64,000 nucleotides of DNA, taken from assembly GCA_903813345.2 (NCBI GenBank), contig CAIIXF020000003.1:27235248-27299247 (forward strand). Direction: 5' to 3'. Position 1 is the stretch's first letter. Each line of letters opens with the position of its first letter. Source of the DNA: Owenia fusiformis (Eukaryota > Annelida > Polychaeta > Sabellida > Oweniidae). Of this stretch, positions 1 to 64,000 are shown piece after piece. A program made the translations under genes and the position numbers. The notes beneath the pieces are model-generated. The model saw only the letters and a program-made list of their open reading frames with translations, had not been told where the DNA came from and made no database searches.

Positions 1-289
1 AACTGGATGTTTTTGATTTGGATTATGAACAGGTCTTAACTGTTTTATATCCCATGGGTCGGTTATGATAGCTAAGATTCAATCAGTAAATGTTTTATAA
101 TCACAAAGACAACACAGACGCCATTTGTAGACATTTGTAGACATTGTTCAAAATATAAATAAAACATAGCATGTAGGCTATAGGCCTATTGTAGAATGAA
201 CTCATCAACAACATGTATTGTTTTCTGACTTAGTATTAAGTGTTCAATATAGTGCACTGAACAATGAAAATCCCCCCCTGACCAACAAA

Positions 290-371
290 ATCCTCGAAAT
301 TTGAACACCTGCCAATTTGAACGCTTTTGGCTGGTCCCATGGGTGTTCGGATTAGACAGGTTTTACTGTAT
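290..371. repeat. MITE end with terminus ACAGGTTTTACTGTA
   Basis: The sequence ending at 371 carries the terminus ACAGGTTTTACTGTA that also closes elements at 42918-43096 and at 36762. The segment before it alternates 'TTTGAAC' and 'GTTC' words typical of this family. The opposite end was not found, so this is a partial or diverged copy. Confidence 0.45.
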
Positions 372-1895
372 ATACAGGTAACAAATTGGGAGAAAGATGT
401 TTATTTGTTTTTATATATTTTATATAATTTTTAATTCCTGAAAATATGGACGGCATACATGGCGTATATAATTTCACATGCACATTGCAATAGTACATAA
501 TTAAATTTGATACATTTTACACAAGAACTTTATATCCGTGTACTAGATATGTTCTATTACGTAATACATGTATATTTCATATGTTAATGTTTACTATATA
601 ATACTGTACTACAACATGTTTAAATACAAGTTCATAGAAAATTAGAAATACCATCTTCATTTTACTAACAAACAGCTCATAAGTACATTACATTAGTGAT
701 TGTATCAGAAGTAGGGGGAAAGGCCCAGGGAATGGGTGATAAGGGTATATGATAATTAAGCTCCATCTTGGATTCTGGAAAAGCTCTCAAGTTCAGATAA
801 AAAAATTATGAACATATTCAAACATGAAATCCATTCTGTAAAACAAAGGTAGCATAGAAAAATGAACTTAGGACATAAGCTTGTATGTAGTACTTTTATT
901 TCGACGATACTATCATGAATTGATAATTTTGAGCAGATTTGAATTAATATTTTCACTGACATCATACATTTACACTAATATTGAGATTCTGTATCCTGAT
1001 TGGATCAGTCTGGTCACCTGATGTTTTATGTCTAACACCATCCAGATTGTTATATAGCAAAGACTGGATTGACAATATTAAATCAAATTAAAATAATTTT
1101 TTTATTTTGTAGTGAACTGAGGGATAAAATCTTGTGACATCCCACTTCTTCCCCAACCAGATTATTTCATTTCAAAAACAGCTGGAATAAGAATGATTTT
1201 CCCACCCAACTTAAACCTTATATGTTTTTTTCTTATTTCCATATTTTTGATTTTTGAAATCGCTGGTAATGTTGGCAATACTCAAACATTGGCAATTGTT
1301 TATATAAAAATGAAAATATTTCTGCAAAAAGTTTAGCCCCTCACCCCCCTCCCCTTTGATCTCATTACTTAGTCGTTACTACTTAACATTGAAAAAAACA
1401 CATAGTAGTCTATAGTGACAGAATTTTTCAAAGCCATGCCTTTGTTAAAATTTAAATTTGATCATGATTATTTTCGTGCAAAATTCATTTCCATCATGCA
1501 TTTTACATTATCCATGCAAAGATTGTTTCTATTTCGACCAGCTTTGAGATCAAATTTGTGTCTCCATTAATCAGACTGACATATGAACACATGTTTATAT
1601 GTCTCTAAAAATGAATAAATATATAATTATTATATATAATACATTTAAAACTGATAATTATATCATTCGATCGCATTGTTCTATACTTTTGCTCCATTCA
1701 AAAATGGAATACAACAAATGTACAAATGCATTGTGCACATACCAGTGCATTCTCTCGATAAACACTCTATCAATAACTTCTTTTCAAGGAAATTCATGTT
1801 TCAGTCTTTAGCTATGCTTAAAAAACGGTGCAGTCTAAAAGTACTATAGTAAAAACTGTAAAGTAGAAGACCTCTGAAAGAGGAACACTTTAAAG

Positions 1896-1901
1896 TTTAA
1901 T
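1896..1901 (-). terminator. possible poly(A) signal ATTAAA of the HEAT-like gene
   Basis: On the minus strand an ATTAAA hexamer lies about 226 bases after the stop codon at 2127-2129. It is the first acceptable poly(A) signal I noticed. Such hexamers are common by chance in DNA this AT-rich, so this is only a candidate. Confidence 0.2.
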
Positions 1902-2126
1902 TTCAAATTACTATAGCACTTTTTGACATACTGCACAGCTTCTACTCTATATCACAAACTTGGCATTCTGACTATTTTCTAAAATTGTCCAAACATATTG
2001 TTTGTGCTGACACTGCTGAGATGCCTGAAGTCCTATTTTTCAGACTTCCAAGCATTGTTTTATACTATACAGTATCTCCTTCAGGCTTGTTAATTTTAAC
2101 CTGCTTTTTTAAAAACATGAGTGACA

Positions 2127-5100
2127 TCATAATGATCCATTATTTATGAGGTTTTCTATCAGCTTTCTCTCTTTGTCTGAGAGTCGTTTAAGTTCTTGCT
2201 GGAATTGTTGACGTTGTTTTGGTGCATTGTACTGGCTGGTTAGTGTTTGTAAGAAACTATGGAATATCTCTGTAAGTGCCACCTGGTCCTGAAATAAACA
2301 AGACACACAGTGATATCACATTCAAAATAGCCACCTGTAATTTACCCAGTGTGCCTAAAAGCTAGTAAGTCAGATCTTGACACTTAGCCTACTCTTGCAT
2401 CTGTAAAAATTTAAAGTTGAGCAGGTGAGATGTTTTCCTGGAATTTTGAAGACAAGATTCACCCAGCAGCACAAGACAACAACAATAATAGCACTTTGAA
2501 TAAGTGCAATAACAAAAGAAGGGATTTTTTTTTAATTAATAAATTTATTTCAATGGCTGTGGCATAACTAGCCATGTAGCTAAAGAAGGGATTAGGAGAA
2601 AGGTATGGGGCATATGATGGGAAAGCAAAACTGATGACTGATCTTAGCTTGGCTGTGCTTAATTTTTCCCATAATGCAACACTATGAGCAGACGGATTAC
2701 AAACCTCTTCATCATCACTCCAGTTATCCCAATCTGATTCGGCATCTGAATAGTTGGATGCTGGTGACATCACACGTCCATCTGTGCTGCTATTGGTCAT
2801 CGCACTGAGACGTCCTGATGGTCCACTGCCACTGCCGCTACTAACATTTAACGTCAGCGACTCCTGCAGCATATTATCTGGTACCCGGGGCTCTAGTGAA
2901 AAAATATTAAATATGATTAATTGATAAATTATTTGTTGCATTCTGGCGCCCTCTGATTATCACATTACTTATATAAATTATGATGTAATGGAAATGTAAG
3001 ATTAATACACTTTATCTATGAACTATTTACTCACCAAGAACTTCCTCATCAGAATCTAGTTCCTGCATCATAATGGGAGAAGGTCTGATATCATTGGACA
3101 TAAGATAAATGTCATCATCTTCATTTGAAGTGTCTAGACAGGCGTTGCTCTGGAAAAGAACACATTAGGCTATATTCATTTGATTTCGTTGATCTTTAGA
3201 ATTTGTTTATACATGTACTTAGTTGTTCACAACCTCTCTGTATCCAAATAAAATAAATATATAACTGTAGTTTGACCATTTATTGTTGAGTAAATAACAG
3301 TTTTTTCCATTTCAATTAAGGAGAGACACCTTTATGTGTAAACACATAAACAACATACATATTGGTATGTATACTTACATTTTTTAAGCGTGAGATTATT
3401 GCTTGGAACAAAAGTGTGAGATGTTTTTCCTTTGGAATGTGTCGAGATATGAGGCCAATGAGTTCTAGAGACTGCCTCAATATTGACAAATCACCAGCCT
3501 GGAAATAAATATGCATGCTGATTTTTTGTAAATGTTTGTGACAGTTTAAAACTAACAAAGTATTACTTTAGAATATCTGCACATTCATGTCACAGGGGTC
3601 AAGTGCAGTTCAATAAAACAAGGGCCAACATCCACCCAAATTATCAAATTGTTTACCACTTTCTTACTATTTAAACACAACTAATATCACATTTTAGGTT
3701 TGTCTCTTACCTTAGAAGCTATGAGAGTGTTGGCAAGCTCCTGTATGGCAAGTATACAGTATGGCATCACTAAATGAACCTCCTTATTTGAAGAATTGTC
3801 CTCCCTGTTTGAAGAGCTTAAATAAGCATTAGCCTTATTTGCTAACACTTCAACACTGAAACAAAAAGAAAGTATTCACGATCCCCTGTAAAATATCTGA
3901 ATTTATGAAAATTTGAGGTATTCTGGACCTACTATTGAACAAATGACAGATACACTTATCAGTGATCTTACCAGCATTAAAGCAAGTGGGTGCAGCACCC
4001 AGCTGAGATTTTAAAAACAGGCTTGCACCCACCTGAAAATCCATTTGCCCCCACTCGATAATGAGAAAATCATGAAAAATTGGCATATTTTGTCCAATTT
4101 TTGTCTGCATTGTGAAATTGAGAATTTTGCACCCACTTGAGATAAAAAAATTGTGGAGAACCCTGGCCTTAGTTTTATTTTGCCAAGATGTATTCAGACA
4201 TAAAACAAACAGAACAATGTTTCCATATTCCCTACCTATTAACAAATGATGAGCAAATATGTGTCTCCTCTGTAAATGTGTGGATATGACGAACCAGTAG
4301 AGGCATCATGAAGGCAGTGTGTGCAATGTTAGTCCCCTCAAGATACCTCAGTAGACTAGAGTGGGTCTCAGACAGCAATAGTCTCTCATACTGGAAAGTA
4401 CATCAAATTACTTTACTAACTGTGCATTTTTTGAGCTATCTCTCTCTCTAGCACCCACTTTTACAAACATTCTCACTGAGCTGGAATTTTCACCCCTGAA
4501 TAAGATTTTCAACCCCAAATGATAATTTTCTAATTAAATGAAAGGAGACTTTCAGTCTTGAAAAATAACTTTCTGCCTTAAATGAGACTCTCAGTCTTGA
4601 ATAATAATTTTCAGCTTTAATTGAGACCTCAAGCCTCAAATTATAATTTTCTAAGAAAATTGAGACTTCCAGCCTTGAAGCGCGAATGATAATTTTCTGC
4701 CCTAAATATACCTGTTGTGCAGATTGTGACGTGTCCCCTTTAGTTGAACAGCTGAGAAAACCCTCACCAGGTGGCATAAATGGTCTACATCCACCTAAGT
4801 CACGCAAAACTTTGACTAAATTGCTGTCTTCATTCAATGCTTCAGAACTTGAGTTGAGGAATACATTACGTAAATGATTCAACATAGTAGGCTCATGAAT
4901 ATTTCGCTGAAATATACAAAAATCCTGTATTAAGACAAGCATTTCCATTTACAGACAGTTACACACAAGTGCATACTGTACTTCTACTTAATTTGGCGGC
5001 TGTTTTAATTTGACGAATCGGTCAAATTGTTAAGTTCACCTAATTAGGCTGCTAAATTCTCTGGAAATTTTAGCACCATGTAAATTAGTACCATAAGTAC

Positions 5101-8100
5101 ATTGTAATATTTGAAAGTCTGCCAAATTAAGTAGTTGCCAAATGTTCAGAACAGCAAATCCACCAAAATAAGTAGCACCAAATTAAGAAGAAGTACAATA
5201 TGGTAAGGAGTAACAGACACATTATTAGAGCTTATATTCAAGTTTTTGATGTAAATACAGTGTGTGTTCTAACCACAGCCAAAACTGCAAAAGAAAGTCC
5301 TAAAATATGTATGCACAAGCGCCAAAGGGAATTTAGACAAAAAACTGTTACAGAAGGAATACATAAGAATAAAAAAGAGGCAGTACTAGTTCTTTAGTTA
5401 ACAAAGTCCTTTTACAATGCTGACAATATGTTACTTTAATATTTCCTTTGCTGGATTGCTAGTGAGAATGAAAGTGAAAATGAATGAATGAATAAAATAA
5501 TCACTGACCAGAATAAGAGAAATAAGTGCAAAGAGAAATTAGGAACATAATTTGTCCACAAAATGCTGCATTTTTATCACATATTTGGGTAGCAACCTCC
5601 TCTAAAATAAAATGAGGAAAATGTGAGAGCTTTCATATTATTATTTTTCTTCTTTATATGCACTGACCCACCTGTTCAATGAGGCATTCATGGAAATTAC
5701 CATAACCTAGCAACAGAATTTCCATGGCAACAACAGAGAGTTTGTCAAAGACTGGTCGCTGTAGCAACGTGTGTACACACTTCATCCAGACTGGTAGGTA
5801 ACTCTTCGTTGTCTCGGTGATTGTGTCAATTATTTTCCTGCAAACTTTTACATCCTACAATAAGAAAGATTAATTTTAAAAAATGCCCATATTATACAGG
5901 GTGTCATATTTTTATTGGTCCACCCTGTATACTTGTCTTGGTACCAAGAATAAAGGAACTGACATATAAATTAAGTATTTTTATGTTTCTGGTATTGACA
6001 TAATAATGGAGAACTTATATTTGATGCTTGGCTAAAATTGGCTTAACAGACTACAGGAGTTCAGAGTCGATTAAATATCTTTGTTTTAATTAAGGAACTT
6101 GAATTAATGCAGTTGTGACATCTCTAGTGTTAAGATATGACCATAAATGAAAGACAATATCTTCAAGAAGGCCATGAACACCCTGGTTTGTTTTGCTCCA
6201 TTGTTTATCTATGGTTCAATCACTTGCACATGCTCACTATTTCTCTCATTGAATTTGTATTTGTCATTTTTGTATTTTAAAACAGAATTCCAAATTCTAC
6301 CAACCTGCCAACTGGATGGTGGTTCTTTGTGTAAACCCTTCAGCTTTGCTGCGTGTGATAGTGAGTATTTCAGTGCTAGACATGCCCCATAGCAGATCAG
6401 TGTAGTATTTGGTGTGATATGTTCATTCCATAGCTCCTCCAGTACACTCATGTTGTACCATCTGATTGCCTCTATCAGATGTGGTAAAACCTACAATTTC
6501 AACACATTATCGAAAAAGTTACAACTTATACAATACATTCATGCTAAAAGGCCATTGTTCAGGGCCTGTCATACAGATTTCTGAAATACTGATCAAATTA
6601 ACATTGACCATATGATATAATACTCGTATGATGCCAAAATCTCTCAATCTGACTTTTATTTCAAATTCTATTTTGCTATGAGTTCAAGTGTTTTTACATA
6701 ATGAATATTTGTAGCGTACTATTTTTACTAAGTAAGCTACAATTTGGAAATTAACTAGTTTTTACAATATGGGGGAGAAAGGGGTTAATTATTTAATTAG
6801 TGAAAATGTTGATTTTAAAAATTCAAGTGAATGTCAAATCAACATTTTATTTTATGAGGTAGAGGAGTACCTGTAAAATGAAATTAATGTTGTTTTTCTT
6901 AAACAGCAAATATTTGGACCAACCCTTACCTGCTGACCCATTCGTCTAATCTCCCATCTGACATCAGATAAACATTCTATAGTTTGGTACATCATATCTT
7001 TCAAAAGTTCACTGAATGAGACACTCGGGCCCTAAGAATAAATAATCTTTTGTTATTTTTTGTGTTCACTAAAATAGTCATTATTACAGTATTATGAAAA
7101 CTTTTCGTAGTGGATAATCACAAAATGGCAAAAACATCATATGGACAGAAAAACAGCACACAGATAGATTTGTGCATATTATTGGATGAACTCTGAAAAA
7201 ATGCATATTATCTGCATCAGTAATTATTGGTGTTCATCATAACAGTATTTTTAGTGCTCATTAAATTTTCTGTAAAGCACCAAAGAATTTGACAGGTCCC
7301 TAGAAAATAAATAAACCGAACATCAATTGTAAAATCATTCATACCTTATTTGTTTGAGTTTCCACCATTTTCGTTACAGTCAGGAGCGAAGAGGCCCGAT
7401 TTGTCCCCGATGGCCACTTTGTATATTTATTAAGGTGCTGTATTGTTTGGTCTGTGTCTCCAAAATTGCCGACTGTCGCCATCCTAAAATTAAGTCAGGA
7501 AAATACTGTCATTGGGAAAGGCATTAACGTGGTAATAGTATAAAGAAAGAGATATGATTTTGACGCAGTACTATCAATGTAAGGATCGTGTCACTGTGAT
7601 TTGATTGGTTGGTGGATGTCACTCTCGAAACTAAGGAGTTATTCTATGTTTGAGTAAACGATCAGAAATATTGTGCCAATGAAAGTCTGTTTTTCAAGGC
7701 ATGAAAATACAGGATCAAAATCACATGGGCCAATTAGATCAATATAAATTTCACGATCACAGAATAAAATAAGTGACCAATCAATATATTATACATGTAT
7801 CTGTGTATTCATTAATTTTAATAAATACTGTATCTACATCTAAACATATACTTTCCACCACACGGAATAACTTTAATATTTTGCATGTATGAACATTATA
7901 TACAGTTCAATGCAAAGCTCCAGGAAACACTCAACTGAATCAAAACTAAATTCATTTTGAATAATTTTCCAAGAGCTTTGCTTGAACTTTTAAAACAAAG
8001 TTTCCTGAAAAAGGGCAAGACTGACAAATGATAGTGAAACTTAACTTTGGACAAACAATTACTGTACTCACAGTACCTTGTAGAACAAAGAATTTTATTA

Positions 8101-11100
8101 GAGTTTTTGTGAAGTAATAATTTCAAAGTTGAAATATAAGATAATGCTTATCAAGCAAAATAAAAATAATGGAGGTGTTAAACATAACTCTATTAACAAG
8201 TTTGAAAGTGAAATCATTAAAAATGAATGTACTTTATAGGAGTAAAGTGGTTTATAATCTGGTGAAACATAAAATACAGCAAAATATATAGGGTTGAACA
8301 TAGCAATACTATAAGTGGTTAAATCAAATTGAAATAATAGAATTCTCATGGCTATTTACATAACACAACTTGCGCAATGAACATACATTATTATCTCACT
8401 TTTATTTCACTTACTTTGCGATTGAAAATGGAAAAGGAAAATGGAGGTTCACTTCACTGGGGGAGGGGGATATGACTGTTCATTGTACAAGTAAAAGTTT
8501 GAAGCATTCAGTTGATAAGTAAATAGTGTTGAAGATATATACTACCTTTTAAACCTTTGGGACCTACATGGGAAACAACAATGGTACATGATAGTTTGTA
8601 TGAACATGATTATTCATCAACATGCAACACACAAACCATGCTTAGAAAATATCACTTGTATCTTTTGATACACAAATTCTCTTTAAAATTTGAATAAAGT
8701 GTCAAGTTTTTTTTCATTTCTGTACAATTTTGAGTGTTAATTACAAGCATGTTATTTCATTTTTTGCCAATGTCACACATTTCAACTCTATTTTGCATTT
8801 TCAAACATGACATTGTGATATTTTCTCATGGGATTTTAAAGGATCTCTTTAAATGTCATGATTTTTAGTATGTCCAATTGTCCATCCTTCTCATAGGAAC
8901 ACAAGTGAATGGATTATTCAAAATCATGAACAATTTTAAAGGTACATCTAAATGATCTAATTTACAATGATTCAATTATAAAAAAGTACAATATCTAAAT
9001 AAGTATGTAAAATTAGTCTAATTATTAATGAAAATATTAAATATAAATATTGTATGTGGTCATGAAATGCATAAATGAACCAATAAGTTGTGAGACAAAG
9101 GGCAGGAAGGTGTTCAACAATATGGGTAAGAGGTGGACGGGTCTTTATACAGTACTTAATGCATGCACATTGTTTGTCTTTTACCACTCTGTTTGAAATA
9201 CCATGAACACATTATACTATATCAAATCTAGGCTCAGACACAAATGGGGACACCCAATAGAAAGGAATATAACTTTGTCTAATTTTATTAAATCATTTCT
9301 AAAAAGAACTTCCATAAAACATTTCTAAAATGTTTTTTTACCAATCTGATTCATAAATCAGTGATGAGCTTCATAATACAATCAATGATGCAATTTAATA
9401 CAAGTAAATGTTTTGCCTGTAATAAGTGACTAGATACGTTTCTAAACAAGGAAAAAACAATATGTAGCAAATTCACGTCAGACATTCAAGTCTCTAAAAC
9501 CACCGAACAGATTTATCTTAGCTTTGAGTTTATAGAGTTCATCCCATCTGGCAATGGTGATGAATGCAAGTCAATTCTAAAATCTTGATGTGGCAAACGC
9601 AAACTGTTAGAGCATATTTGAATCATTAAGACAAAAAAAACAGAAACACTCCATGTACTCTGTTCAAAGAGAGTCACAAAATGCAAAGATGCGAATCGCT
9701 CACCTATATTGCTTCAGCTGTTGGTCCCGTTCTGATTGGCTCCTTGTTTCCGCATCCTGATGGTGGCTCTCCCTGGTGGCCTGCAATAACAAACCCATGT
9801 CACTTAAGATATCATAAGAAATATGTTAATTGAAGAATTTTAGTGATACACTAGCGAACTGACCATATTAATTACCAATGTCACATTCACAAGGTTCTGA
9901 GTTCCGATCTACACTGCTATTTACCAATTTTTTATATAAAGGGTTTGTCATAAATACCAGTCAAGGAATATCCGACACAATAATACGTAACTCAAAAGGG
10001 TTTAAACCATCCAATGTTCAGCAATGAAACATCTACAGTATATGGGTGTCTTTCTGATAAAAAGTGCATTAAATCCATAAAATAGACAGTAGTATATGTA
10101 TTTATGGATGGGTTCCTGGAATACCCTTACTTGATGTTGAACAACAGTGAATAGGTGAAGTTCTATGTGAAAATATACAACATCATACATTTATGAAGTA
10201 CAGTGCCTGCCCCTACATTCTAGGAGCATACAGTTATCAGAAAAATTCTACAAGTACCTTTGTATTCAGTATTTCTGAACATCTTAAACTTCTGTTTGAT
10301 GCATGCAATATGCACTTTTGCAGCAATTTAAGCAAGCAAACCACAATCATATTTCTAAGTTGACTACATGCAAAAATGTTGATGAAAATCTAAACAATGA
10401 TATAATCTCAAAAAGATTTGATGATCCTCTGAAGTCCATAATTATCAAAAATGCACATTGACGATAATCCGGCGTATAAATGCTATCTTAAACTAGTATG
10501 CCTTAATTAAAGAATGCTAATAATATAGAAATGAACAATTTCATCTTCTATTCAAAATTAGCTCTTTTGAATATCTGTAGAATTATAACTCAGTCACATT
10601 TGCTCTACAGCGGTCGCAGTTTCACAAAATTGATATAGAAAATCTACTTTGTACTGCTTATTCCTATATATTTTATGCTGCATATTTCTTTCGATTTTGG
10701 CGTAGATCAAATGTGACCAGGCATGAAGTTTTTGGTCAGTATCATAAACCATCATTTTAAAACTTGATTGATCACAATGCAATGTGATTGGATCATAAAA
10801 TCAAGTTATTAAATCAAATGATCAAGTGAGGTGTTTAAAGTTGAATTACAACGGCAAGTACATACAATAAATAAATAATTAAATATAATAAATCTTAATC
10901 TAATAATTACAATGCTACAATATATATATTTACTATTTCAGCTAAAATATACCATTTAAAACCCATGCAGAGTAAAATACATCTTATGCTTTGCTCATTG
11001 CCTTACTATCTAGATGATAATCAAAATATCACCTTATTTTGAAGGAAATCTATAATAAAAACTTTTATTTGGATTATTTGAATATTTGCTTGAATAGCAA

Positions 11101-14100
11101 ACTGTTACGGTACTATATCTAGTAATAGTTTTTAATTATATTACCATAATAATCATATCAAATTGCCATCTCAATCCCAAGGAAATCAGTAGGGAAGTTT
11201 TCTTTAAATTTTCTTAAAATATTTGGGTAAAATAGCAAATTGATACAGTCCATGTATTCTGATATATTCAGCATTAACATATTCATTCTGACTTAGTATA
11301 CATGGAAGTTTGTTTAATTGCTTGATGAAGTTCATATGCTTATGTTCAAATGTTTAAGAGGAAAGCATAAGACATTTACTGGGAACACAATGTAGCGAAG
11401 ACATGCATATATGTAAATCAACCTACTATATGTAGGAGTATACAGCAGAGCCAAAAGATGAGATTCAGATGAAACAAGGCATTAACATGACAAAATGTCA
11501 CCACCTAGTGGCTAACAATATTATGAGTTCAATCTTAACTCAGATTTGAATTTCTGAGAACTTGTAGATGATTTTGAAAAAATAAATTTGTCAATTTGAA
11601 GCAAGTTGAAAAAAGACCTTTTTTGACCCTGAGATGGTCATTGAATGTCAAATAGTCAGATTTGAAATTCTGAACGCATGTAGATGATTTTTAGTCAGAT
11701 TGAAGTCAGTCTAAACAGTATTTGTTAAGTTATTGGAAGTTGTAAGAATTTGTTACAGACCAACTTTTATGTTGCATGAAAAGTATATGATAATGTTCTA
11801 TATGCCCTCCCCTCATTCTCATCTACATAGAATTTCAATAGAATACATCAATGCATATTCTCTGCTCCAAACCCCACCCCTTGACAATGCTGTACTCCCA
11901 CTATACAACAGGTTGTAAATGACGATGATGTGCTAAACAAAGGGCAAGAAGATACGGATACCTGGCGTCTCAGCAGTGTCAGTTCATTATAATTAATCTG
12001 ACCTGTCACAGAATAACGATATCTGCGTGATCGCTACAAAAATCATATCAATTTAAAGCTTATGCACAGTGTTTACTGTTTAACATTCAAGCCCTGTACA
12101 AATTAAGGTGCTAAAAAGCATTTATATTAAACAGGGGGACACTATCAGATACATGTACATCATAACGGTAAGAACTCATATATCATATATATATATTATA
12201 CATATATATTGTTGTAACTATGGATATAATGACATCATTGTGAAAGAACTATAGATAAAAAAAATTCTTAATTTTAAGAAAATTCATTTTATGACCCCCT
12301 AAAATGTTAATGGTAATTTGTACAGACCTTAAAAGGACATATAAAAAGCAGTGTGCATCCACAATGCAGGATAAGGCCCTGTTAAGTAGCTGTCACACTA
12401 GTCATGTAGGCTCATCATTCGCTAATGTGTGAATAATTTTGGGCATTAATCTTTTAATTATTTTTTTGCATTTGGTGTGAAGGGGATATCTTGCTATAAA
12501 ACTATTTGTAGTGCCCACCATGTGCCCATGCTATGCCCCACCATTTCCATTAAAGTATTCACATGGTGCTGAATGGTGATCCCACATGGCCTAATGTGAC
12601 AGCTCCATCAGCTATAATAAACATATCAAATGGGAGGTTTAGGAAGTAGGGGGGGGGGGGTTACATATACTGTATTTGGAATGAAGCTACATGGTGATTG
12701 ATAATAATGATGGGAATCTAGATATACAAGTATTAACAAGACACAAAGTGATAAATATCGCACTTTGAAGAGCAAAGTGGCCACCATGCAATTTACCCAG
12801 CATGGCCAAAACCTAATCAGACCTTGGCACTAGTCTGCTCTTGCATCTGTAAACATTTCAAGTTGACAAGGTTAGCGGTTTCCCTGCAATTTTGATGACA
12901 AGAATTTATTTGTAGTCTGGAACTTTGGGAAAATTTAGATAACATCGTTTGTGACCTAATTTGATGACCTTCGACCTTGAAAATTTAACTTTTTCAGACC
13001 TCAGTAGGTGTTTTGTAATTAAGCTGACCTAAATTTAAATCCAAAATATCAATTTAGAAAATCAACTTTTTTGACCTTTTCAAGGTCACTGAAGGTGAAT
13101 GAAAGGTCAAATCTGAAATCTAAGGTCAGATTTGAACTTCTGAGAACTTGTAGATGTTTTTAAAAAAAAAATTTGGTCAATTTGGAGCAAGTTGAAAAAT
13201 TCAAAATGGCCGCCAAATTGAAAAATTCAAAATGGCCACCATGTAATTCAGCCAGCATACCCAAAACCTAATCAGATCTTGGCAATAGTCTGCTCTTGCA
13301 TCTGTAAAAATTTCAAGTTGAACGGATAAGTGGTTTTCCTGGAATTTTGATGACAAGAATTGTTGAAAAATTCAAAATGGCCGCCACGTAGCTTACCCAG
13401 CATGCCCTTAACCTAATCAGATCTTGGTACTAGTCTGCTCTTGCATCTGTAAAAATTTCAAGTTGAACAGGTAAGCAGTTATCCTGGAAATTTGATGACA
13501 AGATTTGGTTTATGTCCCGCCCGCCCGCACGCCCGCACACCCGCCCGCACGCCCGCCCAACAGCACAAGACGACGGCAATATAGCACTTTTTCAAAGTGC
13601 GATAAAAATGGTTTAAATTATATTCTAGAATTCAAGCTTTTTGTGATAAGGGTCTATGGTATAAAGAACCCATTTTCTTGTGAAAAGAAAGTATCTACTT
13701 TTTATATACAGTACTATAAATGACTGGTAATAAAAGTTGTACCAGGTGACACTGTAATGAAGGAATTGAAAAAGTGAAAAAGTGAGATAATTTTGTAAAA
13801 AAACCAACTTCTTGTGTACCTTCTTTTTTATTCTGGCAAGCTACATACATGGACAAATATGAAATATGAACATACTTATACATGATGGACAATACATATG
13901 CAATAATGATCACACCAGCTCACTTGAACATGTATACCACTGCATCAAAATTATAATACTTGCATAATAACAACATTTTGAAATTACAGTATAGTGCATT
14001 ATACATATATTTAAATTGGGCATAAACATAGAGCATTCACTTATTGGGAAAACATTGTTATTTTGATAGACCAATAAAATAGGTTTCAAAACATGCATTT

Positions 14101-17100
14101 TTTATTGAAGAGTTGATGCTTAAAAAAAGCAGTCTTTTCCATTGTGTCATCACAAAACAGTAACATTGTGAAAGGCAAAACAAGGATTATGATCTAAATA
14201 TTTAAAAATAACATCTAGATCATTTTCAGAAAGAATTGAAAATTAAATATATTAAAAATTTAGGAACACAGAAGTTGATATTATTCATTTGTACATGTAT
14301 AAAACAAATATAACACATTCAAACATGACTCTATTCACGCCTCCTATAAACTGAACAAAGTCAATATTTCATCCGGTATTTATTCGTCAATACAATACCT
14401 GGTCTGTACTAAGTATTTCATTCAGTGCAAAATGCTAAACCTGAAGCAGGACAAGTGACAATTTTGCAAAATTTTGGTGAGTTTTCATGTCATGTTCAAA
14501 TCGTAATATAGACCTCAAATCAGGTATTATATCGACTGAATGAATACCTTAAGGCTAGGCACAAAAGCTTTCAAACCCCCACTTCCTTCAATTGCTTGGA
14601 GTACAGAAAATGTTTGTGCCTAGCTCTGCAGTATTCATTTGTCGATATAATACCCGCACTTCAGTCATATTTCTTAATTACAAACACCTATATATTGCTG
14701 AACTCCTAGGAATCCAGCTTTGGGTTAAAAAGTACAAGTACTTACCATTGAGATGGTTGTCCTTTGTGGAGGTGTTTTAGAACATATTACTTCTTCCTTC
14801 ACTTCATCCTAAAATATAGAAATTATTTTATCCCAGGTTTTGGATATCGGGTTTATCCATATACATGTATTCACATATATATATATTTATGCATAACAAA
14901 GTATAACATTCTTATACTAACAAAACATTGGAAACTCACTTTTTTCATCATCAGATGGTAAATAGAAGAGATGGTTGTATATCAAAGCATGTTTTAACAA
15001 ATTTTTATCTATTTTATTTTTTTTTATTTTATTCAATTTAACTTTTAACATATGTACAAATACATGAATAATACAGTTCAATTATAAAACAAATTGATCC
15101 AAAAATAGTATGAAATGCCAAGCAAAGAATGGAGCATGATTACAATTTGAATTTTCATATACATTAGCGAAAAATATTACCAAAATGAATATGAAATATA
15201 CACATACCATGGACTTTTTCCTATTGTGTCCTTTATGATGTTGATCTTTGTCTCGAACAGTTGTTGTAATAGCCTTTTGTAAGCTCACTCCCCCGTAACT
15301 CTGGGTCTTCATTATGGTGTCATGGGCCTGACCCATCTCCCTGAATATGAATAATAAAAATATGTACTAATATAATATGATAAATGATGTCACAATAGCT
15401 AGAACAATTGATTTACTGGTCTATATTGGAGTATGTATGACACTAAAATTCATAAATGCAAATATTTGTTTTTCCTGTCTGTTTATCATATTAGAATCGT
15501 AACAAAGACCTCGATTTCATGATTTATGTATGACCTCAAATTTTATTCTGGCCACTGACAAAGACCTCAATCGCAACGCCATTTCGGTCTTTTAACAATG
15601 AACAGAATAAATTTTTCGGTCATATATCACGCCATAAATCATAAAATCTCAGTCTTTATTCCTCAAATATATAATAGAGGGTTCAAGTCCACTAGTTCAG
15701 GAAATTAACATGTAAAGTGGTCCATAAAATATTATGACAAATAAATTAGAAATCTTATGGTGAAGCCCACAATGGTTGGGGAAATGTATTTAGCTAATTT
15801 ATAAGCACTATATGGAGCTGCTCCACAGTCTAAAAGCCTAGTGAGAGCCCCGAGTATGGTGTTACACTGTGATGAAATAAGAACCCATTATTACTAAAAA
15901 ATTGAATGATGTATTGCAAAAATCATCAAAAACCATCCCTTTTCATTCTTTGAAGATAGTACAATATTGAGACTATGCTACAATAAGACTGTTGCAGTAT
16001 ACACTTATTATATGCATGGCTGAATTCACAGAATATGAACAATTGCAAAGATATATTACTGTAGATTGGGTTAATTTGGCACCCTCTTTAATTTAGCGAA
16101 TTTGGTGAAATAGAAAGAAACACAAATTAAAGTCTTCACTAAAATCTAGAAAGGATCCTTGGGAATTTTCCAGGGAACTTCATCCAATGTATTTTAGTCC
16201 CCGATCTGATTTCCAAAAGGGCTCTAGAAAAGGGGTTTTGTTGTCCGGTAGTTTCCCACATAAAATGATTGTACCGTTTGAAAGAACAGACTTCCCTCTT
16301 AAAGAAAACACCTCTTCTATTGATGTAAACAGGGGCAAAAGGCACCAAAACGGGGTTAGACAAGGTGGCATTCTGAAGTCTCACTTTCTTGTCATCACGA
16401 TTCCAGGTAAACCATTAGACGGATTTACTTCAAATTTTCACACATGTTACATGGTAAGAAGTTCTAGAGCTGATTAACTTTGCGGCGGCCATCTTGCATT
16501 CTGGCGGCCATCTTGGAATTTTTTTCAGATAAATATTGTCATCGCGATTCCACAAAAACCACATAACAGATGTACTTCAAATGTTCACACATGTAACATG
16601 GTAAAAAATTCTAGACCTCATTATTTTTTCAGTGGCCATCTTGCATTCTGGCAGCCATCTTGGAAGTTTAAAGATAAATCTTGTCATCACGATTTCAGGA
16701 AAACCAAACGGATTTACTTCAAATTTTCACACATATTACATGGTAAGAAGTTTTAGAGCTAATTAACCTTTCGGTGGCCATCTTGCATTCTGGCGGCCAT
16801 CTTGGAAGTTTTTTTGGATAAATCTTGTCATTGTGATTCCAGGAAAACCACTTTACTGATATTCTTGAAACTTTTACACATGTTACAAGGAAGGTTACAT
16901 GCTACCTTTTATATTGATATAAACAGGGGCAAAAGGCAGTAAAGTGGGGTTACACAAGGTGGTATTCTAAGGAGAATGTTATCTATTTTTCTGTATTTTA
17001 AACCACATAATTTGACATGCTTTATATTGATAGAAACATGGGCAAGAGGCGCTACAATGGGGTTACACATGGTGATATTCTAAAATACATATTTTTACTC

Positions 17101-20100
17101 TGCTTCTGTACTTTATACCACTTAAATGCATTTTGTGTATGACATCGATTGATTTTAGAATAAATAACTACATTTCATCAAAAAGAAAAAGATTATTGAA
17201 AACGTCAAACATTTCTTTGAAATCCATTATTGCACAGCGATTTTTGAGAGCGAAATGTATGCTAAATTGGCCTTGATCTGAGTATATAACGGAATTAAAG
17301 CTCTTTTAAACGAAAATGTAAATGTGTGGAAAACCTTTCACTGTGCATCATGTCAACGAAATGTCGTTCATGCAGTTGAATTATCTTCTGGACAGGTGAT
17401 CACACAGAAGGAGAGACCTGCGTATCATATCCTTACTAAATATAAACAAAAATGACAAATGAGAAAGGAAAAAAGTGTAAAGCAACCTAGTGGGAAAAGC
17501 AAACTGTAAAGTGTAAAACTGGCAAACAAAAATCAAACCTGAATATCCCAAGACAATAATCTAATATGGGAATAAACAGCATCCACACCGTTCAATGACC
17601 AATTCCTCATCAACGACCACAACTCCGAGGGACATTCCATTCATACTGAAGTCATTAAAATACATGTTGAAGAAAAATTGAAAATAATGATATCCAATAC
17701 TCATAAGATCAAAAATAGTTGTAGATACTATAGTACTCATAAAAGCTGCATATAATGTTTCTTCATCGGGAAAGCAAGCTGTCTCTTAGTCAGATATTAA
17801 CTAACGAGCTGGTTCAGAGCAGCAGCATGTCAAACTATGTGAAATGGGCTCTGTATCCACAATGTTGCGAGTTCGAGACACATGTGCTCTTTGCGTTTAA
17901 TAATCAACAAAAATCACTTAAACCTGCACTAAAACTGTGTGTCAGATCGATTTAAGTATAGGGTTTGGAAACTAAGTGTACCAACAAAAAGAACTTAAAA
18001 AACACTGCTACAATATCAACATAAGCTTTCAATAGTAGTGACGATGCAGAAACATGCAAAATGTCACCACACCTTGTTAAGTATACTGTACACATTTACT
18101 AGTGAACAGTGTCAAGATAACGTTCGAAGCTATTACAATATGTCACCCAATCACTAGTGGTGGTGACATAAAAATAATGTATAGAAAAATCTACTGAACC
18201 AAAATAAACTTTGTGATAGAAGAACTGATTGTTTAATCTAATTTTTCAACTAAATATATTTCTAATAAGCAATATTTTATCGAAAAGAAAAAATAATTTC
18301 ATGTTATATAAAATCAAATAAATTAATTATATTTTTTTCGTTGTGTTAGTTACACCAGTAATAATAAACCTGTTTATAAAGTGGTGTTAACTAGACTATA
18401 GAATTTAACAGTCATAAAACCTAAAAAAATGTACCAGGAAGGGACCATTGTGAATGTAATGTATAAAGTGTGAAAATTTGAAGCAAATCTGTAAAGTGGT
18501 TTTTCTGGAATCGTGATGACAAGATTTATCTACAAACTTCCAAGATGGCCGCCAGAGTGCAAGATGGCTATCGGAAAGTTAATCAGCTCTATAACTTCTT
18601 ACCATACGGGGATTTTCATGGAATCGTGATGACAAGATTTATCTAAAAACTTCCAAGATGGCTGACGGAATGCAACATGGCCACCGAAAAGTTAGTCAGC
18701 TCTAGAACTTCATACCATGTAACATGTGTGAAAATTCGAAGTATAACTGTGAAGTGGTTTTTCTGGAATCGTGATTACAAAATTTATCTATAAACCTTCC
18801 AAAATGGCTGCCAGAATGCAAGATGGCCACTGAAAAGTTAATCAGCTCTAGAACTTCATACCATGTAACATGTGTGAACATTTGAAGTTAATCTGTTAGG
18901 TTGTTTTCCTGGAATCACGATGACAAGATCTATCCCAAAATATCCAAGATGGCCACCAGAATGCAAGATGGCTGCCGAAAAGTTATTCACCTCTATATTT
19001 TCTTACCATGTAACATGTGTGGAAATTTGAAGTAAATCCGTTTGGATTTCCTGAAATCGTGATGACAAGATTTATCTTAAAACTTTCAAGATGGCTGCCA
19101 GAATGCAAGATGGCCACCGAAAAAATAATGAGGTCTAGGACTTTTTACCATGTAACATGTGTGAACATTTAAAGTACATCTGTTATGTGGTTTTTGTGGA
19201 ATCGCGATGACAATATTTATCTGAAAAAAATTCCAAGATGGCCGCCAGAATGCAAGATGGCCACCGCAAAGTTAATCAGCTCTAGAACTTCTTACCATGT
19301 AACATGTGTGAAAATTTGAAGTAAATCCGTCTGATGGTTTACCTGGAATCGTGATGACAAGAAAGTGAGACTTCAGAATGCCACCTTGTCTAACCCCGTT
19401 TTGGTGCCTTTTGCCCCTGTTTACATCAATAGAAGAGGTGTTTTCTTTAAGAGGGAAGTCTGTTCTTTCAAACGGTACAATCATTTTATGTGGGAAACTA
19501 CCGGACAACAAAACTTTTTTTCAGAGGGTCCAGATCAGGGACTATTTTAAGTCATTTTCGGTATTGTTTTTATCTGAAAAGATAAACTGAATGAACATTA
19601 ATATGATTGAGCATTACTAGCTATATAGTAGTTGAATTACTCAGATGCGAGTAGGTAGTTACCAGTTTCGCCAACAGGTGGCTGATTCGGGGGAAATAAC
19701 ATGGCAGGGTATTACAAAATTCCCTTAAACCTGAATATTCATCAGTTTTAGTGGTTCACTTTTTATATTACCCTTATGTATGTGATAGTTATACAAATTA
19801 AAATATGTCCAGTAAAAGAAAATATTATCTGCCCAACAAAAGAAAAGATATTTCACATTTTGTGGATTTACAACATGGGGTCTATGGGGAATCTCCCCGA
19901 CCTAGAAGTCACATTTTCAAAGAAAATTAAATTTTCAAAGTTGATAAACTCTTTTCAAAACCACATTTCTAGATGTAATTTTACATGTAGATTCCAAATA
20001 TGACATCAGTTTGACTGAATTTTTAATGACGTAATCAAGATTATTTCTACTCGTATCTAGGATATTGAATGAACAGATGTAACAATTTGTATTTCGTTTC

Positions 20101-23100
20101 AGTGTATATGGAAGTTATGGCATCGGAGCAATATCCAATCCTTAGTGTCTGCCAAATTAAATACCCGCACATATGCAAAAATGGCAACAACGACAAATTA
20201 AGTAGCGCCATGTTAACTCAATCTACAGTATGACATATGATTAACATCAAAAAAGTGCTTTTACTAAATCTAAAAAAATGTGAAAAACATCACAAAAAGC
20301 TAAAATCTACAAACATAAAATGCCGAAATTTAATTAAAAATTTCTTTTTTCAATTTTATTTATTAGCGATAAATATGACACACCACTCAGTTTGATATGA
20401 CACATTTGGCATGACACAATAATCTACTGTACATAACATGACACAACAATGTACAATTTTGAGACACAACACCATATTATAAGACAACGCTAGTGTGCAT
20501 ACTAAAATGTTACTCAGGCCATGTCTATTCAATGCAATTTAATTTCTATTTCTATGTTTGTTATTCTTTATTAGAATGAAATATTTAATGTTCTTGTACT
20601 TCTCTACAATAAAGAGCATTAACTTATTTCTATATACAAGGTGTCCACTATATAAACACTCTTGGCATATCTGGATATATGACCTTAGGCGGGGATGCTT
20701 TTACAGTGGACACCATGTACTTGACTCCCTGGTAATTTCACAATTGTTTTTCTATTTTGCATTTCAAAACATGACCATAATAACTCCCTATGGACACATG
20801 ATGATTAAGACCTACATCCGTGTTTGTGCAGTACCACCATAGCTGTGTGTCTTCTGAATGGCTCCTTCTCCCTTCCTTTATAGTCAAAAAGGGCAAAATG
20901 AAGAAAAAATTAATATGACTTTCCTTGTTATCGAGTTTGTTGATGTTGGTACTTGCTGGGATGATAACCCTATAAAGGTTAGTATGTTAATCCCAGATAC
21001 TATATACATGTGTCAAGTGAAACACAATCGTAAGTCGAAACACTTTTCAAAGTCCCTTGACTTAATGTTAGTTTATCTCTCCGGTTTTCTCCCTATGGAA
21101 AATAACCATTAGCTGGCTGTAATCCCAATTATAAGCAAGATCAATCTACATGTATTTGAGAAGTACATGTACCTCTACCTTCTCAACTCATGAAATAATA
21201 ATTAAAGTTATGTGTTATATTCACTTTGTCTATGTTTCTGTAAGTACTGTAATATATTATATGGTTAGTACATAAATGAATATCGAAGAATTAGAGGCTT
21301 GTTTAACAAGCCTCAAACTCTGCAAAATTTCAGAACTTACTTGAGCATTTGGCTCTCATCCACTGACGTAGTACCAAACACCCTGGTGTGGCCTCCTGGC
21401 TTATCTGATGGTCCAAATGTATGGAACAAATGGTTCTTTATTAGGAATTTTACTATCAGCTCATAAGCAAACAATCTTCCTTCTCTCCATTCCCAAGTGT
21501 CTGATACAGATTTATCTGAAATGTCAAAGGCCATTAGTATAATGCAGATTTTAAAAAAAGTTTTTTTGGAAATGAAAAAAATCCTTAAATACACATTATT
21601 ATAGTACTCTGGTATTTCTAAGAAATGTTCAGATTTTTACTTATTAATATGGGTGAAGCATAATAGGAAATTCTTTCTATCAGGCACTAATGAGCTGCTA
21701 AATTAGTCTCCTGTTCAAATTTTAGGCTGAGAGTTTACAATCAAGTTTTTATCTCTTTTTGGTTTGTTTAATGTGTTAGTGAATTGAAAGTTCACATACC
21801 TTCAGATTCTATGGCGCTTATTTTTGTAATCGTTAATCTTCGAGAAAGTGTTGACCCTGCTCTTTTGGTGCTACCACGTGTCCTCTTACTAAAACTGTCA
21901 GATCTAATTGCAGCCTGGTCTCCGAGTCCTTCAGACGATAATCTCCGTGGCGTTGTTGTTGTGATTGGTTTATTTAACAGAGATTTATTGGGTTTCCATT
22001 CAGAGGAAAGTTCCTTCAGGACTAGATTGAGGAGTTCTGGGTTATTGCAATCCTTCGCAACTAGAAATAATTTCATGGTAATCATGACTAAAAATAATAT
22101 TAATCGAAATAAATAGAATTAACAATGTATTTAGTCAATAAACATGAAAAAATTATTAATAAATTATCTCATTTTTTATAATAAAAATGTAAAGAAACCA
22201 ATATCTGTATACAGCTAAAAAAAATCTGATGATTCTATCTAAGAGAAATATCTCCATATTCATGGCAAGGATTCCTTTGCTTGCGCTTTCTAACTATGAT
22301 TAACTCACCTATAAACTTGAATATAGTGCTAGTGGCTTGTCGCACTGTAGATGCTGGGTGCATTAGGTAAAGGTTAAAGGTCGAGAAATATCTCTCCCAG
22401 TTTTCTTTGTTCATGAGCTGCTCTGGGGGAATGTGCTGAAAATAACACATATAAAACCTCCAATAAAATAGGCGCATGTGTTGTTATATCATAACAAATT
22501 CAAAACAAATACATGTAATTTTTTTAACCGTTTATTTTTTGGAAAGGAACATGGATGTATATATTTAAAACCTTGATTCCAACACCATAATAGTGTCACT
22601 AAATAACAAATAAAACACTGTCATGATTGCAGTGTTCGTTAAATCAGCCTTGATCTAATTATCGTTATACATGTACACATACATTTATTTCTAACTTTGA
22701 TGTGCCTTGATTACCAAACATTTGTGAGGGATATTGAGAAGCTGTCAATGGATTTGTCTTTCTGTCTGTCAATTTAACTTTTCAGGCAATAACTCAAATA
22801 CAGTTTTACAGATTGGGCTCAAGCTTATAGGAATGTAGCAATAATTGACACATACCTTCACAAGAAAGACACACACTCCCAGAAGTCCCTCTGCAGTATA
22901 AGCATCTAGGAACTCATAATCAGATCTAAGTGTTGCCAGATGGGGGAGTACCTTCACTTTTTTGGCCTGCTCTCCTCCCTCACATGCCTCTGTACCTCTA
23001 CATAGCTGCCTGATTACATCGTTGAATGATGATAGCTGCTCCTGAAGACAAGGGGGAGGTTAGTATGATGCATAGTAATTGATACAATAATAAATCTTGG

Positions 23101-26100
23101 GGAATATTTTTCCAAGTATGAATCATAGAGTAAATGGATCAAGAATATTGCTTGAAAAGTTAGGGATGAATACATAATGTACATGTACTGATTAATGAAT
23201 TGTCAGAACTGACACTCTTTCCATCTAAGATTTTTCAGAATATTTAGAATATTGAGAATTAAAATGAAATCAATTGAGTGTATTGTCAGAACTGAAACTC
23301 TTTCCATCTAAGATCATTTCAAAATATCTAGAATATTGAGAATTAAAATGAAATCAATTGAGTGTAACTGATGAGTCTGCCAATGCTACCTTTGGTCCAC
23401 ATCTTGCCAGATATGATGAAAATGCCTTTATGGCATGCTCCCTGATGCTCAGCTGTGGGTGTGCCAATAAGGGGTAAATAACAACTTGAATTTGATTGGT
23501 TAAAAATTTTGGCAAGTGTGCTAGCTCCAATTTGCCAAACTTGACTAGATATTCACTCGTTTCTCCCTGATGTAACATTCCAACTGTCTGGAACTTGCGT
23601 ACAACTGTGTTGATGCCTAGAAGAAATAGAAGACCACATTACACGAGACAGTAATCAAAGACCTCATGACAACTTCAGATATAATGGAATAGACAGCACG
23701 GTATGCAGGGGTTGAGCTAAGGTTCTGAGAGCAGCCAGTCAAAATGACATTACGGACCAGTTGCCATGTTATTTTCTGATTCTAACTGGTCCATAACAAA
23801 ATTGACCTATGACCTGGCAAATGACCAGTGGACCAGCCTTTAGCTCAAGCCCTGACCGTTCAGTGCCATTTTAGCTATGGTACTGTACTGTACCATAAAT
23901 ATGGCAGCATTTAGTACCGTAGAATAAAAACATGACAAAATGTCACCACCTAAAACAATTTGGTCAATTTAAAGCAAGATCTAAAGTCAGATTTGAACTT
24001 CTGAGAACATGTAGATGATTTTGAAAAAAAATTAGTCAATTTGAAGCAAGTTGAAAAAAGACCTTTTTGACCTTGAGAAGGTCATTGAAGGTCAAAGGTC
24101 AAATCTAAAGTCAGATTTGAACTTCTGAGAACTTGTAAAGTCAAATTTGAACTTCTGAAAAGATGTAGATGATTTTGTAAAAAAAATTTGGTCAATTTGA
24201 AGCAAGTTGAAAACAGACCTTTTTGACCTTTTTTGACCTTGAGAAGGTCATTAAAGGTCAAATCTAAAGTCAGATTTGAATTTCTGAGAACATGTAGATG
24301 ATTTTAAAAAATAAACTAGTCAATTTGAAGCAAGTTGTAAAAAGACCTTTTTGACCTTTTTTGACCTTGAGAAGGTAATTGAAGGTCAAATGTCAAATCT
24401 AAAGTCAAATCTAAAGTCATATTTGAATTTCTGAGAACATGTAGATGATTTTGAAAAAAAAAATTAGTCAATTTGAAGCAAGATGAAAAAATACCTTTTT
24501 GACCTTTTTTGACATTGAGAAGGTAATTGAAGGTCAAATGTCAAATCTAAAGTCAGATTTGAATTTCTGAGAACATGTAGATGATTTTGAAAAAAAAATT
24601 TAGTCAATTTGAAGCAAGTTGAAAAAAAGACCTTTTTGACCTTTTTTGACTTTGAGAAGGTCATTGAAGGTCAAATGTCAAATCTTAAGTCAAACCTAAA
24701 GTCAGATTTGAATTTCTGAGAACACGTAGATGATTTTGAAAAATTTTTTTAGTCAATTTGAAGCAAGTTGAAAACAGACCTTTTTGACCTTTTTTGACCT
24801 TGAGAAGGTCATTGAAGGTCAAATCTTAAGTCAAATCTTAAGTCAGATTTGAATTTCTGAGAACCCGTAGATGATTTAAAAAAAAAATTTAGTCAATTTG
24901 AAGCAAGTTGAAAACAGACCTTTTTGACCTTTTTTGACCTTGAGAAGGTCATTGAAGGTCAAATGTCAAATCTAAAGTCAGATTTGAAGGTCAAATGTCA
25001 AATCTAAAGTCAAATCTAAAGTCAGATTTGAATTTCTGAGAACATGTAGATGATTTTGAAAAAAAATTTAGTCAATGTGAAGCAAGTTGAAAAAATACCT
25101 TTTTGACCTTGAGAAGGTCATTGAAGGTCAAATGTCAAATCTAAAGTCAGATTTGAACTTCTGAGAACATGTAGATGGTTTAGAAAAAAATTGAAGTCAA
25201 TCTAAACAGTATTTGTTAAGTTATAGGAAGTTGTAAGAAATTGTTACAGACGCCGGACGCCAACCTCCAACCACCAACCGCCGTCGCAAAAAAACGGAGA
25301 CCATAACAATATGTCACCACTTTTGGTGGTGACATAAAAAAACGGAGACCATAACAATATGTCACCACTTTTGGTGGTGACATAATAAAAAAAAACGGAG
25401 ACCATAACAATATGTCACCACTTTTGGTGGTGACATAATAAAAAAAAACGGAGACCATAACAATATGTCACCACTTTTGGTGGTGACATAATAACAGTAC
25501 TCACACTACCCTACCTAGGTAGTGCATGCGCGAATTTTTTGGCTTTCAATCAGGTCGCTTCTGAGTATATCGACTGCTTAGTGAAAAGGTTAATACGTTT
25601 GGTGCTTTGAGTGAGTCAATATTGCTATTCGCTGAACTTCAGTGGTGCAATAGTGAAGTCCATGTTCCAAGTTATATGATAGTTGAAGAAAGAATGTAAA
25701 TAATATCGTTTTAAATTTTAAAATATTTGATATGTCATAGTACACGGTACGCAGCTGCAAAAGTTGATCAATACAGGGTACAAGGAATGTAAATTGTTCA
25801 ATAGTACAGGGAGCGAGAAAGTAAGCTGATTATACAGACAAACTACAGTGAAAATAATGCTAAAAAGGCCGCCTGTTGATGCTTTGAGGTGTCATCAATT
25901 GTTATTTAATCCAAATAAAGTAAACATTATTTAGTAGATTTAGACACGGGCTTTCAGGTCGTATATGCATTTTAGTCATTAAATTAACAAGAACGCTAGA
26001 TTATACGTGTTACTAGGGTATCAGATTGAAATAAAATAACGAAATTAAATATGAACACGTAAGTGATAAATGACTATCGGCTATCAGGATTAATGACTAT

Positions 26101-29100
26101 CCGCTATTCAGAATAATTAAAATTGCGTGAACTACATGTAAAGAATCTTTCTATATAACCCCTTGATTGGTCTAATTCACTACCGTTCTAAAAACCGATC
26201 ATTTAAAATAGTTTGTTCAAAATACCATCATGCCACGACATTTTGTTCTTCACGATTTGCTGTAGAGGTGATATGACGTCGTATTTCTCTATTTTTGTAA
26301 AAAAACTAATACCAGATCGATGTAGTCTTATATGACGTGTTGAATGTCAGATGTTTTGGATGGTATCTGCTCCAGTGATTTTGCATTTAATCATGAAACG
26401 CTCATCACAAGACACCTCGAAACAAACATTATCCTCCTTGTGACAAGAGGAAAAATGTTTCACAATATGTTATGCCTTACGGCAAAGTAAAGATACATTT
26501 CTGGGACGACTTTTTTGCATCTTAAGATTATAGAAAAACAATTAATTCACAAAAGTACGGTTGAATAACATACTGGAAAACGTATCCACATATAACACGA
26601 TGACACGCAGTTTAAATAACAATTTACTGGGGTTTTGTTACATATCAATGTAACATTTTCGAAGGGAAACTTACATGCTCCCTGTACGTTGACAGATTTA
26701 CTGAAATGTATCGTGTATTGCATTGAGTTTTGCTTCACTGCGCCCACTATTATCTATCTTTGCCTATAGTGGTTTTTTGCCAACAATATTCTACAAACTG
26801 CTCGATGAATCAATTCTATGTCTGGTAGAACACTAGAAATAAATGTAAAAGGTATTTTACGTTCAGAAATATGGAATTAAACCCACGTCCTCCATTTGCA
26901 ACTTAGCTGTACCCTGTTTCCCTTTTAAACGTGGTCACGTGGTAGGGTAGTGTGAGTACTGTACAGTATCATGAACACTGCATGGCACCATACACCATAC
27001 TCAAACGGTATTGCTCTCTTCCATTCATGCATCAAGTGATTACAGATGCTAATGCACTCATGGTGACTTATAACTCCTTTAACATATATTGACCCATTCT
27101 ACACTCCTCACTATTAATTTTCAACAGTCTCACCATTTTATTTGCTTTGAAGCTGAGTGCTCTGCCATTTTTGGACAATTACCCCATTAGTTGAGTCTAG
27201 CCAAAAAATCAAATTGGCAAGATATATCTAAACAGATTTAGTCTACTTTTATATTGATGGACTTTTTACGTTTTTTATAATTAATTCATAATTTTAAATA
27301 CATTGGGAGGTACCATTATAAAAACCATAACTTACCCATAACAGCACCTTCCTTTGATTGCCAATTACTTGCATCATTTTGACATATCTAAAATAAAATA
27401 AAACCAAATTCTTTTTACATTACAAGTGTAAACTTTCCTATTATGAAATAAATGTTTAAAAAAAGTTCATTGATAAAAATAAATTAATAAGCTTGAAAAA
27501 ACTGGCTTTGACAATAAGACTTTGGCATTGGTGTGCTCCTCTGAGTTCAAATATAATAACCAGATGCAAACATTACATACCTTCACAAGATCAGTGAAGA
27601 ACTCCTCCAGCTGTAACAGACTGAAATATTCCACGATTGGACCAAGTCTTGATATTGTTGCGTTTCTGATTGCGGACCATATATCCGTGACACCTATCAG
27701 AATCAGTCCCTTGATAAGTGTAAAATCCTGTACCTTTAAAAAAAGCAAACAACTGATTTATTTTGAAAAAATACATTCAGTACAAAATAAATGTTTTACA
27801 CATAATGTACAGTGAAATTATAGACATTTGATTTGAAAGAGAATTAAATTCTACATCTTAGCAGGACTTAAGCTCAGGACCAGAAGTCATGAAGATCCAC
27901 TTTCACCAAACATTGGGTTCAAGTTCCTCTCTGAACTTTGGAGTCTTAATTTCCCATGTCTTCTGGGTATATACTTTGAATATAGTGTTTACTAAAAAGA
28001 AATTGTCAATACCTTCATTTTGGTCAATTTTGATTGGTTGATGGGTCGTGAAGAATTTTCATAGTATATTCTTAACCATATAAAAATTATAAATGAACTG
28101 AAATAAAGTTAGTCAGATTACCCAGTCGACCTCTTTAATCAGTCAACAATTTTTGAATATAAACTGTAATATAATTTTTAATTTCTGTCACCAATATTGC
28201 TTGGAAACTTTACCTGCAGGCGTTCTCCATTAATTTTGATCCATTCCATTATATGTACCATGCATTGGTTGCGAACCACGGGTTTCTGGGCTGCTTGGAG
28301 GATGGTATATCTGAGGCCTTCTAGTATGGGTGAGCACATGGTCTGACATAGGTACCTAAAACAAGAGACAATTAAAATATATATCTGACTATAGAGTCTA
28401 AGATGGTATATCTGAGGCCTTCTAGTATAGGTGAGCACATGGTTTGACATAGGTACCTAAAACAAGAGACAATTAAAATATATATCTGACTATAGAGTCT
28501 AAGATAAAAGACATTTAATATACAAATCTGACTATAGAGTCTAAGATGGTATATCTGAGGCCTTCTAGTATAGGAGAGCACATGGTTTGACATAGGTACC
28601 TATAAAGCATGACATTAAATATATATACATGACTATAAAGCCTAAGATTGTATATCGGAGGCCTTCTAGTACAAGACAGAACTTGGTCAGATGGGCTATA
28701 CAGGTAGCTGGCTGCAAATTATATCATATATTTAATTCAATCACAGGCTAATAATTTAAATAATAATAAATATAATTGAGGCTCATATAAAAGAAAAAAG
28801 AAAAGGAAAACTTAGAAATAGAGAATGAGTATATTTTCTAACCTTCAACATTGTAGGCCCCAACCAGTTTTAATGGGACCAGACTGAGTGTAAATCAAAA
28901 CCAAATTATAAATACAAAAATCAAACAGCAAGGATCAGTGTATTTTCTAACCTTGAATGTTTCTAACCTCAATAAGTCGAGATGATGTGTAAATATACCT
29001 TAATACATAGGTTTCCTGGTTATATTGAATGAAATGTGATAGTAAATAAACATTGTGGGTGAAAATGTTTGAGTATTTGCATATGTTGGTTGGCTAGAAT

Positions 29101-32100
29101 GACACATTTCTAAGTAATTTATGATCTTTGATCACCCATTGAGTGGTCCACGACTCGTAAAAGGGTTTGATATGTGCTTGTATGTCAATGTATGAGTGCA
29201 CATAAAAGAACACAGGGTTCCTCCAAGAAGGGGTTTCCGAGTCTATCTTCAAGGATTACTTGAGTAAAATATGACTGCACATACTGAGATATTGCTTACT
29301 TCATTGCTGGTAAACGAATATACAATACAATTACTTCTAAGGAAAAAATCCAGTAAGTTTGGATATTTCATCAAGAATTGCATCTAATTTTTTAACTACA
29401 AAGAAACCCCCTAGATAAACATTATTTGAGCTGATATTCCTCTTGAAACATGGTGGATCTTAAAAATATAAAAGTGGATTTCTCCTTTTTGAAGCTTTGA
29501 ACTGAATTTACACTTCTTAATGCTGAAATTGATACTGTAGATTGGGTTAATTTGGCGCTACTTAATTTGGCGATTTTGCCATTTTTGGCATATTGGCGGC
29601 TATTTAATTTGGCGGATATGCAAAAAAATTTAATTAACTTACGCGCCGCGCAGTTTGCGAATTGCCATGTAAATGGGCATGTTTGGCTATGTTCTTTTGA
29701 GGACCACTAGCGATATTCACCACGTTTGTACATTTTTGTGAGATCATCCTTTACATTTTGCACCTTGATCGATGCTGCTACTTTACCATGCTTTTCCTTT
29801 CTAGTTTTTCCCTGAGTATTAATGAGTGACGGACCAGTTCTGAGCCAATTTATGAGAGACATTTTTTCATATTTTTGGAAAAAACTAAACCGGAAATGAC
29901 CTAAATACACTGGACGAAATACCCTAGATAATTCCCGGGGATTCATTCTAAATTTTGGCGAAGATTTATATTGGCGAATTTTTCAATTTTGCCAAATTCG
30001 CCAAATTAAAGCGGGCGCCAAATTAACCCAATCTACAGTAGTTTATCCAAGCATTTTAAGAAAATATGTATGTCAAAGAAGATGTTAAGCCAAATGTTGC
30101 CTTGATAGCTCAGAAAAAGTTAAAATACCTTCTCATTGATTTGATATAAAAATCTAGACTTAATAGAGAATTTTCGTTATAAGTTTTTTAAAAACTTATA
30201 CGTATACTTATACTTATAAACCCAATAAACAAGGTGTTTCATAATTTCCTAATTCGTCGGGAAATATCTCCTAGGACGGTTATAAAAAGGGCCAATGGCA
30301 TACCATCCGTACCCCCTTGATGTAAAGCATGTTTAGTTGTGTCATATGTGTTTTCTAGAATCAAATAGGCTGATATAGCACACGGGTTTTACAGATTTAT
30401 CTACTCTCAAATATATTTTTTGTAGTTGATCGTTTTGAATCACCTTGTAGAAATAACGAAGGGAGAATTAGTTCAGCTAATGAATGAGTCGAGCTATTTG
30501 ATTGGATACTATGCCTATTCAGCCGATTAATTTTAATAAGCCATTCTGGTCAGTAGGTCCACACATATACTATGCGGAGATCCAACTCTGTAAGTTTATA
30601 ATCTGCGTATAAAGGCCCTTTTATACGTAAAAACTTAAAAATTGACCTTATAATTTCATGAGAACTTTGAAATGATCGACTCGCTCGTGTAGTGATTCAC
30701 TTTAAAGGGTCTTGTTTATCGTACACTACAAGGACCCGTCAACTAGAATTTAGTTTATCGTGTTCATAATTGACACTAGCAAAGGACATTGTATTCGCAG
30801 TCCCTAGTTGATGATGAAGCTTGACTATATCGGGAATAGTTATGCCCCACTTGGTACAGATTATGAAAATCAATTTGAATTGATTTTAGTTCGACAAGAC
30901 CCTTTAAACTATAAGTATACGTATAAGTTTTTGAAACAACTTATAACGAAAATTCTCTAATGAAAGCAATCCCTCTTAGGGGTCATAAGCCACTATAACC
31001 TGTTAATATATTACATTGATTTTAATAAAGAAAAAAATCATTGGCACATTTATAACGGATATTGATATTCATTTCACTGACTTGGCATTAAAACGTGTAA
31101 CATAATGATAACGTTTCAAGCTTGTTATTGCATTGGAAACAAAGGGATGGGATTACTTTCCTGTTCTGTTAGATCAATTACTCTGACATTCAAGTAACCA
31201 ACACTTATTTACTAAAATTATGTTGAGATAACGTTATTTTACAGCATATATTTTACAGGACAAAAACAGAATTATCAATAACTGAAGATGTGACATAAAA
31301 AACTACAAAATCATTTGAGTGAAACTGCAAGAACAAATATCTAATGATTATTTTTTACAAGATATGAAGTGGTTAATGGTATTTGTAATGCTTCTTAATG
31401 TAGAAATTCAGAAACACGATAAATGCTTTTATTATTAAATGCATTATACCTTCAGATCATAGTCGATTGAGCTGCGTATAAATCAGGTAGAGATTGATTA
31501 GATCCCTGATGACTATCGTCTTTCATTATTTGTTATTTCTATTTCACTTGGAAGGTTCAGATAAAATACTTGGCAAAGTTCCATATAATGGGTATTATCG
31601 ACATGTCTTTGGAAATTACACAATGAATTTCTATCTATTGCAAACCCTATCCACTCTCCCCACCCCATTCTTAGAAAATATGAAATCAAAAACACATGCT
31701 GTCAAGCAGCAACAGTACTGTATATACCATACCGTTTGAGCTATAGTACAATACTGCACCACAGAATATGGTACTTTGCAGTACCATTGACTCAAAAAAC
31801 CTATACTGCTGTATGACGTGATCAAGATCTATCTTTCTGATGTTTATGTTGTAAGAATCAACTAGAGCTTGTCACCGAAAGAAGGACAGTTTTCTATTAA
31901 TGGCCTTTTCCTATGAAATGACTGTTTGCATTGTCTCTGTTTTAATCAACATATTTGTTGAAAATTTGGATTCGCGAATTATAATTTGCAAAATTCAACA
32001 ATATTGCATTATAATTACATCATGGAAGTTAGTTGAAAGTCAAGAACATTGATCTACAATATTATCCAGAAACAAACCCCCATAGAGACACTTAAGTTAG

Positions 32101-35100
32101 CAAATCTGAAGTACCAGTATTATATGAAATAACCATTCTTCCTTTTTAGTTCAATAAAGGCTACTGAAGTGAACATAATGGTTGTACCTGCAGAAAAATG
32201 ACATGCGATGGTCATGTTTTTTGAGTTCTAAAAATTAAAAAATTAAAATAGATGGATCGGTTCAGAATAAATTTTAGTTGTAAAGTCAATATTAATTATG
32301 CAGAAATACTATCAAGTCCATTCAAACCTTAAAAAGAAATTGATGTTATAAGTATTGAGCAGACAGATTTGTATTGATTTTCACTACATCCTATGATCAT
32401 AAAGTAGGAATGTGATACCTTTTTGTGACTTATCTACCACTTATAATATGAATCAGTGATCTCCCCATGTCACTTTTACCGGGGGCTCCCCCTACTTGAA
32501 ACCAAAGGTCCCCCAGTTGGCACCCAGTTGGAATCTCCACTTCAACTTCTGATTTGAAAAATGAGTGAAGTAAGCACCTACACTGAGATATTGTGAGCGT
32601 AGCGAGTGCTGATTTTTTCAGACTTGAAATCTTGCACCAAGTTGAAAATTTCTTTTGGGGAGAACACTGTGAATCAAAGGAAAAATATCAATATTTTCTT
32701 CTTATCCCAGGATCTTTGCATTTGAGTATGAGGCTTAAAAAATAGTAACACAGTAAAGTAAAACCTGTGTATAATATTGAACATTTTTAACGAGACAAAA
32801 GCATTCAGTGTTGGTAGGTGTTCACTGTATTTCAATACATAGATTCTGATAGTCATCACATCTTTCTGTTTCACTAGCAACATGTAACTAAGAAGAAATG
32901 AAATGGAATGGCATGTTTTATTAAGTTGGGGTGATAAAATAAATGCAATACCCCATTCAACTATTTCTACACAAAAATTACAATCGTAATAACCTCCCAA
33001 GTTAGATCTATTAAAACATAATATTTAACGGAATTGTATGTCATAGCGTTGATTTAGCTTGCTATTACTTCCTTTCATCAATACTTTATCTGATCCTTTA
33101 TATAAATAATTATTGAATAACTTTTAAAGATTACTAACCAAATGTAAGTCAACCAAGATTATTGCCATTTTCATTTCAGAACAGAAAATAGAAAATTACT
33201 TTAACTGGTACAGTAGATATCGATATATGTAACTTAGCCTAGATAAAATAATATTAGCAAACCTTCTTAGGTGCCCTATGGCAACAGATACTAAATAATT
33301 CATTCTACAGTATAGATATTTTTTCCAATAAAAGTAAAAGATTCATGTAACATGAGTAATTGACAGTAAAAACTAGGGATGTCACGGTTTCCAATATTAT
33401 CCCGTTACTCTGGACTTTGGTCTCGGCACGGGACGGGACAACCCGCTTGTACCGAAGATTTCGGTCCATGTTCAGGATATGTATACTATTTCTCCTATAT
33501 ATGACCCCTAAAACTTCCCAAATGCACGATAAATATGATCTAAACTAGAATTTTCTTTTGTTTTTTTCAATTTATCTGCCGGAGTGCGTTCAAGCCTAAA
33601 TGTCATCAAGTGGCAACTAGAAAAACAGCAACTCCACGGAGTAGCAAATCCCACCGAACGGCAGTTGAGTTACCAAAGATTACGAAAATGAAAATGAAAA
33701 ATGGCAGCCATTCTGAAGCCTCTGAAGATCAGCCGCCATCTTAAAATTTTTTCTAAAACAGAGCTACTGAGTTTTTAGGCATCAGCATATAAAATTTGAA
33801 CCGAATCTGTTCACTGGTATTTGACTTATCAAAGATTACGTTTTTTCTTATGAAAAATGGCTACCATTTTGAAATTCAGCCGCCATCTTGAAAAAATTTT
33901 CTCGAACAGATCTACTGTGTCCCTAGGAATCATCATATAAAAAATGAGCCAAATCTGTTCACTGGTATTTGAGTTATCAAAGATTACGTTTTTTTACGAA
34001 AAATGGCGTCCATTTTGAAATTCAGCCGCCATCTTGAAAATTCTTTCTTGAACAGATCTCCTTTGTCCCTAGGCATCATCATATAAAATTTGAGCCAAAT
34101 CCGTTCACTGGTATTTGAGTAATCAAAGATTACCTTTTTTTATGAAAAATGGCTGCAATTTTGAATATCAGGCTGCCATCTTGAAAATTCTTTCTCGAAC
34201 AGATCTATTGTGTCCCTAGGCATTATCATATAAAATTTGAACCAAATCCGTTCATTGGTATTTGAGTTATCAAAGATTACGTTTTTTTTACGAAAAATGG
34301 CCGCCATTTTGACAATCAGTGGCCATTTCGAAAATCCCATCTTGAGCGAAGCTCCTTTGTCCCTAGGCATAAGCATATAAAATTTGAACCAAATCCGTTC
34401 ACTGGTATTTGAGTTACCAGAGATAATGTTTTTTTACAAAAAATGGCCGCCATTTTGAATTTCAGCGGCCATCTTGAAAATTGTATCTCGAACAGATCTA
34501 CTGTGTCCCTTGGCATCACCATATACAATTTGAACCAAATCCGTTCACTGGTATTTGAGTTATCAAAGATTAAGTTTTTTTACGAAAAATGGCCGCCATT
34601 TTGAAATCTAGCCACCATCTTGAAAATTTTTACTCGAACATATCTACTGTGTCCCTAGGCATCAGCATATAAAATTTTAACCAAATCCGCAAAGTAGTAT
34701 TTGAGCTATTAAAGATTACATTTTTTACGAAAAATGGCCGCCATTTTGACAATCAGTGGCCATTTCGAAAATCCCATCTTGAGCGAAGCTCCTTTGTCCC
34801 TAGGCATAAGCATATAAAATTTGAACCAAATCCGTTCACTGGTATTTGAGTTACCAGAGATAATGTTTTTTTACAAAAAATGGCCGCCATTTTGAATTTC
34901 AGCGGCCATCTTGAAAATTGTATCTCGAACAGATCTACTGTGTCCCTTGGCATCACCATATACAATTTGAACCAAATCCGTTCACTGGTATTTGAGTTAT
35001 CAAAGATTAAGTTTTTTTACGAAAAATGGCCGCCATTTTGAAATCTAGCCACCATCTTGAAAATTTTTACTCGAACATATCTACTGTGTCCCTAGGCATC

Positions 35101-37292
35101 AGCATATAAAATTTTAACCAAATCCGCAAAGTAGTATTTGAGCTATTAAAGATTACATTTTTTACGAAAAATGGCGGCCATTTTGAATTCAGTGGCCATA
35201 TTGAAAATTCCTTCTCGAGCAGAGGTCCTACACCCATAAGGCATAAGCCTATAAAATTTGAATCAAATCCGTGAAACGTTATTTGAGTTATCGCCCGGAC
35301 AAACAGACGGACGGACGGACAAACGGACGGACGGACGGACGGCTTTCCTATATCCCTCTCGAACTTCGTTCGGTGGGATAATTACTATAAGTGATTATAA
35401 GTGAAAATTCAGGACAGAACATGCAGTTTTATCGATAACAGTGTTTCCCTTTGAAATATGCCTTAATTTAAACAATAAAACTTCATTGGCGAGAAAGGTA
35501 ACAACTTCAAATTAACCTCAGATTACATGTACATGTTTTTACGCAACATGCGCAGCCCTCTTATGACATTCAAAAGATCCGCTCTGCTTTAAAGTCCCCA
35601 TCTAAAGTTTAAACCACTTTGGCTTATAGTGTAGTCTTACCCTATGTTATCAAAGTGTGATATGTGAAACTTTTTTTTTAAATTTCAAAAAGTGGTTTTT
35701 GATAGACTTTTTGTTCCAAAATTTGTGAATTTATTTAAAACTAACTTTTAGAGGTCACACATATCTTTTAATTAGCAACAACTCATACCAATACATAGCA
35801 TTCATCCTCACATGTTTTTTGCCGAAAAAATTAAGAAAATCGGTTCATAAATAAGCGAGAAATGAACTTATCAGTGCATGAAAATAGTTCCGAGAAAAAT
35901 GCATTTAAAAATTCTAGTTCTCATAGAAACCAATGGTACAATGATATCTAAAACATAATATATTCTTCCTTTTAACCTGGTTAGACAATCAACATTGGTA
36001 TATTATTGAAGTCTAGCATAATTAGAAAAGATTGACGTCGAAAAAAAAAAATTTCAATTTTTTTCAAAAAGTTTTTGGTACCTTAGTGACATCACTAATG
36101 GTGCAAAATATTTTTGATATGCTAAAACATTGAAGTGGCCCATTAAATATGGCATTTTATTATTGAAATAGTGTGTCCTTTGATAGATCTTTGCATTGGT
36201 GTTAAAAAGATAATCTTTTTCGAAATGCATTTAGAAATATTTGATGATTAAAAAATTTCAACTTTTTTTGAAAAATGGCGGGAAATTTGAATATTTGAGA
36301 AATGAAATGCTCACAACTTTTTTTTCAAAAAAATTTTTTCTTTCAAAAATCTCTTGAATAACTTTTAAGTCATGACAAATAGTAAATGAATGATAAAAAA
36401 ATATTTTCAAACTTTAGACGGGGACTTTAAGCAAACCCGGAAGTAGACGGAAAACTTGTTGAAAGTTGTTGAACTGTTTTAAACTTATTAACTATGTTAT
36501 TGGTTATGTCCCGTCCCGTCATGAAGGTCCGTCCCAAAATGGATAATTCCTGTCCCAAAATAGTTTTGTCCCGTGACATCCCTAGTAAAAACTGTCTTAA
36601 TAAACGCCTCTCACTGGTGAAGACCTGTGTTTAGTGAACACAACTTCAAGACACATTTTACATTGACTCCTGTATAAATTCCCTACTCTGTGATGAACAC
36701 TTACCTACAGTGAACACTTTTTATGGCTCCATAGGTATTCACTACATACAGGTTTTACTGTATTGTTTCTATATAATGGAACAACATGGAGGCATAGACA
36801 TAGTATTACGCTGATTAGAACATGTAATCTCGCAAACAAATTTGTGTATAGCATTTGTTGATGTATCTGTTTCAAAAATGCTCCTTGTTAAACTTACCAT
36901 CTTATGTAGTCATCCAAGAGGTCATTTAGGGTTGTTTTATATTTAACTTCCTTCTGTTTTCCCGACCCGACTTTCTTCCCTCCAACATCTGCTGAAATAA
37001 TGCCAACTTCTGACCAGCCGAACCGCCGCTCAAATAAATAGTGCGTAAACTTATCCAAATCATTTTGGTTCAAGAAAATATCAGTTACTGATTTATCAGG
37101 GAATGGATTGTCATCGTCTGGTGTAGATGCCGCAGTACGAAGCCATTCTTTTTCAAAAATATCTTCGTCGCCTTCCAGGTCAAGGAAAATATCAGAAGGT
37201 GGGATGAGATCTTGACGTAATTTAGATAGATGTAACACTTCTTCCTCACAAGATGTCACCGCTAGTAGCAGCTCTGCTGGGTTATCCATCAT
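2127..37292 (-). CDS. 23-exon gene for a 1226-aa HEAT/ARM-like helical repeat protein, family not recognised
   Basis: Coding exons in transcript order: 37292-36898, 28355-28214, 27733-27581, 27387-27336, 23616-23390, 23041-22856, 22435-22309, 22060-21800, 21515-21341, 15340-15208, 14808-14746, 9780-9704, 7483-7345, 7031-6930, 6490-6305, 5854-5672, 4906-4712, 4390-4236, 3855-3711, 3498-3379, 3149-3035, 2892-2705, 2288-2127. Each pair is bounded by AG and GT, phases match at every junction, and the total is 3681 nt ending in TGA. The ATG at 37292 is chosen because an in-frame TAA lies 12 bases upstream, after a 3' splice site near 37336, so a noncoding 5' exon is likely. Residues 1-131 are acidic. 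About 130-425 and 710-1070 are regular amphipathic helical segments like HEAT/ARM repeats (for example HPQLSIREHAIKAF). About 428-710 is a hydrophilic, Ser/Thr/Arg-rich linker interrupted by a conserved-looking WEWREGRLFAYE segment. The tail (about 1073-1173) is Ser/Asp/Glu-rich with SDWDNWSDDEE, then a short charged helix. No kinase, WD40 or membrane segment is seen. A scaffold role is inferred only from the fold type. Confidence 0.85.
2308..2512. repeat. non-autonomous repeat in the last intron of the HEAT-like gene
   Basis: A roughly 200-bp segment is closely similar to the repeat units of the element at 12756-13604. Shared blocks are 'TTTACCCAG', 'CTCTTGCATCTGTAAAAATT', 'AGCACAAGACAAC' and an end 'AGCACTTTGAATAAGTGCAAT'. 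It fills about half of the intron between the last two coding exons (2289-2704). Confidence 0.6.
3976..4166. repeat. short intronic repeat with GTGGGTGCA / TGCACCCAC blocks
   Basis: The intron between exons 3855-3711 and 4390-4236 holds a segment with repeated GCACCCAC words and an end 'GGAGAACCCTGG'. The end style resembles the dispersed repeat at 32454-32669 and 58990-59202, whose ends are CAGTGATCTCCCC and GGGGAGAACACTG. Probably a hAT-type MITE remnant; boundaries are approximate. Confidence 0.35.
4976..5198. mobile_element. 223-bp TA-flanked MITE (CTGTACTTCTACTTAATTTGG ends)
   Basis: The left end CTGTACTTCTACTTAATTT and the right end AAATTAAGAAGAAGTACAA are imperfect inverted copies, each flanked by TA (4974-4975 and 5199-5200). 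The inner 'CAAATTAAGTAG' words recall the larger family at 29535-30038. A TA target duplication with short inverted ends fits the Tc1/mariner superfamily. It lies in a HEAT-like gene intron and has no coding capacity. Confidence 0.6.
5897..5927. repeat. 31-bp remnant of the CAGGGTG-ended MITE family
   Basis: CAGGGTG and its inverted copy CACCCTG are separated by only 17 bases and flanked by TA on both sides. The ends match those of the elements at 56700-56922 and 62255-62811, so this looks like an extreme deletion derivative of the family. It sits 43 bases upstream, in transcript sense, of HEAT-like gene exon 5854-5672. Confidence 0.5.
7484..9703. other. intron of the HEAT-like gene, no structure recognised
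   Basis: AT-rich intronic DNA of 2.2 kb. Reading frames in it are short and lack matching splice phases. I saw no repeat with definable ends. Confidence 0.6.
11472..11766. repeat. truncated copy of the GTCACCAC-ended element
   Basis: It starts with the family head 'AACAAGGCATTAACATGACA' then AAATGTCACCACC, and contains two degenerate copies of the 'CAGATTTGAA..TCTGAGAAC..GTAGATGATTTT' unit that is amplified at 23931-25200. It ends at 'TGTAAGAATTTGTTACAGAC' without the matching right terminus. It lies in a HEAT-like gene intron. Confidence 0.65.
12756..13604. mobile_element. 849-bp element with inverted ends TATCGCACTTTGAA and internal tandem units
   Basis: Ends TATCGCACTTTGAA (12756) and TTCAAAGTGCGATA (to 13604) are perfect inverted copies. 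Inside are three copies of a unit of about 150-170 bp containing 'AAAATGGCC(G/A)CCA', 'CCTAATCAGA(T)CTTGG' and 'TGCTCTTGCATCTGTAAA'. Near the right end is a C/G-rich stretch of CCCG/CACG words (13517-13558), very unlike the surrounding AT-rich DNA. No transposase frame is present, so it is non-autonomous. It lies in a HEAT-like gene intron. Confidence 0.7.
13605..14745. other. intron segment of the HEAT-like gene, no structure recognised
   Basis: AT-rich DNA between the element ending at 13604 and the coding exon 14808-14746. Short open frames occur on both strands but none has coding features or splice phases that would join the gene. Confidence 0.55.
18053..18170. repeat. GTCACCAC-ended MITE nested in the foldback element
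   Basis: Starts 'ACATGCAAAATGTCACCAC' and ends 'GTGGTGGTGACATA', the inverted-end pattern of the family also found at 25.3, 43.2, 45.6 and 53.6 kb. About 118 bp, non-coding. Confidence 0.6.
19643..20058. mobile_element. 416-bp MITE with ends AGATGCGAGTAG / CTACTCGTATCT
   Basis: Short inverted ends enclose an AT-rich, non-coding interior. A second copy of the whole element lies in the same orientation at 61749-62133. The two share long blocks such as 'AATAACATGGCAGGGTATTA' and 'TTTCAAAGTTGATAAAC', which establishes the family from within the window. Confidence 0.75.
20636..20720. repeat. short inverted repeat ACAAGGTGTCCACT / AGTGGACACCATGTA
   Basis: Inverted ends separated by about 55 bases form a potential hairpin-type mini element in a HEAT-like gene intron. 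The rest of 20230-21340 is unremarkable AT-rich intron. Confidence 0.4.
23201..23366. repeat. 83-bp tandem duplication in an intron
   Basis: The block starting 'TGTCAGAACTGACACTCTTT' at 23201 is repeated from 23284 with a few substitutions, ending 'AAATCAATTGAGTGTA'. It lies just downstream of the donor of exon 23616-23390. Confidence 0.7.
23706..23854. mobile_element. 149-bp MITE with ends CAGGGGTTGAGCTAAGG / TTTAGCTCAAGCCCTG
   Basis: Inverted ends of about 16 bp with a few mismatches enclose a sequence with further inverted words (CCAGT / ACTGG). The CAGGG ends resemble hAT-type elements, but I could not see an 8-bp target duplication. Non-coding, in a HEAT-like gene intron. Confidence 0.6.
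23931..25489. repeat. tandem-repeat-expanded GTCACCAC element
   Basis: The element opens with 'CATGACAAAATGTCACCACC' and closes with 'GGTGGTGACATA'. Its interior has about nine imperfect units of roughly 110-150 bp built on 'GTCAGATTTGAA', 'CTGAGAACATGTAGATGATT', 'GTCAATTTGAAGCAAGTTGA' and 'CTTTTTGACCTTGAGAAGGT'. The last 200 bp add four copies of a shorter unit (about 58 bp) with 'GGAGACCATAACAATATGTC' and the palindromic 'CACCACTTTTGGTGGTG'. The long open frames here are repeat translations. Confidence 0.8.
25494..26962. mobile_element. 1.47-kb element with 21-bp perfect inverted ends
   Basis: ACAGTACTCACACTACCCTA(C) at 25494 is matched by its exact inverse ending at 26962. No transposase-like frame was found inside, so it is non-autonomous or degraded. 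It abuts the GTCACCAC tandem array on the left with no spacer beyond a few bases, which suggests insertion at or next to that array's end. I could not define a target duplication with confidence. Confidence 0.7.
28403..28702 (-). repeat. tandem copies of the exon-2 splice acceptor and exon start of the HEAT-like gene
   Basis: The true coding exon 28355-28214 begins after a TTTTAG acceptor with codons YLCQTMCSPILEGLRYTIL. Upstream in transcript sense, the acceptor plus about 54 bases of exon start recur with first bases at 28456 and 28599, and a decayed copy lies at about 28647-28702. The first two keep an AG acceptor and the same reading frame, then run into intron sequence and a stop. They are best read as tandem duplications of an intron/exon junction, not as additional constitutive exons. 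Confidence 0.8.
29535..30038. mobile_element. 504-bp TA-flanked MITE (CTGTAGATTGGGTTAATTTGG family)
   Basis: Near-perfect inverted ends CTGTAGATTGGGTTAATTTGG and AAATTAACCCAATCTACAG are flanked by TA (29533-29534, 30039-30040). Sub-terminal words TTGGCG and CGCCAAATT are inverted further inward. It is the minimal version of the element that bounds 16059-20228. The TA target fits Tc1/mariner; there is no coding capacity. Confidence 0.8.
30165..30959. mobile_element. 795-bp element with inverted ends TAGAGAATTTTCGTTATAAG
   Basis: The left end TAGAGAATTTTCGTTATAAG and its exact inverse at the right are followed inward by further imperfect inverted sequence (CTTATACGTATACTTATA). The interior is non-coding and contains two inverted words around 'GACCCTTTAAA' / 'TTTAAAGGGTC'. 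It lies in the long first coding intron of the HEAT-like gene. Confidence 0.7.
31000..32453. other. intron of the HEAT-like gene, no structure recognised
   Basis: AT-rich intronic DNA with short non-coding open frames. A cluster of 'TACTGTA' and 'GGTAC' words near 31715-31815 hints at a decayed palindromic repeat, but ends cannot be set. Confidence 0.5.
32454..32669. mobile_element. 216-bp dispersed repeat with ends CAGTGATCTCCCC / GGGGAGAACACTG
   Basis: Inverted ends CAGTG(A/T)TCTCCCC bound a non-coding segment. A full-length copy in opposite orientation lies at 58990-59202 with the same order of blocks ('TTTTACCGGGGGCTCCCCCT', 'AATGAGTGAAGTAAGCACC'). CAGTG ends are typical of hAT-type elements, but the flanks are too diverged to confirm a target duplication. 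Confidence 0.7.
33374..36584. mobile_element. 3.2-kb hAT-like element with perfect 8-bp target duplication
   Basis: Inverted ends TAGGGATGTCACGG and CCGTGACATCCCTA are flanked by GTAAAAAC at 33366-33373 and 36585-36592, an exact 8-bp duplication as made by hAT transposases. Sub-terminal CGGGACGGGAC / GTCCCGTCCCG words are also inverted. A second member lies at 39730-41425. No intact transposase frame is seen; the interior is largely a nested element with a tandem array (33617-35383) plus AT-rich DNA. Confidence 0.88.
33617..35383. repeat. nested element with ~146-bp tandem array and (GGAC)n tract
   Basis: One end is CTAGAAAAACAGCAACTCCA followed by CGGAGTAGCAAATCCCA; the other is TGGGATAAT preceded by 'CTCGAACTTCGTTCGG'. 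Between them are about 11 units of roughly 146 bp carrying 'AAAATGGCCGCCATTTTGAA', 'TCGAACAGATCTACTGTGTC' and 'AACCAAATCCGTTCACTGG', then a GGAC-rich tract (35294-35342). Blocks 34316-34528 and 34753-34965 are identical, offset by 437 bp (three units), so the array recently expanded by a higher-order step. The same family, inverted, is at 45773-46491, and one end alone is at 59427-59462. Confidence 0.8.
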
Positions 37293-38357
37293 GTGACGTG
37301 GTTATAGGCTTGTGGTTTGAGATACTTTTGATCAACTGAAATTAAATAAAAAATACACTGAACCACATGTAAAAAATAGATGCTATGCTTATTAACATTG
37401 AAATCTGATCTAAAAGATGTATTCATTCATATTAAGTCATTTAAGGACTTAAATGTTTTTCAATTTGAAACATATCTGTGCTTACATCTGTTTCTCTTTA
37501 AAAAAGAACTTTTACTTTTATTATTTTTTGCATTCAATTTCTCAGAATCATGACTTAAAGGTTAAATCATAATTTACATGCCAATAGAATCATCTGGGTA
37601 TGCCAATATAGTTTAGATATTACCCTGGACATTTTTCTTTTATAAACTCTCATTTTAACATAGTATTACTGTAACTTTTTGTCTGCATAATTTCTTTGAA
37701 TTGGGTGATAACCACGATTTGCATATTCGTTTGACTTCTGAAATTTTTCAGTTTCTCGAAACTTGATGATTTTTGTCAATATATCATTTTATCGAGTATG
37801 GAGTATAGGGGTACTCATCAACCATCAATGATTGATTTCTAAATGGTCAATGAAATACTGCATGAAACGTGTCTGGGGAAATGTTATGAAATATTTGCCA
37901 GGGAAACCAGATAGGCAAAACATATGATAAATGAATTGGCAGACCCCTTCTTATGTTGAAGCAACTGAGGCCAAGATGATTAAGTTGAATTTATTTTTGT
38001 TCTTTAAAATTTCCATTGATGTTCTACTGTATTGTTAAAGCCTGAGTAGCATGGTATACACTTTTACACTTATATGTTAAAAGTTAAAAAGCCTTTAAAG
38101 GTTAGGCCAAAGTTCTGGTCTGAAAACAAAATATGAAAATTCTAGTTCAAACAAAAAAAATGAAATGCATAAAATAAAACCTCATCAAGAATAACCACGA
38201 CTAAGCTGATGAATAATATCCGCACAGTGTTAGATGGGGCTGAGGTTGGACCATACATACAAATAAAGACACACAGTACACGTATAAGTTAACAAATGCA
38301 CCTAATACAGGGATGACCCTAAATGTGAAGAATAGTCCAAAAAGATGAAATACAATG

Positions 38358-38520
38358 CAGGGGTTTCTTTAGCAGCAGGCAATTTTTACTGGTTTTCACA
38401 ACATCGCCTGTTGTTTTTAGAGACTTTCAACTTTTCCATGTTAAACTTATGATTTCCATTAATTTCGCCTGTCGTTTTCATTTATTTAGCCTGTTGTGAG
38501 AAATTCTAATGAAACCCCTG
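38358..38520. mobile_element. 163-bp MITE with ends CAGGGGTTTC / GAAACCCCTG
   Basis: Perfect 10-bp inverted ends enclose repeated 'GCCTGTTGT' / 'GCCTGTCGT' words. CAATG flanks both sides (38353-38357 and 38521-38525), an apparent 5-bp duplication. Non-coding. Confidence 0.65.
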
Positions 38521-39090
38521 CAATGTAACAGCAATAACACCCTTCATATTCGACTTTTAAGAAAAAAATTAGCTAATGCAACCAAAACGGAAGCTCTCTG
38601 TGACATGTTACAAAACAATACGATATGAAGGCTATTCTTATCTTCTAAATCTTTAATATACGAGTCATAATTGATAATGTTTTCAAAAAACGGGGTCCTG
38701 ATTTCAGAGTGATGAAGTTATAGGTTATAGCAAAATGAAATTATGGTTTATACACTATTAAATGTTATGTCGGAGAAATCATGCTACATAGCTTGATCGA
38801 ATGACCTATTTTGTCAACCACTCCCGCAATGACAAGTTTGAACTTGTGAAAGTCTCCTCTAGGCTGAGCTCAGCTGTGTTATCAATGCAATTTGAAATTA
38901 TGCAATTTTACAAAGGTAACTGAGTATTATCATGTTTGCAAATTTCTTGCTTTAGGCTTCAAAATAAAGTTTGTATGATCTGCAAAATATTTCTACTTTA
39001 TATCGACCGATCAGATTTCAAATAATGAGACGGTTTGCAAAATAAACCAGAGAAATTTTTCTACCTGTCATCCACCATGTTGTTTACGTG

Positions 39091-39098
39091 TGACGTCA
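39091..39098. promoter_or_regulatory. CRE-like palindrome TGACGTCA between divergent genes
   Basis: A perfect TGACGTCA lies 185 bp upstream of the UBE2V start codon and on the promoter side of the divergent HEAT-like gene. In animals this is the consensus for CREB/ATF factors and is frequent in bidirectional promoters. Being palindromic it could serve both genes. Function here is inferred from position and sequence only. Confidence 0.55.
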
Positions 39099-39282
39099 CA
39101 TCGTAGCGGATGTAATTCCGAACATTACCGAAGCTGTTACGGTACTATTTCTCACAAACTAGGGTAATATTATCATACTGCATAATCTTTCTATTATTTC
39201 CAGGTAATTCATATAGACATCTATTACTTAAAACGGCTCCATTAAAGGTTTTAATAAATTTTCGGAAATCCGAAAATCCAAC

Positions 39283-42200
39283 ATGGCGACCCCAGGTTCC
39301 GGTGGTGAGAAATTTTTTCAGTTGTTTTTCTTCGATATCTTTGTAGGTCTTGAATATATACGGTTAGATTTTATTTCACACCAATAAGGAGTATTAATTC
39401 TTTGAATTCCTATACAAAATACAAACATCACTCTCTAGTTTGAGCGCCTATTTCACGATTGGCGTTCAATATTTTCTGAATGTCATTCTCATCTCAGATC
39501 TCATTCACTTCAATTCAGTCTTTGACTCTGGAAGATCCAAAATCAAATTATTTGTGTTTGTCTCGATTTTGCTTAGTAATTGTCCTGTGTTTCATACGTC
39601 ATAATATTGATTGTTGAATACGAAAGGTCTATCAGACTTTGGTCTTTCATTGCTTTATGCCATTGTCATTTGAACTTTGTAAATTTATCACTTGCATAGA
39701 CTAAACAGGAAGAGTTTCTTGGAGGCTTGTAGGGATGTCACGGGACAAAAATATTACAGGATGGGAATAATCCATTTCGGGACGGGACATAACCAATAAA
39801 ATAGTTAAGGCGACGCTATATTAAATAAAAAGTACAAAAAATGACTGCCATATTTTTTTGATAGACACATGTTTTTAAAATCTGTTTACCTTGTATATGA
39901 ATTGTGTATCTTGACTAATGAAACATGTCAAAGTTAACATCACACATAAACGCATTTTTCCAAACTATGAATTGGAGGTGCATGGATCCCCAAAGCTAGC
40001 ATGAAGAGTGCGAAGTGAGGCTAATTTTTGAAAGTTTCAAGGAGTAGCCTTGCAACAGTCACACATTTGCAAGAGTCTAAAATTTCCACAAATCATCTTA
40101 CCTTTCCCAGGAACAACGAAGGAGCATGAAAATGTGCACTTCTTGCATTGTTAGAGTATAATAAAGCTCAAACCATTGTAAATTCTAAATATTTCATGTC
40201 TACATTTTGTTTGCCGGAACTACTTCTAGACTTCCTGATTAATCCTCATGAAAGTTTTGTGACTACACCAAGTGGCATGGATTATCACTTGTATGTTTTA
40301 TCTATTACAGTGTAATTATCATGATAGATACATGATAGAGGCTTTATGAATGATAAACAATGGAAACATGAATGAAGATAACTCTGGACTAAAAAATAGT
40401 TCCAGGAAACAAAATGGTGGACATGAAATATTTAGAATTCACAATGGTTTGAGCTTTATTATACTTTAACAATGCAAGAAGTACACATTTTCGTGCTCCT
40501 TCGTTGTTCCTTGGTAAGGTAAGACTATATCTGGAAGTTTTGAATTCTTGCAAATGTGTGACTGTTGCAAGGCTACTCCTTGAAACTTTCAAAAAATAGC
40601 CTCACTTCGCACTCTTCATGCTAGCTTTTGGGAGCCATACACCTCCAATTCATAGTTATGAAAAATGCGTTTAAATGTGAGGTTTTCTTTTATGTGTCTC
40701 TTTAGTCAGGAAATGCATTCACATACAAGGAAAACAGTGTACAAAATCTTCTGACTTTATCAAAAAAATATGGCTCCCATGTTTTTGTACTTTTGATTAA
40801 CTTAAATGTCACCTTAATGAGTTTAAAACAGTTCAATAACTTACATTTTCCATCTACTTCCGGTTATACTTATGCATCGTGGATCTTTTGATTGTCATAA
40901 GAGGGCTGCGCATGTTGCGCAAAAACTTGTTATCTGAGATTTATTTTAATTTGTTACCTTTCTCGCCTATGAAGTTCTTGTGTTATTGTTTAAATTAAAG
41001 CATATTTCAAAGGGAAACAGTGCTATCGATTAGTGTTGTCGCGATTAATCGATACATCGTGATATACATTGCTAAAAACCGATTCTGATGAAGCATCGAT
41101 GTCTGAAACAAAACATCAATGTTTTTAAAAAATATAAAATCTGCAAAAAATCACAATTCTTATCTCGTTTTGACGTAAATGTCTTACTTTTGCTCATTGC
41201 TTATTTCATTTTCTAATGTTCTCCAATTTTTTGCTTCAAAAATGTTTTAGCTTGCCAAATTGAACCAATGACCTCCAACTTTTACTTTGTTTGCCCTTCA
41301 CAGTTCCAAGAAGTACGAAGTACTATCACTTATTTGTTGCGTTCTGAACATGGACCGAAACCTTCGGTACACGGGGGTTGTCCCGTCCCGAGACCGGACA
41401 ATATCTGGAAACTGTGACATCCCTAGAGGCTTGGACAATGTTTCTCAAAGTTTATTCATTGTCTGGCCTTAGTCCTTCCAAGATGCAGATGGAATATAAT
41501 TCTCTTGATAATTTCAGAGAATAATCTACTGCAGTCAGATCGTTAATTCTGTAAAGTACTTTGACCCTGAAAAATAAGAAATTTATATGATATTACCATG
41601 TGTCTACTTTCCAGTATGTTATTCAGTAAAATGTTTGGAACTACTTTGAATCTAAAAAATAAACAATCAAAGGACCATATTGAAACAGTATATGTAAAAA
41701 TAGAAACATTTTTACATGGCCTATTTGTATATTTTAGTTGTTTTTGTAGTTTGGCTATCCTATGTGTGTCCTCTTATATTTTGATGCTTCTCTGCCATGT
41801 TAGTTTATTTGGCCATGCAAACTAATGAAGCTATGATTGTAAACAACCACAAATACATGCTCTAACAACGGCGATATAGGTGAATTTTAAAGAAAACAGC
41901 TGCGCTTAGAATGATTCTAACTGAAGTTGTCATCATCAACCTCAGTTAGAGTCATTCTTAGTGAAGCCGTTTTCTTTAAAATTCTCTAATATTGCAGTTG
42001 TGTTTGAGCATTTATTTGTGTTTTTCTACAATCATAGTTTTATTTGTTTGTATGGCGAAACTTTTGGAATCAAGATTCAGCTTAGTTTAGCTGAAATCTG
42101 AGGTTTGTCGAAAATGCAAGAATTTTGACGACCATCTTGAATGACGCTAATTGCAGTTAGAGTCATCCAGCTGTGGAACAGTGCAAATGAGGGTTTGGCT

Positions 42201-44118
42201 AGTATACGTAATTATGATTCATAATTATAATGCCAATCTTCAAGAATTATCCTTGAGCTGTGGTGTGAAAGGTGATTTAAAGGATTGCACATTTCATTGA
42301 CTGAATCATTTGTTATTTCAGTGGTCATACCAAACAGTTTTGTTCAACTGGCAGTGAAAAGAAGGCCAAAATTCACTGTACCATTTGTTATTTCAGTGGT
42401 CATACCAAACAGTTTCGTTCACTGGCAGTGAAAAGAAGGCCAAAATTCACTGTACCATTTGTTATTTCAGTGGTCATACCAAACAGTTTCGTTCACTGGC
42501 AGTGAAAAGAAGGCGAAAGTTCACTATATTATTTGTTATTTCAGTGGTTGTGCCACGCAGTTTTGTGCTGCTAGCAGAGTTAGAAAAAGGCCAATGCCCG
42601 ACAGACTTCTCCTCAGTGAGTTGGGGTCTGGAACAGGCTGAGGACATCAACATGACAAACTGGACTGGAATGATAATCGGACCTCCTAAAGTAAGTAGAA
42701 TGTGAATTTGATCTCAAATTTAAATTCTATATTTCAGTCAGATCTCCCCTGATTATTCTCAACAGGATCCAATACCCAACTTTTCCCAATATTAGTCAAA
42801 ATATATCAATGTTTCATCATTACAGGGTGCAAAATGGGTGGCATTTAAATTTTTAGTTTTCATCAAGTTGCTTTACCCTTTGCTCTCATTCTGGAAAGAT
42901 ATTTTAATTTATGAGTACAGTAAAACTTGTGTATAGTGAACATTTTTTTGCCAAGAAAAAACGTTCACTGTAGGTAGGTGTTCACTAGAGAGAGGGTAAT
43001 TTATACAGAAGTCAGTGGACTATGTGCTTAGGAAGGGTGTCCACTAGGGACAGGTGTTCACTAGAGAGAGGTGTTCACTAAGACAGGTTTTACTGTAGTT
43101 TATTGAGCCCTTGTTCTTATGTTCTGAAAATTGTTGTGAGGATGGTCTGATTTTATGAAAATTCAGAGATAACATCAGAGTAACTTATTTTTATGTCACA
43201 AGTATTATTATCTCCAACTTTCTTATGGATAGTATTTGGCAGTTGATGTCTGTTATAAATGGTAGGTGGTGACATTTTGCATGTTAATACCTTGTTAAAG
43301 CTTTGTCATGTAGGAACTATTTAGGAACTATTTAGAAGTTGAGTAAAGAAGTGAATAAATCTAATGTGAACAATGAATTATATCTTTGGCTTATTCTGCT
43401 TGTTTTTATTTTTGCAGTCACCATATGAGAACAGAATCTACAATCTAAAGATTATATGTGGTGAAAATTATCCAGAAATGCCACCAAAAGCGATGTTTCA
43501 GACCAGAATTAACATGAAGGGTGTAGACAGTCAAGGCAATGTAAGAAGAACATAAGGGATGCTTAAGGCTATAGAATTGCTTCTCGAGTGAATTAAAACA
43601 ATTCCAGTTTTCAAACTTTCAAAACTCGATGCCCTTGATAAACTTATTTTTTAAACCAATCTGGACTAATGTACCCTTTATTAGAGTTTGTCTCAATTCT
43701 TTTTTAGCAGTCTTTGATCTGGCCTATCATCCAATCAGAATTTGTTGATCTAGCTGATCATCCAATCAGAATTCTATAATAGTCAGTCAATCACAACTTA
43801 AAATTTTCTGCTTCTATGTAGCTTAGATTTGAATCACATTCCAACTTTATAAGTTCAATATGATTTAACTGCATCAAAACTACAATATTTGCAGTAGTCA
43901 GAGGATATTACTAACTGGTCTGGATTCAGGGTAGTAGAACTTATGTATTACTAGTACTCAATTTCTATTTTCAGGTAGATTTCAAGTATTTCTCTTCACT
44001 AGCCAATTGGCAAAGAAAATATAGTATACAATACATATTAACAGAATTACGTCGTGCTATGTCTACAAGAGAGAACAGTAAATTGTCACAACCGCCTGAC
44101 TCTATGTACAATCACTGA
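39283..44118 (+). CDS. UBE2V2: ubiquitin-conjugating enzyme E2 variant, UBE2V/MMS2 type
   Basis: Four coding exons (39283-39304, 42545-42690, 43418-43540, 43975-44118) join in phase to 435 nt, 144 residues, the usual length for UBE2V2/MMS2. Recognisable blocks in order are [74 protein letters not shown] and [20 protein letters not shown]. No E2 catalytic cysteine is present at the usual place, as expected for a UEV. Family members pair with UBC13/UBE2N to build K63-linked ubiquitin chains in DNA-damage tolerance and signalling; UBE2V1 and UBE2V2 cannot be separated here, so the symbol is the closest vertebrate one. The start is supported by MATPGSGVVVPRSF, which aligns with the family N-terminus, and by a good GTGAGA donor. 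Intron 1 (3.2 kb) holds a hAT-like element, a long hairpin and a tandemly duplicated acceptor. Confidence 0.95.
39730..41425. mobile_element. 1.7-kb hAT-like element in UBE2V intron 1, with internal palindrome
   Basis: Ends TAGGGATGTCACGGGAC and GTGACATCCCTA are flanked by GAGGCTTG at 39722-39729 and 41426-41433, an exact 8-bp duplication. It is the same family as 33374-36584, in the opposite orientation judging by shared inner words such as 'AGAGGGCTGCGCATGTTGCG'. Its core is a large inverted repeat: about 39845-40240 is mirrored at about 40390-40800 (for example 'TAATAAAGCTCAAACCATTG' and its inverse). No transposase frame is seen. Confidence 0.88.
41831..42037. repeat. 207-bp hairpin element in UBE2V intron 1
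   Basis: CTATGATTGTA at the left and its inverse TACAATCATAG at the right bound two arms of nearly 100 bp that are imperfect inverses throughout (for example 'GAATTTTAAAGAAAAC' and 'GTTTTCTTTAAAATTC', 'AGAATGATTCTAACT' and 'AGTTAGAGTCATTCT'). The transcribed intron could fold into a long stem. A foldback MITE is the simplest explanation. Confidence 0.75.
42322..42544 (+). repeat. tandem copies of the UBE2V exon-2 acceptor and exon start
   Basis: Three units of 75, 74 and 74 bp each begin directly after a TTATTTCAG acceptor (AG ending at 42321, 42396 and 42470) and abut the real acceptor (AG at 42544). Each unit starts like the true exon: GTGGTCATACCAAACAGTTT versus GTGGTTGTGCCACGCAGTTT, that is VVIPNSFV versus VVVPRSFV. 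The units therefore derive from the exon start plus its acceptor. None can replace the real exon, because the rest of the fold is missing. Confidence 0.85.
42918..43096. mobile_element. 179-bp TA-flanked MITE (CAGTAAAAC...GTTTTACTG)
   Basis: Inverted ends CAGTAAAACTTGTG and GACAGGTTTTACTG are flanked by TA. The inside has several 'GTGTTCACTA' words and their variants. It lies in UBE2V intron 2 and is the intact reference for the split copy at 33363-36762. Partial copies lie near 290-371 and 32749-32830. Confidence 0.7.
43191..43296. repeat. GTCACCAC-family MITE in UBE2V intron 2
   Basis: Starts TTATGTCACAAGTATT and ends 'GTAGGTGGTGACATTTTGCA' then TGTTAATACCTTGTT, which is the inverse of the family head AACAAGGCATTAACATGCA. 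About 106 bp. Confidence 0.6.
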
Positions 44119-44199
44119 GAGGGTCAACGAATGTGGACAAAAATGTGAAGGTCGGACAAAAATGTGGATTTTGAATACGATGGTATTGCTTGCTGAAAA

Positions 44200-44905
44200 T
44201 GATTCGAGATATGGTCTTGCATAGTACTATATGTCAAGATCTGGATTATGATGTAATACCATATTATAAAATATGGTTTATGCATGCCCCTTCCATGATA
44301 TGGTCTATGTGGAATTATATTTTAAGATATGGTGTATGTTGTACCCCTTTCATAATATGATTGATGAGATCATGTCTACTGGTATAGTGTATGTGGTACC
44401 ATTTATCAAAATATGGTCTGTGCTATTCCATTTGTGTGGGGTACCATATATTTAAAGGGTCTTTATCATACCACATTTCATGTTATGATAGGTTTGGTAC
44501 CTTATTACTGTATTACATGATATCATCTTTGTGCTATTATTTCATGGTATTGTAAAATGGTACCATATCTTATGTGTGTATGACAGGGACTATGTGGTAT
44601 CATATGTCTTGTTATGGTCAATTTGGTACCAATTTTTTGTGCTACCATATTTCTTGATAATGTTAAATGGTACCATATTTTATGAAAGGGGTACTGGGTC
44701 TATGTAGTTCCATGATATAATGTAGTACCATATTTTGTGGTATCATCTATACGCTACCATATTTGATGATATGGTTGAATGGTACCACATTTTATAAAAG
44801 GCTCTATATGGCATGTATGGCACCATATTTCATGATGTCATCAACATGGAACCATATTTCATGAAATGGCCAAGATGTTACCATATTTTAGGATATGGTT
44901 CAAAC
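44200..44905. repeat. degenerate palindromic minisatellite (ATGGTACCATATTT)
   Basis: From just past the UBE2V stop, about 700 bp consist of dozens of imperfect repeats of ATGGTACCATATTTTATGATATGG and shorter derivatives. TACCATAT and its inverse ATATGGTA alternate at irregular spacing of about 20-50 bases. It has no coding capacity and probably overlaps the UBE2V 3' UTR. Confidence 0.65.
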
Positions 44906-45580
44906 TAGAAGACCCTCATATCTTTGTTGTAGTGAACCCAAGACTGTCGTTAAGTTGATAAAGAGAATTGTATCGAATTTTAACAAGGAATTGTGGTAGA
45001 AAACTTAATACAGAAAACCTGTCCTGGTGAATGAGCACCTCATATTTAAACTCCCTAATTTCTTGCAAAAATTAATGAAATTTATTTTTAAAACACTACC
45101 TTTATTTAAAAGATATGTTATATATACAAAAGTATTCACTGTGACTACAGTAGTTTCACCCTATCATACTTATGCTTCAAGTTGAACTGATTCAATAAAG
45201 GTTGATATAAATGTTTCACCCAAATTATATCAACCAAAATTATAAATGTCTAGACAGGGTTTGTTTAGCTTTATTAAAATGTAGCAATCATCCTTCTAAA
45301 TGCCAATTCCTCATAGATTAAGAGAAAAAGTAAACATACTTAATGTAGTGGAAAAACTAGAAAGATATTTTATGATCTAGAGACCTTAATAGATTAGCAC
45401 TCTGTTGTATATTTTATTTTCATTATGTAAAATATCATTATTTCTTATCACTTAAAAAATACATATAACCTAAATACTCAAGATGACTTGTATTGTCTTA
45501 TTGTACAGCAAAACCTGCCAAGTGGAACACCATTGCAAGGTGGAACATTTCCGTCCTGTGACCCATTTGGCTCATGTTAT

Positions 45581-45720
45581 GTAACTTATGTCACCACCAG
45601 AAGTGGTGACATATTGTTAGTCTACAACTTTTTTGTGGACAGCGTTCAGGGGTTGGAGTCTGGCAGTCTGCATCTGTAACAAATGGCAGGTGGTGACATT
45701 TCACATTTTAATGCCTTGTT
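45581..45720. repeat. GTCACCAC-family MITE
   Basis: Begins 'GTAACTTATGTCACCACC', continues with AGAAGTGGTGACATATTG, and ends GTGGTGACATTTCACATTTTAATGCCTTGTT. About 140 bp, non-coding, between UBE2V and the membrane-protein gene. Confidence 0.6.
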
Positions 45721-45772
45721 GGTTTTTTATGGAGCACTTTTACTTAGCATAATCAAGGGTGCTCCACTTACT

Positions 45773-46491
45773 TATTATCCCATTCAAACGAAGTTCGGAG
45801 GGATATAGGGAATGCCTCCGTCCGTTTGTCTGTCTGTACGTCCATCTGTCCGGGCAATAACTCAAATACCATTGGCCCGATTTTGTTCATATTTTGTACA
45901 CATATATCCTATGGGGGTTCTGCTCGAAAGCCGATTTTCAAAATAGCCGCTCATATAAAAATGGCGCCCATTTTAGTGCCGATTTTACAGTAATTTAGGT
46001 GCAATATGTAAAGCTGTAATTAATAGCAATATTATATGTTTTAAATGTAAAAAATTATACAGGACATTAATAAAGCTAAAAATGTAGATATTAAAGAAGA
46101 ACATGGCAGCCATCTTGAAACATGGAGGCCTTTACTCGTTATTTTATGATTTTTGCTGTAACTCGAAAAGTAGTGGAGCGATTTTGTTCATATTTGGTAT
46201 GTGAATACTCTAAGCATGGCACACTGTCGAATTACACTTTTGGTAGAAGGTGATCATTTTTCAAAATGGCCACCATTTTAACGTATTTTACTATAACTCG
46301 AAAAGTAGTGGAGCGATTTTGTTCATATTCGGTATCTGAATACTATCAGCATGGCACACTGTCTAATGACACTTTTGGTAGAAGGTGGCCATTTTGAAAA
46401 ATGGCTGCCATTTTTGCTATATACTTTGTTTGTAAAAATGAAAGCCATGACTGTTCAATGGGATTTGCTACGCTTTGGCGGTGCTGTTGTC
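45773..46491. mobile_element. inverted copy of the tandem-array element (GTCCGT tract, CCATCTTG units)
   Basis: Starts ATTATCCCATTCAAACGAAGTTCG, then a CCGTCCG/TCTGTC tract, then three units with 'CTCGAAAAGTAGTGGAGCGA' and 'AAAATGGC', and ends GGGATTTGCTACGC...GCTGTTGTCTAG. Both ends are diverged versions of the element at 33617-35383, in inverted orientation and with a different amplified unit. Confidence 0.65.
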
Positions 46492-46499
46492 TAGTTTCA

Positions 46500-48591
46500 T
46501 TTACCATTGAAACATGAGTGTAAGTGCTTAATATGTTGGTTTTCCTCCATCATTAAGCTGTGACCTGAATGTGAATGTGTAACAAACACTTGCCATACGT
46601 GAGTGTTGACAAGGCAGTTACTTGACAGGTAGAAATTAATCTTGGGTAAGTTAAGAATTTGAAAGGAAATAAAGGTGTTTTATGACCACCTCTAGATATT
46701 TCATAGTTAGGTGTTCATTCCTAAAACACTATTTGATAAAATATTCCTAAATCCATTGTTGTAATCAAGAGAAATCATTTTGGAGATTCTTATCTAACTT
46801 TTCTGATAATGTCCCAGAACGAGTTAGTTGCATGATATTTAATAAATTTTCCCACTAGATATCTCAAAAAAGAACAATAAGTGCAAATAACATGGTGATA
46901 CAATTTCAATAAAAATTTCCAGCGCACTTACACTGCTAATTACGATGTGTCAATCTTGTAACCGCGTCAGCTATTTGCTAGTGCACCACAGGAGTTCAAT
47001 TGCAATAAACTGATGTCTTTTAAAAGAATTATGTGAGTGTAAGTACGCTTGGATGAGCTATTTTTGTTGAAAACACATGAGCATGCAATTTGCACTGCAG
47101 GGCTTATTGTTCTTTTTAGTGATACCTGGGGAGACAACTCATTAAAATACTACTCAATGCACTTGCACTGCGGGCATACAAAAATGAGAATTGTTCAAAC
47201 TGAAAGAGAATGCTTCATTTAAAGATACAAATGTAAAAATTCAAAAATCAATTAAATTTAAGCCTAATAAATTATAATTTTAGTGCAGGCAGTACATTTA
47301 GCACAGACTAGAACATAAGCTAATAATTAATACCTTCAAAGCATGTAATAGTCCAATTTCAAAAATGAGAAGATTGAACATAAACATGCTGGCGTGAATG
47401 GTGCATTTCTGTACGCTGTCGCTACTGGAAATCAATTAGCTGAAATGTTATGTTAAGGCCAGGGTGCATGTTGGGAAATTTTCTGCATTCCTCAATTGAG
47501 TCACATGTTATTTTTCAAACAAGAATTACTCCTTCCCTACATTGTCTAGATCTTCCAGGTTTGCACAAAGAGTGCACTTATGTGCCTAGAAAAGACTTGT
47601 GAGAAGATTTGTTTTGTAAAATGTATAAAAAAAGAGAAAATTCATTGAAAAAAATTTCTGAATTTTTTCACTGAATTTTCTTGTTTTTTATACACTTTAT
47701 CAAAACATTCTTCTCACAATTCTTTTCTAGGCACATAAGTGCAAACTTGAAGATATAGACAATATTCATTTCTATATTTTCATATTTTTGCGAATCACCA
47801 AACTTCAATTCACTTATAACATATAGCTATATGCATAAACATAAGTTATGCTTTCACGTATCAAACTCTCTATTATCACAGGGACATCACTTAAAAGAGA
47901 ACATATTGTTTTAATAAAAACCACTGTATTTATGGCCAGAATATACTAATGGTAAAAGATATGACTGTCCAAAATCACTTGCCATACTATACCTGGTCCT
48001 TTAAGTTTTGAACTTCAAATCGAACTTTCTCCATTTGAGAGTTTTTTTGATCATGCAGGGAGTTTCAATATTCTAAAAAGAAAAGTGCCTGGGGAGAAAT
48101 TGCAAAATATATTGTTTTAGGAAGAACATTTCAAATTTCTTTGATAATTTTAGAGATGCCTTCTGATTGGTCAAACGTCAATAGCGATTGATTAATTGGT
48201 CAGAAGTGGGTGAGTTTGTTCATGAATATGGTTTTGTAATAGCTATCAAAAATCAGGTTTGAGGATCAGGATCTTGATTGAACCTGGTCTAATGTTTATG
48301 AGAGCACGCTGTCCCAGTTTATTGACATGTGACAAATCAAAAAAAGTACAGTATATTTCTGTCGTTATTGATGATGACTTGACATATTGCATCTACAATT
48401 TGTAGCAGGGTGAGATAACAATGAGACAACAGTGTAGAAGGATGCTAAACTTATATTGCTAACCCTGGCCTTACTGTACTATAAATGCCCTGAGTCCTGC
48501 ACTTTTGTTTATTTTAGATATAGACAACAGAAAGAGCATATATCTTTATTTGCAAAATAGTGATTCTAAAACAAATTCTGTATATGATAAT
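46500..48591. other. intergenic DNA with a long hairpin at 47574-47743
   Basis: Mostly unremarkable AT-rich DNA upstream of the membrane-protein gene. At 47574-47743 two arms of about 70 bp, beginning GCACTTATGTGCCTAGAAAA and ending with its inverse, form an imperfect foldback with a loop of about 20 bases. This is probably a hairpin MITE. Four more words of the type 'GTGCACTTGC' or 'GCGCACTTACACTGC' near 46920-47170 look like decayed relatives of nothing I can name. Confidence 0.5.
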
Positions 48592-51500
48592 ATGGTTGGC
48601 CCGAGAAAACTTATTTTGACGATTGGTGCAAATGACATTACCAAATTTAGTTTTGCAATATGTACAATTTTAATGTTGTATGTTTTGCACTTACATTATG
48701 AGAGAGGATTGACAACAGATCAAGGATCTAAGGTAATAAATGTTTTTCAAATATACACAATGGTATGTGAACATAGAAAATGATTTCACTGTTTTTGAAG
48801 AATATAAAATATCAGTATTGCATTATTGGAATAAATGGTCGATCGGTTCCACCTCAAACTTTAGTGACATAATTATGAATTGTTGACTGGTGGCACCTCA
48901 AACTTTAATGACATAATTATGAATTGTTGACTGGTGGCACCTCAAACTTTAGTGACATAATCGTGAATTGTTGACTCGTGCCACCTCATACTTTAATGAC
49001 ATAATTATCATAATGGTTGACAGGAGCCACCTCAAACTTTAGTGACATAATTATGAATGGTTGACAGGAGCCACCTCATACTTTAATGACATAATCGCGA
49101 ATTGTTGACTGATGGCACCTCAAACTTTAGTGACATAATTATAATTGTTGACTGATGGCACCTCAAACTTTAGTGACATAATTATGAATCGTTGACTGCT
49201 GGCACCTCAAACTTTAGTGACATAATCGTGAATTGTTGACTCGTGCCACCTCATACTTTAATGACATAATCATGAATGGTTGACAGGAGCCACCTCAAAC
49301 TTTAGTAACACAATTATGAATGGTTGACTGCTGGCACCTCAAACTCTAGTGACCTAATCGTGAATTGTTGACTCGTGCCACCTCATACTTTAATGACATA
49401 ATCATGAATGGTTGACAGGAGCCACTTAAAACTTTAGTGACATAATGGCGAATGGTTGACCGGTGGGACCTCAAACTTAAGTGACATAATCGTGAATGGT
49501 TGAATGGAGCCACTTCAAACTTAAGTGACATAATCGTGAATGGTTGACTGGTGGCACCTCAAACTAAAGTGACATAATCGTGAATGTTTGACTGGTGGCA
49601 CCTGAAACTTTAGTGACATACTTGTGAATGGTTGACTGGTGGCACCTCATACTAAAGTGACATAATCACGAATGGTTGACTGGTGGCACCTCAAACTAAA
49701 GTGACATAATCGTGAATGGTTGACTGGTGGCACCTGAAACTTAAGTGACATAATCGTGAATGGTTGACTGGTGGCACCTCATACTTAAGTGACATAATCA
49801 TGAATGGTTGACTGGTGGCACCTCAAACTTTAGTGACACAATTATGAATGGTTGACTGCTGGCACCTCAAACTTTAGTGACATAATCGTGAATTGTTGAC
49901 TCGTGCCACCTCATACTTTAATGACATAATCATGAATGGTTGACAGGAGTCACCTCAAACTTTAGTGACATAATGGCGAATGGTTGACCGGTGGGACCTC
50001 AAACTTAAGTGACATAATCGTGAATGGTTGAATGGAGCCACTTCAAACTTAAGTGGCATAATCGTGAATGGTTGACTGGTGGCACCTCAAACTAAAGTGA
50101 CATAATCGTGAATGTTTGACTGGTGGCACCTGAAACTTTAGTGACATACTTGTGAATGGTTGACTGGTGGCACCTCATACTTAAGTGACATAATCACGAA
50201 TGGTTGACTGGTGGCACCTCAAACTAAAGTGACATAATCGTGAATGGTTGACTGGTGGCACCTGAAACTTAAGTGACATAATCGTGAATGGTTGACTGGT
50301 GGCACCTCATACTTAAGTGACATAATCATGAATGGTTGACTGGTGGCACCTCAAACTTAAGTGACATAATCGTGAATGGTTGACTAGTAGCACCTCAAAC
50401 TTAAGTGAAATAATCATGAATGGTTGACTGGTGGCACCACAAACTAAAGTGACATAATCGTGAATGGTTGACTGGTGGCACCTCAAACTTAAGTGACATA
50501 ATCGTGAATTGTTGAATGATTCTATCTCAAACTTAAGTGCCATAATCGTAAATTGTTGACTGATTCCACCTCAAATTTTAGTGACATGATCATGAATGGT
50601 TGACTGGTGGCACCTCAAACTTTAGTGAAATAATTATAAATTGTTGACAGGACATCTCAAAAAGTTATTATGGGTGCATACTGTGCTTCCTCTCTCAAAT
50701 GTACTTAATGTTTTGCTTTGTTATTATAGGTCCAGTACAGAGACCAACGTTCTTGGCAAGTGGCTAGCCAAACCTTCAATTCCACATCAATACATACAGA
50801 GTTATGGTTGCCACAGACAATCCCAGAAATACTTAGAAAGTTAACACTTTTGAGGGATAAGTATAAATATTCAGACGCTGATGTAAAAATGATCATTGAA
50901 ATACTACGATTCGCTAAAGATGAAATGTCCGGCTATATGAGGAAGTCAGGAAGGCCTTACTTTGAGCACTGTATAGGTATTGCAGCCTAGTCAGTTTTAT
51001 GTCATCACTTGTACCAAAGCATTATCAACTCCCCAAACAGAAACGGATGCCAAAGCAGGTCGTTATAATGCTGGCTATAACATGTAGTGACATAAATATG
51101 ACAGTCATTTCCAGTCTAACTGCCTGATCAGTCATATTGTCAATCATGCCTGCTGTAAAATATCAGGAGAAGAAAATGTTTGCTTTTTCAAGTAAAATTG
51201 GCACTAGGGTATTTAGTTGATCACATACCCCATTAGAATCTCTAACAAGAGGCAAAATGAATCAAAATAATATGAGAAATTATAAAACAGATGAAGATTC
51301 CTCAAAACAGGCAGTTTTTATACAACAAACTGAAAAAATTCCCAGTTGCTGATAAAATTGCATAATATTAATGATTTGTAGGTATGGCAGGTTGTCTGCT
51401 TGATGTAGGGGCACCACTTGAACTTGCTTTATCTGGATTGGTCCACTCTGCTTATGTATTTGGGAAACAAGCGCAGGTAGATAGATTTGACTATAACAAT

Positions 51501-52645
51501 AAATCACCACTTTTGGTGGTGTGGTGGTGATATAATAAAACTTGAGTATGTACTAAAATGCCCAAAAATTCAGAATTACATTCTCAAATGTTGCTTTATT
51601 TAAAATGTGGTCCATTATATGAAATCTGAAATACAAACAGTTAAAATTATTATCTCATGTGTAGGATCTAACAAATGCTGATGATATCTGCGAATTACGA
51701 AAAAGAGTAGTGGCAGATGTTGGACTGGGGGTAGAATACTATTTATGGAGTTACACAATCTTTCCTCGCCCAAATCTAGGTGACAGTGCAATGTGGATTG
51801 CAAGAGAAGGTATAGAACGGGGACTACCCAAGACTACAAAAATGTTTCCAAGGCTAAGAGGTTCTCTTTTGGGTCACCTTTGCAATGAACTTGATGAGTT
51901 TTACCACTTTGATCAAAGGTGAGTACTTTTGACAGAATTGTATTATTACGACGTATGGAAAAAGCATTCAATCATGAGCAAAGTGACTAAAGGGGAAAAA
52001 AGAAAAAGTAAAAAAAGAGCTTTCACAACAAGTAATACAACAAATTCCCAGAGTGTAAGCCTTTATATAGCAGATTTTCCAAAATTATGTTTTCAATGGC
52101 TAAGCAACAAACATGAAAAAGCACAACTGGATACAACTGGATATATACCTGAAACTTGAAACAAAAAGTCAGTTCTTCCATTTCCATCTTAAAATCATGT
52201 ACTAGTAAATAAAAAATTCTAACAATAATCTGTCTTTTTCTGATACACTTTTCCTTGATTTTACAGGTTTGGACAAAATCGTTATAGAAGTCAAGCTTTC
52301 AGAGAAAATGCAACTTATGTCTTAAACAAACTGGGATACCCTGAATTAGCAGAAAAGCTGAACACTCTATTTGCCAAACACATCCAATTGGACAATCCTG
52401 CTTCAGAACCCGAGAAGCAATATAAAGAGACAGAGGGAAAACTTGCTAAAAAATTATTTGAGGTATTCAAATCATCATTTAAACAGCATTACCAACCCAG
52501 TCCAAGAAAATTTCATCGAATTGTGGACTTTGACAAAATTGATGAGCATTATATATTGGCACACTTTGATGACCACTATGGACAACTCGAGAACCTGTGC
52601 CCTGATATACCACTTTATGAGCCTCCTGTGAATGTTGAACCTTAA
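48592..52645 (+). CDS. single-pass membrane protein with HD-like (DUF6817-type) lumenal domain, five exons
   Basis: Exons 48592-48732, 50730-50976, 51382-51476, 51665-51918 and 52267-52645 join in phase into 371 codons plus TAA. Residues about 19-36 (FSFAICTILMLYVLHLHY) form one hydrophobic segment after a short basic N-terminus, so a type II signal anchor is likely. Possible N-glycosylation sites NST (64) and NAT (260) fit a lumenal or extracellular body. The core, RPYFEHCIGMAGCLLDVGAP then LSGLVHSAY, resembles DUF6817, a divergent HD-superfamily fold with a His about 24 residues before a His-Ser pair (here His127 and His151-Ser152). In classical HD enzymes the second position is His-Asp, so metal binding and catalysis cannot be assumed. 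Later segments are DVGLGVEYYLWSYTIFPRP and a long hydrophilic C-terminus. Family assignment is from memory of motif layout. Two more copies of exon 1 lie downstream. Confidence 0.85.
48838..50655. repeat. 44-bp minisatellite, about 41 copies, filling intron 1 of the membrane-protein gene
   Basis: The unit contains GTTGACTGGTGGCACCTCAA followed by ACTTAAGTGACATAATCGTGAAT. Variants differ at the fourth to eighth positions of the CTGGTGG segment and at TTTAGT/TTAAGT/TAAAGT. Blocks of several units are themselves repeated: the run near 49195-49480 reappears near 49855-50050, and 49540-49800 resembles 50080-50330. It fills nearly all of the 2-kb intron. The open frames on the minus strand here are repeat translations. 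Confidence 0.9.
51497..51535. repeat. GTCACCAC-family fragment in intron 3
   Basis: 'ATAAATCACCACTTTTGGTG' followed by GTGTGGTGGTGATATAAT is a short, end-only remnant of the family in the intron between exons 51382-51476 and 51665-51918 of the membrane-protein gene. Confidence 0.45.
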
Positions 52646-52760
52646 AGTGGCGGACACGAAAAAGAGTTAAAATGATTTTTTTAAATTCCTAATTTTATTT
52701 TTTGAATTTTTTTTTAGATATCTGATCAAACATTTATAACTGTTACACGCTTCAAAGATG

Positions 52761-52822
52761 AATAAATTGTATAAATATAATTATTGTATGAAATGTTTAA
52801 TCAGTTTCTTTAAAATAATAAA
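52761..52822 (+). terminator. two AATAAA poly(A) signals after the membrane-protein gene
   Basis: AATAAA occurs at 52761-52766 and 52817-52822, 116 and 172 nt after the TAA stop. The position is normal for a metazoan 3' end; AT richness makes chance occurrences possible. Confidence 0.5.
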
Positions 52823-53517
52823 ATCTGCGTACACTTAAAAATACTGACATTTTGAGGTATGAATCATTTCATAATGTGACAAGTTATCTGTTGAATTGAT
52901 GATGTGAATCAAATTTTTTAAGGCAGTTTAATCATCCACATGGACAATTTGATAGGTCTTACTCATAGTGCAATCAATTGGTGCAAGGCCCTCATAGCGA
53001 CCTTGCGTTTTCAATACTTAAGTTTGGATTGGAGTTTTTTCATAGATGAACTTCTCTTCATTAAAGCTTCCTTGAGAGGTTCATCTTAATATCAAGATAG
53101 CTAGTTTCATCTTTGAATTCTGGGGTATTCCCCCTCTTAGTGGCATGTGTAGGTAGTCAGGTAAATCTGTCAATTGATACACTTTACATGGCATAACAAG
53201 AACATGAATATCAGAAAATGTATTCTTTCACGACTTAGCCTAATAAGATGTCATAATAAAAAGTGATGGGGATGATACCACAATTAATGATAGTGACAAT
53301 CATAGATCATGATGCCAATTGTGTACAATGTACAGTATGGACATTATGACCAATGAACGTATGATAATCATCGGGCTTTGAGAAAGTGCTTCTCCAATCA
53401 GATAAATCAGATCTAGGAATTGGTCATCAGAGCATATTGCAAGTTGCAAAACAGAAAAATGTGACAATCAGTGTGACAATTATCAGTATATTTTTAAGGA
53501 TAAAGTCAAACCAAAAT

Positions 53518-53668
53518 AACAAGGCATTAACATGCAAAATGTCACTACCTGCCATTCTGTTACAGACACTGAACACCAAATGCCGAACACAAACCAGTGA
53601 CTGCCAAATATCATCCACAAAAAGTTGGAGACTATTATTAACAATATGCAACCACTTGTGGTGACATG
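53518..53668. mobile_element. 151-bp GTCACCAC-family MITE
   Basis: Complete-looking copy: head AACAAGGCATTAACATGCA, AATGTCACTACCTGCC, and tail ACCACTTGTGGTGACAT. It is the cleanest short member in the window and shows that the long arrays at 23931-25489 are internally expanded versions. Confidence 0.65.
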
Positions 53669-54132
53669 ATAAATCAGAATCTATATCCTCAACAAATTCA
53701 GATCGAACATAATACCTTGATTTTATAGCATCTATAATATTTTGTGACTTTATTTTCATAAATACCCCTTTCATAATTTATAGGTCAGATATTGGCGTTT
53801 CTTAATATACTAGTATTCCAAATTGATTGAAAAATTTTGTTTCATTTATTAATCCAAGAATGTCTTCAATGAAGGTAGAATCAGACTAAAAAAATAACTT
53901 AAGTACTAAACTGACATGTAGGTACTGTTTTATAAGCTAGGTTTTTGCCTTGATTATCATTCATTCTAAAATGTAAAATTAAGTCCCAAAAATTCACTCC
54001 TTATTAAAAATACTAGAAAATTTCATATTTTTCTCTGAATACTGGTATAGAGAACCAATAACCACCATACAATGCTTTTTTGAGCTATTGTATTTTGAAT
54101 AGTTGGTTGGAGATCAATATTTTAAATCTCTA

Positions 54133-54548
54133 AGGGAGCATTGCGAAAAGATTTATATCGGAAGATTAACTGTACTTGAACAGTTAATCAGTGACCCCTC
54201 TCCCTCCTCCCTCATAACTGTGTTTGCGAAATGTTGATATGCATTATTTCCACAGTCACAATATATTTAACACAGAAGGAGATACATGAAGGCTAAAAAC
54301 TAAAAATGAATATATAAGTGACTTTATAGGTGACACAAAGCTAAAATACAGACACTGCCTCGGAAGAAGGTGCATTGTATGAAGTCTATAAAACTATATA
54401 AAAATGGATGAAAAGAGCATGCACTTATAAAATTCTCTGGAAGGATGTCAGATTGCTTACTTTTAATGCTATTGACCCCCTCCCCCGAACTAAAAACTAA
54501 ACTGTTGAAATACAGTTTTCCGATATCGATCTTTTGAAATGCTCCCTT
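54133..54548. mobile_element. 416-bp TA-flanked inverted-repeat element (AGGGAGCATT ends)
   Basis: AGGGAGCATT...AATGCTCCCT ends are flanked by TA. Inversion extends about 70 bp inward with mismatches ('AAAAGAT..ATATCGGAA' and its inverse, 'AACTGTA..GAACAGTT'). Non-coding, between the membrane-protein gene and the minus-strand exons at 55.4 kb. Confidence 0.65.
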
Positions 54549-55356
54549 AATCCCTAATTCTAGCTTTTATTCCATTAAGTATACAATGTCACTCATATAC
54601 TTTTCATTGTTTCATATCATCATTTCGTAATTCATATTTAGGGCCATGATCAACAATGCACTGAGCCCATTAGTCTGCATAGATGTTTAAATCCCATTAT
54701 TTCAAAATACATGGGTCCCTCATTGTCATTTCCATTGACATAATTCAATTCCATTTTATCCATTTTTATGGCCCTTTTCAGAAATACATTGTAAGTCCAC
54801 TAGTATCTCTGGGGCCAAATAATGCATAGAGCTCTGTATGCAGTGTACCCCTCCATGGTATCTTTAACAATCCAGCTTTTGGGGGCTATATTTCCAAATG
54901 ACACCACAATGGTCTTAGATTCTCATTGGTCAGTTAAAAGATGTGATTTGTCTGCCAAGTCCTCTGTCATAAAGATAGATGGCGCAGCAGATCCCATTAT
55001 GTGTACAACTTAACAGTTCTATGTTGTCATTTTTGTCTTTTAGCGGGTGGCTGGAATTGTAAATACGAGAAACATTTTAAATTGAAAAAATAAACATTCA
55101 AAAACCTTGATATTTTTAGCAAAGAACTGAGGGGGAGGGGACATGTGGATGATGTCCATAGGGTCGGGGGTAACTTAATGGATTGAATCAAATTGTTTAC
55201 AAAGGCATTGCAATGTCCTGAATCATGACCAATCAAATAATTTTATTCTCTAAAATAAAACAAGTTTTTTATCCGAATGAAATTAACTTCTACATTTAAT
55301 TCTTTATTATCTAATATCGTTGTGATAATGAAATCAAATAATCAAGACTGACTTAC

Positions 55357-56559
55357 AGCATAAGATGCTCCAGCTGCTGGTTGCATAGGGCCACTAAAAG
55401 CGTCACCATCAAATATTCCTCCGCCAAATGAACCTGACCCAAATGATGACCCAAGCACGGGAATTGCCATGCCCTTATTTGGAGCAGCAGATCCACTGGA
55501 CGATCTAACTTTAGATCTTAAATGAAATATATAGAAACATGTAGTTGAAAAGTATATTAATATTTATCTTGTTGTTTGCGACAATACATATCTTTCTCAA
55601 TAGTAATATCCCAGATGCCTACTGAGCGTGAAATGTTTGTTTTATAATTCACATTTGTTTCTCATTATGTGGGATCGAGGGATATTGAAAAATCAGCTGT
55701 AAGGAATTTTCGCCCATCAGAATGAGGCTCATTTATTTCTTAATGAAAGAATACCTTATGTCATGTGATGTATATTCAACCAATCACAGAATAAGAAACT
55801 CAAAAATGAGATAACACAATATGAGGCAAACTTGGAACAGAATGTTTTTCTATGCTAATAAGATCTGAAATTAAATTCCAATTGCTTCTTATTAGTCTTT
55901 CAAAGTCAGCGATCCTTATGGGCAGATTTTCTGACGACATTTTTTAATTGGATAAAAGCTACATGAAAAACCATTTCCTAAGAGGATTGTACACAGGGTC
56001 AAGCTCTTGGTGAGGGTAGTTTAACCTACTTTTCTGCAGAATCAGGGGCAGGACCTGGTTTTTTCTTTACATTCCGGTGTTGGGGAAAAGATGGCATGAC
56101 TTCAGGGTCACATGCTACAATTAAAATTATTCAAAGGATTAATAAAAAAGCAATTATCGTAATTGTTAACATTTAATTTGTTCAAATTAGTGCACTTTTA
56201 TCAGTTTAATAAACACTAATTTGCTAGCTTCATTAAATCTTAGGGGCCTAAGACCTTTCTCAAAGGTAAGTGTATGAGAAATGAAACACAAGTACTCTAA
56301 CTAATACACTAAACAGAGAAATTTGTTTTCCAGTTTTTTTACTGAAAATGTTATCCCTGAAGTTCTTTCTCGCCTCTTTCAATATACCTCACCTATTTTT
56401 TGGCTCTTTTTTAACACCAATGACCCATTGTGGAATCCACAGCCTTTACTATCCAATTTTTGGCTCTTTTTTAACACCAATGACCACTTATTAAGTTATT
56501 ACTTACGATGAGGTGACTCTTTGAAGTATGAGTTCTCTAGAACATCAGAAGCACTGGCC
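55357..56559 (-). CDS. three internal exons of an unrecognised gene (partial)
   Basis: Exons 56559-56507, 56114-56030 and 55516-55357 have AG/GT borders and matching phases. They give one open segment of about 98 residues: ASDVLENSYFKESPHP, then CDPEVMPSFPQHRNVKKKPG, then KVRSSSGSAAPNKGMAIPVL, then a Gly/Phe/Ser stretch GSSFGSGSFGGGIFDGDAF ending GASYA before a GTAAGT donor. It is low-complexity and probably disordered. No domain is recognised. Neither a start nor a stop exon was found, so neighbours lie outside the window or are too short to see. If it continues leftward its next exon must lie in or beyond 52.6-55.3 kb, possibly with the plus-strand genes inside an intron. Confidence 0.6.
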
Positions 56560-56699
56560 CTGAAAAACATAAAAATCAAACAAGGCATTTAACACGCAAA
56601 TTATCACCACAATTGGAGGAGGAGGGAATGACATACAAGTTCTTTTCTCAACCAGACATTGGTGAGGAGACATGCTCCTCATTTTGGACTTCTTTAGTA

Positions 56700-56922
56700 C
56701 AGGGTGGTAATAAAATGGAAACTCTGCATTTTCCCTTTATCTTTGTCATTTTTGGAAATTACTCTCTGATATTTCACACATTTGTACATCATTCACTTTC
56801 CTACCACCCCACCATATTTCATGACCATTAGACTGATAGTCACAATATTACAGAGTTATTTTTTAAAATGACAAAGATATGAGAAAAATTGCGTAAGGGT
56901 TTTTCGTTTTTTTACCACCCTG
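56700..56922. mobile_element. 223-bp TA-flanked MITE (CAGGGTGGTAA ends), deletion derivative
   Basis: CAGGGTGGTAATAAAATGGAAAC and GTTTTTTTACCACCCTG are inverted and flanked by TA. Over both outer thirds it matches the larger element at 62255-62811, but it lacks that element's transposase-like middle, so it is an internal deletion product. Confidence 0.75.
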
Positions 56923-57488
56923 TATTCATATTTGAAGGCAATCCTTATACTACCATTAATCACTTCAGTATTGATTCAAATGGCCCTTGTGTTAACCTGA
57001 CAGGTAACATAACATAACCTTGGGTAAGTTCAGGATTTGAAAGGTAACAAAAACATATTATTATCACCTTGCCGAGCCTGATCTAGGGGTATATGTGCTA
57101 GTTTAGAAGGCATTTATTTTACTATATTGACCTGAGCATCTGACGTCATAGTGGTGGGCCATAGTGGCGCACCAATAATGCATTAATGCCCGGTAATTTT
57201 CCCTAGGAAATGAGATATCATTCAATGCGTATCTAAAAAAATGGTGAATTCAGTTCACCATATCGATACCAATCCTTTGAATCAAATTCATCAACCGGTA
57301 TTTCATTTATCCTCCAGAACTTGGGATGATTTTAAAGTTGTACTAAAACCAATTTCAGAATCTTTTATTAGCTTTTATTTAGCACAAATAACATCTCTCG
57401 AAAACTTGACAGTGTAAGGGAATAAGATGGGGGCACAAGCTTACCAAATATAAACAAGATTGGTTCATTATTTTCATAATTAGATATA

Positions 57489-58513
57489 CAAGGGGCGATC
57501 CATATATTTGATAAAACTGCTCTCATTTTTTGATTTTTTTCATATATCCCTCTCATTGTTTCAGAACTTGAAGATTATGTAATTACGCATACAATGCTAA
57601 AATATTATAGCTATATGTTAAATAATTTTTTAGATAAGGTTGCCATGGTAACCTGTATTTAGGGTAGGCAGGTCAGTTAAATTATAACGTATAAAATAGA
57701 TAAATTTGTTAATTTAATCATTCCTTGGTACCTATTTCAAGCAGATCAAACGCATATCCAGGTCATTGCCAACTATTCGTTGAACTGCTCCATACCCCTG
57801 TTGCCCTTGTTTGCTATTTCCACAGTGAAATAGTTCTTTTTTCATTAAATGCATCTCAAATTATCGTAGTGTTATTCTCTGTCCGCAAGCTCTTCTTGCA
57901 ACCAGATTGGGAATGATACTGCAGCCTTCCTCAAATTTACAATACTTCCTAGAGATATTTATAGCAGATATAACACCTTGTCCATACACTATACCAGCTC
58001 ATGTATGTCTCTGGCAGTGTCCTCTTACTTATTCTTTATAGTACATAAAATATAATGGTACTCCTACTACCTTCCTACTGTATCTGTTAATGTCACACTC
58101 TGATCTGTCATTTTGATATTTGGTGTGTCTCATGACATGTAATTCTAATTTGCCCATCCTGTCATACATTGCTATTGTGAGTTGTTGTGATGTTATAGTG
58201 ATCACAAAACATTTGTTTAGAAACAAACAACGAGAAACAATACTAAACTTTTTTTTTAAAATGTATGATTTCCGCATGTTTAAAATAATTAAAATAACAA
58301 GTTATTATGATATTTTATACGTTATAATTTAATTGACCTGCCTACCCTTAATATAGGTTAGCATGGTAACCCTATCTCTTAATTAATTTAAGACGTAGCT
58401 ATGATATTTGTATGTGTAATTACATAATCTATATTTTTTGAAAATATGAGAGGGATATGTGAAAAAATAGCAAAATGAGAGCATTTTTATCAGAATATAT
58501 GGATCGCCCCTTG
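57489..58513. mobile_element. 1.03-kb TA-flanked element with ~230-bp inverted arms
   Basis: Ends CAAGGGGCGATCCATATAT and ATATATGGATCGCCCCTTG are inverted, flanked by TA (57487-57488, 58514-58515). Inversion runs about 230 bp inward, including 'GCCATGGTAACC' versus 'GGTTAGCATGGTAACC' and 'GGTAGGCAGGTCA' with its inverse. The central 540 bp is unique and has no recognisable transposase. Long arms with a TA target suggest a Tc1/mariner-like non-autonomous element. Confidence 0.8.
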
Positions 58514-58632
58514 TATTTGTGCAAAACTTTTTGAACAACCCTTCTCATACAGTTTCAAGCAATCTAACTACACTATCTCGTGTTAAAGTTTGAGCAGTCT
58601 GAAATAGTGATTCCATAAGAAATTTTGTATAT

Positions 58633-58779
58633 ATGGCTGAGCTGGGAAAACTTATTTTGCAGATTGGCGTTAACAAAATGACCAAATTTAGTTTTGCAAT
58701 ATGTACAATAATAATGTTGTATGTGTTGTTCTTATACTTCTCATATGAGAGAGGACCGCCAACAGATCAAGGATTCAAG
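58633..58779 (+). CDS. second copy of the membrane-anchor first exon (orphan or first exon of a paralogue)
   Basis: 49 codons from ATG to a GTAAAT donor, phase 0 like the exon at 48592-48732. The protein starts MAELGKLILQIGVNKMTKFS, continues with the hydrophobic FAICTIIMLYVLFLYFSYER, and ends GPPTDQGFK. The 5' flank (ATAGTGATTCCATAAGAAATT) also matches that of the first copy. No copies of exons 2-5 were found between here and 62933, so it is either an orphan duplicate, an alternative first exon, or the start of a gene whose other exons lie past the window. Confidence 0.7.
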
Positions 58780-58989
58780 GTAAATAAAAATGTGTTTATC
58801 AAATATGCACAATGGTATATGAATAATTAGAAAATGAATTCACTGCTTTTTGGCTCATATCTTTCTAAAAATTCCCAAAGTGCATACTTGATTTAGTAAA
58901 AGTAAAATCTTTTGGGAGATACATGTATTTGTTATTATAAGGAATATATTGGTAGGTCAACTGTTCAATGTAATGTTTGCAATTTTGTA

Positions 58990-59202
58990 TGTTCTCCCCA
59001 AAAAAAATTTTCAACTGGGTGCAAGATTTCAAGTCTGAAAAAATCAGCACTCGCTATGCTCACAATATCTCAGTGTAGGTGCTTACTTCACTCATTTTTC
59101 AAATCAGAAGTTGAAGTGCAGATTCCAACTGGGTGCCAACTGGGGGGCCTTTGGTTTCAAGTAGGGGGAGCCCCCGGTAAAAGTGACATGGGGAGATCAC
59201 TG
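58990..59202. mobile_element. inverted copy of the 216-bp CAGTGATCTCCCC repeat
   Basis: Matches 32454-32669 in opposite orientation almost end to end; the left five bases (CAGTG) are lost or changed. Open frames across it on both strands are incidental. Confidence 0.7.
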
Positions 59203-59426
59203 CCCTATTAGATCTGATTCTGCCTTTAATATTGCATAAATACTGTATACCTAGATTATTAGCAAAGTGTTTACAGATATTCTGAATACATAAAAGGAAA
59301 AAATCAGAAACCAAGAATTTTTTGCACCTTTAAAAAGTAGGTCATTTTTTATTCATTCTTCTTTAAAAGAGCAGCCCACCTTGTATGGTGCTTAAAATGT
59401 AATGTTAAAATACATACATGTAACTA

Positions 59427-59462
59427 GAACTCGGCAACTCCACGGAGTAGCAAATCCCAACA
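59427..59462. repeat. solo end of the tandem-array element
   Basis: 'CTAGAACTCGGCAACTCCAC' followed by GGAGTAGCAAATCCCA matches the left end of the element at 33617. Nothing else of that element follows, so it is a truncated copy. Confidence 0.6.
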
Positions 59463-60044
59463 AATACTATATAAATCATGAATCTGTACAGTCACAATTT
59501 AATATTTACCATCTACTCTTCCCTTCAATAAACACTTGAGATCATTGTAGTATCATATAACCATACTTAAAGATATCCTTAAGCGATGGTGAATTCCTGT
59601 GAACAATCGTGCGCACATGCTCTTTCATTGCCGCGCATGCGCATAGTAAAGTCATGGAGTTGCACAGTACTATTGAAGTACTATAACTCGATCCAAACTA
59701 GGAGACAAAACGAAATGCATCAGAGCCCCGGGTAAAAACAAATTCCCGGGGATTTAATTGGCAATTTCGCGACGATAATTTTTTGCGATTTTAACACCCT
59801 CGCGAAAAGCGCGAAAGTTAATCGCACGCGAATAATACCAGGCGTACAGTACTTCAAAAACATCTAAAAATTAAAGCAGATTTCTGTTTTCCCAACCCCC
59901 CATTCACGGCCCCTGAGGGTCAGGTTGAAAAACAGGGCATACATGTGAATTAGATATATGTAGTTCCACCAAAATTTCAAAGAATTTGAGCACTTAGCAC
60001 TTAAACCTTATTCTTGCCCATAATTTAGAAATACACAATTACTT

Positions 60045-60511
60045 ACACCCCAGTCACATGTGTCGCATGGCGGCCGTAAGTCGACCGCAGATCAATTAAA
60101 TCGGTGAATTTCTGCGGCGAGCGTAGGAAAACTACGGGCGCCTTGCAGTCTCCGTAGATTTTTACAGGCCGCAGGGAAGGCGTAAAAATTATAACTCGGA
60201 GTTATAATATTTTTCATTTCTGCGGTGCCCATAGAAATCAACTGGCTCAACAAGATTGAATCATTATTTGTCAACTTTTCATTTGATATTACTCTTAGCA
60301 CTATGAATAACATCTATAAATTGTCCTGATGTAAATAAAATGAAAAAAAGTATTATTTATCAACGGAAATTTAAAATTCACCATGCTGCTGCCGTGGGAA
60401 ATGTGCTGCAAAAGTATGAGAGCGCAGAAATTCTACGGCGAGCGTAGAAAAGCTACTGGCCGCAGAAATGATAGACCGCACGGCAGCCGTGGGAAATGTG
60501 ACTGGGGTGTT
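60045..60511. mobile_element. 467-bp MITE with ends ACACCCCAGTCACAT / ATGTGACTGGGGTGT
   Basis: Perfect 15-bp inverted ends. Sub-terminal GC-rich words (GGCGGCCGTAAG, CACGGCAGCCGTGG) and internal CTGCGGCGAGCGTAG repeats stand out from the AT-rich surroundings. Non-coding. Confidence 0.75.
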
Positions 60512-61748
60512 AGTAGCAAATAATTTGTTTAAATATCATGTAAAATTAAAAAATCATTTCATACATGGATTGGAATATAAAATTAGTGTATAGAGTGAAA
60601 CATTCGCAATTAAAAAGTGGACATGGTGGCAGAGGTAATTCTCAAAGTTGTAACACAGGAAAGATACATATGCCATTCCCAATATAGGAACATATGGAAA
60701 AATACATTCATATTTCACACACAAAACTTTTGTACATTTCAGATAAATTAGTTTTATGTGTAATAAACCTGCCGCCTCTTGTAATTTAGGAACTTCCAGT
60801 CATGTTAATTTTTGGGAAAATTACATGTCAAGAGAAACATCAAAATACATACACAAGCAATGCAAAGGTTTTGCATGTAGAATATGAACATATTTTTCAA
60901 TATTATATTGCACTGTGGTCTTTTGAACGCTTATATTTTAGATTTTATTGACACAAAACCCAATTGAATTGAACTATACCTTAAACTATAAAAATGTGTT
61001 AAAATACAAAAGCAAACAATACAAATACAGGGATGAAAATATCCATTTTAAATAATTGTGCTCTTTATTGCATTTGTGGCATTTTGCCTACTTCATTATT
61101 CATTTTCTTTATATTCGAAACTTGGCTGGTATATTCAATGCTTTTCTTCAATTCCAATTACCAATTTTGGCTTTGTATAAAAAACCTTGTACCTCGTACC
61201 TTTGAAGGGTTCAATTTTTAAAGTTTTAATATATTTTCAATCTTAGTTAATACTAACTTAGATATATTGTGCACTCATAGTTTTTATAGATACAGATATA
61301 GAGTCATAAAATAAAGCCAGAATTTTTAATTTGAGTTTCTTCTTGTTTGTCAGAATAGCGCCATTCAAAGGCCCTTTCAATAGGGAAAAGCAATGCTAAA
61401 TTAGTTTTAAATATGTTGGGGATTTGCCAAATGAAATTCTGTGTTCTGTGTTCATGAGTAATGATGATTTTAGTCTCAAGGATTGCTAATTCAATCCAAC
61501 ACATGACAGTGTAACTGGATGATGATTCCAAATTGAATGGTGGGGAGAGAAGTACCCATAAAGATTTTAGTGTAGATTGCTTCTATAGTGAACGAGCATT
61601 TCAATTGCACAATTTTGATGAAAAATAAAATAGCAAAACAAAGATAAACAATTTTTCGATTCTGGCCTTCTTTTGTGACTAGACAAATGTTAGATCTATA
61701 TTACATACATGTAGACCTAAGAGTGCATTAATGCATCTACATTACCAC
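60512..61748. other. AT-rich spacer, partly one arm of a wide inverted pair
   Basis: No gene seen. About 61195-61240 ('TTTGAAGGGTTCAATTTTTA') is inverted at about 62178-62200, on the far side of the MITE at 61749-62133, so these may be arms of an older element interrupted by that MITE. Confidence 0.45.
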
Positions 61749-62133
61749 AGATGCGAGTAGGTAGTTACCATTTCCACTACCAGTTGGCTGATTCGAGCTA
61801 AATAACATGGCAGGGTATTAGAAAGTCTCTTGAACTCAAATATTCACCAGTTTTAGTGGTTCAATTTTCATATTACCCAAATGTATCTGATAGTAATACA
61901 AATTGAAATTTGTCCAGTAAAAGAAAATATTATCAGGCTAATATGATATTTCACTTTTTGTAATTTTATAACATGGGGTCTCTGAGTAATCTCCCCAACC
62001 TAGAACTTAAATTAAATTTTCAAAGTTGATAAACACTTTTTAAAACCACATTTCTAGATATAACTTTACATGAAGATATCACAGAATTTTGAATTTTTAA
62101 TGATGTAAATCAAGATTATTTCTACTCGCATCT
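61749..62133. mobile_element. 385-bp MITE with ends AGATGCGAGTAG / CTACTCGCATCT
   Basis: Second copy of the element at 19643-20058, same orientation, with perfect 12-bp inverted ends. It differs from the first mainly by a deletion of about 30 bp and scattered substitutions. Confidence 0.8.
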
Positions 62134-62254
62134 AGTATATTTATCATAGATGGAGATTGAAATGAAATAATCTTAATATTTTAAAAATTGAACCCTTCAA
62201 AGACTGTATCTTAATTTTTTTTACAAAGCCATCTATTTTGTATTAAAATACATA

Positions 62255-62811
62255 CAGGGTGGTAAATCGGAAACCCTGCATTTTCCCCATATCTTTCTCA
62301 TTTTAAGAAATTACTCCCTGATATCTCACACATTTGTAAATCATTCAATTTCCTATTACCCTATCATATTTCATAACCATCAGACTGATAGTCACAATTC
62401 TACAGCACTTTGAACAACATGCTTCAGGTTTGGCCATCATAGCGCTGTAGGCAAACCTGCAGTTGTCAGTGATCCAAATGCATTCCTCAGCAGGTATGGC
62501 CTGGATGATACAGATGATCTCACTTTTGAGGTCTGCAATTGTCCTGAGGTCATTCTTATACACTCTGTCTCTGCCATATCCCCATATGTAGGGACATTTT
62601 GGACTACATACTAGGTTGGTCTACAGCGCCATAGTGGCCAATGGGAATGTACCTTAAAGTGCTGTAACACTGTGACTATCAATCAGATGGTCATGAAATA
62701 TGGTAGGCTGGTAGGAAATTGAGGGATGTACAAATGTGCAAATTTATTTGTTAAATTAATAAAGATATTAGGAAAATTTTATAAGGGTTTCCAGTTTTTT
62801 TGACCACCCTG
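62255..62811. mobile_element. 557-bp Tc1/mariner-type element carrying a transposase C-terminal remnant
   Basis: CAGGGTGGTAAATCGGAAAC and the inverse-type right end (TTTTTGACCACCCTG) are flanked by TA. On the minus strand, about 62610-62345 encodes WGYGRDRVYKND then LRTIADLKSEI and further residues ending in a Cys-rich stretch. This layout (WGY..D.VY.....T..DLK..I) is what the last part of many mariner/Tc1-like DDE transposases looks like. The catalytic region is absent, so this is a dead, internally deleted copy. It links the short MITEs at 56700-56922 and 5897-5927 to that superfamily. Confidence 0.7.
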
Positions 62812-62932
62812 TATATCTTTCAATGCAATGGTAAGTGTTCTATGAGTTATTCTCTGGATATTGAGTAAGTTTGTGCAAGGAATTATTCTTTTCATAGTAC
62901 ATGTACTTATAAGCTACAGTATACTGTAAAAT

Positions 62933-63067
62933 ATGGCTGCACTGAGAAAACTTGTTACAAACAATGTAAACAAATTCAGTTTTGCAATATGTTCAATAAT
63001 AATGTTGTATGTGTTGTTCTTACACTTCTCATATGAGAGAGGACTGCCAACAGATCAAGGATTCAAG
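62933..63067 (+). CDS. third copy of the membrane-anchor first exon
   Basis: 45 codons from ATG to a GTAAAT donor, phase 0. The protein starts MAALRKLVTNNVNKFSFAIC, continues SIIMLYVLFLHFSYER and ends GLPTDQGFK. It is closer to the 58633 copy (identical intron start GTAAATAAAAATGTGTTTAT) than to the 48592 copy, so these two duplicated later. Exons 2-5 would lie beyond the right edge if this is a full gene. A retrotransposon fragment begins within a few hundred bases downstream. Confidence 0.7.
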
Positions 63068-63387
63068 GTAAATAAAAATGTGTTTATTTGTATTTGTATA
63101 TTTATTCAACCACCAATTTGGTGACAATACTTTCATTTTTACAACATATTTACATTACAAAAGACAGAGTAATAAAAAGTATTATTTACACAATGCTACA
63201 TTTATCTATTGACTAATAGTTCCTTCAGTTTTACATTTCTATAGTTATACATATTGCATATCATTTTGCAGCTATGGAACTTAATGGAAAAATCCATTTC
63301 AACATTTATACCTGGTATTTCTTGTAATCCCATCATGGTATAAAACCTTTTAGTTTCTGATCTCATGTAAGAGTTATCAAAATCTAG

Positions 63388-64000
63388 TTAAACAAGTTTT
63401 GCCTTCATTGTATTTTTAAACAAACATCTTAATCTAGTAAAAACATTGCACTGTTTTACAAAATGTATTAAGTCACCAACTCCAGCATTACAAAGAGTAC
63501 ATTTGGAAGCATTCATTTTTAACAATAGGTGCTCTTTTGCTCATAGTCCACCAAGCATTCACTTTGAACTTGGAACATACAATTCTAAAAACATTAAGTT
63601 TGTGACTTAACATAAGGAGTATTTTCCATCTTTCAATTACTAGCTTATAAACATTAGTTTTAGATTTCTTTTTCCATATTTCCTTTGAAAGGATGATGTT
63701 TTGTTCAATAACATTAATTATCATATCATTCAACTCATACTTGATAAAGGTTTGTAACATGTTATATACAATACTCCTGTTCATAATTACTCCCATTATA
63801 TTATCTTTGATTGCATGCATTCTCAGGAAAAACAGTTTACTGCAGATTGAACTTGGATTTAGCATTACAATTGACCTAAAGAAGTATATTTTACGAAGAT
63901 CTGTATAAGCGCTGAGTTCTAACCATCCTAAACAACCCAAACTAGCAATATCTGGTGTATTCATGGGTAATTTCTGAATTCTTTCGGCTATTTGCCTTTG
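63388..64000 (-). pseudogene. non-LTR retrotransposon reverse transcriptase 3' end, frameshifted
   Basis: From the right edge leftwards the frame reads RQIAERIQKLPMNTPDIASL, GCLGWLELSAYTDLRKIYFF and on to WWTMSKRAPIVKNECFQM, then shifts frame into LCNAGVGDLIHFVKQC and ends at a TAA (63388-63390). The order 'RIQ.LP..T', 'LGWL.L..Y.D.RK..F' and a closing 'C..C....D..HF...C' is typical of the C-terminal part of RT proteins of non-LTR elements (CR1/Jockey-like groups). At least one frameshift near 63490 breaks it. The element continues beyond the window; its 3' UTR probably runs to about 63120. Confidence 0.7.

Follow-up and report, generated by a model that had tools for sequence, protein, structure and literature searches.

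The UBE2V gene and the array before its second exon

The window, that is, the whole 64-kb stretch of DNA that was analyzed, contains a UBE2V (MMS2/UEV) gene, the single UEV found by a search of the 498-Mb assembly (498.3 Mb in total, with the twelve large contigs C1-C12 summing to 477.5 Mb). Its four exons, joined at the acceptor preceding position 42545, encode a product of 144 residues (Table 1). The translation falls into the UQ_con family (E 4.8e-18), has UBE2V2/MMS2 as its best matches in PDB (E 1.3e-47), and is identical to human UBE2V2 at 76 of 138 alignment columns. UEV proteins are recognized by the absence of the catalytic cysteine; reading the translation by eye, we found no Cys in the 25-residue stretch where this residue was looked for. 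The search for UEV genes at E<=1 produced nine matches, three of which are the UBE2V gene itself, and the top one of the remaining six has an E-value of 2.9e-6 (41%). Five of these six were read, and all five resemble other E2s, presumably UBE2K, UBE2N, and further members. The locus was matched once, and no second haplotype or UBE2V paralog with other numbers of units was found in the assembly search. Exon 2 begins shortly 5' of the phenylalanine that contacts Ubc13 (Phe13 in human MMS2).

Table 1. Exons of UBE2V, repeat units upstream of exon 2, and stop codons reached via the upstream acceptors (positions in the window; a slash marks the exon-intron boundary; matrix scores in bits)
Feature	Positions	Strand	Score	Details
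UBE2V exon 1, coding part	39283..39304	+		MATPGSG + 1 nt; donor GTG/GTGAGA
Unit D1	42297..42371	+	9.2	75 nt; 25-nt intron end closing with AG (42320-42321), then ~50 nt resembling exon 2
Unit D2	42372..42445	+	9.6	74 nt; AG at 42395-42396
Unit D3	42446..42519	+	9.6	74 nt; AG at 42469-42470
Intron end and real acceptor	42520..42544	+	10.8	AG at 42543-42544
UBE2V exon 2	42545..42690	+		146 nt; ends GPPK; donor AAA/GTAAGT
UBE2V exon 3	43418..43540	+
UBE2V exon 4, stop codon included	43975..44118	+
Stop codon reached via acceptor 1 or 2	42429..42431	+		259 nt before exon 2 end
Stop codon reached via acceptor 3	42503..42505	+		185 nt before exon 2 end

Four tandem acceptors precede exon 2, as the original prediction had it. 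Their AG dinucleotides end at 42321, 42396, 42470, and 42544, so that the corresponding exon starts are 42322, 42397, 42471, and 42545. These positions agree with the direct-repeat search, in which the copies are spaced by 75, 74, and 74 nt, and with TRF, which reports one array at 42296-42548 (period 74, 3.4 copies, 94% matches, score 434). The sequence TTTGTTATTTCAGTGGT occurs four times in 498 Mb, always inside this array. The spacing and the homology of the three upstream copies (decoys) to exon 2 also bear out the claim that the exon start was repeatedly duplicated. The duplicated part had been described as eight or more codons; the copy is indeed present, and its fuller extent is about 48 nt. 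The local alignment score of decoy D1 with exon 2 is 42, with a best score of 28 in 5000 shuffles, and for the homology past the first eight codons only, the score was reached by 15 of 5000 shuffles. Thus the unit combines ~25 nt from the 3' end of the intron with ~50 nt from the start of the exon.

The copies are not equally related to each other. D2 and D3 are one base shorter than D1 (CAACTGG to CACTGG), and no difference separates the neighboring 74-nt stretches 42347-42420 and 42421-42494. In the acceptor-centered register D2 and D3 differ at two positions; an alignment of D2 with the real boundary has 18 differing columns out of 75. Over a 74-nt reference, the two adjoining inner copies are 100% identical, and the copy reaching the real exon shows 84% identity. 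In the 26-nt acceptor stretch (-21..+5), 22 of 26 nt match the real site in all three decoys; the core of this stretch (-14..+4) is the same in all four copies, whereas the flanks differ. The unchanged core has P 0.003 for a block set beforehand and 0.06 for any run that long; it may hint either at selection keeping the decoys as acceptors or at conversion between the copies. Evidence of selection on the acceptor core is thus suggestive at most.

Strength of the upstream acceptors and consequences of their use

When the donor at 39304/39305 is joined to an upstream acceptor, exon 2 is extended by 223, 148, or 74 nt, none of which is divisible by three, and this recalculation reproduces the frame-breaking extensions given previously. 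Among the four acceptor choices, the full UBE2V frame is obtained from 42545 only. The stop codons reached by the other three (Table 1) lie 185-259 nt upstream of a later junction, the configuration characteristic of a splicing-coupled switch based on nonsense-mediated decay (NMD). By the usual junction rule, transcripts with such early stops would be expected to be NMD targets. The upstream choices are thus predicted to be unproductive, as had been proposed.

The acceptor matrix is based on E2 genes of this genome, in which a heuristic picked 43 candidate acceptors; ten were dropped due to low score or distance, and the other 33 served as controls. Because of this heuristic selection, the scores are approximate. 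The real site scores above 85% of the 33 controls. All three decoys, with scores of 9.2-9.6 bits, exceed the control median of 7.5 bits, and therefore some use of them is likely. Comparable sites are also present elsewhere in the region: a score of at least 9.0 is reached by four AGs beyond the array (41615, 41518, 41750, and 39347), out of 167 that were scored in the interval 39335-42690. No sign of an RNA structure that could hide the decoys was found in the 441-nt region (z -0.56, with 32 of 100 shuffles equally or more stable). The array units contain no GT with at least six of nine donor consensus positions, and Rfam yields nothing at gathering scores within the window.

Acceptor and donor arrays elsewhere in the genome

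The whole assembly was searched for arrays of three copies of the acceptor word TTATTTCAG separated by 58-84 nt. There were 300 matches to this pattern vs 9 to the reversed one, although these counts are rough, because matches overlap and a few long arrays contribute most of them; single words occur 21,566 times vs 11,202 reversed. The first 100 matches comprise 17 distinct arrays including that of UBE2V, and 14 of the other 16 were fetched, leaving aside a long 21-nt repeat near C1:27.17 Mb and the third copy of a locus at C3:15.1 Mb. A further search added three arrays, two of which were fetched and one of which is again a 21-nt repeat (C5:1.94 Mb). Eleven of the 16 fetched arrays run into an open exon, with upstream acceptors numbering between 3 and 11 in the part that was read; the remaining five (L041, L044, L052, L053, and L054) show no exon. 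Judging by the single-word counts, about half of the TTATTTCAG words are probably true acceptors, and hence the 11 of 16 do not point to a clear preference for exons. What they show is that arrays located at exons escape removal.

The frames of these exons were chosen from the sequence as frames open up to a donor. Ten exon translations were tested, of which five pass the Pfam cut-off, three have weaker matches, and two have none. The first group consists of an EF-hand protein (L042), two copies of an M17 peptidase gene (L045 and L046), a TBL1XR1-like WD40 protein (L048), a TPPII (TPP2-like) protein (L051), and a Dpy19 (DPY19-like) protein (L069). The weaker matches are those of L047, similar to AFG3-like protein 2 (PDB E 0.022), of the ankyrin-like L050, where Ank_4 is below its cut-off and only the end of a longer array is seen, and of L043, which resembles C-type-lectin-like chains (PDB E 4e-4). 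L043 is the weakest case, as its copies only weakly resemble the real exon start (102 of 5000 shuffles are as good) and the last copy is 183 nt before the exon. The open exons of L049 and L070 have no protein match. In L070 the exon follows TAATTTCAG and has five upstream acceptors, all out of frame, one of them the same as the real site over 26 nt.

L047 (G000:C3:33837000-33839400, - strand) contains ten 67-bp decoy units, each of which would disrupt the frame or run into a stop. L051 (G000:C4:20166900-20169600) contains 11 upstream acceptors in 93-bp units with one gap of 186. Since the 93-bp unit is open and in frame, use of these acceptors would extend the protein in 31-codon steps.

Real and upstream acceptors were compared at 11 loci, including UBE2V and omitting L045 as a copy of L046. 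The upstream acceptor is the same as the real one over the 26 nt from -21 to +5 in 31 of 68 cases (30 of 63 without L070, and one of five at L070). By locus, the identical sites are 5/5 at L049, 11/11 at L051, 7/8 at L069, 5/10 at L042, 2/5 at L048, and 1/5 at L070; there are none at L043, L046, L047, L050, and UBE2V, though at L047 all ten decoys match the real site at 25 of 26 nt. Thus the local acceptor sequence cannot separate the real site from the decoys at L049, L051, and L069, and at L049 and L051 the separating factor lies outside the -21..+5 stretch. The dominant unit length is divisible by three at 3 of the 11 loci (L048, L051, and L070), which is the chance level and gives no sign of units being kept in frame.

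Similar repeats are found at donors. Arrays of three copies of the donor word AGGTAAGT were matched 530 times vs 297 for the reversed pattern, and single words 19,109 times vs 33,902. Among 18 donor arrays fetched, seven open upstream exons were tested, resulting in three Pfam matches (GFO_IDH_MocA and the MOV-10 beta-barrel above their cut-offs, and Sec5 below) and four without a match. Hence the array process is not specific to acceptors. A particular proneness of acceptors to form arrays was considered and is unsupported, since per single word the donors are not behind in these rough counts. Two long arrays in which AGGTAAGT recurs mostly every 54 bp (C1:442746-443671 in G000) and every 52 bp (C1:2575188-2576699) are possible donor-side boundary minisatellites.

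As a base rate, we considered the E2 genes, where 2 of the 48 exon hits with sequence carry, within 320 nt, a further copy of a 50-nt boundary segment that matches at 60% or higher. Both are tandem copies of each other, and thus such arrays look uncommon per exon. In one E2 gene (L031, G000:C9:13228767-13230724) the last exon is apparently duplicated in tandem, the repeat being 153 nt long, 71% identical, and 182 nt apart, which could possibly provide alternative terminal exons.

Origin and significance of the UBE2V array

Tandem duplications of this kind have been described in amphioxus under the name of mirages. These are minisatellite-like duplications of an intron/exon boundary with splice signals retained in the copies, and the mRNA is spliced normally according to RT-PCR (PMC3087553, PMC3902484). 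They affect Adh3, troponin C, and the globins BflGb6 and BflGb9, and duplications in PGBD5 have been likened to them (PMC3087553, PMC3902484). The UBE2V array likewise consists of tandem copies spanning the boundary, with splice signals in the copies and with the inner copies homogenized to the exclusion of the boundary copy. The amphioxus mirages share these features, having AG/GT signals in many copies, and there, too, both acceptor and donor boundaries are hit. The differences are the gene itself, the unit length (74-75 bp, whereas the units of BflGb6 measure 150-160 bp and those of Adh3 10-72 bp), the genome, which with 12 large contigs in 498 Mb is probably not that of a cephalochordate (amphioxus has 19 chromosomes), and the nature of the evidence, as splicing and haplotype variation are shown in the amphioxus studies, whereas the UBE2V array is described from its sequence. 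Among the titles and opening lines of abstracts that were looked through, no mirage outside amphioxus was recognized.

Since like repeats occur at other exon edges of this genome and the amphioxus mirages are known, the UBE2V array is probably a tolerated repeat rather than a switch. In our opinion, it is very probably an acceptor-side boundary minisatellite, or mirage, that is nearly neutral, with the decoys bypassed and any leakage removed by NMD. Its alignment suggests a tandem duplication of ~75 bp across the boundary, in which ~25 nt come from the 3' end of intron 1 and ~50 nt from the start of exon 2. Upstream of the true exon, this would have placed a decoy acceptor with a decoy exon start. 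The decoy and the true exon start could then have diverged, one decoy losing a single base, and the shortened decoy may have been recopied recently to give the two identical adjoining 74-nt stretches. The simplest history compatible with the copies thus begins with a single older duplication, after which the decoys were recently copied from one another.

From the reading frame we infer that the last site, 42545, is the one used, and since the full frame is obtained from this site only, UBE2V is likely spliced normally despite the copies. The spliceosome would select 42545 because this is the only acceptor to open a well-defined exon, 146 nt long and followed by a good donor. Its local score is also marginally the highest of the four, and this small edge may add to the pairing of exon and donor. 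Occasional use of 42322, 42397, or 42471 would lead to a stop far upstream of the next junction, and such transcripts would be expected to undergo NMD. The array would thus be near-neutral and tolerated in a single-copy gene, as seems to be the case at other exons of the genome.

The original prediction also proposed a different role, in which controlled use of the decoys would divert UBE2V transcripts to decay by alternative splicing coupled to NMD. Such a switch is compatible with the early stops produced by all three upstream choices, with the good scores of the decoys, and with the acceptor core being the longest unchanged block. However, the same kind of array precedes unrelated exons, part of the UBE2V array is of fresh expansion, there is no signal of RNA structure in the folded region, and four other AGs between the donor and the end of exon 2 reach comparable scores of at least 9.0. 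Moreover, the amphioxus arrays are reported as harmless to splicing, and in the opening lines of abstracts such loops are discussed chiefly for splicing factors, to which UBE2V does not belong. We therefore consider the switch unlikely, and the alternative that the prediction itself had named, neutral repeat expansion, fits the data better.

Two further explanations concern the units themselves. If the assembler had collapsed or expanded them, the identical stretches 42347-42420 and 42421-42494 would be the place to expect it, as this is a pattern that assemblers can miscount. Yet similar arrays occur at other loci, and the flanks differ between acceptor 1, acceptors 2 and 3, and the real acceptor, implying at least three distinct boundary copies, so that an artifact is very unlikely. 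The units could also serve as micro-exons or alternative exon starts extending the N-terminus of UBE2V, given that the decoys still encode VVIPNSFV-like sequence and that unit 1, being 75 nt long, is in frame with unit 2. This is scarcely credible, as the array lacks a GT resembling a donor at six or more of the nine consensus positions and no upstream acceptor, used alone, preserves the frame.

Apart from amphioxus, the tolerated repeat proposed here has several relatives. Zhuo et al. in 2007 reportedly described alternatively spliced introns that arose from tandem arrays; as in UBE2V, tandem copies of a splice boundary are a source of competing sites or new introns, but in that study the alternatives are said to be backed by transcripts. 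In human segmental duplications, internal tandem repeats are noted at exon-intron boundaries; these are likewise tandem boundary copies, and unlike those of UBE2V their alternatives are transcript-supported (PMC2812944). The polyubiquitin gene UBC also contains tandem splice sites in a gene of the ubiquitin system, but its AGGT sites act as both donor and acceptor within coding repeats, whereas in UBE2V each AG is followed by TG rather than GT (PMC10809524).

The UBE2V array could be a particular case of a more general phenomenon. The chances seem to us evenly balanced that boundary minisatellites constitute a genome-wide mutational class in this animal outside the cephalochordates, affecting both acceptors and donors, in which the acceptor nearest the donor is used and as many as 11 identical ones upstream are skipped. 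The choice would then be set from the side of the exon and its donor rather than by the first AG after the branch point, and at L051 alternative acceptors could add 31-residue steps. A single locus of this kind is a curiosity, whereas the genome-wide set amounts to a natural experiment on the choice among identical neighboring acceptors. If this reading is true, RNA-seq at these loci, several of which hold acceptors identical over 26 nt within a single intron, could reveal by what rule the spliceosome picks one of several equal 3' splice sites, how the error rate depends on the number of decoys, and how the gain of a perfect decoy by mutation can be tolerated. It would also extend mirages past the cephalochordates and provide material for the proposal that such boundary duplications seed new introns (PMC3087553).

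Finally, the window contains repeats of other types. A short element in intron 2 (42914-43100) has inverted ends CAGTAAAACTTG ... CAGGTTTTACTG and TA flanks. At least 40 further matches to it exist in the assembly, 39 of them at 98-99% identity among the 40 scored from 2766 first-look candidates, and this level of identity suggests a recently active MITE-like family. A long imperfect inverted repeat was noticed by eye in intron 1 (~39990-40690). Large minisatellites with units of 146/437 bp, 44 bp (41 copies), and 140-285 bp are located at 33723-35292, 48850-50648, and 23979-25024, respectively, and the merged TRF rows cover ~7.9 of the 64 kb.
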